A program made the position numbers and the translations under genes. This document shows, one piece after another, positions 1-64,000 of a stretch of DNA of 64,000 bases. Numbering within the stretch: the first letter of the stretch is position 1; each line of letters begins with the position of its first letter. The notes beneath the pieces were generated by a model that saw only the letters and a list, made by a program, of their open reading frames with translations, had not been told where the DNA came from and ran no database searches. The stretch lies in the NCBI GenBank assembly GCA_022701275.1, contig CP031740.1, positions 5,407,001 to 5,471,000 of the forward strand, given 5' to 3'. Origin of the DNA: Microcoleus vaginatus PCC 9802. GTDB taxonomy: Bacteria; Cyanobacteriota; Cyanobacteriia; Cyanobacteriales; Microcoleaceae.

Positions 1-195
1 GGCCTGGCCTTGATAGATAATTGCCACCTGAGTCGGCATTTTTTCCCGTTCAAACAGGGGTTGCCCCGTCCGGTACCCGAGGAGTTGGCATTTAGCCACC
101 AAGGCTGACAGAGCCGTCTCTGAGAGTCGGTCAAAGGGAGGTGTTTTAGCTAGGAAATCCTGAATCTGGGAGAGGGAAACAGCGGAAGAAGTCAT
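1..195 (-). CDS. Peptidase-domain ABC exporter with N-terminal cyclic-nucleotide-binding domain (partial, N-terminus only)
   Basis: Only the first 65 codons are in the window, and the gene continues beyond position 1. The visible part (start MTSSAVSLSQIQDF, then PPFDRLSETALSALVAKCQL and a YRTGQPLF segment) reads like a cNMP-binding-type sensor domain. In cyanobacteria this domain often precedes a C39 peptidase and ABC exporter core in type I secretion systems. Its ATG overlaps the TGA of the parvulin gene upstream (ATGA, 192-195), so the two are probably translated together. The domain call comes from a short fragment plus the neighbour. The ABC and peptidase parts are inferred and not seen. 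Confidence 0.55.
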   Translation of the reverse strand, partial: MTSSAVSLSQIQDFLAKTPPFDRLSETALSALVAKCQLLGYRTGQPLFEREKMPTQVAIIYQGQA

Positions 196-941
196 GATAT
201 TGAAGACACGGAAGAGAGGGGCTGTAGCGGGCCTATTTGCGAGATCTGTTCGGCGAGCCAGCTTTCAAAGAGTTCGTTAATCAAGTGCAGCCGCATCGAT
301 TCATCGAGCTGGGCCGGCATGAACTTTTCTAGTCGAATAATTACCATCCATTCTGCCAGAGGACGTGGCGTCCAGAGTTGATTTGGCTGGCTGACGGACA
401 AAAGTTTGCTGATTGCCGGGTGGGGCTGGCTCAGGGGTACTGGGCCCAACAAGCCGCCTGACTTGGACTCGGGCCCTTCGGAATAGTCGCGGGCCACTTC
501 AGCAAAGGTTTGTTCCCCTTCGAGGATGCGAAAGTAAAGTTCGTTTGCCAGTGCTGGATTTTTGGTGCGTACCAGGGAATAGACTACGTGGTCTAGGCTG
601 GCTTTGCGGGTTAAAAAATAATTATCTACTTTAGGTCTCCAAGTGGCTTGCTTAAATTTTTCGATCAGCAAGGGCCTCACGGCCATCTCTTGAAGTTCTT
701 CTTCCGTCATGTTTTGGCTACGCAGCCAAGCTTCTTTAGCTTCGGGGGCTGTCAGTTGGTGTTGTGCCAGAAAGTTCTCGACGGCGGATTTGCGTTCTTC
801 GTCGCTGCAACTAAAGGATGCGATCGCTTGGTCTACTATTACACCCCGCAAGAATTGCGGCATTAACTGGTACCGCTTCAGGAGCGATGGCATATCCTGA
901 GCTTGCAGTAATTTATCGCCTATTTGAAAAAGTCCTGTCAT
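192..941 (-). CDS. PpiC/parvulin-type peptidylprolyl isomerase
   Basis: The 249-residue protein has an N-terminal all-helical SurA-like part (about 1-110) and a parvulin rotamase domain (about 115-210) with the family signature around FAEVARDYSEGPESKSGGLLGPV. Parvulins catalyse cis-trans isomerisation of X-Pro bonds. No signal peptide is visible, so it probably acts in the cytoplasm. A GGAGA ribosome site seven bases before the ATG supports the start. The stop overlaps the start of an ABC exporter gene (ATGA). Cyanobacterial RTX/bacteriocin exporters are often paired with such rotamases, so a role in preparing secreted substrates is likely but inferred. Confidence 0.85.
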   Translation of the reverse strand: MTGLFQIGDKLLQAQDMPSLLKRYQLMPQFLRGVIVDQAIASFSCSDEERKSAVENFLAQHQLTAPEAKEAWLRSQNMTEEELQEMAVRPLLIEKFKQATWRPKVDNYFLTRKASLDHVVYSLVRTKNPALANELYFRILEGEQTFAEVARDYSEGPESKSGGLLGPVPLSQPHPAISKLLSVSQPNQLWTPRPLAEWMVIIRLEKFMPAQLDESMRLHLINELFESWLAEQISQIGPLQPLSSVSSIS

Positions 942-1127
942 TTTTTTATCTCCAACTGACTTGCGCTTCCCCTTTTAATTTAGCTGTGGCAGGAAAAGAG
1001 CGACAACCACTAACCCCTCGATTCCCCGATGATAGCAGACCGTCAGTGGGCTAGCGCTATTGCTGTCTATTTCTTGACGCTCTGCCTAGCGAGGGGTTCC
1101 CCGCAGCTCTCATAATGGTAGCGGGAT

Positions 1128-1250
1128 GCGAGAGTGGGAGAGTGGGAAAATCTTTACTTCTGCCATCTTCCTTCTTGCCTCAACATCCATCCGTTAAATC
1201 CCGTACACTGCTTAGTTGCTGAACTTCCTTCTTCCTTCACTCTCGGAATA
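1128..1250. repeat. Purine-rich then pyrimidine-rich low-complexity repeat
   Basis: A purine tract (GAGAGTGGGAGAGTGGGAAAA) is followed by pyrimidine-rich stretches (CTTCCTTCTT type). The same arrangement recurs downstream of aroA at 13372-13512. The rest of the 942-1236 gap holds nothing else I recognise. It probably lies near the 3' end of the large glycosyltransferase gene transcribed from the right. Confidence 0.5.
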
Positions 1251-4200
1251 GTCTTTCAAAGAGTGTTCCGAGTTGGGTCGAGCAAGCGCGACTGTCGAGA
1301 TATTTCGGGTTTGCCGCCATTTTTTGCTGGATTCGATCGCGGTAGTGCCGGCGCAGTTCTGGGTTGGTTCCCAGTGCTATGCTGAGCTCTAAATAAGACT
1401 TCTCGCTGTCTGCTACCAGTTCCGGAATTAGCAGTTCTTCGAGCACTGCGGCTGATTGTCGCGATCGAGTTGTTTGCCCTTTTCTTACCACTATAGGCAA
1501 TCCGACCAACAGGGGTTCTGCCGCATAGCAGGCACTGCTGTATGGATAGGAGTCTAAATATATATCAGCCAATTCCAGACATTTTATGCAATCGGCGCGA
1601 GATGGCAGTGCTTTAATCACAACTAAGCGCTTTTTGTCAACCCCAAATTCGGCAAAGAGCGATCGAATTTGTTTGTAAAAAGGCACCGTCGGATAGTTTT
1701 TATTGTGGGAACTAAAGGGATACAAAACTAAAATAGAATTTGGTACCGCCGCAATAATTTTTGCCCAAGTTTCTCTCAATTCTGGGATAATTGTAAAAGC
1801 TTGAGCGCCGGACATGAACACTACAGAGTCCTCGGTGGCTCCCCAACTGCTGCGAGTCGGTTCAACTTGGGCAGGTGCTGATTCTACAGTATAGCTTAAA
1901 CAAACTCCCGAGCCTTTTAAAGTAATTAATTTTTCGCGATACTCTGCTGCTGCACCTGCAGGCAATGTCAAATCTCCGGCAAGGAAATAATCGATATTTC
2001 GGCTTCCGGTGGTTGCGGGGGTTGATCCACCGGTAGCTATTTGCACCCGCGCTAGTCGGTGCAGGCACAGGAGGGCGCTTGGTTGAGAAGTGTCGGTGGT
2101 ATTGGTGCAGATTAGCAGAATATCTAAATCGTGCGATCGCATTTCTCCAACTTGATTGGGCAAATCTTCGGACAGTTGCACCAGTTTGTCGGCGCAATTT
2201 TCGCAATATTTCCTCAGTCGCTCGTCTTGTACCTGGAAATGGTACACGATAATTTCAAATTGGCTTCTGTCTAAATATTCAAAAGTCGGAATTGCAGCAC
2301 GAGTCTCGGATTCATCACTAATTTTATCAAGCAAAAAGCCAACTCGGATTTTAGTTCTTTCAGGTTCTCTCTGAGGAAAATTCCCTTCTATTTGACAGCC
2401 GACATTTTTCTTCAAATAAAATTCCAGAATATCAGCTCGCTGACTCAATATATTGAGCAGATTGACCTCGCTCAAATACAAAGCTTGAAAACTAACATTT
2501 TTCGCAAGAAAAGGCGCCAAATAACGCCAAACTTCTGAATCTGGAAAACTGGCGATATTAGCAGCGACATACTTGATTAACTGCTGAAAATATTCAGAGT
2601 ACCTTTCTATTTCCCAGTTTTGTTTAAAATAACCGGGACACTGAAAGATAAATTTCAAAAAGTCGTCAAAAAACCACTGGGGAATTGCTGCATTTTTATA
2701 CTCAAGTGGCAACTGATAAGCGTCGCGGTACAGCATCGCTGCGAGGAGATATTGCATCTTATCGGCAATTTCCCCTCCTTCAGCAAGTTTCGAGGATAAC
2801 TGCTGGACAAAACTTTGTTCTTCCTCAGTTAAAGTTTCAGTTTTGAGGGCGCTATCTAGGAGCAACTTATGAGCTTTACCCATGTCTTTCAAGTAAGCAC
2901 TTTCTAATTTTTTCGCTGGCAAATTCAGCCAATATTCAGCTAGCTGTTGGCGGTATGGGCGCAGGGCGAGAAGAGGCTGTTTTGAGGGGAATTTATTGTA
3001 TTGATCAAGCAGTGCTGACAATTCCGATAAACCCGGCTGGGTTCTCAATGCCAACTTTTGGCGGATTGTCTGTTTGATTTGTTGATTCAAGAAACTGTAA
3101 TCAGGACTATTTAGTAGTTTTTTGTAAAATCTGACTACATCCTTATGATTTTCCCCAGCCGCAAAGTTTTTCCAAGTTTGTTGTTCGGGATGAATCCGCA
3201 GTGAGGACAGTTTTTCGTCTACAAATCCGATATGATAGTTGCCCATGATTCGCCACCACATATCTAAGTCTACATACTGAGATAATCCCGAATCAAATAA
3301 TCCTATTTCTTCAAAGACTCGCGCGGCAATTAAGACGGTACTCGGTTCGCCAATTTTGTTTATCGGGTTGTTCAAGCAGTTAGTATCGGCCAGTAATTCT
3401 TTTCCGGGCTGAATAGACTTTAAATTTGACCAACTTTTATGCAAATCTTTAATGGATTGGGAAGCTAGGCGCAAAATTGGGTTAGATTCATTGTCAGCTA
3501 TGGTGATACCACGCGGGGAGAAAACCATACCTATTTCTGGGTTTTGTTGGGCGACGGCGACCATTTTCTCAATACATTCGGGTGCGAGCAAGTCGTCTTG
3601 AAACAGAAATTTAATGTATTGGCCTTTTGCTTGGGATATGCAAAAGTTCCAGTTTTGTGATAAGCCGTAGTTGCGGTGCAGGATGATGCGGAAATCGACT
3701 GACGTTTGCGATTGGAATGATTGGGCGATCGCAACTGTTTCGTCTGTGGAGCCGTCGTCGGATATAATCAGTTCTATGTTAGGGTAGGTTTGGGCCAAAG
3801 CACTGTTGATGGCTTCTCCAATAAATGCTTCTCCGTTGTATGTCGGAATGCAAATGCTAACCTTCGGCTGCCCGTTTTGTAGTTCTGCTTGGGATTGATT
3901 TTTTTGCTGTGATGGTGGCAACTCAGCCATAATTTTGGCCGACTTAGCTTTGGCTGTTCCTGACAGAGGTATGCTTTGAAAGTTATCGGTAATCTCGAGA
4001 ATATATTCGAGACGTTTTCTAATTTTATTACCTGTAACTTGCGGGTGAAGTAAAGTCTGAATTTCCTCAGCAGCTATCGCTCCAACTTGCTGAGCTTCCC
4101 GGTAATTGTTAAAGACGTACCGCATTAAATAAGCAGCGTGCTCGACATCCACTTCTGCCCAAACATTGCCTTTTTTGTAGGGCCCGCAATCTTTCTCAAT

Positions 4201-5109
4201 TGGGATTAACTTATACTTGACTAAATAGCTGTTGCCGACATTCATAAATTCTGTATTTGATGAATAGCCGGTGGCAATTACGGGTTTGCCGTAAAACATG
4301 GCTTCAGCCATTGTTAAGCCAAATCCTTCGCAGCGGTGCAGGGATACATAACAGTCGCAATTGTAGAGCAAACCGTTAAGTTTATTTTTGGACAAATAGC
4401 CGTCTAGATGTTTGATATTTGAATTATTGGCTATGGCTGAGTTTAAGGATGCTGGCGCCGCTGAAAATGTGTGGGAATTAGAAGATTTGATGACCAATAA
4501 TACGCTGTTATCTTCCCCAAAAGCTTGTTTAAAGGCTTGAATTGTCGCTAAAGTATTTTTGCGCTCGATGCGACTAGAAAAGTCGAAGACAAACAAGAAA
4601 ATAAATTTATTTTTCGGTAAATTCAGTGCTTCTCTGTTCAGGGAAGGTGCGGGGAGAGCAATACTAGGCATGATTTTGATAACGGGAATTGGCGCAAGTG
4701 CAGAAATTGCCTCGGCGCAATAGTTGCTGTAAGTCCATATTTCGTGAAAGTGATTAAATGCTGGCTGCCATTCTGGGGGAAAGGCGGGAAGTTCCCAGGC
4801 CCAAAAGCCGATGTTGTATTTGTTTTCAAAATAGGTGGAACCTGTATGTTTGATAAACGTTGCAACTTCATCGGCGTTGACTTGAATTAAGTTTACGGGA
4901 TAGGGATTATCTTGGCTAAAATTTTGATAGGTGGTGTCTTTCTTGCGGTGGGGACTGCGGGTAAAATTGTTTATGGCGAAGGGAATCCCGGCGGCTTCTG
5001 CAGCCCTGATATTTGCTCGGACACCTTCTCCTATGCCAAATTCGCCGTTGATGTAGCCGGCGATATTCATTCCTAGATTAGGGTTCATAGTTTCTAATGT
5101 ATTTAGCAC
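1237..5109 (-). CDS. Three-domain glycosyltransferase fusion (GT4 + GT2 + O-GlcNAc-transferase-like)
   Basis: The 1290-residue protein joins three sugar-transfer modules. Residues about 1-385 look like a GT-B, family-4 enzyme, with HRCEGFGLTMAEAMFYGKPV near the donor-binding site. Residues about 410-650 form a GT-A, family-2 domain beginning VSICIPTYNG, with an ISDDGSTDET nucleotide-sugar motif. Residues about 920-1290 resemble the catalytic half of SPINDLY/OGT proteins (GT41-like), including ADIYLDSYPYSSACYAAEPL. A helical linker of about 250 residues lies between the last two. No TPRs are seen in front of the OGT-like part. The frame may start at GTG 5109 or at ATG 5088. Neighbours are further transferases, so it probably builds or attaches a surface glycan; acceptor and sugar are unknown. 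Confidence 0.8.
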   Translation of the reverse strand: MLNTLETMNPNLGMNIAGYINGEFGIGEGVRANIRAAEAAGIPFAINNFTRSPHRKKDTTYQNFSQDNPYPVNLIQVNADEVATFIKHTGSTYFENKYNIGFWAWELPAFPPEWQPAFNHFHEIWTYSNYCAEAISALAPIPVIKIMPSIALPAPSLNREALNLPKNKFIFLFVFDFSSRIERKNTLATIQAFKQAFGEDNSVLLVIKSSNSHTFSAAPASLNSAIANNSNIKHLDGYLSKNKLNGLLYNCDCYVSLHRCEGFGLTMAEAMFYGKPVIATGYSSNTEFMNVGNSYLVKYKLIPIEKDCGPYKKGNVWAEVDVEHAAYLMRYVFNNYREAQQVGAIAAEEIQTLLHPQVTGNKIRKRLEYILEITDNFQSIPLSGTAKAKSAKIMAELPPSQQKNQSQAELQNGQPKVSICIPTYNGEAFIGEAINSALAQTYPNIELIISDDGSTDETVAIAQSFQSQTSVDFRIILHRNYGLSQNWNFCISQAKGQYIKFLFQDDLLAPECIEKMVAVAQQNPEIGMVFSPRGITIADNESNPILRLASQSIKDLHKSWSNLKSIQPGKELLADTNCLNNPINKIGEPSTVLIAARVFEEIGLFDSGLSQYVDLDMWWRIMGNYHIGFVDEKLSSLRIHPEQQTWKNFAAGENHKDVVRFYKKLLNSPDYSFLNQQIKQTIRQKLALRTQPGLSELSALLDQYNKFPSKQPLLALRPYRQQLAEYWLNLPAKKLESAYLKDMGKAHKLLLDSALKTETLTEEEQSFVQQLSSKLAEGGEIADKMQYLLAAMLYRDAYQLPLEYKNAAIPQWFFDDFLKFIFQCPGYFKQNWEIERYSEYFQQLIKYVAANIASFPDSEVWRYLAPFLAKNVSFQALYLSEVNLLNILSQRADILEFYLKKNVGCQIEGNFPQREPERTKIRVGFLLDKISDESETRAAIPTFEYLDRSQFEIIVYHFQVQDERLRKYCENCADKLVQLSEDLPNQVGEMRSHDLDILLICTNTTDTSQPSALLCLHRLARVQIATGGSTPATTGSRNIDYFLAGDLTLPAGAAAEYREKLITLKGSGVCLSYTVESAPAQVEPTRSSWGATEDSVVFMSGAQAFTIIPELRETWAKIIAAVPNSILVLYPFSSHNKNYPTVPFYKQIRSLFAEFGVDKKRLVVIKALPSRADCIKCLELADIYLDSYPYSSACYAAEPLLVGLPIVVRKGQTTRSRQSAAVLEELLIPELVADSEKSYLELSIALGTNPELRRHYRDRIQQKMAANPKYLDSRACSTQLGTLFERLFRE

Positions 5110-5266
5110 AGTGTAGTGTGGATTTTTTGAGAAAAAGCAGAATTAATTGATCAGCTCAATTGCGCTAAAAAAGGGTAGGCTAGAGAACAAATTATAATTT
5201 TGCTGAATATTTGCTAACATATAGCAATCCTGGAGGATTGGTGAATAAGATTTAAAGGAAACGGTC

Positions 5267-5395
5267 TTAATGCAGACCAAGAGAAGAGAAAAGAAAAAAA
5301 GTTCGCAATAGAGAATTTAGTGCTTGACAAAGATAGCGATCGCCATTGTATACTGGCATCGCAATGCTAACCTTCGGCTGGTTGTCTGTCGGCAT
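5267..5395 (-). pseudogene. N-terminal relic of a GT2 glycosyltransferase
   Basis: On the minus strand an ATG at 5395 opens a 42-codon frame starting MPTDNQPKVSIAMPVYNGDR and continuing YLCQALNSLL. This is the canonical beginning of a family-2 glycosyltransferase. After about 30 residues the sequence turns to low-complexity Phe/Ser codons and stops at 5267, so the catalytic domain is missing. The stretch AATGCTAACCTTCGGCTG is shared exactly with the GT2 domain of the adjacent fusion gene (near 3850-3867). It is read as a deletion remnant of an old transferase gene. It could instead be a leftover of recombination between GT2 domains. Confidence 0.65.
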
Positions 5396-5445
5396 GGGTT
5401 GCTCTGTTTTATTTTACGATAAACTAATCAGGAATTTTAGAGAAA

Positions 5446-7119
5446 GTGATCGATCGCGCCAACCACGACTTCTTGAAGCTGCTACCGCCGGATGCTAAAG
5501 TCATTGTCGAAATTGGCTGCGGTACGGGCTCGACGGGCGAACAGTACAAACTGATCAATCCCCATTGTCAGTATATTGGCATTGAATGCGATCGAGAAAA
5601 AGCTAAAATTGCAGTCGATCGGCTAAACTGGGTGACAGTAGCCGATATTGAAGAAATTACTCTCGAAAGTCTCGACATCGCCCCAGGAACCGTCGATTGC
5701 TTAATTTTCGGCGACTTGCTACCGTATCTCAAAAACCCTTGGGAAGTCCTCAAGCAGTACAGTGCTTTGCTGAATCCAGAGGGGCAAATTCTCGCCAGAA
5801 TCCCTAATGTTCAATACTGGCGGCGAATTGTCAATCTGCTGCGGGGACAGTGGGAGAATCCCGACAGTAAGATGCAGCACTGGTTTACCCTAGAAAGTAT
5901 TAAATCACTATTTGCTCAAGCCGGATTGCAGGTTTACGAATTTCAAGGGAAGGGACACAAAACCGAAAATTTTGTCCACTTTCAGGAATTACTGCATCCA
6001 ATGGTAAAGGCTTTAGAGCTCACATCGAGCAGTTTTGCTACGGAAACTGGTGCTGAACATTATATCGTGCGATCGACCAAATCGACCGTACCTGCGCGCA
6101 GACTGCTGATTCAGACTATCATTATGGCTCCTACAGGGTGCGATCGCGTGCGAGTTTTGGAACCGGACAAATTTAGCGCCACAATTCCCGGTGTCCGCAC
6201 CGTATCCGGCGTGAAAACAGCAGGATTAATTCCCCCTCTGCCGGAAGAAGAAAAAGTTTTCATCTGGCAGCGGACAATCATGCAATATCCTGCCTACATT
6301 CCCCAACTCAAAGAACTCCTGCAACAAGGCTATTTAATAGTAGCTGAAATTGACGACAATCCCATCCGCCGCCGCGAATATGCAGATAATAATTACCTCA
6401 GCTATCGCGGCTGTCACTGCGTTCAAACTTCTACGGAACCGCTAGCAAAAATTTTGCGGTCTTACAATCACAATGTTGCGGTATTTCCCAATCAATTAGC
6501 TTATCTACCTCCGCCGCGAATTTATCCGGCAGAAGATACAGTCACAATTTTTTTTGGTGCACTCAACCGCGAAAAAGATTGGCAGCCGATTATGGCGGCA
6601 CTCAATCGCGTTTTAGTGGCACACAAGCACCGGATTCGAGTTAAAGTAATCCACGACCGAATTTTTTTTGAATCCTTGAAAATACAGCAAAAAGAATTTG
6701 AACCATTTTGCAGTTACGAACGGTATCAAGAAATCATGTACAGTTGCGATATAGCTTTGCTGCCGCTTGTTTCCAACCCGGTTAACGAAACAAAATCCGA
6801 CTTAAAATTTATTGAATGTGCAGCGCGGGGAGTAGCGGTGCTGGCAAGTCCCACCGTGTACGAACATTCGATAGTCGAAGGTGAAACCGGATTAATTTAT
6901 AGATATGAAAAAGAGTTTGAAATTAAGCTGAATTCCCTGATTTCTGACACTTCTCGGCGCCGGGAAATAGCCGCGAATGCTTACGAATGGGTGCGCGACA
7001 ACCGCTTGCTGTGCGGGCACTACCGACAGCGGCGAGATTGGTACTTACAGATGCGAGACGAGTTGCCACGTTTAAATGCTGAGTTGCGCGATCGCCTGCC
7101 GGAGTTATTTGGTGACTAA
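5446..7119 (+). CDS. Class I SAM-dependent methyltransferase fused to a GT-B glycosyltransferase
   Basis: The 557-residue protein starts at GTG with a weak purine-rich site upstream. Residues about 10-200 are a Rossmann methyltransferase; VIVEIGCGTGSTGEQY is motif I and IECDREKAKIA is the acidic-loop region. Residues about 220-557 look like a GT-B glycosyltransferase or glycan-phosphorylase fold, with a late FIECAARGVAVLASPTVYEH segment matching the donor-binding region of family-4-like enzymes. Such fusions occur in polysaccharide and O-glycan clusters, where the methyltransferase may cap the sugar the other domain adds. It is divergent from the 1237-5109 gene, separated by the GT2 relic. 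Confidence 0.75.
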   Translation: MIDRANHDFLKLLPPDAKVIVEIGCGTGSTGEQYKLINPHCQYIGIECDREKAKIAVDRLNWVTVADIEEITLESLDIAPGTVDCLIFGDLLPYLKNPWEVLKQYSALLNPEGQILARIPNVQYWRRIVNLLRGQWENPDSKMQHWFTLESIKSLFAQAGLQVYEFQGKGHKTENFVHFQELLHPMVKALELTSSSFATETGAEHYIVRSTKSTVPARRLLIQTIIMAPTGCDRVRVLEPDKFSATIPGVRTVSGVKTAGLIPPLPEEEKVFIWQRTIMQYPAYIPQLKELLQQGYLIVAEIDDNPIRRREYADNNYLSYRGCHCVQTSTEPLAKILRSYNHNVAVFPNQLAYLPPPRIYPAEDTVTIFFGALNREKDWQPIMAALNRVLVAHKHRIRVKVIHDRIFFESLKIQQKEFEPFCSYERYQEIMYSCDIALLPLVSNPVNETKSDLKFIECAARGVAVLASPTVYEHSIVEGETGLIYRYEKEFEIKLNSLISDTSRRREIAANAYEWVRDNRLLCGHYRQRRDWYLQMRDELPRLNAELRDRLPELFGD

Positions 7120-7194
7120 ATGCGGTAAGATTTATAGGGTTATTGTGCGATCTTACTGTTTTATTGTTTAATTTCTAATTGTTACTCCACACCA

Positions 7195-8061
7195 ATGCGA
7201 ATTCTATTCACTATTGCTCACTTTTACAATCCCAGCGGCGAGGGGAAACACGCTTCCCAGCGAAATGATCCGCAACCACGACTGAATGCTTTAACCGCTT
7301 GCGTGACAGCGCTGCAAGCTTTGTACGGCAAATCCCAGTCCATGATTGACATTAGCGAATGTGCAACTATCCCAGCAAATCAATCTCAACAGCACGAAAT
7401 TGACATTGTTGTTTGCACTACTCAAGGTTATCATCTGTTGCCCCAACTGCCAGTGCAGCCCAGATGTTTTATGCACCACGCTACCAAATGCGAACCGCTG
7501 CTTTTGGGGTTTGAGTGTCAAGCAGTTTTGCGAGCGTGTCTAGACAAATACGATTATTTTTGTTATTTGGAAGATGATTTAATTCTGCATGATCCGTGGT
7601 TTTTTAGTAAATTAAAGTGGTTTACGCATCACGGGGGAAATGGGAATTTGCTGCAACCTAATCGCTATGAAATAGCGCCTAAAGGCGCGGTTTTTAAAGC
7701 ATATGTTGATGGTGATTTAGCAGACTCAGCGACTTCTCCCTTTCAAAATGTAGAGGAGCAGCGGCAGTTAATGGGAAAAATCATGGAACAAACAGTCGCT
7801 TTTGAGCGGGCTTTGAATCCTCATTCCGGCTGCTATTTTTTGAATGCGGAACAGATGGCACACTGGGCTAAGCAGTCTCATTTTTTGGACAGAGATACTA
7901 GCTTTATCGGCCCGCTGGAAAGTGCCGCGACTTTAGGAATTATGCGGACTTTTAGAGTTTACAAGTCAACTCCTTCCTATGCTAACTTTTTGGAGATTCA
8001 ACATTTTGGAACGAGTTTTCTGAATTTGATTGGTAATAAGGTGAGGGTGCCACAAGCATAA
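7195..8061 (+). CDS. Uncharacterised protein, possible GT-A-type glycosyltransferase
   Basis: The 288-residue protein begins MRILFTIAHFYNP and has no signal peptide. A central CYLEDDLILHDPWFFSKL segment places an acidic EDD triad after a hydrophobic strand. That looks like the metal-binding DxD region of GT-A transferases. It lies 75 bases after the methyltransferase-glycosyltransferase gene on the same strand, so the two may be co-transcribed. I do not recognise a named family, and the transferase call rests on the EDD motif and the context only. Confidence 0.55.
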   Translation: MRILFTIAHFYNPSGEGKHASQRNDPQPRLNALTACVTALQALYGKSQSMIDISECATIPANQSQQHEIDIVVCTTQGYHLLPQLPVQPRCFMHHATKCEPLLLGFECQAVLRACLDKYDYFCYLEDDLILHDPWFFSKLKWFTHHGGNGNLLQPNRYEIAPKGAVFKAYVDGDLADSATSPFQNVEEQRQLMGKIMEQTVAFERALNPHSGCYFLNAEQMAHWAKQSHFLDRDTSFIGPLESAATLGIMRTFRVYKSTPSYANFLEIQHFGTSFLNLIGNKVRVPQA

Positions 8062-8177
8062 TGAGTGGCTGGGTTGGGGCGGGTTTTGTGTTAATATTGT
8101 CTGCTGTTGGTTCGGATTGTGGACTCGGGTACGCCTCTAAAGGCTTCGGATATATAACAACGCATCAACTGATTATT

Positions 8178-8981
8178 CTAGGGATGCAAAACATCGCCGA
8201 TTTTAACTGTGCCGCTGTTGATAATTTTGGCTAGAACTCCAGTTTGTGCGTGACCGAATTCCTTTTGCAGTAAACTGAGTAGGGAAATATCCCGATCGCC
8301 TGTTTCTGGATTCACTTCTATATTGACACAGCGATTGATTCGTGCTGTAACTTCTATGCGCGCCGTGCCTAATTGAAACTGTTTTCCGATCAACTCAAAT
8401 TCTGACCAAGCTGCCATACCTTCTAGCACAATGTTCGGGCGAAATCGACCCACGTCAATGTTTTGAAGAGCGATTTCTGTTAATTGGTCTAATGTGGCTT
8501 GACTGAGTAAAGAGATGTGTACGGGTTCTCGATCGGGATAACGAGTTTCGCCACTGGTGTCGCCGACTAAATGCAAAGGTGCAAACTGCGGGTGTCTCGC
8601 TTCTTTTGTGGATTCAATTGCCGCCAGATATTCTGTGAAAAAAGTGCCGATGCGATCGCGCCCCGCTGCTGTGTTCGTTGCTGCGGATAACACTTCAACT
8701 CCTTGACGCTTGACTGTTAAAACGGTCGTTTCCGGTTGATAATCACATTCTAAAGCTGCTAACAGAGGCCAATCATTTTGAACGGCAAAATGTTTTTTGC
8801 TCATCCAAGGCACATTATCTGCGGGCATCTTTGCAGCTTCAAGATTATCTGCAAACATTAAGGCAAAAGCTCGATCGCCCTTAATTCCGTGTCCTGCTGT
8901 TAAAGCAAACTCCGACATTGCTTGGGGTGTCAGCCCTTTAATTGGATAAATAAATAACTGTTTTATTGTTGCAGATATCAT
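8178..8981 (-). CDS. MOSC-domain protein
   Basis: The 267-residue protein has an N-terminal MOSC beta-barrel (IKQLFIYPIKGLTPQAM) and a C-terminal MOSC domain with RFRPNIVLEG and the conserved cysteine in INRCVNIEVNPETGDRD. MOSC proteins handle activated sulfur for the molybdenum cofactor or reduce N-hydroxylated compounds using it. The family arrangement matches YcbX/mARC-like proteins, but no ferredoxin domain is fused here. Substrate is unknown. It stands alone, convergent with the GT-A-like gene. Confidence 0.85.
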   Translation of the reverse strand: MISATIKQLFIYPIKGLTPQAMSEFALTAGHGIKGDRAFALMFADNLEAAKMPADNVPWMSKKHFAVQNDWPLLAALECDYQPETTVLTVKRQGVEVLSAATNTAAGRDRIGTFFTEYLAAIESTKEARHPQFAPLHLVGDTSGETRYPDREPVHISLLSQATLDQLTEIALQNIDVGRFRPNIVLEGMAAWSEFELIGKQFQLGTARIEVTARINRCVNIEVNPETGDRDISLLSLLQKEFGHAQTGVLAKIINSGTVKIGDVLHP

Positions 8982-8996
8982 AAATTTTAGGAAGTT

Positions 8997-9080
8997 ACTA
9001 CAATTTTAAATCTCACTCTTGTCCCCCCTTACTCAGGGGGGCTAGGGGGGTAGAAGCTATTTCACCAACCCTTAATAAAA
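8997..9080. repeat. Short GC hairpin repeat upstream of the MOSC gene
   Basis: A run TCCCCCCTTACTCAGGGGGG followed by CTAGGGGGGT can fold as a hairpin. Sequences like this are common dispersed elements in cyanobacterial intergenic DNA. It sits between the 5' end of the MOSC gene and the 3' end of the monooxygenase-like gene, where it could act as a terminator for the latter. Confidence 0.4.
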
Positions 9081-9097
9081 TTGCTATAAAAACCAGA

Positions 9098-9397
9098 TTA
9101 AGCTAGCAATTCATAGCGGCGGATATCTGGAGGCCCAACGGCCAAACCGTCTAATTTCTGCACGGCGTCTTGAATGTGAGTTGAACCGAGATGTAGTTCC
9201 AGCAAATCTGCACTTTCCCACTCTTCAACGAAGGTAAAATCTGTGGGATCGGCTTGATTTTGCAGGAGTTCGTATTTGATGCAGCCTTTTTCTTTGCGAG
9301 TGGGCTCCATAATGCTCAGCAGCAGAGATTTAAGTTCTGCTACTTTGTCAGGAAACGCGACGAGGCGGGCGACTACTCGCAAGGTTGTTTTGGACAT
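9098..9397 (-). CDS. Antibiotic-biosynthesis-monooxygenase-fold protein (YgiN-like)
   Basis: The 99-residue single-domain protein reads as a dimeric ferredoxin-like alpha-beta barrel of the ABM family. It has VVARLVAFPDKVAELKSLL at the start, EKGCIKYELLQN in the middle and FTFVEEWESADLLELHLGS later. Family members include quinol monooxygenases and small cofactor-independent oxygenases. The substrate cannot be read from the sequence. An AGGAG-like purine run lies just upstream of the ATG. Confidence 0.8.
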   Translation of the reverse strand: MSKTTLRVVARLVAFPDKVAELKSLLLSIMEPTRKEKGCIKYELLQNQADPTDFTFVEEWESADLLELHLGSTHIQDAVQKLDGLAVGPPDIRRYELLA

Positions 9398-9540
9398 AGG
9401 AGAAAAAAGTAACAGATAGGACGATCGAATTTACCGATTTTTATTTGGCAAACTCAACAATAGAGGATTTTACTTAAAATAACCTACACAGGTCGATCGG
9501 TCAACGGCAGTAAAATCAATGCTGGGTGCGCTTAAGTCTC

Positions 9541-9606
9541 AGAAACCCGGTTTCTTGCCAAATTCTTCGTTACTAAGCGCACAGCCTCGTAGAAACCGGG
9601 TTTCTT
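9541..9606. repeat. Pair of AGAAACCSGGTTTCT palindromes
   Basis: Two copies of a 7-1-7 palindrome, AGAAACCCGGTTTCTT (9541-9556) and AGAAACCGGGTTTCTT (9591-9606), lie 50 bases apart beyond the stop of the 9635-10312 gene. A degraded copy is present at 56775-56797. This is a dispersed cyanobacterial repeat, and the hairpins could terminate transcription. Confidence 0.7.
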
Positions 9607-9634
9607 GAGATATTTTGGCAAATACCGGCGGATC

Positions 9635-10312
9635 TCAATCTTTGGGATAAAATCGCTTGTTTTCTGTAGAATATTCCCAGGCCAGATCCTCCGGGTCTTT
9701 TTCGCGGCTCCACTGAGCAAACTCCGGCTTAAGTTTCCACTTGCCGATCGTGGTTGCGTGAACTTTGAATCGGCGGGAGAGTTCCGTCTGGGTAAAAGAG
9801 ATTTTGGGTTTTCCAGGAGTCTTGGTTTGAGTAATGGGGAATAAATTTGGTTTTTTATCTTGTGCTTTTTCCCGATTGGTGGGAGGCTCTTGAACAGCTA
9901 TTGCCGCATTAGCTGTTTCGCTTGGAGTGACAGTTGGAGCTATTTGAAAATAATACAAAATTCCGCCTTGTTCCGTCACTTCAAAATCTGCGGCAAACTC
10001 AGAAGCTCGTTCATCGAGATACTCTTGAACCTTTTCTCCGGGGAGTTTCGCATTCATCGCCAAATCCAAAGCCGTAACTCGTCCTTGATTTTCCTTGATC
10101 AACTTATAGAAAACCGAGTCTAAATGAGCGAGTTTATGTTTTTGCTGCTGCTGGTAGAGCCTGCAAGCCCAAGCAATGCCCGCTGTGGTGGCGATCGCCC
10201 AAAACATCCTTCCCGACTCGAAACTGGCAACCGCCGTCAAGGAAATAGGCAAAAGCAGGGTAAGATATCCCCAAATGCTTCCCTTCTTTAGGTTATTGCT
10301 GTTTTTGACCAT
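9635..10312 (-). CDS. Conserved cyanobacterial membrane-anchored protein of unknown function
   Basis: The 225-residue protein has two closely spaced hydrophobic helices near the N-terminus (about 15-55), so the rest is likely cytoplasmic. Residues about 65-120 (FYKLIKENQGRVTALDLAMNA) look like a winged-helix or RNA-polymerase-delta-like fold. The C-terminal third has FTQTELSRRFKVHATTIGKWK, which resembles a helix-turn-helix. It could be a membrane-tethered DNA-binding protein. This is inference only, and I do not recognise the family. Confidence 0.6.
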   Translation of the reverse strand: MVKNSNNLKKGSIWGYLTLLLPISLTAVASFESGRMFWAIATTAGIAWACRLYQQQQKHKLAHLDSVFYKLIKENQGRVTALDLAMNAKLPGEKVQEYLDERASEFAADFEVTEQGGILYYFQIAPTVTPSETANAAIAVQEPPTNREKAQDKKPNLFPITQTKTPGKPKISFTQTELSRRFKVHATTIGKWKLKPEFAQWSREKDPEDLAWEYSTENKRFYPKD

Positions 10313-10454
10313 AGTTCCTAAACAGGTACGTAGTTTAGCTTAGTAGAGCGTGTCTGAATGCCGCGAAAGTTTTACGACAGTCGAGATCTCGGCTAATCGC
10401 TGACGCACTCTACCACAAAATCCCAGAATCTACTTTTTTTGCAACCGAGGGTTC

Positions 10455-10934
10455 ATGTACTTTTTTCGCAAACAGATTGCCATCCTGCTGATAGTTGTTG
10501 CTTGCTGTACGCTGACGATTAGTTGCAGCGATAGCCGAGCTGTCCAGTGTACTAAATTTACTGAAATTGTCAACAAGGGCAACGCTCTCCTTGATGTTGA
10601 TAAAGACAGCAACGATGCTGCAACGACCGACAATTTAGCTAAAAATTTGAACCTGATAGCGAATGAACTTGAGGATCTGCGAATAACAGATCCAACCCTC
10701 AAAGAAATTCAGGAGCCATCGGTTAAATCCTTTCACGAAATTAGTCAAGCACTCGGCGACATAAGCAAAAGTCTTCAGGCTGGAAATCTCGCTTCTACAA
10801 GTATAGAAGGTCGAGAGCAAATCCAAACAGCTCAAGCCGATATTATTAGAGCAGGCCAACAGGCGAATCAAGCAGCCGCAAATCAAGACGCTTTGACTAG
10901 CAAACTGATTAATTATTGTAAGAGCGAGCGCTAA
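10455..10934 (+). CDS. Putative lipoprotein with helical body
   Basis: The 159-residue protein opens with KQ followed by a hydrophobic stretch (about 8-22). Cysteines at 17, 18 and 24 could each be lipidated: VVAC at 14-17 fits the lipobox best, and TISC at 21-24 is an alternative. The remaining mature chain is mostly helical, polar and rich in Asn/Gln/Ala (for example QANQAAANQDALTSK), which suggests a coiled bundle in the periplasm. I do not recognise the family. It has no obvious operon partner. Confidence 0.65.
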   Translation: MYFFRKQIAILLIVVACCTLTISCSDSRAVQCTKFTEIVNKGNALLDVDKDSNDAATTDNLAKNLNLIANELEDLRITDPTLKEIQEPSVKSFHEISQALGDISKSLQAGNLASTSIEGREQIQTAQADIIRAGQQANQAAANQDALTSKLINYCKSER

Positions 10935-11066
10935 ACCCTAAGAGTTTTGAGTTGGGAGATTGCAACGCGAACCTCAACAGCGCACAGGGGGTGAATGAAT
11001 CTGAGGAATGCCTCGCCTTCAGCTAGTATCTACCCATTTCCAATTACCCCTTTCCAATTACCCAGT

Positions 11067-11570
11067 TTAGTGATGAATTTCTAGATTCAAAATATAGCGA
11101 CCGAGTTGCACTTTTTCCGACCACAACTCGTATTCTAACTGCAAGTGTTCCGGTTCCGGCTTTCCTGTCAGCGTCAAGTTGCGGGTGAAGTTGCGGAGTC
11201 GCAACTGTTCGGGAGTCGCCAGCGATTCGCCCTGAAGCCAATAACGGCTCAAGCCGTACATTCCTCGTTCCCAGCAGTGTCGGTAACTGTATTTGCCGTT
11301 TCCTTGCATAGTCATAATGACTCGATAGGGTGAAACTTCTAGCCAGAGCAACCGGGGTTTTGTAGTTGGGGGTAAGATTGTAACTTGCTCGGCCGATTTG
11401 TCGGAGTCGTCGGAAAATTCGCGATCGATTATTGCTGGTTCGTGCAACAACAAGTGAAAGCGATCGCGGTCTTTTTGATAAAGGGTAGCACCGGTTTCAA
11501 CGAATGACCACAAAGGTAAATCTGTGGATACCAGCGATAAACTTACAGGCTTGCGGTGATGGGTCAGCAT
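11067..11570 (-). CDS. Hypothetical cyanobacterial protein
   Basis: The 167-residue protein has no signal peptide or membrane helix. It looks like a mostly beta protein with alternating hydrophobic residues (LRNFTRNLTLTGKPEPEHLQ, LGRYILNLEIHH). Tryptophan- and tyrosine-rich patches such as KYSYRHCWERGMYGLSRYWL stand out. No family is recognised. Its codon use resembles the neighbours and it includes internal HIP1-like GCGATCG sites, which supports it as a resident gene. Confidence 0.6.
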   Translation of the reverse strand: MLTHHRKPVSLSLVSTDLPLWSFVETGATLYQKDRDRFHLLLHEPAIIDREFSDDSDKSAEQVTILPPTTKPRLLWLEVSPYRVIMTMQGNGKYSYRHCWERGMYGLSRYWLQGESLATPEQLRLRNFTRNLTLTGKPEPEHLQLEYELWSEKVQLGRYILNLEIHH

Positions 11571-12015
11571 AAATAAAAGTTTAGGAGTTGTTGTGAATTG
11601 GGCGGTTTGAGATTTGAGATTTTAGGCTTTATATTTTAGATTTTAGATTAGCTGGGTTCCAAATTCCGGAGCTTTTGCTTAAAAAAATGAAAAATCTACA
11701 ACTTGCCATCGAAAATCTCAAATTGTTTAGTCATAATTCAATCATCAGGTTGATAACTGAGATCACGACATGAAATCTACGCATATACACGGATAATATT
11801 TGTGAAATTAATGTGAAATTAATGTGAAATCCGTGGGGTTGCGTCCGTCCTCCCTTGTCGCCGATAACTGACAGCAGAGTCTGCGGGCGAGTTTAATCAG
11901 CCTTTAAGTTAACCGGACACATTGGGAAAAAACCCGCAGGCCGTACAAAAGACGACTGACTTAGGACTGGGAAAAAGGTAGGATAGCTAACGCCATCCAA
12001 TCCTAGTTTATCTCA
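11571..12015. other. Non-coding interval before aroA with short tandem repeats
   Basis: This gap contains ATTTTAGATTTTAGATTA heptad repeats (around 11618-11652) and a tandem GTGAAATTAAT unit (11800-11830). No gene, tRNA or clear riboswitch is seen. The aroA promoter should lie near its right end, but no obvious -10 element stands out. Confidence 0.5.
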
Positions 12016-13371
12016 ATGCAAGCTAACATTATAACTACTACGCTTCTTGACAAAAGCCAAACTTTAAGCATTCAAAAACCGGCCTCGGGCTTGTCACTGG
12101 TGGGGAGGATTCGAGTTCCGGGCGATAAGTCGATTTCTCACCGAGCTTTGATGTTGGGTGCGATCGCCCAAGGTGAAACTACTATTGAGGGACTACTCCT
12201 AGGGGAAGACCCCCGCAGCACGGCTAAATGTTTCTCGCTCCTGGGAGCCAAAGTTTCTGAACTCAACGCGGAACGGGTGACAGTCCGGGGTGTCGGAATT
12301 GGCGAGTTAGAGGAGCCTGTGGAAGTCTTGGACGCTGGTAATTCCGGCACGACGATGCGGCTGATGTTGGGAATTTTAGCTTCTCATCCGGGGCGTTTTT
12401 ATGCAGTAACGGGTGACAGTTCTTTGCGATCGCGCCCCATGTCGCGCGTCATTAAACCGCTGCAACAAATGGGAGCGCAAATTTGGGGTCGAAAAAGCAA
12501 TTCTTTAGCTCCTTTAGGGATACTCGGACAGCAGTTAAAACCGATTCACTACCATTCTCCGATCGCCTCGGCTCAAGTTAAATCTTGCATTTTGCTCGCC
12601 GGTTTGATGGCAAGCGGAGAAACTACAGTCACAGAACCCGCTCTGTCGCGGGATCACAGCGAGCGGATGCTGCGAGCGTTTGGAGCTCAATTGAGCGTCG
12701 ATCCAGAAACTTGTAGCGTGACAGTTACTGGGCCGACACAACTGCAAGGGCAGAATGTGATTGTACCGGGGGATATTAGTTCGGCGGCATTTTGGCTAGT
12801 TGCTGGGGCGATCGTCCCGGGTTCGGAACTCGTAGTCGAAAATGTCGGCGTCAACCCAACCCGTACAGGCATTTTGGAAGCTTTGGAGATGATGGGCGCC
12901 GATATTGAACTGCAAAATCAGCGAGAGGCGGCTGGGGAACCGGTAGCGGATATTTTGGTTCGCAGTTCCGGCCAATTGCGGGGATGCACCATTGCTGGCG
13001 ACTTAATTCCCCGACTGATTGACGAAATCCCAATTTTGGCGGTAGCGGCGGTCTTTGCGTCGGGTACTACAATAATTCGAGATGCGGCCGAGTTGCGAGT
13101 CAAAGAGAGCGATCGGCTGGCCGTGACTGCTGCAGAACTCAACCGCATGGGAGCCAAAATTTCCGAGTTACCCGACGGTTTAGAAATTACCGGGGGAACT
13201 CCTTTGACCGGCGCGGATGTTGACAGCTACACCGACCACAGAATAGCGATGAGTTTGGCGATCGCAGCCCTCAACGCCACAGGTATTACTAACATTCACC
13301 GGGCAGAAGCTGCTGCCATTTCCTACCCCGACTTTACCGCCACTTTGCAACAAGTTTGCCATCCAAATTGA
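12016..13371 (+). CDS. aroA: 3-phosphoshikimate 1-carboxyvinyltransferase (EPSP synthase)
   Basis: The 451-residue protein transfers enolpyruvyl from PEP to shikimate 3-phosphate, the sixth step of the shikimate pathway. The signature residues are all present: [16 protein letters not shown] at the N-terminus, [15 protein letters not shown], and [19 protein letters not shown] near the end. A 20-25-residue N-terminal extension precedes the usual start of the fold, as is common in cyanobacterial class II-type enzymes. It is transcribed alone, and a purine/pyrimidine repeat follows the stop. Confidence 0.97.
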
Positions 13372-13512
13372 GAGGGGGAGAGCCGGAGAGCGGGAGATTG
13401 GGAGAGGGAGGAGTGCGAGATTGGGAGAGGGGAGAGTGGAAAAAATCTTCTTTATTCATTCTTTCTTCTTCATTCTTCCTTCTTCCCTCTTCATTCTTCC
13501 TTCTTCCTTCGT
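13372..13512. repeat. Purine-rich/pyrimidine-rich low-complexity repeat between convergent genes
   Basis: After aroA a purine tract (GAGATTGGGAGAGGGAGGAG) is followed by a pyrimidine tract of CTTCTTCATTCTTCC units up to the stop of the CURT1-like gene. The two halves can pair as a long imperfect hairpin, so it may terminate both convergent genes. A relative lies at 1128-1250. Confidence 0.55.
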
Positions 13513-13950
13513 TTAAGAATCTTTACCTACAACTTGTTCTTTTAAAGAATCAATTTCCGTTAACAACTCTTGGCGGTTAGAAGCCTTGAGCAGATAGCGG
13601 TAAACAAACCAACCCGTATATCCCATCCCAATCAACTCAAAAACTGGAGCTACCAAAGGGACATCATTAAGAGCACCTAAAACTCCCAGCATTACCTTAA
13701 TACTAATACCGCCTGCCAGAATTAAACCAAGAGTTATGAGGGGCTTTTGGTAGTCAGCAAAAAAATTGGAGACATAGGTTGGAAGTTCCGACAAAATTGT
13801 CAGAACTTGGTCTTTAATATCTTGGAACTGGCTCGTCGTTGTTTCTGGGGTTGTCACTGTAGTCATGACCCCCGGTTGGTCAGGCACCAGGTCTACTGTG
13901 ACGACTTCAGTGACTGTTTGTGCGTCGTCAGAAAAGTTAGCTTGTGTCAT
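13513..13950 (-). CDS. CAAD/CURT1-type thylakoid membrane-curvature protein
   Basis: The 145-residue protein has a disordered, Thr/Val-rich N-terminus (1-40), an amphipathic helix (about 45-65), two adjacent membrane helices (about 68-115; ITLGLILAGGISIKVMLGVL and APVFELIGMGYTGWFVYRYLL) and a charged C-terminal helix. This is the architecture of the CAAD domain and of CURT1 proteins, which bend thylakoid membranes. In other cyanobacteria the same domain is inserted in aminoacyl-tRNA synthetases. This is a stand-alone copy. Confidence 0.85.
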   Translation of the reverse strand: MTQANFSDDAQTVTEVVTVDLVPDQPGVMTTVTTPETTTSQFQDIKDQVLTILSELPTYVSNFFADYQKPLITLGLILAGGISIKVMLGVLGALNDVPLVAPVFELIGMGYTGWFVYRYLLKASNRQELLTEIDSLKEQVVGKDS

Positions 13951-14146
13951 TTGATACTTCCTCCGGTGTCAAGTACAATTGCAGGCTTTGAGTGGCTGCC
14001 AGTATAATTCTCCGGCAATTAGCACAGCATTCGCGCTGCCGGGACTAATTGATGAGACTAAGGCAGAGCTTCACAAATTGCAAGCAAAAATAAGGATAAG
14101 ACTTGATTGTAAACAATTTCCCCCGTTGCCAAATCGGTCTTTTGAC

Positions 14147-15154
14147 TCATTTTTTCACTTGCTCAAGGTCGATTTGATTGGGGCAAGGGCGTCCTTGTTC
14201 AAAGTCGGTGATATTGGCGATCGTGGTGTCGGCGATATTTTTCAAAGCTTCCTCGGTGAAAAAAGCTTGGTGTCCGGTAATCAGGACGTTTGGAAAGGTC
14301 AGCAAACGCTGAAAAACGTCGTCTTGAATGACCTGATTTGACAAATCCTCAAAAAACAGATCCGTCTCTTGTTCGTACACATCTAATCCGAGGTAGCCAA
14401 TTATACCCGACTTCAGACCTTTGGTAACAGCTTTAGTGTCAATCAACTGCCCGCGGCTGGTATTGATCAGCATCATCCCCGGTTTCATTTGCTCGATCGC
14501 CTCTGCACCGATCAAATGGTAAGTTTCCGCCATCAGGGGACAGTGAAGGCTGACAATATCAGAGGTGGCGAACAGTTCCGGGAGTGCGACGTATTCCATG
14601 CCTAGGGCGAGGCAATCTGGGTTTTGGGAAACATCGTATCCCAGCAGGCGACAGCCGAATCCGTGCAGAATTTGGGCAGTAATTGCGCCAATCTTGCCAG
14701 TCCCGACGATTCCCACCGTTTTGCCGTGGAGGTCAAAACCCAACAAGCCATCTAGGGCGAAATTGCCTTCGCGGACGCGGTTGTAGGCCCGGTGGATTTT
14801 GCGGTTGAGGGACAAAATCAGAGCAACTGCGTGTTCGGCGACGGAGTAGGGAGAATAAGCCGGAACTCGGAGGAGAGTTAGATCTAAATCCTTCGCTGCT
14901 GCTAAATCGACGTGATTGAATCCGGCCGATCTCAGGGCGAGCAAGCGGACGCCTTTTTCGGCGATCGCCCCGAGCGTTTTCGCGTCCAAGCAGTCGTTCA
15001 CGAACGCGCAGACGGCCGGAAATCCAGCAGCCAAAACGCTGGTTTCCAGGGTCAGATGCGGTTCAAAAAAAACGAACTCGTGTTGACCGCCGACATTGGC
15101 TGCTGTCAGAAAAGTGCGATCGTAGGATTTGGTATTAAATACGGCTACCTTCAT
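14147..15154 (-). CDS. D-lactate dehydrogenase-type 2-hydroxyacid dehydrogenase
   Basis: The protein (335 residues from ATG 15154; an in-frame TTG at 15169 would add five residues) belongs to the D-isomer-specific NAD-dependent dehydrogenases. It has the nucleotide-binding motif [16 protein letters not shown], the substrate region [14 protein letters not shown] and the catalytic-histidine segment [17 protein letters not shown]. Sequence flavour ([17 protein letters not shown]) matches fermentative D-lactate dehydrogenases, reducing pyruvate with NADH in the dark. Specificity for other 2-oxoacids is possible. It stands alone. Confidence 0.88.
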
Positions 15155-15398
15155 GATTTTTGCCTGCAAATCCAGTAATAGTTGGGAATTCTTTCCAGAT
15201 TAACTCTAAATTTTACTAGAACGCCCTTGCCCCAAAAAACCCAGTTTTTCTGAGAAATATTGAGTTTCGCAACGGTAGCATCTCTGAAGACACTAAATTT
15301 TTAGCTTTAGGGCAAGTCCTGCTTAATTTTTTGAATCTAATTGCTTAGACTGTAGTAAAGCGCGATCGTTAATTGCTAACTTTTTAGGAGAAACTCAG

Positions 15399-16403
15399 AT
15401 GCCAAAACACCTCAAAAATATAATTCATGAAATTTTAGAAACCTCAGAAAGCCGCAATTTATACAGCTTAGCAGATGATATTGTTATTACAGGTTTGATT
15501 TTGATAAACGTCGGAGCTTTTATTGCTTCTACTTCGCCCACTTGGTCGCAAGAACACCAATCGATTTTGGAGAATATCGAAATAGTTTCATCCTTAGTAT
15601 TTACAATAGAATATCTTTTGAGGGTGTGGGTATGTACAGTAGATTCCAGATACAGCCACCCGCTTTTGGGAAGATTGAGATACGCTCTTACACCGCTAAG
15701 TCTGATAGATCTAATTTCAATCTTACCTTTTTACTCCTTGCTGTTATTTCCGAGTTTAAACTTCGTTAATTTAATTCGCCTCCTGCGCTTGTTGCGCTTG
15801 CTAAAAATGAGCCGTTATTCAGAGTCCGTCCGAACTCTGGGATTAGTATTGTACGCTAAAAAAGAGGAGTTAATGGCCACTGCATTTGCAGTTTTTATTC
15901 TGTTAATATTTGCCTCTAGCATCATGTATTTTGTGGAACACGAGGCGCATCCAAAAGCTTTTGGGAGCATCCCCGATGCAATGTGGTGGGGAGTTGTGAC
16001 ATTAACTACTGTTGGTTACGGCGATATTTATCCAATCACTCCTTTAGGCCGATTTTTAGGAGCAATATTAGCATTTTTGGGAATCGGAATTTTTGCGTTA
16101 CCTGCGGGGATAATTGCTGCGGGTTTTTCCGAGGAAGTGCAAAGGAGAAAGCAGGAAAAAATGGCAGCAAATTTAGAGCAATCTGCGAATTATCAATCGG
16201 TCAAAAGGCTGGCGGAAATCGAGGTCGGGTTTGAACAAAAGCAAAGGGCGATCGCACTTCACATCGAAAGTTCGTCCGAGTTGATGAAAATGTGTGTTCA
16301 AACGGCGAAACAGAAGTTAGGAAGTGATTTTCAAAATGAACAAATTCTTCGTGATTTAGCTATTCATCTGTACAAGGAAGCTGTTAGCAAATTTGATCTG
16401 TAA
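15399..16403 (+). CDS. Voltage-gated-type potassium channel
   Basis: The 334-residue protein has six membrane helices in the Kv layout. The S4 region carries arginines at every third position (LIRLLRLLRLLKMSR, about 125-140), and the pore loop has the potassium filter TTVGYGD at about 201-207 with an SIPDAMWWGVVTL pore helix in front. The C-terminal ~80 residues are charged and probably cytoplasmic, with a coiled-coil look. Kv-like channels set membrane potential and potassium balance. Purine-rich AGGAGA precedes the ATG. It is a single-gene unit. Confidence 0.93.
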   Translation: MPKHLKNIIHEILETSESRNLYSLADDIVITGLILINVGAFIASTSPTWSQEHQSILENIEIVSSLVFTIEYLLRVWVCTVDSRYSHPLLGRLRYALTPLSLIDLISILPFYSLLLFPSLNFVNLIRLLRLLRLLKMSRYSESVRTLGLVLYAKKEELMATAFAVFILLIFASSIMYFVEHEAHPKAFGSIPDAMWWGVVTLTTVGYGDIYPITPLGRFLGAILAFLGIGIFALPAGIIAAGFSEEVQRRKQEKMAANLEQSANYQSVKRLAEIEVGFEQKQRAIALHIESSSELMKMCVQTAKQKLGSDFQNEQILRDLAIHLYKEAVSKFDL

Positions 16404-16593
16404 TTCGAGTTAGATATTATACCTCTGGCAAAACTCGCAAACAATCTTGAAATCATCTGCCTTGCATCTGCGGTTTCCCGAGCAATCAAAGATTTATGTA
16501 ATAACTCTATTGCCTTTCATATCATGTCCTGTAAAATAACCGTTATCAGGTTTGTAGAGAGGAATAAAATCCTCAATACAAACCAATAAATAA

Positions 16594-17328
16594 TTACCAA
16601 TCTGGCGGCAAATTGTAATATTCGAGAGTTGATTTATCTGCCAGCAAATCTTGAGTTTTTCTGTCAATTTTAATCTCACCATCCGCCAAAACTAACGCCC
16701 TTTGAGTCGTTTTCCCGATCCAATTCAAATTGTGAGAAGCGATCAAAATTACCTCGATCGGCAATTGGGACAAAACCTTAGCCAAGTGACGCCGCCACGA
16801 GGGATCGAGCCCGTTAGTCGGCTCATCTAAGATTAAAATTGCCGGCTCTAATGCTAAAATTGCTGCCAAGGCTGCTAACCTTCTTTGACCTCCCGAAAGT
16901 TCGTGGGCTGAACGGTTGGCAAATTCTACTAAACCGAATTCGTCTAATAGGGCTAAAGCTCGATCGCGCGCAACTCCTGGCGGCACTCCGTAATTGCGCG
17001 GCCCGAACGTTACATCCTCCAAAATAGTGGGCATAAATAGCTGGTCGTTAGCGTCTTGAAAGCAAAATCCAATCTGCCTGCGCGCCTGCGATAAAGTCGC
17101 CTCTTCCAGCTTTTTTCCCTGCACTCTAATCTCGCCGGATTGAGGCATTTTTAATCCGATTAAGTTTTCGAGCAAAGTGCTTTTACCAGCACCTGTCAGG
17201 CCGAGTAGAGCCACCCTTTCTCCGGGGTGCAAAGTAAAAGAAATTCCCCGCAATACTGGCTTTTGCTCGGGATAGCCAAATACTAAGTCTTGCACTTCGA
17301 TTGTTGGTGCGGATTTGAGATTAGTCAT
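16594..17328 (-). CDS. cbiO: Cobalt/nickel ECF transporter ATPase subunit
   Basis: The 244-residue ATPase powers the ECF importer made with CbiM and CbiQ. It has Walker A GLTGAGKST, the ABC signature ELSGGQRRLAALA, Walker B ILILDEPTNGLDPS and the switch histidine in ASHN. It lies downstream of cbiQ, separated by about 175 bases that hold a palindromic repeat. The metal could be cobalt or nickel. Sequence alone does not decide, and no cobalamin riboswitch is seen upstream. Confidence 0.9.
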   Translation of the reverse strand: MTNLKSAPTIEVQDLVFGYPEQKPVLRGISFTLHPGERVALLGLTGAGKSTLLENLIGLKMPQSGEIRVQGKKLEEATLSQARRQIGFCFQDANDQLFMPTILEDVTFGPRNYGVPPGVARDRALALLDEFGLVEFANRSAHELSGGQRRLAALAAILALEPAILILDEPTNGLDPSWRRHLAKVLSQLPIEVILIASHNLNWIGKTTQRALVLADGEIKIDRKTQDLLADKSTLEYYNLPPDW

Positions 17329-17367
17329 CCGATTTTAGATGTTAGATTTTAGATTGAATAATTTCAA

Positions 17368-17484
17368 CTCGTTACCAGGCTCTGCCTGGGAACGCAGATC
17401 CGGAGGCTCTGCCTCCACTTTTCCTCCGCAAGAAGCGAGGCAGAGCCTCTGAAGCTCGATTCCCAGACAGAGCCGGGGAACCAG
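17368..17484. repeat. Palindromic intergenic repeat between cbiQ and cbiO
   Basis: An element of about 117 bases has imperfect inverted ends (GTTACCAGGCTCTGCCTGGGAA against TTCCCAGACAGAGCCGGGGAAC) and an inner stem (GAGGCTCTGCCTC against GAGGCAGAGCCTC). It is a MITE-like dispersed repeat of filamentous cyanobacteria. It lies inside the cbiMQO operon and could influence cbiO expression. ATGCCCAATGCCC repeats follow. Confidence 0.65.
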
Positions 17485-17503
17485 TTAAATGCCCAATGCC
17501 CAA

Positions 17504-18160
17504 TTACGAATAACCGTAAGAAGCTATTGTTAATCCGGCTGCTATTAAAATTGCTAGTGTCAGCCAGAGTCGCTCTTTAGGTGTCGATTTTGAGTCGGCG
17601 GGCAAACTTCCTTTATAGCCGCGAATTAGCATGGCTGCGTGTACTCTTTCTGCGCGATCGAGACTTCGCAAATAAAGCGCTCCGATCATGGAAGCACTGG
17701 CGTAACGCAGCCATCCTCCCGTACCGGACAAGCCCCGGAGTTGGGCAGATATTTTCATGCGGTTGACTTCGGCCAGCAGGATTTCTAAGTATTGTCCTGT
17801 TAAAAGTACAATCTCTTGCAAACCTGCTGGTAGGGGTAATCCTTTGAGGGCGATTCCGAAACTGTGGGGTGGCAAAGTTAGCAGAAAACTGTTCATAATT
17901 AACAGGCAAATTAGGGAACGCAGCAACAGAAAACTGGCACGTTCCCAACCTTGGGGCAGCACTAATAAGGAGAGAAAAAGCAATTCTGCTCCCAACAGTT
18001 GCGCTAGGGTTCGCACCGGAGCCCTGAGCCAAAACGACCAAAAAAGTGCGATCGCCCCATAAATTCCCAGCCACAGCCAAGCGCCTGTCTTCAGAAAACC
18101 CATGCCAATCACAATTGTGAGAGACACTCGCAATCGAAAAGGTATGGAGAGTTTAGACAT
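17504..18160 (-). CDS. cbiQ: Cobalt/nickel ECF transporter transmembrane subunit
   Basis: The 218-residue integral membrane protein is the scaffold (T-component) of the ECF importer. It has several hydrophobic helices and the coupling-helix region with the conserved Ala-Arg-Gly-type patches (MKISAQLRGLSG and AAMLIRGYKGSLP) that contact the ATPase. The start overlaps the last eight bases of cbiM, so the two are translationally coupled. Confidence 0.9.
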   Translation of the reverse strand: MSKLSIPFRLRVSLTIVIGMGFLKTGAWLWLGIYGAIALFWSFWLRAPVRTLAQLLGAELLFLSLLVLPQGWERASFLLLRSLICLLIMNSFLLTLPPHSFGIALKGLPLPAGLQEIVLLTGQYLEILLAEVNRMKISAQLRGLSGTGGWLRYASASMIGALYLRSLDRAERVHAAMLIRGYKGSLPADSKSTPKERLWLTLAILIAAGLTIASYGYS

Positions 18161-19082
18161 CTTTAGGTTTTACCACCAACTGAGCAATTCCAAAAGCCGC
18201 GCCGAAGCTGAAGGCAGACCCTAAAAGTCCAGCAATGCTAGTACCAATAGGCTGTTCTTCTAATCCTTTAACTGTGTAATCTGCTAAAGGAGTGGGATTT
18301 TCGATCGCCACAGCTTCTTTATCTTTAAAGCCGTATTTTTCGGCTACCGCTTCTAACCCGTCAGGCCAACTTGAAGCGAACAGCGAAAGCACCCCCGAAA
18401 TTAATAACACTCCGATTACTGGCACTACCCATTTCTGCAATTGTGGCTGTTGTCCCGGCAGTAAATCCGGCCGCACTTTGACGAGATAAGTTAAAACGCC
18501 ACCTGTAATTACCCCTTCGCCAATCCCAATTAAAATATGTACGCCTACCATTGCGGGCAATGCGATATTGAGCCCTACTGTTCCAGAAATTGCCAACTGG
18601 ATCGCCACAGAAATCGAAGCAGCCACAACGCTAAGGGCGGCTGCAATCCCTGCTGCTAGCGGCAAACGATTTCTGGAACCTCCCAACAGTCGCTGCAACG
18701 GCTGTAACAGCCACCAGCCGACCCAAATGCCCACTAGCCCCATATTAAAAATATTGGCTCCCAGGGCGGTGATGCCCCCATCCGCAAACAAGACGCTCTG
18801 GATTATAAAAACTGTGCTCATCGCTAAAGTTGCCGCCCAAGGGTTCCCCAAAACCACGGAAGCTAGCGCCCCTCCCAACAAGTGGCCGCTGGTGCCTCCG
18901 GCTACGGGAAAGTTGATCATCTGGGCTGCAAACACGAAAGCAGTAGTTAAGCCCATGATTGGGGCTTGCCGCAGTCCAAGACTGGCGCGGGTTCGATTCA
19001 GGGCAACTGCAATTACTGCTGCACTTGCTATGCCGGTGGCAACGGCTACTGGCGGTGAAAGAAAACCATCAGGTATGTGCAT
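18153..19082 (-). CDS. cbiM: Cobalt/nickel ECF transporter substrate-binding subunit, CbiM with C-terminal PDGLE domain
   Basis: The 309-residue protein is the metal-capturing S-component. Its N-terminus is MHIPDGFLSPP; in CbiM/NikM the His2 loop directly binds Co2+ or Ni2+, so this start must be right. Residues about 1-215 are the CbiM membrane core. Residues about 225-309 contain SSWPDGLEAVAEKYGF, the PDGLE domain that in other species is the separate CbiN/NikN. This is therefore an M-N type fusion, and it leads a cbiM-cbiQ-cbiO operon. Confidence 0.92.
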   Translation of the reverse strand: MHIPDGFLSPPVAVATGIASAAVIAVALNRTRASLGLRQAPIMGLTTAFVFAAQMINFPVAGGTSGHLLGGALASVVLGNPWAATLAMSTVFIIQSVLFADGGITALGANIFNMGLVGIWVGWWLLQPLQRLLGGSRNRLPLAAGIAAALSVVAASISVAIQLAISGTVGLNIALPAMVGVHILIGIGEGVITGGVLTYLVKVRPDLLPGQQPQLQKWVVPVIGVLLISGVLSLFASSWPDGLEAVAEKYGFKDKEAVAIENPTPLADYTVKGLEEQPIGTSIAGLLGSAFSFGAAFGIAQLVVKPKDV

Positions 19083-19710
19083 CGATCTATCCCAAATGAG
19101 AGAAGTTCCAACTCTTTAGTCAACTATTTTTTACAAAAATTTAAAACCCCCTCTGGGGGCATTAATGCGATCGAGCGATCGGGGGATTGGCAGCGGGCGA
19201 TCGCTTATTTGATATAGATTACCGCCTCAGGGGCAGAATTTTGAGGATGAAAAATTTTACATTAAATAATCCTGAAGAATTATTCGGATATTTTACCGAC
19301 CACCCTCACATTGAAGCTTTTTGATAAGGATTATCAATATTTGTTTACAGATTTAACTCCAAAATTGTATTCACCGTCAAGCTCAAACAAGAATATTAAA
19401 AAAATATAAAGAATACACTGAAAATCTCTCATTGGTTTTATTTTCACCTGTTGAGAATAAATAGTATTAAGTTTTTGACGACCGCAACAGTGAAATTAGC
19501 AGATAGCTAGTCACAGCCAAAGTATTGCGTTTATAGAAACTAAAAAGTCCGAATTATTGCTAGTTCATATAGTTAGCAGTATGTTTGCGGTTGTCGATCG
19601 CGCTAATGTGCGATCGGCTCTGCCCGCACGAGCTGCATTATCAAGAAACTCAAAATACTAATCCACTTATTCTCAAGTAATTTTCCGGGCATCCTACAGG
19701 AGGTTTGCCA
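19083..19710. other. Divergent intergenic interval between cbiM and the iron-related genes
   Basis: About 630 bases hold no ORF I can support. The main signal is the Fur-like palindrome at 19322-19336. The 19230-19330 stretch has codon-like flavour but no open frame. Promoters for cbiM (leftward) and for the broken gene at 19711 (rightward) should lie here. Confidence 0.5.
19322..19336. promoter_or_regulatory. Fur-box-like palindrome
   Basis: TGATAAGGATTATCA differs from the Fur 7-1-7 consensus TGATAATNATTATCA at one defined position, and it extends to a perfect TTGATAA-GGA-TTATCAA inverted repeat. It lies 240 bases from cbiM and 375 bases before the broken gene at 19711, which precedes a ferritin-like gene and an FTR1 permease. 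Binding by Fur is inferred. Confidence 0.6.
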
Positions 19711-20562
19711 GTGGTACAACGCTTAACCCAAGACTCAACTACCGATTTAGTGGCCTCTGAATTTCCCAAACAGTTAGATATCGCTCAAGTTTCCATCTAC
19801 CGGCTGATCTTTTTATCTGCTGGTTTATTTCTGTTTTTACCTTTAGTTAACTTATTGCATCCGAGCCCTTGGCACCAGTAGATGGGAACTATTCACGGCC
19901 TGGGTGCAATGTTGGCATTAGTGCTAATGGTTTATACAGGACATCTAGCATTTCCATTGTTGCGGGGTGTCCCTAAAATCGTGCCGCAAATGCGTACATT
20001 AGCCTTTTGCTCAACTCTTTTGAGTTTTTTGGCCCTTGCTACTGGCAATTGGGCTTATATGCGGTATCGAGCAGGCATAGATTTCGGCGGAGCTAGAGCA
20101 GCGCTGAAAGAAAACTCTCGTCGGAGCTAGAGCAGCGCTGAAAGAAAACTCTCGTCTAGCGCAGTACGTTTTGATGGAATATCACGAATTTAGCGTACTG
20201 TTTACATTGCCTTTAACAGTAGCTTGTGCGTGGATTTTGTGGAACTATGGCGACGCAATTTTAGAGAAAAAAAATCGCTAAAACTAGATGAGCTAGCTCT
20301 GAAAGTCTACGATCGCATCGATCAAAGTTGGCAAACTAGCCCTACGTTCAATCAAAATCTAGTTTATCGAGTCACTACAAGTCAAGATGGGGCGATCGGC
20401 AATTTCGAGCCTCCCAATCAACCAGCCAAGGATTACAGCCAAGAAACTCCTTTGCCAAATCTGCTGAAATCTTCCGAAACTAGCAGCAGTAACAGTGCAG
20501 CACCAGTCGCTAAGTTTACTGTAGTGTTTGCTCCTACGGGAACCTTAGAAGTTAACCCGTAA
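19711..20562 (+). pseudogene. Disrupted multi-helix membrane protein gene (stop codon, 34-bp tandem duplication, frame change)
   Basis: A good ribosome site (AGGAGG, 19698-19703) precedes GTG 19711. Translation runs 57 codons to an in-frame TAG (19882 follows), then resumes MGTIHGLGAMLALVLMVYTG in the same frame. A 34-base unit is duplicated in tandem at 20088-20121 and 20122-20155, which shifts the frame. Removing one copy restores an open frame to the TAA at 20279-20281. Adding one A to the A8 run near 20267-20274 would join it to a downstream frame ending at 20562, whose DRIDQSWQTSPTFNQNLVYR region looks like a real conserved cyanobacterial domain. The intact protein would have about four membrane helices with several histidines, possibly haem ligands. 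Sequencing or assembly error is an alternative. Confidence 0.7.
20088..20155. repeat. Exact 34-bp tandem duplication
   Basis: The unit starting CGGAGCTAGAGCAGCGCTGA is present twice, back to back (20088-20121, 20122-20155), with no mismatch. Because 34 is not a multiple of three, it breaks the reading frame of the host gene. It looks like a recent slippage or replication event, or an assembly artefact. Confidence 0.9.
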
Positions 20563-20678
20563 CTCACATACAACATCTGTCCGGTAAAGTGCGCCATCAG
20601 CACCTTACTTTTCATTTTTAACTTAAATGTGATATTATAAACAGCTCCCTCTAAGGCATTCTACATCTAAAACAACCA

Positions 20679-21113
20679 ATGAAAGAACTTGACGACAAAA
20701 AAACCCAGGAACTGCTATGCACCATCATGGAATGGGAACTAGCAGGTGTCGTGCGCTACACCCACTATTCACTAATGGTGACAGGGCCAAACCGGATTCC
20801 CATCGTGCAGTTTTTTAAAGCACAAGCAACGGAATCCTTACTCCACGCCCAACAAGCAGGAGAAATTCTCACCGGTTTAGAGGGGCATCCCAGTCAGAAA
20901 ATTGCTCCCATCGAAGAAACCTACAAACACTCGGTGAAAGACTTGTTGGAAGAAAGTTTAAATCACGAGAAAAAAGCGCTGAAAAAGTATAAATCTTTAC
21001 TTGAAGTCGTGGGCGGCTCCAGCGTTTATCTGGAAGAATATGCCCGCAATCTAATTGGGCAAGAAGAATTGCATCAAGTAGAACTGAAAAAAATGCTGCG
21101 TGATTATAGTTGA
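20679..21113 (+). CDS. Ferritin-like di-iron protein (bacterioferritin/Dps-like)
   Basis: The 144-residue protein is a single four-helix bundle. Helix-borne metal ligands can be seen as EWELAGVVRYTHY, ATESLLHAQQAGE, ESLNHEKKALKKY and GQEELHQVELKKM, the E...ExxH...E...ExxH pattern of ferritin-like proteins. It lacks the length and haem-ligating methionine context of classical bacterioferritin. A role in iron storage or oxidative protection fits its position just before the FTR1 permease on the same strand. The exact subfamily is uncertain. Confidence 0.85.
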   Translation: MKELDDKKTQELLCTIMEWELAGVVRYTHYSLMVTGPNRIPIVQFFKAQATESLLHAQQAGEILTGLEGHPSQKIAPIEETYKHSVKDLLEESLNHEKKALKKYKSLLEVVGGSSVYLEEYARNLIGQEELHQVELKKMLRDYS

Positions 21114-21224
21114 TTTAATGATTAGTTAGTTGTTATTGGTTATTGGTTATTGCTTATGAGTTAGTTGTTATTTCCAATGACCAGTGACCAATGCACTCTC
21201 CCCCATGCCCCATGATTATAAAAA

Positions 21225-22187
21225 ATGAATTTTAGTGAAGCTGTACCGACTTTTGTAATTACCCTGCGCGAAGGCGTAGAAGCCGCCTTAGTCGTCGGAA
21301 TTGTACTAGCTTGCCTCAAAAAAGCCGAGCAAAGTCACCTCAATTCTTGGGTTTATGCAGGTGTCGCAGCCGGCATTGCTGCTAGCGGTTGTGTGGGTGT
21401 TCTATTCAATGGATTGCTGGCAGCACTATCAACATCAGAGCAGACTTACGCACCAGTAATTAAACAGCTATTAGAGGGCGTGTTGGGCATTGTGGCGATC
21501 GCAATGCTAAGCTGGATGCTAATTTGGATGACTCAGCAAGCGCGCTTTCTAAAAGCTGAAGTTGAAGGGGCCGTTACAGCAGCTTTGACAGAAAATACCA
21601 ATGCCGGCTGGGGCGTATTTGGCTTAATTTTTATCGCGGTACTGCGCGAAGGTTTTGAAACAGTTATATTTGTCAGCGCTCAGTTTCAACAAGGTTTGAG
21701 TCCCGCTTTGGGAGCTTTGGGCGGTTTGACTGGGGCGGCAATCATTGGCGCGCTACTGTTCAAGTGGGGTGTCAAAATTGATATCCGCCTGTTTTTCAAG
21801 TTTATGGGAATTTTGTTGCTGTTAATCGTGGCAGGTTTGGCAGTATCGGCGCTGAAACATTTCGATCAAGCTGCTGGGATTTTGTCGCAGATGAATAGCA
21901 AGTATGCAGCAATTTGTGTTTATTACGATCGCCTCGCACCAGTCCACTCTTGTATTTTAGGGCCTATGGTGTGGAATGCAGCGGCAATTTTGCCCGATCG
22001 ACAATTTCCAGGAGTGCTTCTCAAAGCACTGTTTGGATACAGAGATCGACTTTATCTCGTCCAAGCAGCGGCTTACACAATATTCTTAGCCACCATCGGC
22101 GGTCTTTATTTCCAAAAATTAGGATCTAAGGCGACTCTTCCCACCAAAAATACTCAGCCAGCTCGATCGCAAACTCGCCCTCAGTAG
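21225..22187 (+). CDS. FTR1-family high-affinity iron permease
   Basis: The 320-residue membrane protein has about seven helices. It carries the two REGxE iron-passage motifs of FTR1 proteins, TLREGVEAALV near residue 14 and VLREGFETVIF near residue 145. FTR1 permeases move ferric iron with help from an oxidase or periplasmic partners; none is obvious here. It lies 110 bases after the ferritin-like gene, so the pair may form an operon. The 110-base gap has only ATGCCCC-type repeat sequence. Confidence 0.92.
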   Translation: MNFSEAVPTFVITLREGVEAALVVGIVLACLKKAEQSHLNSWVYAGVAAGIAASGCVGVLFNGLLAALSTSEQTYAPVIKQLLEGVLGIVAIAMLSWMLIWMTQQARFLKAEVEGAVTAALTENTNAGWGVFGLIFIAVLREGFETVIFVSAQFQQGLSPALGALGGLTGAAIIGALLFKWGVKIDIRLFFKFMGILLLLIVAGLAVSALKHFDQAAGILSQMNSKYAAICVYYDRLAPVHSCILGPMVWNAAAILPDRQFPGVLLKALFGYRDRLYLVQAAAYTIFLATIGGLYFQKLGSKATLPTKNTQPARSQTRPQ

Positions 22188-22780
22188 GTATGCAAGCGGT
22201 TGTTATCGGTTGTTTTCCTGATTCCAGGGCGAGAAAAAAATTAGTCCCACAGGCAAAAAAGTGACCAAAAATTGTCAGGTTGCGGGAGTTATTATTTGAC
22301 TTTTATATGATATCATTTAACGATGGCAATATTGTTTATTTATTTTATAAATACTTTTATTAGTATTATTTAATAATACCGTCAATACCCCAACAAAGCA
22401 AGCCTTACCCCCTCAAAAAACACAAAAATTTTATAAGCAAAATTAACTAACTTAAAAAATTTACAGTTAAGGGTTAACAGGGTTATGCAAAACGCGGACT
22501 ACCGTTAGGGCGATCCTGTGAAGCCCCAGGCGCACCCTGCAAAAGTTAAGGCTGTTCTTGCCGACCAAAAATCTCCCCCCAGCAAGATTTTTGGTCAACA
22601 GTTTTCTGATAAGCCCTCTTAGGGCTTATAATTAGTACAAGAATATTTACAGAGCCCCGAAGTTCTTAATCAACCTTATAATCCTTAATGAAGCTTAAAA
22701 TTAAAAAATTGTTCGTTAAAGTTACCTGGAACCCCCAGAAGGCTGTAGGATCTGCCATTCGGTTAGCGGTGAGATAAATA
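22188..22780. other. Long AT-rich leader region upstream of rpaA
   Basis: The 593-base interval has no ORF I support. It contains AT-rich sequence (22300-22450), a purine/GC patch and two strong hairpins at 22563-22629. The rpaA promoter and a long 5' leader probably lie here. Confidence 0.5.
22563..22629 (+). promoter_or_regulatory. Two tandem perfect hairpins in the rpaA leader
   Basis: The first hairpin pairs GACCAAAAATCT (22563-22574) with AGATTTTTGGTC (22585-22596), 12 bp around a C-rich loop. The second pairs ATAAGCCCT (22609-22617) with AGGGCTTAT (22621-22629), 9 bp with a CTT loop. Neither has a long U-tail. They may belong to a small RNA or to the leader of rpaA, or terminate a transcript coming from the left. 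Confidence 0.55.
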
Positions 22781-23521
22781 ATGATGCCCCGGATACTTGT
22801 TATTGATGATGACGCGGCGATCGCCGAACTCGTAGCCGTCAACCTAGAAATGGCTGGCTATGAAGTCACCCAGGCAGAAGACGGCATCAAAGGTCAGGCA
22901 CTAGCCATACAACTGCTCCCCGACCTGATCATGCTAGACCTCATGCTGCCTAGAGTAGACGGATTCACCGTATGTCAGCGTTTGCGGCGTGACGAGCGTA
23001 CCTCAGACATTCCCGTCTTGATGTTGACAGCCTTAAGTCAAACTCAAGATAAAGTAGAAGGCTTCAACTCCGGCGCCGACGACTACCTGACCAAACCCTT
23101 TGAACTAGAAGAGATGCTAGCCCGAGTGCGAGCTCTACTAAGGCGCACAGACCGCATCCCCCAAGCTGCCAAACACTCCGAAATTCTGAATTACGGCCCG
23201 CTGACCCTTGTCCCCGAAAGGTTTGAAGCTGTTTGGTACGCTCAGACAGTCAAACTGACCCACCTAGAGTTTGAGTTGCTGCACTGCTTGCTTCAGCGCC
23301 ACGGTCAGACAGTTTCTCCCAGCGAAATTCTCAAAGAAGTGTGGGGTTACGACCCCGACGACGACATCGAAACTATTCGTGTACACATCAGACACCTGAG
23401 AACCAAGATGGAACCCGATCCCCGCCATCCTCGGTACATCAAAACCGTATACGGGGCCGGCTATTGCCTGGAGTTGCCCAACAACGAGCAAGTAGCTGAA
23501 GAAACCAAATCCTCTGCTTGA
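22781..23521 (+). CDS. rpaA: Response regulator RpaA (OmpR/PhoB family)
   Basis: The 246-residue protein has a receiver domain with the acidic pocket D9-D11, the phospho-acceptor D53 in [12 protein letters not shown] and the conserved lysine in LTKPFE. It is followed by a winged-helix DNA-binding domain (about 135-235; [40 protein letters not shown]). It closely matches RpaA, the circadian output regulator that controls dusk genes and phycobilisome-photosystem I energy transfer. It differs clearly from RpaB at the N-terminus. Its kinase partner is not in the window. Confidence 0.92.
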
Positions 23522-23564
23522 GCTAGCGCGCCAGATGCAACAAGCAGTTAAAAATCCCGCGAGA

Positions 23565-23594
23565 AAAGCCTGAGAACAAATGCTCTCAGGCTTT
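23565..23594 (+). terminator. Hairpin terminator of rpaA
   Basis: AAAGCCTGAGA (23565-23575) pairs perfectly with TCTCAGGCTTT (23584-23594) around an 8-base loop, followed by a T-rich GTTGTTTGG stretch. It is 44 bases after the rpaA stop, as expected for an intrinsic terminator. Confidence 0.8.
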
Positions 23595-24055
23595 GTTGTT
23601 TGGAGTTTGAGATGAATATGTCAACAAATAGGCATTAACTCTCTGGATTCGGAAAAAAACAATGGCGCACCCCCCTCTAACCGTACTTTTAGAGATGCTT
23701 GTCCATAGGAAAGTACCGGATTTCTTTTTCCCCCTTGTCTTTTCCGAGAAAATTGGATCGCTACTTAAACAATACTCTAGCCATAATACTCTTTAATAAT
23801 ATTATTTATCAATAAATTTAGAAGTATTCCTTTAGCTGCTATTTTTGCTAACGAGAGACCAAACTCTGCTCAAGCGCCAAAAACAGTCCTAATCGTGATA
23901 GAGCGATGTTTTTTCCTACTGATTTACATACCTGAACTCAAATCAGTGAAAATTTTTCTCAAATACCCCTTGACGAAACTACTAAAATTGTTGATTATCT
24001 ATATCAATAACCTGCAATCGCTTAAAACTCCCCTGACATCTTTCTCAAGAGGTAA
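23595..24055. other. Intergenic region with promoter of the CP43-like gene
   Basis: No gene is supported in these 460 bases. The right-hand end holds a Fur-like palindrome (23992-24006) 50 bases before the CP43-like ATG and a short AGAGGT ribosome site. The remainder is AT-rich without recognisable structure. Confidence 0.5.
23992..24006. promoter_or_regulatory. Fur-like palindrome in the promoter of the CP43-like gene
   Basis: TGATTATCTATATCA matches the Fur consensus TGATAATNATTATCA at 11 of 14 defined positions and keeps both TGAT and ATCA ends. Its centre is about 57 bases before the start codon, in promoter range. Iron-stress control is plausible by analogy with isiA but is inferred. 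Confidence 0.45.
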
Positions 24056-24568
24056 ATGGCCGTGACCAGCATGGCAAAAAAATCCTTCCCAGCCGAAGGA
24101 AAATCATTTTCCTGGTGGGTAGGCAACGCCCGCTTAATCAACCTTTCCGGCCGTTTGCTCGGTACCCACGTCGCCTACGCCGGCCTCATCGTCTTCTGGG
24201 CGGGAGCCTATACCCTATTAGAGCTTTCCCGCTTTAACCCAGAATTGCCCATGTACGAACAAGGCTTAATCCTGTTGCCAAACCTAGCCAGACTCGGCTT
24301 GGGCGGGGGTGCGGGAGCCAAAATTGTCGATACTGATCCGTACTTCGCCGTTACGGCGATTCACCTAATCAGCTCAGCCTTTCTAGGCTTCGGCGGCATC
24401 TTTCACTCTCTCAAAGGGCCAGCAACCCTCGAAGCAAGAACTTCTTTCTTTGGCTACACATGGGAAGACGCATACAAAATGACCACCCTCTTGGACATCC
24501 GCCTAGTTTTGCTGGGTGTCGCTACCTTCTTGTTGGGGGCCAAAGCTATGTATTTCGGTGGTTTATGA
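24056..24568 (+). CDS. Half-length CP43/Pcb-like chlorophyll-binding protein (three helices)
   Basis: The 170-residue protein matches the first half of CP43 (PsbC/IsiA/Pcb family). It has [17 protein letters not shown] before helix [18 protein letters not shown] in the first loop, [19 protein letters not shown] in helix II and [20 protein letters not shown] in helix III. It stops after KAMYFGGL, where normal proteins continue for three more helices. Histidines H38, H103 and H117 that match chlorophyll ligands are kept. The second helix-I ligand is Y41 and the helix-III ligand is R149. The gene has its own ribosome site (AGAGGT) and overlaps the next gene by ATGA. It may be a degraded antenna gene or a specialised small chlorophyll protein; the clean coupling favours function. 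Confidence 0.8.
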
Positions 24569-24879
24569 GTTTAGCTGACGGATATTTCCTAGTAGGAGCA
24601 GTTGCTGTGTTGATTCGGTTGCAGGAAAAAGGGTTGACACGGCTGACGGGTTTGCTGACGACGCTGGCATTGATTTGGATTGGGGCGATCGCCCTTTTTG
24701 TTGGCGATCGCCCCAATCTGGAAAAAGACAAGTCATTCTATTGGCATAAAACTCCCCAAGATGGGAGTTTATTCCCGAGTGGTTTTGTCATCGGTGACAC
24801 CTCTGCAGCTTTTCTCGGCTATTTGCTGCTAGAAAATATTTCTCCTATAGATGCCATTGTTCGAGGTTTTGTCAATTAA
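24565..24879 (+). CDS. Small membrane protein coupled to the CP43-like gene
   Basis: The 104-residue frame starts at ATG 24565 within the stop of the CP43-like gene (ATGA). It has about three hydrophobic segments: [13 protein letters not shown] (7-19), [20 protein letters not shown] (27-46) and [19 protein letters not shown] near 75-93. A charged loop, [15 protein letters not shown], separates the last two. I do not recognise a family. A longer frame opens at 24460, but that extension is only the shadow of the upstream gene. The coupling suggests it works with the half-CP43, for example as an assembly or membrane partner, which is inference. Confidence 0.65.
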
Positions 24880-25551
24880 CTACTCTGCTTGCGGTTGACA
24901 TCGGTCGATCGCAAGCCCGGAGAATTAGGAATTGCGAAACAGACTTTCATCCGCCGACTTGCTGAAAACCTTTCGTCGCTGTTACAGCGCAGTTACACAC
25001 AGAAAATCGATGGTGCAATTCCTATTTTTTACCTACAAACGCCGTTCTGATTTCGGTCAACCTTGAGACAATAACCGTATGACTGTCTTTTTCTAAAATT
25101 TATGTATCGCCACTTTGATTATTTTTGTGGAGTCGGTCCGTAACATTGCCAGAAGGAGCGCATCAAATCAAGCGCTTGTATCCCCTTCATTGTTATTGGG
25201 ATTTTTTTACGACGGACTACCGCCTCAAATTTACAGTGTGCCCGGGCGTTGCTTGTACTGAAGATGTAATCGGTTGCACTGACTTTGACCCTAAAACTTG
25301 TTTTACCAATGCTTATCAGCAACATTGCTAAAAACTTCACAAAAATTACGCATAAATACCGAAAACTACTTTTTTAGTTCCACTTTTAGCAAGGGGGATA
25401 GATGCCTAGCAGATTACCCTTAACTAAAGGGGAAGTCTAGAATTAGATGGATTATCACGGAAAATACACTTTAGGAGAATCTACAAAAGAGCGCGAATAA
25501 ATAACAGATAATCCCCTAGAGGCCTCGTTCAAGTTTTTTATTTTTGGCGAC
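24880..25551. other. Intergenic interval before the Fur-family gene
   Basis: I see no supported gene in these 670 bases. Short frames of 68-73 codons run on both strands around 25120-25340, overlapping each other. The plus-strand one is cysteine-rich toward its end, but it has no ribosome site or recognisable motif. Promoter elements for the Fur-family gene should be near 25440-25550. Confidence 0.45.
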
Positions 25552-26067
25552 ATGAATTTATACAGTGCTAACTCACTCAAAGTCGAACTCAACCAGAGAG
25601 GCTGCCGCCTGACTCCCCAGCGAGAAACTATTTTGAGTGTCTTTCAAAATCTGCCACAAGGCAATCATTTAAGTGCGGAAGAGTTATACAGAACTTTGCA
25701 GAATAAAGGAGAACGAATAGGCTTGTCTACTGTCTACCGAACCCTGCATTTATTAGCAAGAATTGGAATTTTGCGTGAACTAGAATTAGCAGAAGGGCAC
25801 AAACATTATGAACTGAATTTTCCGGAATTGCACCACCACCACCACCTGGTTTGCATTCAGTGTCACAAAACCTTTGAATTTAGCGATGAATCCATTTTAA
25901 GAATTGGCAAAAAGCAAGTTGAAAAAGCTGGGGTCGAACTGCTTGACTGTCAATTAACTGTGCGAGCTGTTTGTTTGGAAGCGCTGCGGGAGGGATGGCC
26001 TTCTTTGGTACCCAGCAATTGGTTGTGTCCCAGATATCATTCAGAAATTGATGAAAAAATTAGTTGA
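25552..26067 (+). CDS. Fur-family metalloregulator (PerR/FurA-like)
   Basis: The 171-residue protein has the Fur winged helix (about 1-90; QRGCRLTPQRETILSVFQNL, GLSTVYRTLHLLARIG) and the dimerisation/metal domain. It has a HHHHHLVCIQC stretch with one CxxC, and the family acidic and His ligands. The second CxxC pair of typical Fur proteins is absent: the end reads AVCLEALREGWPSLVPSNW. That ending is what I recall for cyanobacterial PerR-type proteins, so peroxide/iron sensing is more likely than zinc. It is the nearest regulator to the FTR1/ferritin/CP43-like genes, but whether it controls them is inferred. Confidence 0.88.
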   Translation: MNLYSANSLKVELNQRGCRLTPQRETILSVFQNLPQGNHLSAEELYRTLQNKGERIGLSTVYRTLHLLARIGILRELELAEGHKHYELNFPELHHHHHLVCIQCHKTFEFSDESILRIGKKQVEKAGVELLDCQLTVRAVCLEALREGWPSLVPSNWLCPRYHSEIDEKIS

Positions 26068-26137
26068 GTGGGATGGAATACACTTCGGTAATTGGTAATT
26101 GGTAACTCTTGAACTCAGGTACGGCAATAGCGTTGCC

Positions 26138-26270
26138 AGGAATGATAGCGAAGTGATTCTTAGGAAAGCAATCTCACGCATTCAAACTCCCTTCTGCTTA
26201 ATAGCATGGGAAGGAATGTTAAGGAATGTTAGCGAAGCAATTATTAGAAAAGCAATGTCACGCATTCAAA
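26138..26270. repeat. Two 49-bp imperfect direct repeats
   Basis: The units at 26138-26186 and 26222-26270 share AGGAATG.TAGCGAAG and A.CACGCATTCAAA-type blocks with about ten differences. They occupy the gap after the Fur-family gene. No coding function is apparent. Confidence 0.7.
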
Positions 26271-26297
26271 AATTGTCGCCTTTCCCTTCCCCTTCGG

Positions 26298-27149
26298 TCA
26301 AGCAACCTCAGAATCGCAACGTTGGTGTTCCATCCGAAATATGTTAGCGTACAAACTAGCAACAATCTGTTTACCTTCTTGCGTCAACTGCAAGTAACCG
26401 AGAGATTCACTGATGTGAGGATAAATGCCGCTCCAGTAAAACTTAGAGTAGCTTTGCAGCAAGTCGCCCGGATGCCGATAGCCCAAAAGTTTAGTAGCAC
26501 CGCTTTCTTCCAACTCGTAAAACAGCGCGCCAATTTTCTGCAAATATTGCGGGTTGCTGAGCTGACCTATCAAGTCAGCACCGCGCACTAAACTAGAGTA
26601 ATTAACTGCCTCCTCGTCAGTGTTACCGTCAAGCACCGAGAAACGAGTCTGTTCTATGTTCTGCTTAATTATCTCAGCATTAATTAGCTTGTGGTTGCCG
26701 AAGCGCTCGTCAATGAACAATTTAGCTCTGTCAACTCGGTAAGGAGCTAAGCTAGCCGCTGTTGCACCGGGAGCAAGTGCAATTCTCATGCCATCTTTTC
26801 CAGTAGCATACAATCCTTCTGATTCTTGGTCTTGCCGGCAAACTCCTTTGACATATCCGATGTCTTGGCACAGCAAAGAAATGATGAAGTGCAGCCAATC
26901 TTCGCAGGAAACTCCGCCCTTGCGAATGTGTTTTCCCCGCAAGATTTCTTGACCGACTAAGCTAATGCAAATGGCGTGCTCTACATTGTGATAAAGAGCA
27001 TCGCTGTTAGCGATGTTTTCTAACGCCATTGCCCCCACCCAGGCAATAATGTCAGCATAGTCTGATTTGTAGCCTCCGTAAGTGCGGCTGTACCCGTTCT
27101 GAAGTTGTTCGATGAAAGCCTCGATCAGCAGTTCTGTAGAATTAAACAT
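26298..27149 (-). CDS. HD-domain-type metal phosphohydrolase-like protein with altered HD motif
   Basis: The 283-residue protein keeps the helical HD fold, with a first metal-ligand region ALYHNVEHAICISL (H54, H58) and later SLVRGADLIGQLS (D, near 190). The central HD doublet, expected in LCHDIGY, reads C94-Q95-D96. Codon CAA instead of CAC/CAT would explain the His-to-Gln change by one base. HD proteins hydrolyse phosphate esters such as cyclic nucleotides, so this one may be inactive or use another ligand. The gene stands alone, facing the Fur-family gene. Confidence 0.7.
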   Translation of the reverse strand: MFNSTELLIEAFIEQLQNGYSRTYGGYKSDYADIIAWVGAMALENIANSDALYHNVEHAICISLVGQEILRGKHIRKGGVSCEDWLHFIISLLCQDIGYVKGVCRQDQESEGLYATGKDGMRIALAPGATAASLAPYRVDRAKLFIDERFGNHKLINAEIIKQNIEQTRFSVLDGNTDEEAVNYSSLVRGADLIGQLSNPQYLQKIGALFYELEESGATKLLGYRHPGDLLQSYSKFYWSGIYPHISESLGYLQLTQEGKQIVASLYANIFRMEHQRCDSEVA

Positions 27150-27356
27150 ACCCTATCCTTTTACCTTAATATTGCCTTTCAAGAGCGGTGCATCTATTTG
27201 GGAGTCCTCTAATTTTATGGATGAGATTTGAACTCACAACTCATGCACCCCGTGTGTGTTGTGCTCTGTGGGTGGCAATCTCAAAACTATTTGACGCAGC
27301 TACGCCCGGGGAGTCACTAAGCAATCTCGCGCCCTGAGTCAAAACTCCCAAGCAAC

Positions 27357-27560
27357 TCAGTCCATCACTGACACCCATCCCCGCCGTACTGCATACAGTA
27401 GCCTGCTGACAATTTTTCGCTCCTCTGAACTTTTTAAACTGTGAGAATTAATTGCGTATTGAATTTGCTGGAACACAGTCTGATCGATCTTACCGGATTT
27501 CCAAATGTTCAAGTAAAGTTCGGAAATTTTATATTCAGGAATATAAGCTTTGGTTGTCAT
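27357..27560 (-). CDS. Small conserved protein of the RLLxAVRRGW family (copy 1 of 3)
   Basis: The 67-residue protein starts MTTKAYIPEYKISELYLN and ends SRLLYAVRRGWVSVMD. It is clearly paralogous to the proteins at 56022-56222 and 56933-57130, which share ISELxxxxxxSG near the start and the RLL.A.RRGW end. It is small, basic at the end and has no membrane segment. Function is unknown. An RNA- or protein-binding role is possible but not shown. Confidence 0.75.
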   Translation of the reverse strand: MTTKAYIPEYKISELYLNIWKSGKIDQTVFQQIQYAINSHSLKSSEERKIVSRLLYAVRRGWVSVMD

Positions 27561-28013
27561 CTGCAGTCAACTCGATGTATATTTCTTATTGTCCGGCAAT
27601 TTTAGATAACTTTATGTGATGTCGATCGGCTATAGACTGTGATGCGATCGCAGGCTGGAGTTAATGCGCCTCTCCTAACAATGGTAATTTGATCGAAAAA
27701 GCGATAGGGCGATCTTCATAAATTTTGCTGACGGCTGTGACAATCATCATAGTTGCGCCTAAATTATAGGATGTCACATACCATTCTCCCGTTGCGCTCG
27801 CCCCCTCCCAACTTGCAGCAAGGAAGGAAGTTTTAGCGCGGGTCGCGCAAATTTCTTGCCAAAGAAACTCGCGTCGTGTACAATATAGAGTCTGGTATCC
27901 TCACTTACCCATAATTATTTTCATTCATCCCGTCCCCCCAGAGGGGAAGGGACTTTCAGTGCGGATACAGCCAAATCACTATATTCAGCAAAAAGCTAGA
28001 AATGCCGTAACTC
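27561..28013. other. Intergenic region upstream of rpsL
   Basis: This 453-base region should hold the promoter of the ribosomal operon. On the minus strand, an open frame without a usable early start runs from about 27890 down to the TAA at 27661-27663, with sensible residues (ATGEWYVTSYNLGATMMIVT, then AVSKIYEDRPIAFS). It may be a gene remnant. No tRNA or riboswitch is recognised. Confidence 0.4.
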
Positions 28014-28394
28014 ATGCCCACTATTCAGCAACTCATCCGTTCAGCACGGGAACAAACGCAGAAAAAAACCAAATCGCCAGCTCTCAAGAGTTGCCCCCAG
28101 CGCCGCGGAGTTTGCACCAGAGTGTACACGACCACCCCGAAAAAACCCAACTCGGCGCTGCGGAAGGTGGCTCGGGTACGGCTGACCTCTGGTTTTGAAG
28201 TCACCGCCTACATCCCAGGGATCGGTCACAACTTGCAAGAACACTCTGTAGTAATGATCCGGGGCGGTCGGGTAAAAGATTTGCCCGGAGTTAGATACCA
28301 CATCATTCGGGGTACATTAGACACCGCTGGGGTGAAAGACCGCAAGCAGGGTCGTTCCAAATACGGGGCCAAGCGTCCTAAAGAGAAAAAATAA
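28014..28394 (+). CDS. rpsL: 30S ribosomal protein S12
   Basis: The 126-residue protein is a core component of the decoding centre. It has the typical start [20 protein letters not shown] and the central [20 protein letters not shown] region (the site of streptomycin-type substitutions). It is the first gene of the str operon, followed by rpsG. Confidence 0.98.
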
Positions 28395-28539
28395 CACGGA
28401 ACTCGCCGGATCATCGGGGTTGGGAAGCAAAAATAAATCCGATCGCGCCGATCAATTGCACGCTCGATCGTCATAGATCGAGATCTGATCCCAAAACCCC
28501 AAACTCAATCATTCAAAATCAAAAATCCCAAATAGAACT

Positions 28540-29010
28540 ATGTCTCGCCGCACAGTTATTCAAAAACGTCCAGTTCCACCTGATCCAACCTACAACAGCC
28601 GGTTGGTAAGCATGATGGTGAGACGGATCATGCAGCACGGCAAAAAATCCGTTGCCTCCAGCATCGTCTACGACGCCCTCAAAACCATCCAAGAACGCAC
28701 AGGGGCTGAACCGTTAGACTTGTTTGAAAAAGCAGTCAAAAACGCTACACCCCTGGTAGAAGTCAAAGCCCGCCGGGTAGGTGGCGCCACCTACCAAGTA
28801 CCGATGGAAGTGCGTTCCGATCGCGGTACCACCCTCGCCCTTCGCTGGCTGATCAGATTTGCCCGCGCCCGCACCGGCCGTTCGATGGCCGCCAAGCTAG
28901 CCAACGAACTGATGGATGCAGCTAACGAAACAGGCAGTGCTATTCGCAAGCGCGAAGAAACACACCGCATGGCCGAAGCTAACAAGGCTTTTGCTCACTA
29001 CCGGTACTAA
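28540..29010 (+). CDS. rpsG: 30S ribosomal protein S7
   Basis: The 156-residue protein nucleates assembly of the 30S head domain. It has [20 protein letters not shown] at the start, [20 protein letters not shown] in the beta-ribbon region and [20 protein letters not shown] near the end. It is the second gene of the str operon, 145 bases after rpsL. Confidence 0.98.
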
Positions 29011-29355
29011 CTGCAAAATCGGGCATGGAGAAGAGCGCGATCGTGCGGTATAAAAGCATCGGGTGAGAAATTGGAAAGTGTAAGTTTTGAGTGTTGAGAT
29101 TGCTTCTCTGGGCGCAATTGCGATTCATGAAGCAAACTCAAGACTCCCAAAATCAAAATTCACGCACTCAAAATTCACGCACTCTCGGAATCCTCCATGT
29201 CGCATCCTTAATATTTTTGTAAACAAATTTTGCAAAAAATATTAAAATGTAACAATAAGCTCCCGAGACTTTGGTAAGTCGCTGGGGAGTGCAAAATAGG
29301 GTTACTGTGTAGTATAATAGTATTATAACAGCAACACAAGATTAAGGAGGTAGCT
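29011..29355. promoter_or_regulatory. Interval before fusA with likely internal promoter
   Basis: The 345 bases carry short repeats (TCAAAATTCACGCACTC) and no ORF. Near the right end an AT-rich stretch, GTGTAGTATAATAGTATTAT, contains a good -10-like TATAAT. AAGGAGG at 29344-29350 then precedes the GTG of fusA. fusA-tuf may thus have its own promoter. Confidence 0.55.
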
Positions 29356-31428
29356 GTGGCACGTACCGTCCCGCTAGAAAAAACTCGCAACATCGGCATC
29401 GCAGCCCACATAGACGCGGGCAAAACAACAACAACTGAAAGAATTCTGTTCTATTCAGGCATGGTTCACAAAATGGGTGAAGTGCACGAGGGAACAGCAG
29501 TCACTGACTGGATGGAGCAAGAGCGGGAGCGGGGAATTACGATTACTGCCGCTGCTATCACCACCAGTTGGAAAGATTACAAAATCAACATCATCGACAC
29601 TCCCGGACACGTAGACTTCACGATCGAAGTCGAACGCTCGATGCGAGTGCTCGACGGAGTGATCGCAGTGTTCTGCTCGGTAGGGGGAGTGCAGCCGCAA
29701 TCCGAAACAGTTTGGCGACAGGCCGACCGGTACAAAGTACCGAGGATCGTGTTCGTCAACAAAATGGATCGGATGGGCGCAAACTTCTACAAAGTCTACG
29801 GCCAAATTCGCGATCGGATGAGAGCGAACGCCGTACCCATCCAAATCCCGATCGGCAGTGAAGAAAACTTCCGGGGAATTGTAGACTTAGTGCAAATGAA
29901 AGCCTATATCTACAACAACGACACGGGAACCGACATCGAGGAAGTAGAAATCCCCGATGAAGTAAAGGATCTAGCCGTAGAATACCGCACCAAGCTGATA
30001 GAGTCGGTAGCAGAAACCAACGACGCCCTCACGGAGAAATACCTCGAAGGCGAAGAGTTAACGGAAGACGAAATCCGCTTGGCACTGCGTCACGGCACTG
30101 TCGAAGGTACGATCGTCCCCATGTTGTGCGGTTCGGCATTCAAAAACAAAGGCGTTCAGTTGTTGTTGGATGCAGTTATCGACTACCTGCCGTCGCCATT
30201 GGAAGTTCCCCCAATTCAAGGACTCCTGCCCAACGGCGACACCGCAGAACGATTTGCAGACGACGGCGCGCCCCTGTCAGCCCTGGCATTTAAAATCATG
30301 GCTGACCCCTACGGCCGGCTGACCTTTGTTCGCGTCTACTCCGGTATCCTCAAAAAAGGCACCTACGTCCTCAACTCCACCAAGGACAAAAAAGAGCGGG
30401 TTTCTCGCTTAATTGTCCTCAAAGCCGACGATCGGATAGAAGTTGAGGAACTGCGGGCCGGAGACTTGGGAGCAGCCTTGGGTTTGAAAGACACCTTCAC
30501 CGGCGACACCCTCTGCGAAGAAGGAGCGCCCGTGATTCTGGAATCTCTGTTTATTCCAGAGCCAGTCATCTCGGTGGCTGTCGAACCCAAAACCAAACAA
30601 GACATGGAGAAGCTTTCCAAAGCCCTCCAGTCGCTCTCGGAAGAAGACCCCACCTTCCGAGTCAACGTTGACCCAGAAACCAACCAGACAGTCATCGCCG
30701 GCATGGGCGAACTGCACCTGGAAATCCTGGTAGACAGGATGCTGCGGGAATTCAAAGTAGAAGCCAACGTGGGTCAGCCGCAAGTAGCCTACCGCGAAAC
30801 CATTCGCAAAGCCGTCCGCGCCGAAGGTAAATTTATCCGCCAAAGCGGCGGTAAAGGTCAGTACGGTCACGTCGTGATCGAACTAGAACCTACCGAAGTC
30901 GGAAGTGGCTTTGAATTTGTCTCCAAAATTGTCGGCGGCACTGTACCGAAAGAGTACATCGGCCCGGCAGAACAAGGGATGAAAGAAGCCTGCGAATCGG
31001 GTATTGTAGCAGGATATCCCGTGATCGACCTCAAAGCTACTATGGTAGACGGGTCTTTCCACGACGTAGACTCTTCGGAAATGGCATTTAAGATCGCCGG
31101 CTCAATGGCGATCAAAGAAGCCGTGATGAAGGCGTCGCCAGTGCTGCTAGAGCCTATGATGAAAGTAGAGGTTGAAGTTCCCGAAGATTACATCGGGAAC
31201 GTCATCGGAGACCTCAACTCGCGTCGGGGTCAGATCGAAGGCCAAGAGACGGATCAGGGAATTGCCAAAGTTTCTGTAAAAGTTCCACTAGCAGAAATGT
31301 TTGGCTACGCCACTGACATCCGCTCGAAAACCCAAGGTCGGGGCATCTTCACAATGGAATTCAGCCATTACGAAGAAGTGCCGCGAAATGTGGCTGAAGC
31401 CATCATCGCTAAGAACAAAGGTAACTAA
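29356..31428 (+). CDS. fusA: Elongation factor G
   Basis: The 690-residue translocase GTPase begins at GTG, fixed by the AAGGAGG site at 29344-29350. It has the P-loop [19 protein letters not shown], the switch II motif [15 protein letters not shown], and the C-terminal domain IV/V signatures ([28 protein letters not shown]). Length is standard. It drives ribosome translocation together with EF-Tu, encoded next. Confidence 0.98.
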
Positions 31429-31437
31429 CGATTTTGA

Positions 31438-31486
31438 ATTTTAGATTTTGGATTTTGGATGAAATCCAAAGTCTAAAATCTAAAAT
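31438..31486 (+). repeat. Long hairpin of heptad repeats between fusA and tuf
   Basis: A 23-base arm (31438-31460, starting ATTTTAGATTTTGGATT) pairs with 31464-31486 at 21 of 23 positions around a GAA loop. It lies in the transcribed region between fusA and tuf. It is made of the dispersed TAGATTT heptad found elsewhere in the window. It could act as an RNA processing or stability element. Confidence 0.7.
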
Positions 31487-31530
31487 GTTAAAATCTAAAA
31501 TCGCTAAAAGAAACAAGGAACAAATCGAGA

Positions 31531-32760
31531 ATGGCACGCGCAAAATTTGAACGGAATAAACCCCACGTAAACATCGGCACGATCGGTCACGTTGACCACG
31601 GCAAAACAACTTTGACCGCCGCGATTACGATGACTCTCTCTGCACTAGGTCAAGCAAAGGCTAAGAACTACGCCGACATCGACGCCGCGCCAGAAGAAAA
31701 AGCACGGGGTATTACGATTAATACTGCTCACGTCGAATACGAAACCACAGGTCGGCACTATGCCCACGTAGATTGCCCCGGACACGCTGACTATGTGAAA
31801 AACATGATCACCGGTGCAGCTCAAATGGACGGCGGCATCTTAGTGGTATCAGCAGCAGACGGCCCCATGCCTCAAACTCGCGAACACATCCTGCTGGCAA
31901 AGCAAGTTGGCGTTCCCAGCTTGGTTGTGTTCTTGAACAAAGAAGACATGGTGGATGATGCTGAACTGTTGGAATTGGTAGAACTGGAAGTTCGCGAACT
32001 TTTGAGCTCTTACGATTTTCCGGGCGATGACATCCCCATCGTCACAGGTTCGGGATTGAAAGCTCTCGAAGCGATGCTTGCTAATCCCAAGACTGTAAAG
32101 GGCGAAAATGAGTGGGTTGACAAAATTTACAAGCTGATGGAAGAAGTAGATGCTTACATCCCCACCCCAGAGCGCGAAGTTGACAAGCCTTTCTTGATGG
32201 CAGTTGAAGACGTATTCTCGATTACTGGTCGGGGTACTGTCGCCACAGGCCGGATTGAGCGCGGAACCATCAAAGTCGGCGAAACAGTCGAATTGGTGGG
32301 TCTTAAGGACACTCGCAGCACTACGGTGACTGGTGTGGAAATGTTCACCAAGTCTCTGGAGGAAGGTTTGGCCGGCGATAACGTGGGCCTACTGCTGCGG
32401 GGGATTTTAAAGGCGGATATTGAACGCGGAATGGTGATTGCTAAGCCGAAAAGCATCCTGCCTCACACTCAGTTTGAATCTGAAGTGTACATCCTCAAGA
32501 AGGAAGAAGGCGGCCGGCACACGCCCTTTTTCTCTGGATATCGCCCTCAATTCTACGTCCGTACCACTGACGTGACCGGCACGATCGCACAGTTCACCGC
32601 TGATGACGGTAGTGAAGCAGAAATGGTGATGCCTGGTGACCGGATCAAAATGACTGTTGAGCTGATTCACCCGATCGCGATCGAACAAGGAATGCGCTTC
32701 GCTATCCGCGAAGGCGGACGCACCGTCGGCGCCGGCGTTGTTTCCAAAATCCTCAAGTAG
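31531..32760 (+). CDS. tuf: Elongation factor Tu
   Basis: The 409-residue GTPase delivers aminoacyl-tRNA to the ribosome. Motifs seen are [13 protein letters not shown], the switch region with [26 protein letters not shown] and NKEDMVDD. Length and the short insertion [12 protein letters not shown] fit cyanobacterial EF-Tu. It follows fusA by about 100 bases with the hairpin in between, and a strong hairpin follows the stop. Confidence 0.98.
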
Positions 32761-32777
32761 GACTCCGATAACAGCTT

Positions 32778-32823
32778 AAATAGCAGAAAAGCCGCAAAAT
32801 TTAATTAGGCTTTTCTGCTATTT
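32778..32823 (+). terminator. Strong hairpin after tuf
   Basis: AAATAGCAGAAAAGCC (32778-32793) pairs perfectly over 16 bp with GGCTTTTCTGCTATTT (32808-32823). It lies 18 bases after the tuf stop, without a clear U-tail. It may partly terminate transcription before rpsJ or stabilise the tuf mRNA. Confidence 0.75.
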
Positions 32824-32942
32824 AGTGATTAGTTATTACTCAGAAGTCTGCTGTTAGCAGTTAGCCCAAAAACAACTGCAAAAAGACAACAGACAACAGA
32901 CAACAAATAACAAACTGAACCTAGAAAATTCAAGAAACAAAA

Positions 32943-33260
32943 ATGGCAACAATTCAACAACAAAAAATTCGCATTCGCCTCAAAGCTTTCGATCGCCGAA
33001 TTCTAGACGCATCCTGCGAAAAAATTGTAGATACAGCAAATCGCACAGCAGCCACAGCGATCGGCCCGATTCCCCTACCGACAAAACGGCGGATTTACTG
33101 CTTGCTGCGATCACCCCACGTAGACAAAGATTCTCGCGAACACTTTGAAACCCGCACGCACCGACGGATTATCGACATTCACCAGCCATCGGCCAAAACA
33201 ATTGACGCTTTGATGAAACTGGATTTGCCAGCCGGCGTAGATATCGAAGTCAAGCTGTAG
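32943..33260 (+). CDS. rpsJ: 30S ribosomal protein S10
   Basis: The 105-residue protein is a 30S head component and, as NusE, a transcription-antitermination factor. It reads [20 protein letters not shown] at the start and [20 protein letters not shown] in the middle. The linkage tuf-rpsJ is typical for cyanobacteria, where the str operon ends here. Confidence 0.97.
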
Positions 33261-33281
33261 ATTGACTTATCGAAAACTCGG

Positions 33282-33319
33282 AAAGAAGGAACAAAGATTA
33301 AATAAATTGTTCCTTCTTT
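33282..33319 (+). terminator. Intrinsic terminator of the str operon
   Basis: AAAGAAGGAACAA (33282-33294) pairs perfectly over 13 bp with TTGTTCCTTCTTT (33307-33319) around a 12-base loop and runs into a TTTTT tract. It is 21 bases after the rpsJ stop. Confidence 0.85.
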
Positions 33320-33668
33320 TTGTAGAAATTTCCCTAGTCATTACTTATTAGGTATTAGTTATTAGTTAATAATCAGCAATAATTTCTGCTCCAACACGAA
33401 CTTAAATAATTATTCTTAATTAAGGCGCGATCACTACAAAAACGCTCCTTTAGCAGTCGCTATCATCGCCTTCGGGATCACTTAGTTTAGCAAAAAGGTA
33501 TATTTAACATTTTGACGAAATAACGCCTGTGTCAAGCTGCCAGCACCGGAGATAGCGAGCCGTCGCTCCCGTTGCCACCGAAAAACCCCGCTCGCTCCTG
33601 CCCCGGAATTGCCTTTAATCAGTTAAAGTAAGAAAAATAAGCGCAAGTACCGTCACTTTTGAGCGACA
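33320..33668. other. Interval between the str operon and the LON-domain gene
   Basis: About 350 bases without a supported gene. Repeated TTAGTTATTAG-like AT-rich sequence is followed by a GC-richer patch (33530-33610). A promoter for the following gene should lie at the right end. Confidence 0.45.
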
Positions 33669-34310
33669 ATGGCATCCTCTTCCTCTGTAGCAGTTCGCGA
33701 ACTCCCCTTATTTCCGTTGCCGGAAGTGGTTCTATTTCCAGGTAGGCCACTCCCACTGCAAATCTTCGAGTTTCGCTATCGAATCATGATGAATACGATT
33801 CTGGAGGGCGATCGGCGTTTCGGTGTACTCATGTGGGACCCCAACCAAAACAAAGTCTCTGCCGTTGGCTGTTGCGCCGAAGTGATTCACTGCCAACGCC
33901 TGCCCGACGATCGCATGAAAATTATGACTCTCGGGCAGCAGCGGTTCCGAGTGCTCGACGCCGTTCGGGAAAAACCGTATTTAGTCGGTCTAGTAGAATG
34001 GATTGAAGACGAACCGCCCCAAAAAGACCTCAGACCTTTGGGAAAAGATGTCGAACAACTGCTGAGAGATGTAGTTCGCCTCTCCAGTAAATTGATGGAT
34101 CAGCCGATCGACCTGCCGGAAGACATTCCTAGTTTGCCCACCGAATTGTCCTACTGGGTAGCCAGCTACCTTTACGGTGCAGCGACAGAACAGCAAACTC
34201 TTTTAGAATTGCAAGATACTGCTGCGAGATTGGAACGCGAAACCGAAATTTTGACTTCTACTCGCAATCACTTGGCAGCGAGGACTGTACTTAAAGATAC
34301 CCTCAAGTAG
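33669..34310 (+). CDS. LON substrate-binding-domain protein
   Basis: The 213-residue protein consists of the N-terminal LON domain only. It has ELPLFPLPEVVLFPGRPLPLQI, then RYRIMMNTILEGDRRFGVLM and EVIHCQRLPDDRMKIMTLGQ. There is no AAA+ ATPase or protease domain. Stand-alone LON domains are conserved in cyanobacteria and plant plastids, where the role is unclear; substrate recognition is the default inference. Its position after the str operon is commonly seen in cyanobacteria. Confidence 0.9.
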   Translation: MASSSSVAVRELPLFPLPEVVLFPGRPLPLQIFEFRYRIMMNTILEGDRRFGVLMWDPNQNKVSAVGCCAEVIHCQRLPDDRMKIMTLGQQRFRVLDAVREKPYLVGLVEWIEDEPPQKDLRPLGKDVEQLLRDVVRLSSKLMDQPIDLPEDIPSLPTELSYWVASYLYGAATEQQTLLELQDTAARLERETEILTSTRNHLAARTVLKDTLK

Positions 34311-34380
34311 CCAATTTGCCTAGGAAAAAGCACGATCGGTTTGACCTGCTTTGAAGAAAGAATTACACACAAATCATACC

Positions 34381-34404
34381 ATTTTCGATTTTCGATTTTC
34401 GATA
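34381..34404. repeat. Short TTTTCGA heptad repeat
   Basis: Three TTTTCGA units in tandem lie in the gap between the LON-domain gene and the next gene. Such heptad runs are frequent in filamentous cyanobacteria and have no known function. Confidence 0.6.
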
Positions 34405-34525
34405 GGGAATGAGTTATGAACTAAGAGTTGGGAGATTGCCTACAGTTCCATTCTTTTTTGGACCTGGTATCTGTTTAATTCTTAACTTCAAACAGGTTCG
34501 GATAGGTTCCTTATAGCAGTAGCTT

Positions 34526-35458
34526 GTGTTAGACAATCACGACCAACCGAAACCATACGATGCAGTTAGAGGCGGTCAACTGCCACCTCCTGTGGGCGGT
34601 GTAGTGCTCGGCGGATTAGCAGGAGTTAAACATCGGCTGTCTAGTTCTGTCAGCGAACATCGAATCGCCGCCCTGAGAGAGACATTGAATTACGGCGATG
34701 CCGGCTTAAAAATAGTCATCAAGATTTGTCAAAGCGAAACAGGGCCAGTGCAGCGGGCGGCCTGCGATTTGCTTCGACAAAGGCTGAATTCGATCGCCCG
34801 CGAAAAATTACAGGCCTTTGTAGCTTCAAGTTCAGATTCAGAAGCTAAGGTAGACAGCAGTGAAAAAATATTAAAGCACTCATCCGGTGCAGTCTCAGAA
34901 AAAAATTACGATCGGCAAATGTCCGAAGCACAGTTAATATTTGAGACAGTTACGCAGCAGATGCAACCAAATTTGTTGCTCTTAGAAGCACTGGTAGCCT
35001 CTGTAGAACGCGAAGAATTTACCAGCGAACTGATGAATCTTTGGGAACTATTAATCTTAGAAATTCAGGAACCTCTCAAAGAACTGCGTCAGGCTGTTGG
35101 CACTGCGATTTCCGCCCAACTGCGGATTCAGTGGCTGTACAATCAAGCTGAATCTCAAGCCAACCAGTGGCAGCAACGAGCTTTGCTAGCTCTTCAGACA
35201 CAGGATGAAAATTCAGTCCGCCTCGCCGTGGTTGGCAAGCAGGTTCAATTCGATCAGGTGGCAGAACTAAAAATTGACTTAGACTACCAAACTGTGCGAG
35301 TAGAAAATCTCAACCGCAACTTGCTGGCTTTGGAAAGTAAGATTGCTCAAGCTACTTCCAAGAAAGAGATCCTCAAGATGCAGCTTCATTTTGCTAAGGT
35401 ACAGCAGCAAATAGACTTCACTTTCAGCCAAGTCAACAGTATATTTTTTAGTCCTTAG
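34526..35458 (+). CDS. HEAT-like N-terminus joined to a PspA/IM30-like coiled-coil domain
   Basis: The 310-residue protein starts at GTG. Residues about 1-85 (AVRGGQLPPPVGGVVLGGLA, then HRIAALRETLNYGDAGLKIV) match a short HEAT-like module that precedes various cyanobacterial repeat proteins. Residues about 125-310 are long helices, with IQEPLKELRQAVGTAISAQL and NQAESQANQWQQRALLALQT resembling the PspA/Vipp1 hairpin. PspA-family proteins form membrane-repair scaffolds. The combination looks unusual to me, and the function is inferred only by fold. Confidence 0.65.
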   Translation: MLDNHDQPKPYDAVRGGQLPPPVGGVVLGGLAGVKHRLSSSVSEHRIAALRETLNYGDAGLKIVIKICQSETGPVQRAACDLLRQRLNSIAREKLQAFVASSSDSEAKVDSSEKILKHSSGAVSEKNYDRQMSEAQLIFETVTQQMQPNLLLLEALVASVEREEFTSELMNLWELLILEIQEPLKELRQAVGTAISAQLRIQWLYNQAESQANQWQQRALLALQTQDENSVRLAVVGKQVQFDQVAELKIDLDYQTVRVENLNRNLLALESKIAQATSKKEILKMQLHFAKVQQQIDFTFSQVNSIFFSP

Positions 35459-35491
35459 TTGTCGGATTCTCTGCTGATATATTGCCTGATG

Positions 35492-36136
35492 TCAGACTTG
35501 TCTGACGCAAAAATGTATTGTCCCACTGAAAATTGTTTCCTCATCTCGCTTAGCTCCTTCGAGATTAGCGCCGCACAAAAATGCCCCGCTCAAATTAGCA
35601 CCCCTCAAGTCAGCTCCTCTCAAGTCTGCGGCCTCAAGGTTACTTTCACACAAAAAAGCGCCTTTCAAATTGGCTGTTCTCAGACTCGCTCCCCGCAGTT
35701 TAGCCTCGCTTAGATTGGCTTTTTCGAGGTTTGTATGGTCCAAGCAAGCATCTATGAGGTTTGCTTCCATTAGGTTGGCGGCGTACAAGGAAGCTCCGCT
35801 CAAATTAACACCTATCATTTTGGTGTCGCTCAAGTTGGCGTTTTCCAAGTTTGCTTCAATCAGGTCAGCTCCTGTTAATCTGGCGAAAGTGAGATCTGCT
35901 TGGCTCAGGTTAGCCCCATTGAGCTTTGTCATCACCAGGCAAGCATTCTTGAGGTTGGTACCTATTAAGTTTGCCCCCCCCAGGTTGGCCAAAGCAAAAT
36001 TTATTTCTTTGAGATTCGCGCAGGCTAGATTAATATGAATTAGGAAAGCTTCTCGCAAAGAAGCGTCTTTCAAGTTGGTTTCATGAAAATTTCTTTCTCC
36101 GGCTGCGTATCGCTTGAGAAGTTCATCAGCATTCAT
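35492..36136 (-). CDS. Pentapeptide-repeat protein
   Basis: The 214-residue protein has a short N-terminal motif MNADELLKRYAAGERNFHET and then about 30 A(D/N)LxX pentapeptides (for example NLKDASLREAFLIHINLACA). These build a right-handed quadrilateral beta-helix. The N-terminal motif is shared with the pentapeptide gene at 54945, so the two are paralogues. Roles of the family range from DNA mimicry to membrane targeting; none can be assigned here. Confidence 0.9.
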   Translation of the reverse strand: MNADELLKRYAAGERNFHETNLKDASLREAFLIHINLACANLKEINFALANLGGANLIGTNLKNACLVMTKLNGANLSQADLTFARLTGADLIEANLENANLSDTKMIGVNLSGASLYAANLMEANLIDACLDHTNLEKANLSEAKLRGASLRTANLKGAFLCESNLEAADLRGADLRGANLSGAFLCGANLEGAKRDEETIFSGTIHFCVRQV

Positions 36137-36186
36137 CTCACCAGCCTCCTAAGCTTTACTTAAAAAGTATACTACATACAAGAAAA

Positions 36187-37113
36187 TTATACTACTGACA
36201 GTAGACTATAGCAACCAAATATTTTTAAAGTTTCTGTGTGATTTTTTAATTCTTCGAGTGCCGATCGAACAAATGCTTGGCAGGCGTTAGCTTCAACGTC
36301 CATAAAGAAAATATATTCTCCGAGCGATCTTTTAGTAGGTCTAGATTCAATCCGACTTAAATTAATACCGCGACTGGCAAATACTTGCAAAGGTTTTACC
36401 AGTGATCCCGGCATATTGGCAGGTACGCTAAAAGCTAGTGAGGTATGGGTGCAATTAGACGGTGAAGCATCGAGGATCAACTTAGAAGCAGATTGTGTAA
36501 TGGATTTAAGGGATGAGCGCTCCCCTGCTTCTACGTTGGCGATTTCTCCAAAACTCCTGCTGAGTACCCAAAATCGAGTGTAATTATCGGGATAATCATT
36601 AATGGGTTGAGCTAACACTGGCAAATGGTAAAGTTCAGCAGCTCTTGGCGAAGATATCGCTGCTACATTTCTATCTTCCAGATATTGCAATGCTTCCGTG
36701 GTAGAATTGGCCGGAATTAATTGAGCTGAGGGAATAAACTGCCCCAACCATACCTGACACTGAGCTAGCGCTTGCGGGTGAGAGTAAACTTTTTGAATCT
36801 CGTTAAAATTTTTAGCATTAGACACCAGAGCGTGGGAAATTGGCAAAACTAAGGCGTGTTGAATGCGGAGTTGATCGAGTCGCCACAGTGTATCTAAGGT
36901 GACAGTCACACTGCCTTCGATCGAATTTTCAACGGGCACAACTGAATAGTCAACCTGCCCTACGGCCGATGCCTCTAGCGCTTGGGAAATGGTGGAATAA
37001 GGACACAGGGTGCATTCCAAGTTAGTTTCCAAGCTCAACCAATTGACATAAGCTAGAGCCGCTGTTTCTGCATTTGTACCAACAGGGCCGAGATGTGCGA
37101 TCGAAATTTTCAT
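36187..37113 (-). CDS. pheA: Prephenate dehydratase
   Basis: The 308-residue protein converts prephenate to phenylpyruvate, the step to phenylalanine. It has the N-terminal periplasmic-binding-like domain with VGTNAETAALAY, VPVENSIEGSV and the YTRFWVLSRSF motif. A C-terminal ACT domain follows (about 215-305; PGSLVKPLQVFASRGINLSR, ESRPTKRSLGEYIFFMDVE), which binds phenylalanine for feedback. It is the P-protein without chorismate mutase. Confidence 0.95.
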   Translation of the reverse strand: MKISIAHLGPVGTNAETAALAYVNWLSLETNLECTLCPYSTISQALEASAVGQVDYSVVPVENSIEGSVTVTLDTLWRLDQLRIQHALVLPISHALVSNAKNFNEIQKVYSHPQALAQCQVWLGQFIPSAQLIPANSTTEALQYLEDRNVAAISSPRAAELYHLPVLAQPINDYPDNYTRFWVLSRSFGEIANVEAGERSSLKSITQSASKLILDASPSNCTHTSLAFSVPANMPGSLVKPLQVFASRGINLSRIESRPTKRSLGEYIFFMDVEANACQAFVRSALEELKNHTETLKIFGCYSLLSVV

Positions 37114-37321
37114 TTAGAGGCAATTTTAGGTTACAAATGTTTGCTTTACTCTCATCAGCTAGGAAGTATGATGAAAAATTAGCAATGTCCCGAAAGCTTT
37201 TATCGGTGATTTCTCGGATGACATTGCTGGGTACACGACTTAGTGCGCGACTTATGTCACCTTAGAAAAGGTGATACTTTATTAAGATATGCTTAGGAAT
37301 CCTATATTTTGATATCTTCTC

Positions 37322-37900
37322 ATGTATATACGCTTTAATGCTTCCCAATCGGTTGAGATCTCGGTACCAGAGGAACGGGTTCCCATTCAACATTATCTGC
37401 GCCAGCCGAGGCGACTGGTGAACGCCCTTGTCGATCAAAGTCGCACAGAACAGCTAAGCGATGACTGTTTCCGCCTAAAAATGCGACCGTTACAATTTAT
37501 GATGCTGAGCCTTCAACCCACAGTAGACATGAGGGTGTGGGCGCAGTCGGACGGTACAATCAATTTGGAGTCCGTCGCGTGCGAAATTCGCGGCGTGGGT
37601 TATATCAACGATCGCTTTGCTCTCAATCTCAAAGGACAGCTTTGTGTACACCAAAGCAGCGGGGTAGCATACTTGAAGGGAAAAGCGGATTTGGAAGTGC
37701 AAGTAGAGTTACCGCCGCCGTTTTGGCTGACGCCCAAGCCCATTTTAGAAGCAACAGGCAATGCTTTGCTCAAGAGCGTACTGATGAGCGTCAAACAGCG
37801 GTTGATGCACCAGTTGCTCTCCGATTACCGTCGGTGGGCAAGCAGCGAAAGTGAGCTAAAATCGCTCGAGATCCCCCCAATCTTATCTTTAGAAGGGTGA
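37322..37900 (+). CDS. DUF1997-family protein
   Basis: The 192-residue protein has the family signature VEISVPEERVPIQHYLRQPR near the N-terminus and PPFWLTPKPILEATGNALLK toward the end. It reads as a mixed alpha-beta START/lipid-binding-like fold with no membrane helix. The family is conserved in cyanobacteria and plants. Its function is not known to me. It is divergent from pheA. Confidence 0.85.
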   Translation: MYIRFNASQSVEISVPEERVPIQHYLRQPRRLVNALVDQSRTEQLSDDCFRLKMRPLQFMMLSLQPTVDMRVWAQSDGTINLESVACEIRGVGYINDRFALNLKGQLCVHQSSGVAYLKGKADLEVQVELPPPFWLTPKPILEATGNALLKSVLMSVKQRLMHQLLSDYRRWASSESELKSLEIPPILSLEG

Positions 37901-38041
37901 AATCCTACTAGAGAACTTGTTAATTAATGTATAGGGATATGTAGGCACAAATCAGGTCTCTTACCCAAATATTAGTTAGACGCTCGAATTGGGTACCTGG
38001 AGCTTTGTTTGAACTAGCCCGCACGGATAGATAGCTGCCTG

Positions 38042-38494
38042 TCAGTCAAGATCGATTTGAGTGAGCCCCCCATGTTCATCGTCTTCGATGATTCCCACGC
38101 CCCCAGGCCAAGCAGTAGACCTGTTTTTTGAAACTTCGTCCTTTTGGCGGAGGTCCCGCTGCGGTGGCTTGATTATTTTGCCCGGTTGATTCGTGGCGCC
38201 CACCCCAATTCTGATTTTTGGCCCGGAATTGCCCAAGCGAATTGTCATCCCGTCCACAACTGACACCTGAGCGATCGGTCTATCATCTACATAAGTGCCG
38301 TTAGCACCAAAATTAATAATTTCCCAGCCATTGGCGTGATTCCACAGCTCTACATGGTGGCGGGAAACTACAGCGCTGTAAATAATTACATCATTGTCGT
38401 TCGATCGACCGATCCGAACCACCGGTTCTGATTCAAAACACCAACTTTGAACCGCGACAGACTGGATAGGATGTAAAAGAGTTAAGGTAATCAC
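38042..38494 (-). CDS. FHA-domain protein (copy A)
   Basis: The 150-residue protein starts at GTG and is essentially one forkhead-associated phosphothreonine-binding domain (about 20-105). It has VRIGRSNDNDVIIYSAVVSRHH, NFGANGTYVDDRPI and GMTIRLGNSGPKIRIG. It is a paralogue of the protein at 40014-40505, with the same HPIQSVAVQSW-type start. FHA domains read Ser/Thr kinase phosphorylation. Its start overlaps the stop of the gene at 38491 (GTGA), which suggests coupling. Confidence 0.9.
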   Translation of the reverse strand: MITLTLLHPIQSVAVQSWCFESEPVVRIGRSNDNDVIIYSAVVSRHHVELWNHANGWEIINFGANGTYVDDRPIAQVSVVDGMTIRLGNSGPKIRIGVGATNQPGKIIKPPQRDLRQKDEVSKNRSTAWPGGVGIIEDDEHGGLTQIDLD

Positions 38495-39120
38495 TGATGT
38501 TTAGACACTCCACCGCCAGACAGAAACGGGGATACTTCCAGAGAGATTTTTTGGGAGAAAACTGCAAAAAATTTGATTTTTAAAGGCGTCGTCAGTGGGC
38601 CCTGATTCCCTCGCTCTGCCGTAAAAGTTGAACTTTTGGCTGCTTGAGGCATTGGAACAAACTTTTGATGGTTAGCTTTTGGCGCAGGCGCAAATTTTTG
38701 CTGTCCTCGGTAACCACCAAACACGATGTTCTTAATCGGGTGAACGTCGCAGTGATTGACAGCGGTCTTAACCGCTTGATTAATGTGGTCTGGGAGGGAG
38801 CGATTGTTCGCATGGGTGAGCCGCTCAATTTGAGCGGCCAAATCACCCTTTTCCCGCTGACGAACCAGAGAATTTAACTCAGACCCGCGCTGGTTGCAGC
38901 CCTGATTCGAGTTCTCGATCGGGCGACAGTCAACGATCGAGGAATCGCTGTTTGTAAAGAAAGAAGTTAACCAATTATTAATGCTGGGGTCTCTAGATAA
39001 AATACTTGTTGGTTGTATCAAACAGCATAGGTCTTTTTGAGTTGCTAACATTTTCCTTATTGATGCGATACCTTTAAAATACAATGCTTTGAGCAGCACT
39101 GGAATTTTGAGCGACAACAC
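38491..39120 (-). CDS. Hypothetical protein upstream of FHA copy A
   Basis: The 209-codon frame starts at GTG 39120, or possibly at an internal ATG (MLATQKDLCCLIQ). It has no recognisable domain, a low-complexity basic/polar middle and a Ser/Gly-rich end. Its stop overlaps the GTG of the FHA gene (38491-38494), which argues that it is translated. The composition is odd compared with the neighbours, so it could also be spurious. Confidence 0.4.
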   Translation of the reverse strand: MLSLKIPVLLKALYFKGIASIRKMLATQKDLCCLIQPTSILSRDPSINNWLTSFFTNSDSSIVDCRPIENSNQGCNQRGSELNSLVRQREKGDLAAQIERLTHANNRSLPDHINQAVKTAVNHCDVHPIKNIVFGGYRGQQKFAPAPKANHQKFVPMPQAAKSSTFTAERGNQGPLTTPLKIKFFAVFSQKISLEVSPFLSGGGVSKHQ

Positions 39121-39220
39121 ATCAATCTCTCATAGCGAAAATACAGATCGACCTTCCTCGCGCGCGCCGGCCCAAAATGCGATCGGCAATTAGTCGCAGG
39201 GCGAGCGGGAAGGCCAAACT

Positions 39221-39958
39221 TCAGCTCAAATCTGACTCGGGCGGCTCCGGGTTCGGCTCTGGCGGGACAGATTCTTGTCTTTGCCGCTTCAACTCTGCAA
39301 CTTTTTCTTGAGCTACATCCCTGACTTCTAGAGCTTTATCTTGGAATTTTTCCGCCAGACTTTGAGCGCCCCGCTTCACACCTGCCACATTTTTGAGAGT
39401 TCTGTCGAAATCTTCCTGTAAAAACTCTGCTACCAGACCGACTTTTTTGTGCAGTCCCTCCGCGTACTGCACTGGCTCCGATACAGCAGCTTCAGAGACG
39501 ATCGCCCGCTTGCTGCCGATGGTCGAAATAGCTGCCACAGGTAACAAGTAAATGTCGTCTAAAACACCGCGCCAGCCGCTCGATTTAAATAGGTAGTGGG
39601 TGACTGAACCCGTGCGGACATCGAATAGGTAGTCAACCACTGCACCTGCCTGATTCCCAGCGTCCGTGAGCACCTCAAGCCCGATCGGACAAACAGCTTG
39701 TTCCGGCTGATGCAATTCCGGCAGTTCCGGGTTAATGGTGACAAAAACATTTTCCCCCACCGTATCAACTTGCGCCCAAGCGAACCAAGTTTTTTTGCTG
39801 CCCAAAAGTCCCGACTTGCAAGTAAAGCCGATCGCCCGCTGGGAGTGAGCATCGAGCCAAACCCGATCTACCCTGCCGACCTCTTCCGCCGTTCTGCGGT
39901 CGATCGTGCGGCGGTTGAGCAGTTCGCTGCGCCTAACAATCTGTGGTGATGTACTCAT
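39221..39958 (-). CDS. PRC-barrel-domain protein
   Basis: From ATG 39958 the protein has 245 residues. An AGGAGT site lies seven bases upstream of this ATG, so the longer frame to 40003 is unlikely. It holds two PRC-barrel-like modules (about 8-75 with RRTAEEVGRVDRVWLDAHSQ, and 85-150 with GAVVDYLFDVRTGSVTHYLF). A charged helical C-terminus (LAEKFQDKALEVRDVAQEKV) follows. PRC barrels bind RNA, proteins or photosystem components. It sits among FHA genes, so a signalling link is possible. Confidence 0.8.
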   Translation of the reverse strand: MSTSPQIVRRSELLNRRTIDRRTAEEVGRVDRVWLDAHSQRAIGFTCKSGLLGSKKTWFAWAQVDTVGENVFVTINPELPELHQPEQAVCPIGLEVLTDAGNQAGAVVDYLFDVRTGSVTHYLFKSSGWRGVLDDIYLLPVAAISTIGSKRAIVSEAAVSEPVQYAEGLHKKVGLVAEFLQEDFDRTLKNVAGVKRGAQSLAEKFQDKALEVRDVAQEKVAELKRQRQESVPPEPNPEPPESDLS

Positions 39959-40013
39959 AAATAAACTCCTGAGTGCCGCCTTTGAAAAATGTCTATCGTC
40001 CAAAGAAGCCGAT

Positions 40014-40505
40014 TTAATATTCTTCTTCCGAATAATGGCGATTATTATCTGCCTCGGTTAACTCCTCCTCTTCCCTGGAAGTGCCAACTTCTTTTTGGTC
40101 GGGAACAGGAATCGTGCTAATTTGCACGCCGCCCGAGGGAGCGTGAATTTCCTTAGCCTCCCTTGGCTTGACGCTAATTTGTCCTAACTGGACTGAGGAC
40201 TGATTTGGGCCTACGTTGATTTGAATTTTCGGACCTGAGCGAGCCAAGTGAACGATCAGACCGTCCACAATGGGAACCTTAGCGATCGGCTTACCATCGA
40301 GGTAAGTGCCATTGGTACCTAAATTGATCAGTTCCCAAGTTATGCCGCTGCGCCGCAATTCGATGTGGCGACGAGAAACCACAGCGCTAAAAAGAACGAC
40401 GTGGTTTTCGGTCGAGCGCCCGATCCGGACGACCTGCTCGTCTTCAAAGATCCAACTGCGGACGGGTATAGACTGGAGTGGATGTAGCAAGGTCAGCTTA
40501 ATCAC
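40014..40505 (-). CDS. FHA-domain protein (copy B)
   Basis: The 163-residue protein starts at GTG. It has one FHA domain (about 18-105): VRIGRSTENHVVLFSAVVSRRH, NLGTNGTYLDGKPI and GLIVHLARSGPKIQIN. The remaining C-terminus is acidic and disordered. It closely parallels the gene at 38042-38494, so the two arose by duplication, separated by the PRC-barrel and hypothetical genes. Confidence 0.9.
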   Translation of the reverse strand: MIKLTLLHPLQSIPVRSWIFEDEQVVRIGRSTENHVVLFSAVVSRRHIELRRSGITWELINLGTNGTYLDGKPIAKVPIVDGLIVHLARSGPKIQINVGPNQSSVQLGQISVKPREAKEIHAPSGGVQISTIPVPDQKEVGTSREEEELTEADNNRHYSEEEY

Positions 40506-40587
40506 ATTGGCAGCATTGAGTTTTGGTAGAGCGCCTCAAGATGCGATTTTAGATTTTAGACTTTCGATCGCCCAATCCAAACTCGCT

Positions 40588-41376
40588 CTAAGAGATTTGA
40601 AATAAAAACGTAACCAGGTCTCCTTTGCCCAGAGAGATGCGGTCTCCCGGTCGCAACCGGTGGCGGTTTCCCTTGGGTAGCGGAGTATTGTTGACGTAAG
40701 TGCCGTTAGAACTGCCTACATCTTCTAGGTAGCAAGCATCTCCCTCCACCCGGAGATTTGCGTGTACCCGAGAAACTATCTCAGAATTAGCAAATCCCGA
40801 AACATCAATATCCGGCGGTACTAAGTCATTTGGCTTGCCTATGTGAACCACAGAGAGACTGTGAGGCAATTCCATCGGCGTATTTGTCTGAACGTGTAGC
40901 AGGCGCGCCGACTGCTGTTGCAGTTGAGTTTTAGCTACACCTGCTGGCTGTGGGCCCGGAACCGGAGGAGAGATATTTACTGGTGTTGCCACCGATTCAG
41001 TTGTAACAGGAACCGAGGGCGAAGGCGGGGGATCTGGAATCGTCGGAATGCTGGCGGGACTTTTTTCCAAGTTGAGTCCCTTATTCAGGGTAACTAGAGG
41101 TTCGGCCATCAGGGGAGCGGGTGGCACTAAATCCGGCGCCGGTGACGATACCACTGTGGGGCCTACAGGCGAGGGGGACGGTACTGTCACCTCAACTTCT
41201 GGAACTATGGAACCCGGACGCAAGTTAAAGCCACACTGGCCGCAAAATGCTGCATCTGTCTGAACTGCTGCACCGCAGTTCGAGCAACTTGCGGTAACAG
41301 GTAAAGGCGTGTAGCAAGCCTCACACTGGCTGGCCCCGTCGGGGTTCTGGTGATTGCAATTGGGACAGACAATCAT
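40588..41376 (-). CDS. Double zinc-ribbon FHA-domain protein
   Basis: The 262-residue protein opens with two zinc-ribbon modules (CPNCNHQNPDGASQCEAC and CSNCGAAVQTDAAFCGQCG). A Pro/Val-rich disordered linker (about 55-160) follows, then a C-terminal FHA domain (about 175-262) with NSEIVSRVHANLRVEGDACY, VGSSNGTYVNN and the closing PGDRISLGKGDLVTFLF. It is the third FHA protein within 3.4 kb. It is likely an adaptor between kinase signalling and an unknown target. Confidence 0.9.
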   Translation of the reverse strand: MIVCPNCNHQNPDGASQCEACYTPLPVTASCSNCGAAVQTDAAFCGQCGFNLRPGSIVPEVEVTVPSPSPVGPTVVSSPAPDLVPPAPLMAEPLVTLNKGLNLEKSPASIPTIPDPPPSPSVPVTTESVATPVNISPPVPGPQPAGVAKTQLQQQSARLLHVQTNTPMELPHSLSVVHIGKPNDLVPPDIDVSGFANSEIVSRVHANLRVEGDACYLEDVGSSNGTYVNNTPLPKGNRHRLRPGDRISLGKGDLVTFLFQIS

Positions 41377-41582
41377 CGATTTCTCCTTGCTATCGGCCAG
41401 ATTTTCAAATCAGCCTCATAAAAATACTCGTGTATATGGTCAAATTTTAACTTTAACCGCCACAATTCTTATATTGCTTCGCTAATACTAGCAACTGAGC
41501 TGACGCCGTGACGTTAGCTGTGATGGGCAAGATTGAGTTAGTGATAATGCTGACTGTGTTGGCACGCTTGCGGCTCTGTCGG

Positions 41583-42302
41583 CTATTTTACTGCTTGGCC
41601 AGCCGCCGCATCGAGCAGCCACCAAAGTTCGCCCTCTGGTTGAACGAGTCTGGCTGGATAGGTCATTTCGTCGGCTGCGGGGGCAAAAATTTGAGCTAGG
41701 GCCGGTTGTTTGCTGGCTCCTGCGACCATGAACATGACGCACCGGGCCCGGTTGATTAAGGGGACTGTAAAGGTAATGCGGGGTTGACCGTCTTTGTTGC
41801 CGACAGTTACTAGGGCATCCCGGACTTCCAAGGCTGCTGTGCCGGGAAATAGAGAGGCGGTGTGGGCGTCGTCTCCTATGCCCAATAAAATGATGTCGAA
41901 GGCAGGAAACTCGCCCTCGGATACTTTGAAGAACTGCTGTAATTCGGTTTGGTGTGCCGCAGCGTCGGCTGCGGGGTCGCCGGCGCCTGTGGGCATGGGG
42001 TGGATGTTGCTGGCGGGGATATTCACTCGATCGAGCCACGCGAGGCGCGCCATTTTTTGATTGCTGTCTGGGTGTTCTGGGGGAACGTAGCGTTCGTCGC
42101 CCCAGAAAACGTGAATTTTGTCCCAAGGCAGGTCTTGGGCTGCGATCGCTCTGTAGAGCGGTTCCGGTGTGCTTCCGCCCGCTGCGGCGATCGTACAAAG
42201 TCCGCGTTCTGCTATGGCTTCTGAGATTTTCGACAGCACAATCTCCAGCGATCGATCTATTAGTTGTTCCCGATTTGCTAATACTTCAACTACTTTTTTC
42301 AT
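41583..42302 (-). CDS. pgl: 6-phosphogluconolactonase
   Basis: The 239-residue protein hydrolyses 6-phosphogluconolactone in the oxidative pentose-phosphate pathway. It has AAAGGSTPEPLYRAIAAQ, VFWGDERYVPPEHPDSN and ILLGIGDDAHTASLFPG, all SOL/DevB-family marks. Length is standard. It stands alone. Overlapping frames on other strands here are shadows. Confidence 0.94.
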   Translation of the reverse strand: MKKVVEVLANREQLIDRSLEIVLSKISEAIAERGLCTIAAAGGSTPEPLYRAIAAQDLPWDKIHVFWGDERYVPPEHPDSNQKMARLAWLDRVNIPASNIHPMPTGAGDPAADAAAHQTELQQFFKVSEGEFPAFDIILLGIGDDAHTASLFPGTAALEVRDALVTVGNKDGQPRITFTVPLINRARCVMFMVAGASKQPALAQIFAPAADEMTYPARLVQPEGELWWLLDAAAGQAVK

Positions 42303-42765
42303 TCATTTCCTCTCAACTTTCCTTGGGGGTTATTCTCAGCAATTGCCAATTTTACCTTAACATTTTGGTTTGAGGTCGATCTACTGACAGACCCGGCAGG
42401 CCTGGCACCGCATCGCATAACATTTTATCATCTTATGCCCCTTGATTTGAGGAAAGCAAGACATATTTCTACCAGTGCTTTATGGATTTTCACCCGTTGC
42501 ATTGAGCTTTCGCAACTTTCAATCAAAAGTTTGATCGTACTCGGAGCATCTCTGCAGAAAGTAAAAAGCGTTTTTTGGGAATCCGATCCGTCCCGCACAG
42601 CAAAGTCTATAAATATAGCGAGCCGGACGATCGCACACCGGCAGTAAAAGCCAAACCGAGATGCTCCCGATCGCACTTACCCCGGCATAGCAAAAATAAT
42701 CAAGATTGATGTGGTAGAGTAGGAAAAATAGTTTTAAATCCGCACGCTCGGATGGAAGCAAAACT
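42303..42765. other. Intergenic interval after pgl start
   Basis: The 463 bases hold several mutually overlapping short frames on both strands (about 60-80 codons around 42430-42680), none with a motif or ribosome site. I see nothing else supportable except AT-rich sequence before the 42766 gene. Confidence 0.45.
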
Positions 42766-44136
42766 ATGTCAAGTTTTAAGCGATTTCCTACATCTGTCCG
42801 CTATCTGATAGCGCGGTTGCGCCACTGGACCCAACCGGCGGTTTGGGCTCCCCTAGCCGTACTCTGTGCAGGGGGGTTATTTATCTGGGAGGTCTCTGTA
42901 AATCCAGAAAGGTTGAGCATAGATGGCGAAGAAGAACCAGCCTCAAACTCTCCAGCTTCGCTATCGGGGCTATCGGCTGAAGATACCGCCATTGCGGCTG
43001 AAATCGACAGCTTACCAGTGCTAGTCAATCAGTTTAATGGCTCTACTGCTTCTGAAGTGAACTTGTTAAATTCATCAGTAGTAAAAAGCAAAGGTTTATT
43101 CGAGGAACTTCGATCTCGGGGCTTAGAAACTCCTCAGCCATCTTCAGCCCCCAAGCGGGTAGGAAGCAGCGGATTTTTGCCTGTGCCAAATTTAGCAACT
43201 CCTGCTGTCGATGATGCCGGAAACAATAACCCTCAAAATTCCAGCTTGCCAAGTTCAAACGCAACATCAGCATTGAGTTTATCGGGCAGTGGGAGAGTGA
43301 CTTCCGGGATAAAAACGATCCAGCCTGAGTCTGGGGGTACAGCGACAGCAACTTTATCGCAGGCGTCGAGTGATGCTAATTCAGATAAACAAAACGAAAA
43401 TTCTCTGCCTTTGAGTCCGCTGCAAGCAGCTATGAAAAAATACGTCGTTGCTAACACTTCGGCAACGGCGGCTTCGGCTGAGAAAACAGCAGACTCGGCT
43501 ACATTGCTCGATCGACCGGCTTCCGATCCAGCAGCAGTAAATGCGACAAATTTGCTCCCAACGACCGCTAAAGCTCAAGCTGGAGCAAATCCTGTGAATG
43601 TTCCCACAGCACTTCCCCCACTTGTGGCTCCAACAACTACTGTGAGCAAGGAATCTCAAGAATTCTTAAAACCGACTGCTACAGTCCCTGAATCATTGGC
43701 GGGGTTAACTTCCCGAGTACCGACCCTCCCCGAAATTAATGCAGGGGCTGCAACGGTGGCTTTGCCGAAAAATCCCTACCAAACTAATTTATCTGGCTCA
43801 GGCTTCGCACCTGAAGTTCAACCTGTGGCACTTCCAGTAGCCATACCTTCGCCAACACCTCTACTTCCAAATGTCGATCCATCTCCCTTTCCAAGTGGGA
43901 TTGGGGGAAGCAAGATAATTAGCCCTCAATTCTCTCCCAATGCAGCGAATTCTCAATTTCAAACAGCTCCACCGAGTCAGCTTAATTTGCCGGAGCCACC
44001 TAACTTTGGAGTGGTTCCCCAAAATACAAATCAGGGCGTGCAGCCCATTCAACCTCAACCTTTTTCTACACCCCGCTCCCTGCGTCCGGGACGCTACATT
44101 GGCGGTGGCGAAATCAATACTTTTTCTAATCCTTAA
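42766..44136 (+). CDS. Low-complexity, single-helix membrane-anchored protein
   Basis: The 456-residue protein has one N-terminal membrane helix (about 26-46; WAPLAVLCAGGLFIWEVSV). An extended Ser/Thr/Pro/Ala/Asn-rich chain follows with no recognised domain, ending in LRPGRYIGGGEINTFSNP. Short repeated Pro-containing phrases (LPTTAKAQAGANP, LPPLVAPTTT) suggest a disordered periplasmic region, perhaps spanning the cell wall. It ends in an intergenic repeat. Function is unknown. Confidence 0.7.
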   Translation: MSSFKRFPTSVRYLIARLRHWTQPAVWAPLAVLCAGGLFIWEVSVNPERLSIDGEEEPASNSPASLSGLSAEDTAIAAEIDSLPVLVNQFNGSTASEVNLLNSSVVKSKGLFEELRSRGLETPQPSSAPKRVGSSGFLPVPNLATPAVDDAGNNNPQNSSLPSSNATSALSLSGSGRVTSGIKTIQPESGGTATATLSQASSDANSDKQNENSLPLSPLQAAMKKYVVANTSATAASAEKTADSATLLDRPASDPAAVNATNLLPTTAKAQAGANPVNVPTALPPLVAPTTTVSKESQEFLKPTATVPESLAGLTSRVPTLPEINAGAATVALPKNPYQTNLSGSGFAPEVQPVALPVAIPSPTPLLPNVDPSPFPSGIGGSKIISPQFSPNAANSQFQTAPPSQLNLPEPPNFGVVPQNTNQGVQPIQPQPFSTPRSLRPGRYIGGGEINTFSNP

Positions 44137-44325
44137 ATGAAGGAAGTTCGGCCACGAAAACTATATTATCAATTCCCAATACTTAGGCTACGCGGTTCCT
44201 GCCCTTGGACTTAGGTTCTCCTCAGGCTAGTCGAAGAGCTCGCGTAGTTGAAGGGCAGGGAGCCGAAGGCAGTGGAAGGGCAGTACAAGTTCCGAATTAC
44301 CCATTGCCAATGTTAGTGGTAAAAC
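44137..44325. repeat. Palindromic repeat between converging genes
   Basis: Around 44190-44275, blocks CTACGCG/CGCGTAG and CCTGCCCTT/AAGGGCAGG form an imperfect inverted repeat with an inner AGGCTAGTCGAAGAGCTCG part. It lies after the 42766 gene and before the lptF/G stop. It is likely a dispersed element. Confidence 0.5.
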
Positions 44326-45492
44326 TTACCTAGCGGCTGCCCGCACCAACAACAATCCCCCGATTCCCAAGCCAAACATTATCGGCAGCCAAGCCGACAG
44401 AATCGGAGTCAAAACAGCTTTCACGCCCATAGAACTCGTGATGAAAGAAAATACGTAGTAAGTAAAAATCACAATTACGCTAATACCAAAACTCGTTCCT
44501 CGACCGGAGCGGCGCGGTTGAGTTCCCAAAGCGGCTCCCACTAAACCAAATACCATGCACACGAAAGGAAAAGCATATTTTTCTTGAATTCGCACCTTTA
44601 ATTTGCGAATTTGCGGTTCGTCGCCGCTGTTTTTAATGATATCTAAACGCTCTAAAGCTTGGGCAATATTCATTTCCTTGAAATCCCGCGCTCTAGCCGC
44701 TAAATCTAAGGGCGTGCGGGGGAGTTGCAATTGCTGGTGTTGAAACCTAACTATATTGCGGTAAGAGCCATCAGGAGCTACTATATAAGCGGTTCCGTTG
44801 AAAAAATCCCAGGTATTTTCTGAGGGATTCCAAGTAGCTGATTCTGAAGAAACGATTTGATTGAGGCCGGGGGTGGAGCGATCGATAATTGTTAAACCTT
44901 TCATTCGCTGGCCGTCAAATTGTTCTGCATAAAAAAAGCGGGCCAGGATTTCGTCGCCGCCTTTTTCTGGTTTGCGAAATTCTGTGTAGATAATATTTCT
45001 ATCTTGAAATATCGGTTTTTCTCGCTTCAGGGCTCTGTCTAAAGTCAGAGTAGCTCTGTAGCTGGCGGCGGGTACAACTAACTCTTGCAAAGCAAAGGTG
45101 AAGCCTGCAACAATTAAACTCATTATCACAGCAGGCAGTATCAATCGGTAAACGCTAACTCCGCAACTGCGGAGGGCGATGAGTTCGCTGTCGCTGGACA
45201 TTCGGCTGTAGGCCATTAAGGTTGCTAGCAGCATTGACATGGGGAAAGCCAATACTACGAAGTAGGGAATTTGGAGGAGAAAAATTTCTATGGCGGCGCT
45301 GTAGGGGAGGCCGGATTCTGTGACTCTGCGGACTAATTCAAATAAGGCTCCAACTGTGACGGCGACGGATGTAAAGAGTCCGACGCCAAAGAGAAATGGC
45401 CCGATTAGTTCTTTGGTAATGTACCAGTCCATTACTGAAATTCTCGGCAGCCAGTTGATGGGATTCAAAGAATTGGATATTGCTATTTTCAT
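44326..45492 (-). CDS. LptF/LptG-family lipopolysaccharide export permease
   Basis: From ATG 45492 (388 residues; a TTG at 45522 would add ten) the protein has membrane helices at both ends and a periplasmic jellyroll (about 160-275). Marks include MDWYITKELIGPFLFGVGL, RMSSDSELIALRSCGVSVYR and the C-terminal RSGRGTSFGISVIVIFTYY. Cyanobacteria often encode a single LptF/G-type protein. It lies downstream of lptB, so it forms the lipopolysaccharide transporter with LptB and LptA. Confidence 0.9.
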   Translation of the reverse strand: MKIAISNSLNPINWLPRISVMDWYITKELIGPFLFGVGLFTSVAVTVGALFELVRRVTESGLPYSAAIEIFLLQIPYFVVLAFPMSMLLATLMAYSRMSSDSELIALRSCGVSVYRLILPAVIMSLIVAGFTFALQELVVPAASYRATLTLDRALKREKPIFQDRNIIYTEFRKPEKGGDEILARFFYAEQFDGQRMKGLTIIDRSTPGLNQIVSSESATWNPSENTWDFFNGTAYIVAPDGSYRNIVRFQHQQLQLPRTPLDLAARARDFKEMNIAQALERLDIIKNSGDEPQIRKLKVRIQEKYAFPFVCMVFGLVGAALGTQPRRSGRGTSFGISVIVIFTYYVFSFITSSMGVKAVLTPILSAWLPIMFGLGIGGLLLVRAAAR

Positions 45493-45566
45493 AGTTGCGC
45501 GTTCTCGCCGATTGCTCCTCAATCTAAAATCTAAAATTCTGCTGTTTGCCGAATGCCTTCAAAAGA

Positions 45567-46295
45567 CTAGCGCACGAAGCTGTCGCCCAAGTAATACTGA
45601 CGCACTAAAGGATTGCTGTAGAGTTCTTCTTCAGCCCCGGAGGCTAAAATTTGGCCGTCTCGCATGATGTAGGCTCGATCGGTAATTTCGAGGGTTTCTC
45701 GGACGTTGTGATCTGTGATGAGGATGCCGATTTTGCGATCGCGCAGTTTGGAAATAATGGTTTGAATTTCGTCTACGGCGATCGGATCGACGCCTGCAAA
45801 CGGTTCGTCTAAAAATAGGAACATCGGCCCGTCTCGTCCCGCGGCTAATGCTCTGGCCAGTTCAGTCCGCCGCCTTTCTCCCCCTGATATTTGAATTCCC
45901 AAACTGGATGCTATTTTTTCTAAGCGAAATTCTTGCAATAGGAAATCGACTCGATCGCGCCATTCCCAGCGCGGCACTTGAGTTTGTTCTAGGACTAACA
46001 AAATGTTGTCGCGCACGCTCATGTTTCGGAAAATGCTTGCTTCTTGAGCGAGATAGCCAATTCCCAAATGCGCTCGCTGGTGCATCGCCAATTTAGTGAT
46101 GTCTAAATCATTTAGCCAAACGGTGCCTTGATTTGGTTTTTCTAATCCGGTTGCTATGTAAAATGTGGTGGTTTTGCCCGCACCGTTGGGGCCTAGCAGT
46201 CCTACGATTTCTCCTTGGGCTACCGAAAGGTTGACGCGACTGACTACATTGCGTTTTCCGTAGGATTTGTGAATATTTTCGAGTACAATTTTCAT
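45567..46295 (-). CDS. lptB: LPS export ABC transporter ATPase
   Basis: The 242-residue ATPase drives lipopolysaccharide extraction. It has Walker A GPNGAGKTTTFYIATGL, signature ISGGERRRTELARALA and Walker B FLFLDEPFAGVDPIAVDEIQ, the last typical of LptB. It sits between lptA and lptF/G in the transport order, though 172 bases separate it from lptA. Confidence 0.94.
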   Translation of the reverse strand: MKIVLENIHKSYGKRNVVSRVNLSVAQGEIVGLLGPNGAGKTTTFYIATGLEKPNQGTVWLNDLDITKLAMHQRAHLGIGYLAQEASIFRNMSVRDNILLVLEQTQVPRWEWRDRVDFLLQEFRLEKIASSLGIQISGGERRRTELARALAAGRDGPMFLFLDEPFAGVDPIAVDEIQTIISKLRDRKIGILITDHNVRETLEITDRAYIMRDGQILASGAEEELYSNPLVRQYYLGDSFVR

Positions 46296-46467
46296 GTTCG
46301 CCGAGGCAACCTCTACAAGCTAAATTTCAGACTGCGGGTTTGTGCGATCGAGTCTCTAATTTAAATTTTACCTTTTCAAGTTTGTTAGGTTTATAAAGAC
46401 GAAATTTCGCATCTATCCCAAGTAGTATGTTTTGGCTGAGGCGAAATTTCGCTGCTGCGAGCCACTG
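46296..46467. repeat. GCGAAATTTCGC palindromes between lptA and lptB
   Basis: Two copies of an AC/GCGAAATTTCGC-type palindrome lie near 46396-46455, separated by about 40 bases. No gene is present. They may be repeat copies or a folded mRNA element. Confidence 0.45.
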
Positions 46468-46938
46468 TTACCGGGGGGCTGTAGTTGGACGTGGGGAGCC
46501 AACTGCTTTTTGGGCTGCTGCATCTTGTTCCGGGGCAACCAGATAGACAGATTCTACCTGTCCTGGGTTGTCTGGCAGGGCAATAAACCGCCCTTCGTCA
46601 ATGAGGTATGTTATGGTTTCGCCGCGCAGGCTGTTGCCCTGCTGCAATACGTAAACATCTCCGCTGAGAATGATCCGGCGCTCGCGGCTGAAATATTGTG
46701 CTTGAGCTGCGGTTGCTTGTATTTGGCGGGCTGGATAGTTGATTTGGACGTTGCCGCGGGCTGTCACGATGCCGGTTTTGGAGTCGGCTTCTTGAATGTC
46801 CGATCGCACACTGAGAGTGCGGGGCGGCGCGGCTTGCGGGTAGGTGGGAGAGGCAATCGCGCCTGCCAGGGTGAGGGGCAACAGCAGCGATAATCCTTTG
46901 AATATTCTGGAATTGAGTAGTTTAGCGGAGGGCATCAT
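46468..46938 (-). CDS. lptA: LptA/OstA-like periplasmic LPS transport protein
   Basis: The 156-residue protein begins with a signal peptide (about 1-33; LSLLLPLTLAGAIASPTYPQ). A short OstA-like beta region follows: VTARGNVQINYPARQIQATA and ERRIILSGDVYVLQQGNSLR, with a C-terminal linker. LptA bridges the periplasm between LptF/G and LptD. It is a little shorter than most, and it heads the lpt operon. Confidence 0.85.
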   Translation of the reverse strand: MMPSAKLLNSRIFKGLSLLLPLTLAGAIASPTYPQAAPPRTLSVRSDIQEADSKTGIVTARGNVQINYPARQIQATAAQAQYFSRERRIILSGDVYVLQQGNSLRGETITYLIDEGRFIALPDNPGQVESVYLVAPEQDAAAQKAVGSPRPTTAPR

Positions 46939-47243
46939 AAGCTTGGAGCCTCAAATTTTGTGAAATTGCTGAAGGGTATTATCTCCAGTTAGGTATTTTA
47001 TCTTAACGGCCAGAAAGATTCCCGTGAGGTCGATCGATTGACCCGAGAGTCTCAACCAATTATCCTAGCAAGACAACAGCGAATTTAATTGATTATTTTG
47101 CTGAGTGGCTGCAACTGTCTTAACCGGGAACGGGCAAGAGGCTCGTTCCACAGCAAATTAATATACTTGGGCAGCCGGCAAGAAAGCCAGCCCTCCTCTG
47201 TGTAGAGGCCAAGTATACTGCACACCCTAATACAAACATTTAT
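46939..47243. repeat. Intergenic interval with two palindromic repeats
   Basis: GGAACGGGC-AAGAG-GCTCGTTCC forms a hairpin at 47127-47149; it is a relative of the one in the MITE-like element at 54121-54141. A second inverted repeat, TATACTTGG (47162-47170) against CCAAGTATA (47209-47217), encloses a CCTCT-GTGT-AGAGG stem. No gene is seen. Confidence 0.6.
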
Positions 47244-47651
47244 TTAACTTTTTGGTAGTTTGATAATTCGCGGCAATTGCAAGCCTGCAACTTCTGTACC
47301 TGCAAACAACTGTTGAAATTTAGCTACTTCTTCCGGGCCAGCTTGTTGCAAAGCGCTCAAAAGTTTAGCACTTTGTCCGAGCAAGTCTTCAACGGCAATT
47401 CCGGCATAACTTGGCTGATAATAACTGAGCCGATTTATTCCTTCTCCCAGCAAGATTACCGCACCGCGCCAGTTTTGATTTCCTAAGTGATAAAGCGCGA
47501 CCGCAATTTGCAATATTCCCTGATAAAACCTTTTTTCCGGCTCGCCGGCTTCCATCCACAAAGCCTCTAAAGTATCGTGACAAGCGTAAAATTCTTGGCT
47601 GTTAAACTGTTCGATACATTGGCAAAACTCCAGCGAGATATCCTCTGTCAT
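47244..47651 (-). CDS. DUF309-family protein
   Basis: The 135-residue protein is an all-helical DUF309 domain with the family motif FNSQEFYACHDTLEALWMEA and a later FYQGILQIAVALYHLGNQNW segment. His and Glu residues in these helices could form a metal or ligand pocket. The family is common in cyanobacteria, but its role is unknown. No operon partner is clear. Confidence 0.88.
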   Translation of the reverse strand: MTEDISLEFCQCIEQFNSQEFYACHDTLEALWMEAGEPEKRFYQGILQIAVALYHLGNQNWRGAVILLGEGINRLSYYQPSYAGIAVEDLLGQSAKLLSALQQAGPEEVAKFQQLFAGTEVAGLQLPRIIKLPKS

Positions 47652-47798
47652 TCCATTGAAAATTGGGGATTTTCGATTGCGGATGTGTGTTTGAGTAGGC
47701 GGCGATCGATTTCTTTTAAATAGCTAAGTCTTAAAAATAGGAAAAATAACAACCTGTTTTCAAAACTGCTGCCATTTCACGACCGCCTACTTAACCGA

Positions 47799-48161
47799 TT
47801 ACATAGTGTCTCTGACAGCTTTAATCTGATCCATTCCAATTTCCTGAGTAGTTCCAGCGAAATCGTTATCTGGTGTCAGAAATAACATACAGTGACACTC
47901 TTTGCGCTCGCGCATGGGAATGCACGGACAGTTCCAGTAGGCGGCTTTTACTTCGGCTTCTTTATCTTCGTAATGGCGACAAGGGCATAAAGGAGCACCT
48001 AGTTCATCCTTGTGTTTTGCTAGTCCTTCTATGACGACAGCAGTGACAGAAGGCTCGGAACAAAAGTAAGTTCCGGTGCGCTTGGCGTAGGTTTCGGAGA
48101 AATTCTTCATCGCCTCCAAAGTTTTTTCGTTGGAGAGTTTAGATTTTTCTGTTGTGTTCAT
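47799..48161 (-). CDS. ftrC: Ferredoxin-thioredoxin reductase catalytic chain
   Basis: The 120-residue protein carries a 4Fe-4S cluster and an adjacent redox disulfide that passes electrons from ferredoxin to thioredoxin. The conserved cysteines are seen in CSEPS, CPCRHY, CPCIPM and ECHCML. It is a little longer at the N-terminus than plant chains. The variable subunit is not in the window. It controls light-dependent enzyme activity. Confidence 0.96.
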   Translation of the reverse strand: MNTTEKSKLSNEKTLEAMKNFSETYAKRTGTYFCSEPSVTAVVIEGLAKHKDELGAPLCPCRHYEDKEAEVKAAYWNCPCIPMRERKECHCMLFLTPDNDFAGTTQEIGMDQIKAVRDTM

Positions 48162-48461
48162 AGTTTAGGATCGGAGTTGAGGATGCTACGAGCTTTTGAC
48201 AATTGTAGCGCAGAATAGGATTTTAAACACTTGTATATTTCTGTTTACTTACAAGGAGGAAAACCTTGACAAAGATTGAGTTTTAGGTTGTCGGTTTTTT
48301 ACTGGTTTTTCTCTATCCCGGACGGTGCGCGAAACTGGCGGCCGACCGGGTTTTTGGAGTGCCCAAAAGATGGGGGCAGTCGATCGCCCTCAACAATCAT
48401 CCCCCAAAGGGGATAAAAATCGGACAAGATAGCACAGCCCTGTCCCTGTTAGTGGCATCTG

Positions 48462-49592
48462 ATGGCAACTTCCCCGAACCGCACGCGCACCCGCGATCGA
48501 AAATCTCCTCCGTCTGGGCTGATTGGGCCGGCTGACACCGAGTTAGTCGGATTAGTGTTTGAATTGACTCCCGGCGCTGCTAGCTATCTGTACGCGCAGT
48601 ATGCTATTGGCTTGCACGCTTGGTTTTTAGGTCAAGTGCAGCAAACTGACCCGGATTTATCGCAACTTTTGCACAATGAACAGTCCGAAAAAGCCTTTAC
48701 TATTTCGGGATTGGAAGGTGATTTGCTCCCTGGCGGCAAAGAATTTCAGCTTTTGGGCGATCGAATTTATCGCTGGTACGTAACAGGACTTTCAAAGCGA
48801 GTAGTGCAGTGGCTGAGTCAGTGGCTGCAAAATTTGCCCCAATAGATAGATTTGCGAAATGCTCCGCTGCTAATTCCCTCTTGGGATATTGCTTTTGCTC
48901 CCACAACTTACCAGCAATTATTAACAGCAGAACCCGCATTGTCGCCAACCATCAAACTTAGTTTTGTGACTCCTACAAGCTTTCGTAGCAAAGGCTATCA
49001 CTTCCCTTTGCCAGTTCCCGAAAAGGTTTTTCACAGCTATTTGCGCCGCTGGAATAACTTTTCGGGGCTAAATTTTGACCAAGCAGAATTTTTGAATTGG
49101 ATTGATGAAAATGCAATTATTAGCCGCCACAAATTGGAGTCGCAAAAGGTAGCGGCGGGCAAAAAAGGCATGGTAACGGGATTCACTGGGGCTGTGGAAT
49201 TTGGGCTAGGGCGATCGGCTCACAATCGCCCTGATTTTGTACAATTATTTTATGCTTTGGGGCGGTTAGCGCCTTACTGCGGCACGGGTCACAAAACAAC
49301 TTTTGGATTGGGACAAACGCGAGCACAATGGTTGACAGAAGCGCTACCTGAAGTGTCGATACAAAGCGTATTGGCGACGCGAATAGATGAATTGACACAG
49401 AAGTTTATGGCGCACAGAAAGCGTACAGGTGGAAGTCGCGCTGCTGAGATTGCTGAAACTTGGGCGACGATTTTGGCGCGCCGGGAATTGGGGGAATCTT
49501 TGTTTGATATTGCTGCTGATTTGGAAATGCCTTACGAAACCGTGAAAACTTACGTGAAGTTGGCAAGAAGGGCTTTGAAAGTGGAGCAGTAA
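48462..49592 (+). pseudogene. cas6: Cas6 pre-crRNA endonuclease-like gene with C-terminal helix-turn-helix, split by an in-frame TAG
   Basis: The two halves (48462-48845 and 48852-49592) are in the same frame, separated only by TAG at 48843-48845. Joined, they make about 376 residues: a RAMP-fold Cas6 domain with a C-terminal glycine-rich PYCGTGHKTTFGLGQTRAQW stretch, then an extra helix-turn-helix (SLFDIAADLEMPYETVKTYV). Cas6 cleaves CRISPR repeat RNA, but no CRISPR array or other cas gene is seen in the window, so this is an orphan copy. A mutated gene, readthrough and sequencing error are all possible. Confidence 0.75.
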
Positions 49593-49669
49593 GGTTAAAT
49601 TGATTTGTAAATGATATTTGTTTTACGAACCGCTTTCGTCGCGAAGGGCGCGCAGGAGGAGAAGATGAT

Positions 49670-51109
49670 TTATTTGTTAGCGTTTTGGGTAAATAGGTAT
49701 ATGTCGTCTCGCTGATATTTTAGTTGAAATTGAGGGGTGTTTTTTAGTTGAGTTACTAGGTTTTTAACAAATTCTCGATCGCTCATCCAGCCAGGATATC
49801 TGAGATTCAGCAATACATAATCAAATTCTGCGAGATTGGCAGGCGGCGCGTTAGCCTGAGTTAATTTTACTACAGGGCGGTGCGCTAAATGCGGAGCAAT
49901 CTGAACATTTGTTAAAACACTGCCTTTGGTTTCAACAAGAGAAATTGCCTCTCGGGTAGCGGGCAAAGTGTCGATCCCATTTAAATAAATAGTCCAAAAA
50001 TAGCCGTATTTCGCTAAAGCTAAGAAAGCAATCAACGACCAAATTACAATGACTCTAGGCAATGGATAATTAGGAATTGGCAATCTCTCAAATATTGTCT
50101 TTCCCTTTTGCTGATTGCTAGCTGCTAAACTGGAAATTACGGCAACCAACAAAAACGGCAATATCGGCACAGAATATTGATGAATTAAATCCCGCTGAGC
50201 GGGGCTATCGGAAAGAATATTCATCGCCAACATCGGCACAGCACTAATTAAAGATGACAGATGACGCGGGGACAGCCACCAAATTACTGGTAATAGCAAT
50301 AAGGCTAAATATTCAAAAGTATCTAAAGAAAACAAACGCTCTAAAACTAGATAGGGTTTCACTATTAAATTAATAGCAATTTCAAAAACCGAGTTCCCCA
50401 AATATTGATACCGCCCGATTCCCGCGAGTTCTCTTGGATTAAAATACGGTATAACTGCCTGAGTAGCTACCAGGAACCAACCCGCGCCTAGAAATAGAGC
50501 TATGAGTCCACAATTGCGTTTTTTGTCAAAACACAACAGCCACAAACCCATCCCAGCCACAGTTAAAGATAGCATGTCCTTGCAAATCAAAACTAATACA
50601 ATAGCAGCACAAAACCACAAGGTTTGATTCAGCCTCGCGGCTAAGATTGCTGCTAGCAGTGCTGGTAAAGCAATTACTTCTGGGTGGAAGTCGAAGAGAT
50701 TGACATTAAATACTGCGGGATAAAGCAGATATAGGGCGGAAATTGCAATTGCTTTTCGTTCGTTTAATCCCGCTTGACGTGCCAAACTCCAAGTCGGCCA
50801 AGCGCCTAAAGCTAGGGAAACAGCTTGCACTAAAAAAAGCCAGTGAACATCTGGATATATTTTGTAAAGTAAAGCTAGTGGATAGAAAATAAAAGCGGCG
50901 TGATCGCCCCAAATATTTATTGCGATTAAAGAGGAAAATGGCGTTTGATTTTGGGAGATTAAATAAATTGCTTGGTCAAAAATTGCTAAGTCGAATGCAG
51001 TTGAATGAAACAAAGCGTGCCGCGCGCTGCTGGCGGTAAATAAGACTATCGTTGTCACGACAATCATTAAAAATACTGGATGAGATTTTAGGGATTTTAA
51101 AGTTAGCAT
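49670..51109 (-). CDS. DUF2079 multi-pass membrane protein (copy A)
   Basis: The 479-residue protein has about ten or more membrane helices. It starts with the family pattern HALFHSTAFDLAIFDQAIYL and has NVNLFDFHPEVIALPALLAA in the middle. It is highly similar to the adjacent gene at 51119, so this is a tandem duplication. The family resembles GT-C glycosyltransferases in topology, with loop acidic residues, but no activity is known. Confidence 0.88.
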   Translation of the reverse strand: MLTLKSLKSHPVFLMIVVTTIVLFTASSARHALFHSTAFDLAIFDQAIYLISQNQTPFSSLIAINIWGDHAAFIFYPLALLYKIYPDVHWLFLVQAVSLALGAWPTWSLARQAGLNERKAIAISALYLLYPAVFNVNLFDFHPEVIALPALLAAILAARLNQTLWFCAAIVLVLICKDMLSLTVAGMGLWLLCFDKKRNCGLIALFLGAGWFLVATQAVIPYFNPRELAGIGRYQYLGNSVFEIAINLIVKPYLVLERLFSLDTFEYLALLLLPVIWWLSPRHLSSLISAVPMLAMNILSDSPAQRDLIHQYSVPILPFLLVAVISSLAASNQQKGKTIFERLPIPNYPLPRVIVIWSLIAFLALAKYGYFWTIYLNGIDTLPATREAISLVETKGSVLTNVQIAPHLAHRPVVKLTQANAPPANLAEFDYVLLNLRYPGWMSDREFVKNLVTQLKNTPQFQLKYQRDDIYLFTQNANK

Positions 51110-51118
51110 TTTATTGGT

Positions 51119-52762
51119 TTAATCAGCCATTCGTTTAAATAGGAGAACTTGGTTTTTTTGATAAGTTAATTTAAAATCGGGAGATTTTTTAAGTTGATTT
51201 GCTAAGGTATCACCAATTTTTTCAGTATCAGGCCAGGGATGGCGCAGGTTTAATAATATGTATTGAAATTCAGCTAAATTGGTTTGCGGCGAAATTTGTG
51301 AAAGCAATTTTACTATTGGGCGGTGGGCAAAGTGAGGGGCAAGTCTATTATCTGTTAAAATACTGCTTTGGGGTTGAACTTGTGCGACTGCTTCGCGTGT
51401 AGCTTGCCAGGTATCTAGTCGATTTATGTACAGATAAAAATCTTTATATTCGCCCATACATAGGAAAATTAGTAATGACCAAATTATCATGATTCTCGGC
51501 AATTGAATTCCCTGCCAAAGTTGAGAAATTCGGAAGTTTTTAAATTGTGGCAGATTGACCCATGTTAAAAACTGTTGCTTATTTGCTTTATCCTCTTCCT
51601 GGTTGCCTTTTATTCCTTCCCTGTTCCTTGTTTCTTCCTTCGCGATTACTGCTAAAAATAAAAATGGAATTACAGGCACTGAGTACTGATAGGCTAAGCT
51701 GCGTTGAAATGACAAGTCTGAGAGGATATTGATGAGCAGGGTAGGGATGGCAGGAATTAGCGCTGTTAAATATTTTAGGCGTAGTTTGCCCGAGAATGGC
51801 AATAGCAGCCAAATCACAGGTAAGGTGAGGAAAAATAAATATTTGAAGGTATCGAAGGAAAGGATTTTTCCTAATACTAACTGTGGTTTTAATATGAGAT
51901 TGATGATGATTTCTAGTACGGATTTGCCTAAATAGCTGTAGCGCCCGACTCCAGCGACTTCGCTGCCGCTAAAGAAGGGGATGATTTTCTGGGAAGCTAT
52001 CAAAAACCAAGCTGCACCGAGCAAAAGTGCGATCGCCCAGTACCGTTGCTTTTTTTCGCAAAAAAACAGCCAGACACCCATAGCAACAACGGTTAGGGAC
52101 AAAACCGCCTTGCAACTGAGAACTAACACAATAGCGCTACAAAACCACACAATTTTATTTAAACGCGCCGCCAAAATTGCTGCCAAAAGTGCGGGTAAAG
52201 CGATTACTTCCGGGTGAAAATCAAATAAATTGATGTTAAATACCACCGGATAGAGCAAATAAATCAATGCGATCGCACGGGATTGTTCTTGATTTAAACC
52301 TGCCAAACGCGCTAAACTCCACGTAGGCCAAGCCCCCAGGGATAAAGCAACTGCTTGTACCAACAGTAGCCAATGCACATCCGGGGAAATTTTGTACAGC
52401 CAAGCTAGCGGATAATAGATTACCGCTGCGTGATCCCCCAAAATATGAATCCCCATTAAAGAAGAAAAAGGCGTTTGGTTTTGGCTGATCAAGTAAATTG
52501 CTTGGTCAAAAATTCCCAAATCGAAAGCAGTTGATTGGAATAAAGCGTGCCGTAAACTGCTACACAAAAAGAAAATTGTCGCAGCAGTAGCGATCGCCCA
52601 AACCAAACTCGACGGTAGCTGCGATCGACCTTCCTCTATATTTTCGGCGATCGAGACACTGATGTCCTCACTCGAATCAGCAAAATTTTCCCTATTCTGC
52701 ATGAAATCTGGCACTAGGTGGTCACTCAAAATATGATTCCATCGAATGTGCTTTCCACGCAA
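51119..52762 (-). CDS. DUF2079 multi-pass membrane protein (copy B)
   Basis: The 547-residue frame has the same architecture as copy A (HALFQSTAFDLGIFDQAIYL, NINLFDFHPEVIALPALLAA) with a charged insert (TRNREGIKGNQEEDKANKQ) and a longer N-terminus. Several starts are possible; MQNRENFADSS, about 20 codons in, is an option. It ends nine bases before copy A, so they form an operon. Confidence 0.88.
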   Translation of the reverse strand: MRGKHIRWNHILSDHLVPDFMQNRENFADSSEDISVSIAENIEEGRSQLPSSLVWAIATAATIFFLCSSLRHALFQSTAFDLGIFDQAIYLISQNQTPFSSLMGIHILGDHAAVIYYPLAWLYKISPDVHWLLLVQAVALSLGAWPTWSLARLAGLNQEQSRAIALIYLLYPVVFNINLFDFHPEVIALPALLAAILAARLNKIVWFCSAIVLVLSCKAVLSLTVVAMGVWLFFCEKKQRYWAIALLLGAAWFLIASQKIIPFFSGSEVAGVGRYSYLGKSVLEIIINLILKPQLVLGKILSFDTFKYLFFLTLPVIWLLLPFSGKLRLKYLTALIPAIPTLLINILSDLSFQRSLAYQYSVPVIPFLFLAVIAKEETRNREGIKGNQEEDKANKQQFLTWVNLPQFKNFRISQLWQGIQLPRIMIIWSLLIFLCMGEYKDFYLYINRLDTWQATREAVAQVQPQSSILTDNRLAPHFAHRPIVKLLSQISPQTNLAEFQYILLNLRHPWPDTEKIGDTLANQLKKSPDFKLTYQKNQVLLFKRMAD

Positions 52763-52829
52763 TAGTTAACCACTAATTTTTATCCCCGCAATCGTAATAT
52801 TAGAATAATCCACAAAACCTTAAAAAATT

Positions 52830-54020
52830 GTGAAAGCAATAACTCTTCTCGGCTCGACAGGCTCCATCGGCACTCAGACTCTGGATATTGTAGCTCAATA
52901 CCCCGACAAATTTCGGATTGTCGGGTTAACCGCCGGACGAAATGTAACGTTGCTGGCCCAGCAAATTCGCCAGTTTCGACCGGAAATTGTCGCGGTTTGC
53001 GACGAAGATAAATTACTGGAATTGAAGGAGGCGATCGCAGATCTCGACCCTCTACCTATTTTACTTGCTGGCGAGTCAGGCGTTGTCGAAGTTGCCCAAT
53101 ACGGTGACGCTCAAGCCGTCGTCACCGGCATAGTTGGCTGTGCCGGTTTGCTGCCAACAATTGCGGCTATCAAAGCAGGCAAAGATATCGCCTTAGCCAA
53201 TAAAGAAACATTAATCGCAGGGGGTCCGGTTGTCAACCCCCTCATCGAAAAATACGGCGTTAAAATATTACCTGCTGACTCGGAACATTCGGCAATTTTT
53301 CAGTGCCTCCAAGGTGTTATGGTTGGCGGGTTGCGGCGAATTATTCTCACGGCTTCGGGGGGTTCTTTTCGAGATTTGCCGATCGACAAATTAGCAGGAG
53401 TAACAGTAGCCGATGCTTTGAAACATCCGAATTGGTCGATGGGGCAGAAAATCACGATCGATTCTGCTACTTTGATGAATAAAGGATTAGAAGTAATTGA
53501 GGCTCATTACTTGTTCGGAATGGATTATGACGACATTGATATTGTCATCCATCCTCAGAGCATAATTCACTCGTTAATTGAGCTGCAAGATACCTCTGTT
53601 TTGGCGCAATTGGGCTGGCCGGATATGCGCTTGCCGCTGCTTTACGCTTTGTCTTGGCCGGAGCGAATTCATACAGATTGGGAACGGCTGGATTTGGTAA
53701 AAGCTGGCGATTTAACTTTCCGAGAACCAGACCACGAAAAGTATCCTTGTATGCAGTTGGCTTATGCAGCGGGACGTGCGGGCGGTTCGATGCCTGCGGT
53801 GCTGAATGCGGCAAACGAACAGGCGGTCGCGCTATTTTTGGAGGAGAAGATTCAGTTTTTGGATATTCCCAAGTTGATTGAAAAGGCGTGCGACAAACAT
53901 CAAACCGATAACTGTGAAAGTCCTGGTTTAGACGATATTTTGGCCGCGGATAGGTGGGCGCGGCAGGAAGTTTTGGCAGATAGTATGGAATTGGGCGATC
54001 GTATTCTTTCGGTTCGCTAA
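52830..54020 (+). CDS. dxr: 1-deoxy-D-xylulose-5-phosphate reductoisomerase
   Basis: The 396-residue enzyme makes MEP, the first committed step of the plastid-type isoprenoid pathway. It starts at GTG. Marks include the NADPH motif [46 protein letters not shown] and [16 protein letters not shown]. Carotenoid and chlorophyll side chains depend on it. The overlapping minus frame is a shadow. Confidence 0.97.
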
Positions 54021-54101
54021 TTGTATCAGCCGACTTGCACTTACCCACAAGCCCGCCGGGAATTAATTCCCCGTCTCAGAGCTAAAGTTGGTTGAAAATG
54101 A

Positions 54102-54217
54102 GATATTGCACCATTCTCAAGAACAGGCAAGATGCCTGTTCCACAAAGAGTGAATTTTGTTGTGGGCCGTTGCTCCTAGCCCGCCCATAAAAGGCTTATT
54201 GAGAATGGTGCAATATC
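54102..54217. mobile_element. MITE-like element with 19-bp perfect terminal inverted repeats
   Basis: GATATTGCACCATTCTCAA (54102-54120) is repeated exactly as its reverse complement at 54199-54217. The 116-base element also holds an inner GAACAGGCA-AGA-TGCCTGTTC hairpin (54121-54141), related to the one at 47127-47149. It has no ORF. It looks like a miniature non-autonomous element. The surrounding gap (54021-54377) holds nothing else seen. Confidence 0.7.
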
Positions 54218-54377
54218 AGAGTTGAAACAGACTGCCAAACCTTAATAAATATTCACTTTTCTTTGAGAGGACTTTAGCTATGAGACAGGGGTTGAAACCC
54301 CGGACGGACTATGCCAAAAAGTGCAAAATATCCCCCCAACCATGTTAAAAGTTGACCAGATGTTAGCCTTTTATTGA

Positions 54378-54890
54378 CTAACTCCCAACTTTCGTCGCCA
54401 AATCAGCCGCACTCATCTTTTCGTACATTTCAAAAGGTTGGTGAATCCAAGGATTGTCAGCCAAATAATCTACATAATAATCCGGCTTTGCAACAGAACA
54501 AGCCTTGTACCAGAGTACAGCAGTCCGAATTTCCTGAATATCCTCGCCGTAGCGACTCTTCAGCCAAGCGATACTTTGATCTAAACTAATTCCCGAATCC
54601 ACCAAATCGTCAATCAGGAGAATGTGGCTGCCCAAATTATCCCCCACCATTGTCAAATCGCGGGCAAACTCGATCGCACCCCGGACATTTCCCTCGGCCC
54701 CACCATAGGACGAGGCAGCTAAAATCGCCAGAGGTTTGTCGAAAATCCGCGACAGAGTATCCCCAACCCGCAGCCCTCCCCTCGCCAGACAGACAATGCG
54801 ATCGAATTTCCACTGAGATTCATCAATTTTTACAGCCAAATCCTCAATTTTTAGATGGTACTCAGGCCAAGAAACGTAAAGGTCGCTCAT
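54378..54890 (-). CDS. Phosphoribosyltransferase-family protein
   Basis: From ATG 54890 the protein has 170 residues. The longer frame to 54998 would overlap the divergent pentapeptide gene and is unlikely. It has the PRPP-binding loop ILLIDDLVDSGISLDQSI and an N-terminal DRIVCLARGGLRVGDTLSRI segment, with the hood region YYVDYLADNPWIHQPFE. This matches hypoxanthine/xanthine-guanine-type PRTases used in purine salvage. The exact base is not certain. Confidence 0.87.
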   Translation of the reverse strand: MSDLYVSWPEYHLKIEDLAVKIDESQWKFDRIVCLARGGLRVGDTLSRIFDKPLAILAASSYGGAEGNVRGAIEFARDLTMVGDNLGSHILLIDDLVDSGISLDQSIAWLKSRYGEDIQEIRTAVLWYKACSVAKPDYYVDYLADNPWIHQPFEMYEKMSAADLATKVGS

Positions 54891-54944
54891 TCCTAATATT
54901 ATTGAAATATCAAAGGTATTATTAAATATTTTGGGGAAAATGAC

Positions 54945-55694
54945 ATGGATGCAGAGGAACTTCTCAGACGCTATGCAGCCGGAGAACGGGTTTTTCACAA
55001 AGTAGACCTGACCGGGGTCAATATGTCAAGGACAAACTTGCGCGATATTGACCTGAGTCACGCTAATTTAAAAGGTGCAAATTCGATCGGCCTCACCCTC
55101 TACAGAGCTAATCTGTATCAAGCAGATATCAGCCAAGCCAACCTCTCCCAAGCCAACCTCATGTCCGCTAATTTTGGCGAATGCGACGCAGTGGGAGCGA
55201 ACTTGAGCGGAGCCATTTTGCGGAGTGTCGTGTTCAGCGGGGCCGATTTAACGGGGGCGAGTCTCAGGGGTGCAGACATGAGAGATGCAAACCTTCAGGG
55301 GGCAATTTTGATTCAAGTTTATGCAGTTAACGCTAACTTGCAAGGTGCAAACTTGACAGAAGTAAAACTTTGCGGAATCAACCTCAGTAAAGCAAATTTA
55401 ACCGACGCGAACTTAACACAAGCTGACCTTAGCCGTGCTAACTTAACTCAAGCAAATCTGAGCTGGGCAAATTTGACGGAAGCAAATCTGGAAAAAGCGG
55501 ATTTGAAGGGAGCCGATTTGAGCGGAGCTAACTTGAGCTGTGCAAATCTCCATCAAGCAGATTTGAGCGGAGTTTCCCTTAAGGGAGCAAATCTCCGGGG
55601 AGCAAACTTACATCAAGCTTCTTTGCGCGGGACAAATTTGAATGAAGCGAATCTGAGAGAGGCGATGATGCCTGACGGCAACATCTGTGAGTAA
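54945..55694 (+). CDS. Pentapeptide-repeat protein
   Basis: The 249-residue protein opens MDAEELLRRYAAGERVFHKV and then runs about 40 A(N/D)LxX-type units (LSHANLKGANSIGLTLYRAN). It should fold as a right-handed beta-helix. The N-terminal motif matches the gene at 35492-36136. It is divergent from the phosphoribosyltransferase gene. Function is unknown. Confidence 0.92.
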   Translation: MDAEELLRRYAAGERVFHKVDLTGVNMSRTNLRDIDLSHANLKGANSIGLTLYRANLYQADISQANLSQANLMSANFGECDAVGANLSGAILRSVVFSGADLTGASLRGADMRDANLQGAILIQVYAVNANLQGANLTEVKLCGINLSKANLTDANLTQADLSRANLTQANLSWANLTEANLEKADLKGADLSGANLSCANLHQADLSGVSLKGANLRGANLHQASLRGTNLNEANLREAMMPDGNICE

Positions 55695-55845
55695 ATAAGC
55701 TGGCCAAATAGAAGTTAAAACCGCAGGGTGCTGGTGGCGCACCCTACATTTAGGCTAATGCCTGATTTTTTTAAGGGGATTTAATTCTGCGTTAATCTCA
55801 TGCGCCCAAAAATCGAGAGAAGCCCCGGACTCCTGTTGTGGAGAG

Positions 55846-55982
55846 GCAAAAATTTTAGAGTCTTGTTCAACCTCCCAGATTCATCTGTGGAGTAAATCTA
55901 AAATCTCAAATTGTTAGAGTGAGCGGGACTCCACGGTTCGACTGAGCGCTTGCGGAAGTCTAAAATCCAAAATTGACTGACA
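55846..55982. repeat. Dispersed repeat copy A
   Basis: This copy reads AAATTTTAGAGTCTTGTTCA, then CCCAGATTCATCTGTGGAGT, then AAATCTAAAATCTCAAATTG and ends near ATTGACTGACAG. Relatives lie at 56616-56760, 57968-58150 and 59413-59512. It occupies the gap between the pentapeptide gene and the small gene at 56022. Confidence 0.75.
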
Positions 55983-56021
55983 GTTCATTTAAAGAGAGTG
56001 GCCAAAAAAATTGGCGATAAT

Positions 56022-56222
56022 TTAATCTACAACCTTCAGCCAGCCCCGGCGAACGGCGTGGAGCAAGCGGTTGATGGCTATTTGATCTTCTTCGGTAAGA
56101 CAGTCATTTAAGAGCGCTGTCTGGAGTTGTTGTCGGTGAGTGGGAGTCAGCAGACCGGAGTGATATACCTGAAAGACTAGCTCTGCAATAGTAAATTGAG
56201 GTAAAAGCGTTTGGGTTGTCAT
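56022..56222 (-). CDS. Small conserved protein of the RLLxAVRRGW family (copy 2 of 3)
   Basis: The start is ATG 56222 by alignment with copy 1 (MTTQTLLPQFTIAELVFQ), giving 66 residues; upstream in-frame ATGs exist. The end reads NRLLHAVRRGWLKVVD. It has a central LTPTHRQQLQTALLNDCLTE helix. No known domain is recognised. The family seems expanded in this genome. Confidence 0.75.
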   Translation of the reverse strand: MTTQTLLPQFTIAELVFQVYHSGLLTPTHRQQLQTALLNDCLTEEDQIAINRLLHAVRRGWLKVVD

Positions 56223-56246
56223 CATGTGTTTTTTTTTTGAACTCAC

Positions 56247-56932
56247 TTTTGACAGTATTGACTGATTTTTCCAAAATTTATGTGATTCAACTACGGAAGT
56301 AAATGTGATCGATTGGCTCTTGATGAGTGATTTGTGTCAGCCGAACTAGGCGATCGGATATTTCCTCGATAGCCCTGCTACTTGAAACACAAACCCCGTC
56401 CCGATTCCTCGCTTCTGGCAACCCCCACATCTCTACTTTTGGTTAAGAAACGGTGACAAATAAATTAATATTTATCTATCAAGAGATTACTAAGGACTGC
56501 TAGCCAAATCGCTCGGCTTAATTCAACGTAAAACTTTTAGCGTGTTTATAAGCCCGCTTTTACCTACATTTACCTAGTTTCTTGGTGTGGTCTTTTTTCC
56601 GTGTATATACTTAATGACCCGCCCAAAGACAGATACAAGTTTTCGATAGGAGCCCCCAGCAGCCCCAAATTTTAGGCCCTAGTTCAAGCTCCCAGATTCA
56701 TATGTGAAGTCCATCTAAAATCTAAAATCTAAAATCTAAAATCTAAAATCGACTGACTGCTTCAAATCAAAAATCCCGGCTTCTTCAAGAAACCGGGTCG
56801 AGCTTTTCGATCGCAGTACAATTTTTTTTGGAGAGGGTTAATGGAGCGACCTACTCATGAAAATCTTATTGTTGGCAAAGCTTGACAGGAGAGAAAGTAG
56901 AAATACTGATCTCAACTTCTTGTGTGAGGGGA
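56247..56932. other. Gene-poor interval with repeat copy B
   Basis: No ORF is supported in these 686 bases. It contains repeat copy B (56616-56760) and a CCCGG-CTTCTTCAAGAAA-CCGGG palindromic fragment (56775-56797). Confidence 0.5.
56616..56760. repeat. Dispersed repeat copy B
   Basis: Like copy A, it has CAGCCCCAAATTTTAGGCCC, then TTCAAGCTCCCAGATTCATA, then five tandem ATCTAAA units, ending with GACTGACTGC. The left flank (GACCCGCCCAAAGACAGATA) is shared with copy C. Confidence 0.75.
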
Positions 56933-57130
56933 CTAATCGGAAATCCTGACCCATCCGCGGCGGATGGCGTGCAGCAGGCGGTTGACTGCATCTCGGGCGT
57001 CTTCGCTGAGAGCGCTTTGGCAGAGTTCGCGCAGTCCGTGGCTTTCAGTGCGAGTCAGATTGCCTGAATGAGTGACTTGATAGAACAGTTCAGCGATCGC
57101 GCGATCAGATTTTAAAGTCAGAGCTTGCAT
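56933..57130 (-). CDS. Small conserved protein of the RLLxAVRRGW family (copy 3 of 3)
   Basis: The 65-residue protein starts MQALTLKSDRAIAELFYQ and ends NRLLHAIRRGWVRISD. It pairs with copies at 27357 and 56022. No membrane helix or metal site is seen. The middle (LTRTESHGLRELCQSALSED) is helical and variable. Function is unknown. Confidence 0.75.
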   Translation of the reverse strand: MQALTLKSDRAIAELFYQVTHSGNLTRTESHGLRELCQSALSEDARDAVNRLLHAIRRGWVRISD

Positions 57131-57554
57131 GAAATCTCGTTGAACTCGACTATTATAATATCGAACATTTGAGAAAAGAGTAGGGTGATTGCAGTCGGGT
57201 AAGCTGTGTGATCGTTCTTGGCTCGATTTGTGACCGAAATCTCCGAGTATACGTGAGTTAAATCACAGTAAACCAAAGACCTCGATCGCATAAGCTATGA
57301 TTGGGGTGGTAGCCTCAAGGTTTGACAAAACCTCGAAAAGCACTGAAAGCAAGGCTTTGAGTTCCCAAGACCGCCGCGCAGCGGGAGTAAGTCCGCTCTA
57401 CATCGCAGGTCTGGACTCGGAGAGCTGTGAAACTTTGGGTTTTAGACACTTGCAGCTTGCAGCTCAGGGCATAAAGTTGCGATCTGCGAGCCACGGCCTG
57501 AGATACAATAATTATAAATACTTCTATCTCATCTATAGGCAGGCAGGTAAAAAA
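57131..57554. other. Unexplained GC-richer interval
   Basis: An open frame from 57297 continues into the next gene, but its first 86 codons show no ribosome site or protein-like pattern. The GC-richer part (57300-57500) has self-complementary bits such as GAGGTTT-type arms. It could be an untranslated leader or a small RNA; I recognise no known RNA family. Confidence 0.35.
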
Positions 57555-57773
57555 ATGATAATGATTAGCTACTTTTCGATTGCCTTAATCGTTTTTCTTG
57601 TTTGGTTCAAAAGTTTTTGGAATGATACAGCGACATCTAAAAAAGACGTGATATCTTGGATAGCCTTAATAATGGGGCCTCTGTTTTGGCCTGTTGTTGT
57701 GCCCCTATCCCTTTTGCAAATTACCAGCAAAAAGTCTGTTGTAAAAACAGCTCAGTGCGATCAAGAATTATAA
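57555..57773 (+). CDS. Small membrane protein
   Basis: The 72-residue protein (MIMISYFSIALIVFLVWFKS start) has an N-terminal helix (about 5-21), a polar DTATSKKD loop and a second hydrophobic stretch (WIALIMGPLFWPVVVPLSLL, about 37-56). The tail is basic. I recall similar short proteins in cyanobacteria, but no function. A longer in-frame start at 57297 is less likely. Confidence 0.65.
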   Translation: MIMISYFSIALIVFLVWFKSFWNDTATSKKDVISWIALIMGPLFWPVVVPLSLLQITSKKSVVKTAQCDQEL

Positions 57774-58764
57774 TAAATTGTGGAAGTAACTGGCTTCAAC
57801 ATAGTTGGTTATCTCGTCCTAAATTATTCGGCAGGCATCGCTCCTGGCAGCGAGTAAATGAGCTTGTTTCCTTGTAAAAAAAATGCAGCTAGAAGGTAGA
57901 ATTCAATAAAAATTCTGAATCCTAAAACAGTATTTTTTTACCGATATCAAATTCTGCCTTCGGCTTTTTGACCCCGCCCACAAACGGATACAAGTTTCCG
58001 ACAGGAGCCGGCAGCAGCCCAAAATTTTAGGATCTTGTTCAAGCTCTCAGATTCATCTGTGGAATAAATCTCAAATCTCAAATCGTTCAACTGAGCGAGA
58101 TTGACTGAGCGCTAGCCGAACGTCTCACGCCGAAGTCTCCAATCTACTGATGCCTACTTTTCTTCTGTCACATCGTGATTTAAGGGTGGGGCTCAGTCAA
58201 AATTGTCAGATCCAAATTCTCGGACAGCCACAGCAACATTTTTTTATTCAAAAAATATCGACCACCTCAACCAAGCTCAAAATTAATATGTAATGTAACA
58301 GGGCTTGTTGCTTGCAAAAATATAACTTCAGACATATTTTCGCCTTCCGCTGACTAACTTAAGAATTTTTATTACTTCCGGCCACGGCGTACCATTAATC
58401 GAATGTGGGAAAATCCTGGCTAGGCGTTGAAAAACAGCTACGCTCTTGGGTCTGTAACCTTTTCCAGAGTCTTCTCTTCAAATCGTAGCAGCTCTAAACA
58501 GAAAATTGTAGAGTTCGTTTATCCCCCAATTGCCTAACTCTTACCGCAGTTAGATAGACTATTCAAGGCAGAGACTGCAATATGAAATAGGCAACAAAAA
58601 CTGTTTCAAATCTCAAGTACGACTTATTTTAGGCGATCGGGCATCAGGAGTGTATAACGCGAGCCCGCTAAATTTTTAGAGGTGCGAGATGTTTGGGAAC
58701 ATCTAAAAAAAAACTGCCGTCACGGTATCCAAATTCGTTATTTGCATAAAAAGTAGGAGTCAAA
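57774..58764. other. Gene-poor interval with repeat copy C
   Basis: These 991 bases have no gene I can support. Repeat copy C occupies 57968-58150. The remainder, including the AT-rich 58270-58700 part, has no clear structure except AT-rich flanks before the small ORF at 58765. Confidence 0.5.
57968..58150. repeat. Dispersed repeat copy C
   Basis: It starts GACCCCGCCCACAAACGGAT and has CAAAATTTTAGGATCTTGTT, CAGATTCATCTGTGGAATAA and ATCTCAAATC parts, followed by GATTGACTGAGCG. It is the longest of the four copies and shares its left flank with copy B. Confidence 0.75.
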
Positions 58765-58944
58765 ATGAACGAAGTATCTGAGAAACCAATTTATAGAGTT
58801 CTTAATCTATTGTCGCTGCTAGCGCTGACCTACTATGCAGCTACTTCCATCAATTATATTTTCGAGAGTGACGCTCAAATCTACAGGTACGATAGCCAGA
58901 GCACTTCCAACGGCTCAACAGCGCAACTAGCAGCACACCGCTAG
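58765..58944 (+). CDS. Small single-helix protein
   Basis: This 59-residue frame has an AGGAG site (58755-58759) five bases before the ATG. It starts MNEVSEKPIYRVLNLLSL and has one hydrophobic helix (LNLLSLLALTYYAATSINYI). The polar tail is Ser/Gln/Thr-rich. Good ribosome-site spacing supports translation. No family is recognised. Confidence 0.55.
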   Translation: MNEVSEKPIYRVLNLLSLLALTYYAATSINYIFESDAQIYRYDSQSTSNGSTAQLAAHR

Positions 58945-59128
58945 GAATAAATAGTAGCGATTTTCTCTGAATGAATGAGGAACCAAATTTCATGAAAATT
59001 GCTAATCGTTAATGATCAGCTCGAATTTAACAACAATTAGTAAACAACTCTTGGCTAAAAACTTAATATTTTAACTCACAGGTATTAGCCATCGAATGTA
59101 CCACAAAAATTAACTATTTAATTAGTTC

Positions 59129-59403
59129 TCAAAAGAGACCAGAGTGATGAAAGGATGGCCAAGCATTTTCATGAGTAAAAGCATTAACAGCTTTAGTAAT
59201 CGCTTCATCAAGAACATTTGAAGGTGGATAGGCTTCAGAACGGAAAATCGCTTTGATTTTGGCCCACTACAACTCTATCGGAAATAAATCCGGCGAGTAT
59301 GGAGGTAAGAATTTTACCTTGGCTCCGATAGATGCAATCAAAAAACTGCTGGCTTCACCATTATCAACAGGTAAATTATTCATAACTACAATTGCGCCAA
59401 CCC
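59129..59403 (-). pseudogene. IS630-family transposase C-terminal relic
   Basis: Reading the minus strand from about 59403 gives VGAIVVMNNLPVDNGEASSF, then the IS630 DDE signature KVKFLPPYSPDLFPIEL, then an in-frame TAG where a Cys/Trp codon is expected, then WAKIKAIFRSEAYPPSN. The stop is TGA at 59129-59131. The N-terminal two-thirds is missing. It marks an old insertion within the repeat-rich region and directly abuts repeat copy D. Confidence 0.8.
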
Positions 59404-59412
59404 ATAACTGGG

Positions 59413-59512
59413 GCAGGATTCGCCAGCAGCCCAAAATTTTATATCCTAGTTCCAGTTCCCAAATTTATCTCTGGACTAAATCTAAAATCTCAAATCTAAA
59501 AATCTAGTGACA
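59413..59512. repeat. Dispersed repeat copy D
   Basis: CAGCAGCCCAAAATTTTATA, CCAGTTCCCAAATTTATCTC and ATCTAAAATCTCAAATCTAA match the core of copies A-C. It is truncated on both sides and lies beside the IS630 relic. Confidence 0.7.
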
Positions 59513-60308
59513 GTATCGTCACAAATCTACCGGCCCACCGTTCATCCCAACTTCACCAAAAGACGAGCGCTGCCTTGTCTGATTGTCCGGATGGATGTGG
59601 ATCATGGTTGAAATGAGGGATTGTGGTTGAAAAACTGGGTTTTTTAGCCAAAATCCTGCGTTGAGCGTCAGGGATTTGGCTGGAAACATCAAGGTGAGGA
59701 GGCTAAAAAGCCCGTCCGGGACTGTGTTGGGAGGCACTTTTGATTGAATGCGACCTCCAGCGTGCACGGGCTTGCTTTGAAAGCCAGCTAAAAAATTTTG
59801 ATTTCTGGGGAACTATTAGCAAAAATCAAAAGTCAGGTCAACTATAGTGTACTCAAAAGAAATCGCAGCTCAGTTCCAGCCCCATTGCGGGCGATCGAAC
59901 TATCCGGCGATCGACAGTGCCAAGGGCCCGGTGCAAGTTCTCAATCTTGAGAGCATACTCAGATTAAAAATGGTCTCTGTGTATCTTCCGGCTATTGTTT
60001 TAATAATGACTAGCCACGCCGACGGTCATTATGGTAAACTCGCAAACGTTTAACGGGAATATTTTCGTGTTAGAGGAGGCAGTGGTGGAGTCGAGAGTCA
60101 AAAGCAGGAAACAACCGATATTTGCTGCTCAACGAATACAGGATTCTACTCGCGCTCCGAGGCTCGCTGCTGACAATTTAAATTACATGACAGCTTATAG
60201 CAGCCGGGTCAATTAGGGTCTCAACCGATGTCCGGTTTCATTTATTGAATCCCTTTGGAGGGAAAAGTGTATTGTAGAAAAATGATTGATCTTTTAGGAG
60301 GAGTGTAA
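59513..60308. other. Interval before the RTX gene
   Basis: Short frames at 59519-59767 (minus), 59847-60053 and 60031-60216 (plus) have no recognised motif or good ribosome site, so I do not call them genes. AGGAGGAG at 60296-60303 belongs to the following gene. Confidence 0.5.
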
Positions 60309-61166
60309 ATGACACAGGTAACTAATCCAACACAACCAGCAAGTTCACTACCTGGAGGTGGCGGTGGTTCAAACATTATCGGCATCCAGACCGCTAACAG
60401 GTTGAACGGCAGCTCCGGGGATGACATCATCCTGACTTTTGGGGCCCCAGATGTCATCGCCGGTGGCGCTGGCAACGACGTCATTTTGTCCGGTGGCCAA
60501 AATGACAGTGTCGGTGGCGGCGACGGCAACGATATCATCGCTTCTGGTTCGGGCAACGATGTGGTCGCTGGTGGCAGCGGCGACGATCGGATATTTGCCG
60601 GTAAAGGCGATGATCTCGTCGACGGTGGTGATGGCAATGACTTGGTTTCTGGCGACAGAGGCAACGACACCGTACTCGGCGGATCGGGCAGCGATACAGT
60701 CTACGGTGGCCAAGGCAACGATATTGTCGATGGCGGCGACGGCAACGACACTGTATACGGCGGTAAAGAAAACGATACTGTCAATGGTGGCGGTGGCAAT
60801 GACTTTATCTCTGGCGACAGAGGCGCTGATGTCCTGACCGGCGGTGCTGGCAGCGATACGTTCTTCTTCTTCTCCAGCGGTGGCGATTATGGGCTAGACA
60901 CGATCACTGACTTTGCCCCAGGTGAAGATAAGATCCGCTTGAAGCAGGGTGGTGTGTTCTCTGGTTTGGGCAGCAGCTTCGAGGCAAGCGAGTTTGTCGT
61001 CGTTTCTAATTTCAACGAAGGTACTCCAGGAACAGCCACGAGCAACAAGTTAGTCTACGACCCAACAAGCGGTAAGTTGTTCTTCAACGGCACCAGCGGC
61101 GTGCTAACTATTGCTCAGTTGCAGCCTGGCCTGACAATTACCTCGAACAACTTCGAGTTGTTCTAA
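60309..61166 (+). CDS. RTX/haemolysin-type calcium-binding protein
   Basis: The 285-residue protein starts five bases after AGGAGGAG. Residues about 40-175 are at least twelve GGxGxDxhx-type nonapeptide repeats (GGAGNDVILSGGQNDSV, GGDGNDTVYGG) that form a calcium-bound beta-roll. The C-terminal ~90 residues (FFFFSSGGDYGLDTITDFAPG) match the domain that usually carries a type I secretion signal, and there is no N-terminal signal peptide. It may leave by a system like the ABC/parvulin pair at the window start. Function could be S-layer-like or adhesive. Confidence 0.92.
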   Translation: MTQVTNPTQPASSLPGGGGGSNIIGIQTANRLNGSSGDDIILTFGAPDVIAGGAGNDVILSGGQNDSVGGGDGNDIIASGSGNDVVAGGSGDDRIFAGKGDDLVDGGDGNDLVSGDRGNDTVLGGSGSDTVYGGQGNDIVDGGDGNDTVYGGKENDTVNGGGGNDFISGDRGADVLTGGAGSDTFFFFSSGGDYGLDTITDFAPGEDKIRLKQGGVFSGLGSSFEASEFVVVSNFNEGTPGTATSNKLVYDPTSGKLFFNGTSGVLTIAQLQPGLTITSNNFELF

Positions 61167-61238
61167 AACAACTGGCTGTTGTGGGGCAGCACCGGATAAG
61201 ATTCGGGGCTGTTCTCACAAAACCGGTAGTTTTAAAGG

Positions 61239-61279
61239 ATTTCAACCTCACTCTGCCACAAGCGGGGTGAGGTTGAAAT
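61239..61279 (+). terminator. Hairpin after the RTX gene
   Basis: ATTTCAACCTCAC (61239-61251) pairs perfectly over 13 bp with GTGAGGTTGAAAT (61267-61279). It is 72 bases after the stop, without a strong U-tail. Confidence 0.6.
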
Positions 61280-61443
61280 ATTCAATGCAGGAACTGAAGC
61301 AGGGGCAGTTAAAAAAAATCGATCGACAGTTATTGATAAAATTAATTGATCGCCCGATCAGGCAAAATATAAATACAAAGTTTTTAAATTAGAATTTCTA
61401 GGTTTTACTGAAGCGGTAAAGAAACCGCAACTGCTGGCTAGCA

Positions 61444-64000
61444 ATGAGCACTGAAGAATATATCCGGCAAGCGCAAATTTATTTGAACCGGGGTAAGTTA
61501 ACTGAGGCGATCGATTGTTGCAAAAGGGCGATCGAACTTCAACCGTTTTCGCCCTCGGCTTACACGACTTTAGGCGAAATTCTCGAAGCTCAAGGCGATC
61601 CGACGGCGGCAAGAGACGCTTTTGTGCAAGCTTTGGAGATTTCGCCGCAGTTTTTTCTGGCTCATGCTTATTTGGGTCAACTTTACAGCGACTATTCGTG
61701 GCTGGATGAGGCGGTTTTTCACTACCGACAAGCTCTGGATTTGAAACCAGATTGGGCGGAAGTTCATTATAACTTGGGAAATATTTTTCACAAGCAGGGT
61801 AATTTGTTGGGGGCGATCGACTGTTACCGAAATGCGATCGCCAAAAAACCGGATTATCTGGATGCTTTCTACAATCTGGCTGTGGTTTTAGATGAAAATA
61901 GTCAGCTCGAAGCGGCAATGGATACCTACCGACAGGTGATTGCTCTGAAGCCGGATTACGTGGAAGCTTACAGCAATCTGGGTGTGATTTTGCTCAAGGA
62001 CGATCGGGCTGCTGAGGCGATCGAGGTTTACCAGCGGGCGATGGAGATTAAGCCGGATTGGGCGACACTGCACAATAATTTGGGTCAAGCCTTGCTGGAC
62101 AAAAGTCCGGAAAGGGCGATCGCATCTTACCTCACAGCTATTGAGTTGGAGCCGGACATGGTTTTGGCTCACTACAATTTGGGGAAAGCGTGGCAATTAC
62201 AGGGGGAACATTCGGCGGCGGTTGCTTGTTTCGATCGCGCGATCGAGATCAATTCCGACTATATTTCGGGCTATACAGACGCCGGGTTTTCTTTGATGGT
62301 TTTGGGCAAAATTGCTGAAGCCATGCCTTATTTTGAGCGGGCAATAGCTCTGAAGCCTGATTTTGTTGAGGCTTACTGCCGCTTGGGAGACAGTCGCAGA
62401 GTTGCGGCGGTAGAAGATGATGAATTGTCAAGGGCGATCGCTGCGTGCGATCGATTTCTCACAGCACTAACTGGAAGGAACAGAGAAGACACCACACCAA
62501 TTTTGACAGGGATACACGGATTAATTATCGAGCATGAGTCTGATGTTGAAAGAACAGGGAAGAAGTCCGAGGGAAGGCACGACACGGATTTTGACACGGA
62601 TACACCGATAAATTCTCCACAACAGGGAAGAGGGAAGCAGGAAAAATTATCCATGCCCAATGCCCCATGCCCAATGCCCAATGCCCAATTACCAATTGCT
62701 GAAATTTGCGATAATTTAGCCGAAATTTACTTGCATTTGGGAAATGCTTTAACAGAGTACGGCGGACATGAATCTGCCGCCGCTTATTATCAAAAAGCTT
62801 TGCAAATTCAGCCACAGAATGCAGAGATTTACTGGCGGCTGGGAAATTCCTTAGCTCAGGAAAAGCGGTTCAGTGCAGCAATTGCAGTTTACCGCATGGC
62901 TTTGACGATTCAACCTGCTTTACCCCAGGTTTATTTTGAGTTGGCAAAACTGCTGGAAAAACAGGGGCGCTGGGAACGGGCGATTGATTATTATCAAAAG
63001 GTTTTAGATCTGCAAGTACACGGGTATGGGGAGCAGAAACAGTGGAAAAAAGAGAGTTTTATCTCGCCCGCTCACAATTCTCTAAAACCTCCTCACGGAA
63101 TTTATTTATCGAGTTGGGATTGGCTGGTTAATGCTAATTTGGATGCTGATAATTATGTGGAATTATTTTGGAAATCTCCACAAAAAGCAAGTGCAGAAAA
63201 TATTCCGAATTCCCAATTTGCGATCGCCAATTCCAAATTGGCAAATTCCGAGTGTGCCGGCTTAACTTGCGGGCTGTGTTTGCAGCGACTTTCTAAGTGG
63301 TTCGATCCTGTGCATTTGGGTTGGGGAGTTTGCCGTTTGTCCAACTCGCAACCGATACCTGTGGCGCAGCCAAAGACTTTTGTGGCCGCAATTCCCAACG
63401 GGCGAGTTTGGAGTGTTCCGCAGGAAAATTATTGGCTGATTTGCAAGGCGATAGCTGTAATTACTCCTGACAATTATTTGTTGGCTGATGTGTCGAGAGA
63501 TTATCCGGGGTTTTTACCTGGATGCGAAAAGCATGATGTTAGAAAACACAGCGTGTTTAAGTTAGAATCCTTCCCGTCTCTCAAGCAAATTGACGGCAGG
63601 GTGGCCGTGCTTTCGGGTTTGTCGGGAAATGTCTATTTTCACTGGATGGTTGATGTTTTGCCGAGGATAGAATTGCTGCGGCACAGCGGTAGGGATTTGG
63701 CGGAAATTGATTGGTTTTTGGTGAATAGTTGTCAGCACCAATTTCAGCGGGAAAGTCTGAGAATTTTGGGCATTCCTGAAGAAAAAGTCTTGGAGAGCGA
63801 TCGCTTGCCTCACATACAAGCAACCGAGTTGATTGTACCTTCTTTTGCGGGATATTTGGGCTGGCCTTCTGGGTGGGGGATGGATTTTTTGAGGCGGGAG
63901 TTTCTCAAGGGAATTCTACCTAGTTCGAGCTATCCAAAACGCATTTATATCAGCCGCAGCAAAGCAAGATATCGACGAGTTTTGAATGAGGAAGATGTGG
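61444..64000 (+). CDS. TPR-repeat protein with C-terminal GT61-like glycosyltransferase domain (partial)
   Basis: The frame is open from ATG 61444 to the window edge (852 codons). Residues about 1-345 form many TPRs (AIDCYRNAIAKKPDYLDAFY type units). More TPRs follow at about 420-530, and then a GT61/DUF563 region begins near residue 690 with VLSGLSGNVYFHWMVDVLPR and later YPKRIYISRSKARYRRV. Two linkers read like translated intergenic repeats: about 340-420 includes MPNAPCPMPNAQL, and about 585-600 includes PNSQFAIANSKLANSE. GT61 enzymes add sugars such as xylose or arabinose. The acceptor is unknown. The 3' end is missing. Confidence 0.85.
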   Translation, partial: MSTEEYIRQAQIYLNRGKLTEAIDCCKRAIELQPFSPSAYTTLGEILEAQGDPTAARDAFVQALEISPQFFLAHAYLGQLYSDYSWLDEAVFHYRQALDLKPDWAEVHYNLGNIFHKQGNLLGAIDCYRNAIAKKPDYLDAFYNLAVVLDENSQLEAAMDTYRQVIALKPDYVEAYSNLGVILLKDDRAAEAIEVYQRAMEIKPDWATLHNNLGQALLDKSPERAIASYLTAIELEPDMVLAHYNLGKAWQLQGEHSAAVACFDRAIEINSDYISGYTDAGFSLMVLGKIAEAMPYFERAIALKPDFVEAYCRLGDSRRVAAVEDDELSRAIAACDRFLTALTGRNREDTTPILTGIHGLIIEHESDVERTGKKSEGRHDTDFDTDTPINSPQQGRGKQEKLSMPNAPCPMPNAQLPIAEICDNLAEIYLHLGNALTEYGGHESAAAYYQKALQIQPQNAEIYWRLGNSLAQEKRFSAAIAVYRMALTIQPALPQVYFELAKLLEKQGRWERAIDYYQKVLDLQVHGYGEQKQWKKESFISPAHNSLKPPHGIYLSSWDWLVNANLDADNYVELFWKSPQKASAENIPNSQFAIANSKLANSECAGLTCGLCLQRLSKWFDPVHLGWGVCRLSNSQPIPVAQPKTFVAAIPNGRVWSVPQENYWLICKAIAVITPDNYLLADVSRDYPGFLPGCEKHDVRKHSVFKLESFPSLKQIDGRVAVLSGLSGNVYFHWMVDVLPRIELLRHSGRDLAEIDWFLVNSCQHQFQRESLRILGIPEEKVLESDRLPHIQATELIVPSFAGYLGWPSGWGMDFLRREFLKGILPSSSYPKRIYISRSKARYRRVLNEEDV

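Follow-up and report, generated by a model that had tools for sequence, protein, structure and literature searches.

A half-length CP43-like open reading frame in Microcoleus vaginatus PCC 9802 is very probably a deletion-made pseudogene chimera

The window analyzed here is a 64,000-nucleotide stretch of the Microcoleus vaginatus PCC 9802 genome (contig CP031740.1, positions 5,407,001–5,471,000). At 24056–24568, on the plus strand, it holds a 170-aa open reading frame (ORF) with a CP43-type match that stops after helix III. CP43, IsiA, and Pcb antenna proteins have six helices. The ORF matches the Pfam PSII family (PF00421) with 134.5 bits over profile positions 2–161 of 500, and the NCBIfam psbC model with 209 bits, below the model cut-off of 603, over positions 1–153 of 432. 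Only the first part of the family is therefore matched, and the ORF ends at residue 170, compared with 347–359 aa in full-length relatives. On these matches and its full-length orthologues in the genus, it was identified as a remnant, limited to helices I–III and ending at a deletion junction, of a CP43/IsiA-family antenna gene, here called gene 1. The best PDB match of similar length to full-length gene 1 is chain 9zjt_2 (342 aa), named "Photosystem II CP43 protein PsbC homolog."

An earlier note, made from the sequence alone, had described a CP43-like ORF with a clean start and a stop after helix III. The ORF and its stop are as described, and only the reading of the start needs revision. 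The ATG at 24056 is found in the window and in M. vaginatus HSN003 (G028); in the other four aligned truncated copies, it is ATC (n = 3) or lost (G013). The common reading of gene 1 copies begins at GTG 24062, which is probably the ancestral start, and ATG 24056 probably is not.

A second, 104-aa ORF (24565–24879, plus strand) opens in an ATGA that overlaps the stop of the half ORF. It matches Pfam PsaL with 44 bits over positions 49–148 of the 150-position family, and its PDB matches are PsaL chains and the fused chain 7y3f_1. Both window pieces match that chain, a 476-aa protein named PSI subunit XI, the half ORF at its residues 9–166 and the PsaL piece at 377–473. Anabaena IsiA2 is described as an IsiA with a C-terminal PsaL-like domain, and in the PSI-IsiA structure from Anabaena it takes the place of PsaL (PMC9938196). 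CP43-PsaL fusion proteins are described in Nodularia and Anabaena (PMC3610870). Names given to this type, chlorophyll-binding protein type V, are Anabaena IsiA2/All4002, Nodularia Nsp37500, and Leptolyngbya IsiA4 (PMC9938196, PMC3610870). Chain 7y3f_1 fits the description of Anabaena IsiA2, and we infer that 7y3f is the entry of PMC9938196. The 104-aa ORF was identified as a remnant of gene 2, the PsaL-domain end of a CP43-PsaL fusion of the IsiA2 type. Unlike the fusion, the window keeps the PsaL end only, in another frame than the gene 1 piece.

The flanks of the two pieces are conserved. The left neighbor, on the plus strand at 22781–23521, is a response regulator with a Trans_reg_C output domain (Pfam/NCBIfam, synteny), and the right neighbor, on the plus strand at 25552–26067, is a Fur-family regulator (Pfam, synteny). 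Both served as control genes. The retained upstream region of gene 1 (23522–24055, plus strand) aligns with four truncated loci and wholly or partly with full-length loci. Upstream of the response regulator, a ferritin-like protein (20679–21113) lies beside an FTR1/EfeU-type iron permease (21225–22187), an iron-related neighborhood. Upstream of fur, G028 (L035 8670–10046) and G013 (L040 6190–7568) have in common an extra segment of ~1.38 kb, bounded by the equivalents of window positions 25210 and 25215.

Relatives of the half protein at 77% identity or more were found in 18 of 29 genus genomes, the window's own included. Gene 1 is full-length in 14 of the 29 (open frames of 349–368 codons), the kind of close relative that, according to the earlier note, would mark the ORF as a decaying gene. 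Four genomes (the window's, G028, G003, and G014) hold gene 1 in an open frame of 169–170 codons, and two more (G013 and G026) have partial copies. Among the matches listed, the other nine have no such copy of gene 1; in G008, one of these nine, a 37-residue stretch at the end of a contig matches at 70%. Over the half, identity to full-length gene 1 is 80–85% for the 14 genus copies and 77–78% for two same-family copies.

Thirteen of the 14 full-length loci were read over a longer stretch. In 12 of these, gene 1 is followed by gene 2, a CP43-PsaL fusion of 491–535 codons whose end is 58–71% identical to the PsaL piece; in the thirteenth (L052), the contig ends inside gene 2. After gene 2, six of the 12 loci have two more IsiA-like genes, another has one before its contig ends, and the rest have none or a fragment. 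In 10 full-length loci, the cluster was found flanked by both the response regulator and fur; in L043 and L051, only the response regulator was found. An intact orthologue thus lies at the same place in relatives. Full-length gene 1 of Microcoleus and Tychonema sits between the response regulator and fur, as the window copy does, and is ~350 aa long with H149, whereas the window copy halts after helix III.

A family search over 61 genomes, including the 29, listed ten matches outside the genus, at 66–78% identity and all in open frames of 349–373 codons, and no stable half-CP43 among them. In a scan of 22 loci from named genomes, one stops at residue 170 (HSN003), the loci of Microcoleus FACHB-DQ6 (G013) and Microcoleus MP8IB2.171 (G026) are partial copies, a Hormoscilla locus ends at 229, and the remaining 18 extend for 333–361 residues from the match start. 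Lengths for L077, L078, L081, L082, and L085 were taken from the open-frame values of the family search. Homologues stopping after helix III, which the earlier note had proposed to look for, were confined to one clade of Microcoleus among the genus and family matches listed. A stable half-CP43 family across several genera was rejected, given 169–170-codon frames in 4 of 29 genus genomes and long frames in the outside matches listed. The titles and opening abstract lines listed, with most subscription literature outside the search, showed no paper on a half-size or pseudogene CP43/IsiA in Microcoleus.

The boundary between the two pieces was located with blastn. Compared with L051 (G005), the window aligns with gene 1 as far as 24564 (85% identity) and, from 24566, with gene 2 PsaL-domain DNA (82%). 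Bases 7083–9083 of L051 (2,001 bases) are absent from the window, with one base in their place. The deletion junction was placed at 24563–24568 (plus strand) from blastn alignments to five full-length loci, L051 among them, and from comparison of the junction letters with genes 1 and 2; L035, L036, L037, and L040 have the same junction. After the residues GGL, the window sequence switches to the PsaL domain of gene 2. The frames of gene 1 and gene 2 differ at the join; gene 1 runs directly into a TGA, and the PsaL frame can be read only by starting at a new ATG. The half ORF has its TGA because the join is out of frame, and it ends "exactly where helix III ends" because the junction falls there.

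The junction letters TTTATGAGTTTA are identical in the window, G028, G003, G014, and G013. A tree of 22 gene 1 sequences sets these five junction carriers and G026 apart from the 16 full-length sequences with an ultrafast bootstrap of 93, slightly below the usual 95. The G026 copy is cut earlier and is shorter, with no visible junction. A common junction and a single clade mean that one deletion accounts for the truncated copies. The alignments and tree thus indicate that the truncation is one inherited deletion, found only in one clade of one genus. In the window, the interval from the PsaL piece to fur showed no trace of either the third or the fourth IsiA-like gene.

Other loci in the genus also lack an intact cluster. 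In L088 (G027) and L090 (G018), the response regulator adjoins fur, with no antenna gene matched between them; the G018 fur match covers residues 48–167 only. L089 (G004:C342) carries, at 142–720 and upstream of fur, a chimera that joins parts of the third and the fourth IsiA-like gene, spans more than one frame, and has a different make-up from the window remnant. These three loci indicate that antenna loss at this locus is recurrent in the genus.

The window's genome has four family matches: CP47 and CP43 (both above NCBIfam equivalog cut-offs), the half-ORF remnant, and a psbC fragment. No full-length family member other than psbB and psbC was found in it, and it has one normal psaL. With its matches accounted for as psbB, psbC, a remnant, and a fragment, the genome appears to have no working isiA. 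The psbC fragment (~2212794–2213062; L091 5295–5563) is 269 bp long and 90% identical to part of psbC; it sits ~3.5 kb downstream of the matching psbC part, and the PSII-family match there has two stops. This fragment, matched at ~2212776, was considered as an IsiA remnant and rejected, being a 269-bp, 90% identical partial copy of psbC.

Residues 38, 103, 117, and 149, histidines in full-length proteins, and position 41 are what we take to be chlorophyll-ligand positions of helices I–III. The half ORF carries H38, Y41, H103, H117, and R149, at the positions the earlier note gave. Of the conserved histidines it thus keeps three, with H149 changed to R and Y at position 41. H38, H103, H117, and H149 are invariant in all 16 full-length relatives, in which position 41 is H (7) or Q (9); Y41 occurs in the window only. 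Position 149 is R in the window, G028, and G003, S in G013, and H in G014, so that H149 is lost in four of the five truncated copies covering it. H103 and H117 are kept in all five truncated copies covering them, and H38 in four of five (R in G026). This spread of residues over full-length and truncated copies implies that R149 and Y41 arose after truncation. The altered ligands of the earlier note are therefore present but represent later drift; H149 persists in truncated G014, and position 41 already varies between H and Q in full-length proteins.

Further changes have accumulated in the truncated copies. In each of the four near-complete ones, 16–21 changes fall within the 126 columns at which the 16 full-length proteins do not vary. 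In-frame losses remove 255 bp of the half in G013 and 3 bp in G003. No stop or frameshift was found in the half ORF of the window, G028, G003, or G014. The PsaL piece has a nonsense codon in G003, and a common 230-bp loss in G028 and G013 (window positions 24815–25044) removes its end. It is thus broken in three of the five junction carriers and open to the end in the window and G014. Disabling lesions beyond the junction are therefore found in the PsaL piece of G003, G028, and G013 and in the half of G013 and G026.

Selection was estimated with our own GY94-type branch-model code (F3x4), not PAML, on a tree from the half gene itself. Fits used 20 sequences with the four near-complete truncated copies (window, G028, G003, and G014) as foreground. 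G013 (L040) and G026 (L041) were kept in the 22-sequence tree and omitted from the fits because about half their codons are missing. In the two-ratio model of the half gene, dN/dS is 0.086 in the background and 0.71 in truncated branches (lnL −3013.9 vs −3047.6 for one ratio). Fixing truncated branches at 1 gives lnL −3014.8, a non-significant cost of 0.94 lnL units; likelihood-ratio statistics are 67.4 against one ratio and 1.9 against neutrality. Without the stem branch, the truncated dN/dS is 0.82 (approximate 95% profile range 0.5–1.4), and the background across fits is 0.086–0.088. The dN/dS of the half ORF in the truncated clade is not distinguishable from neutral.

Pairwise dN/dS, run on 10 of the 22 sequences, is 0.42–1.27 among the four truncated copies (6 pairs), with the low values in window–G028 (0.44) and G028–G003 (0.42), compared with 0.10–0.14 among four full-length copies (6 pairs). 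For the PsaL remnant (16 sequences), dN/dS is 1.07 vs 0.153 (lnL −2134.08; one ratio −2157.57; neutral −2134.11). The flanking control genes, fitted on 14 genomes with 240 of 246 response regulator codons, have an unaltered dN/dS on these branches (fur, 0.098 vs 0.096; response regulator, 0.027 vs 0.033). Purifying selection was thus lost after the lesion in the half gene but not in its neighbors. The dN/dS check suggested in the earlier note accordingly gave a rise from 0.086 to 0.71–0.82. Of the outcome it had named for decay, a strain-unique ORF under relaxed selection, the relaxed selection was found, and the ORF belongs to one clade of one genus and is not unique to the strain.

Some results point the other way. 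All four near-complete copies keep the half ORF open, an outcome for which neutral simulation (1,500 runs per setting, stops only and no frameshifts, from residue 7 of L049, over the clade crown without the stem) gave a probability of 0.085 or 0.082 under two base-composition settings, with a mean of 1.7 of 4 open. Divergence from G014 is 0.104 in the half, 0.167 in the near upstream region, 0.172 in the PsaL piece, 0.197 in the downstream spacer, and 0.107 far upstream; from G003, the same regions give 0.061, 0.093, 0.067, 0.103, and 0.073. Against G028, the half is at 0.047 and the near upstream region at 0.044, and against G013, the half (0.039) exceeds the near upstream region (0.024); for these two genomes, the global alignment was unreliable 3′ of the PsaL piece (~0.4 difference) and was replaced there by a separate alignment. 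Open frames and lower divergence of the half leave room for weak or recently lost constraint. The dN/dS values and PsaL lesions argue against a maintained antenna pair.

The reading we hold as very probable is that the half ORF is a deletion-made pseudogene chimera, a product of ordinary gene decay and not a new antenna. Relatives carry, between the response regulator and fur, gene 1 (CP43-like, ~350 aa), gene 2 (CP43-PsaL, 491–535 aa), and, in some, further IsiA-like genes. The alignments show that a deletion of ~2 kb in an ancestor of the window's clade joined these two iron-stress chlorophyll-protein genes out of frame, with gene 1 cut after helix III and gene 2 reduced to its PsaL domain; the stop and the ATGA overlap are by-products of the junction. 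The selection estimates show that both pieces have since drifted under little or no selection at the protein level, and different strains have lost a conserved histidine, in-frame pieces, or PsaL tails. Low-level transcription of the remnant is possible, and we infer that no working antenna is made.

The earlier note had offered both a reduced chlorophyll protein and a domain in decay. Decay is supported by the full-length relatives, the deletion junction, and the relaxed selection. A reduced three-helix chlorophyll protein, perhaps produced by translational coupling with the PsaL-like piece and bound to photosystem I at the PsaL/IsiA2 site, is very unlikely. The ATGA overlap, the two ORFs open in the window and G014, the half ORF open in four copies (neutral chance ~0.08), the lower divergence of the half than of its near flanks against G014, and IsiA2 taking the place of PsaL in the Anabaena structure (PMC9938196) would suit it, but it does not accord with near-neutral dN/dS in both pieces, the changes at invariant columns, the PsaL piece broken in three of five junction carriers, or H149 lost in four of five. 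The downstream ORF that the note considered as a partner is real, although its PsaL identity was missed, and a maintained pair is contradicted by the PsaL dN/dS and lesions. We regard as highly improbable that the deletion made a bicistron whose three-helix CP43-like protein and free PsaL-like protein are co-translated and, in some Microcoleus strains, continue to bind photosystem I as a minimal antenna pair under weak constraint.

It is also unlikely, if less remote, that the truncated protein, although non-functional now, still worked for some time following the deletion, or that weak selection against harmful products maintains the open frame. The open frame and a dN/dS point estimate below 1 are compatible with this, but 1 lies within the range, and the deletion removed half the antenna at once. 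An assembly error or a misread intact gene can be given almost no credence, as the junction is common to five genomes, including the complete chromosome of HSN003 and the window's own single contig.

Reading the ORF as a deletion-made pseudogene chimera eliminates one false half-CP43 antenna candidate and illustrates how misleading a clean stop at the end of a helix can be. It also shows that a clade of Microcoleus has lost the antenna-gene cluster at this locus.
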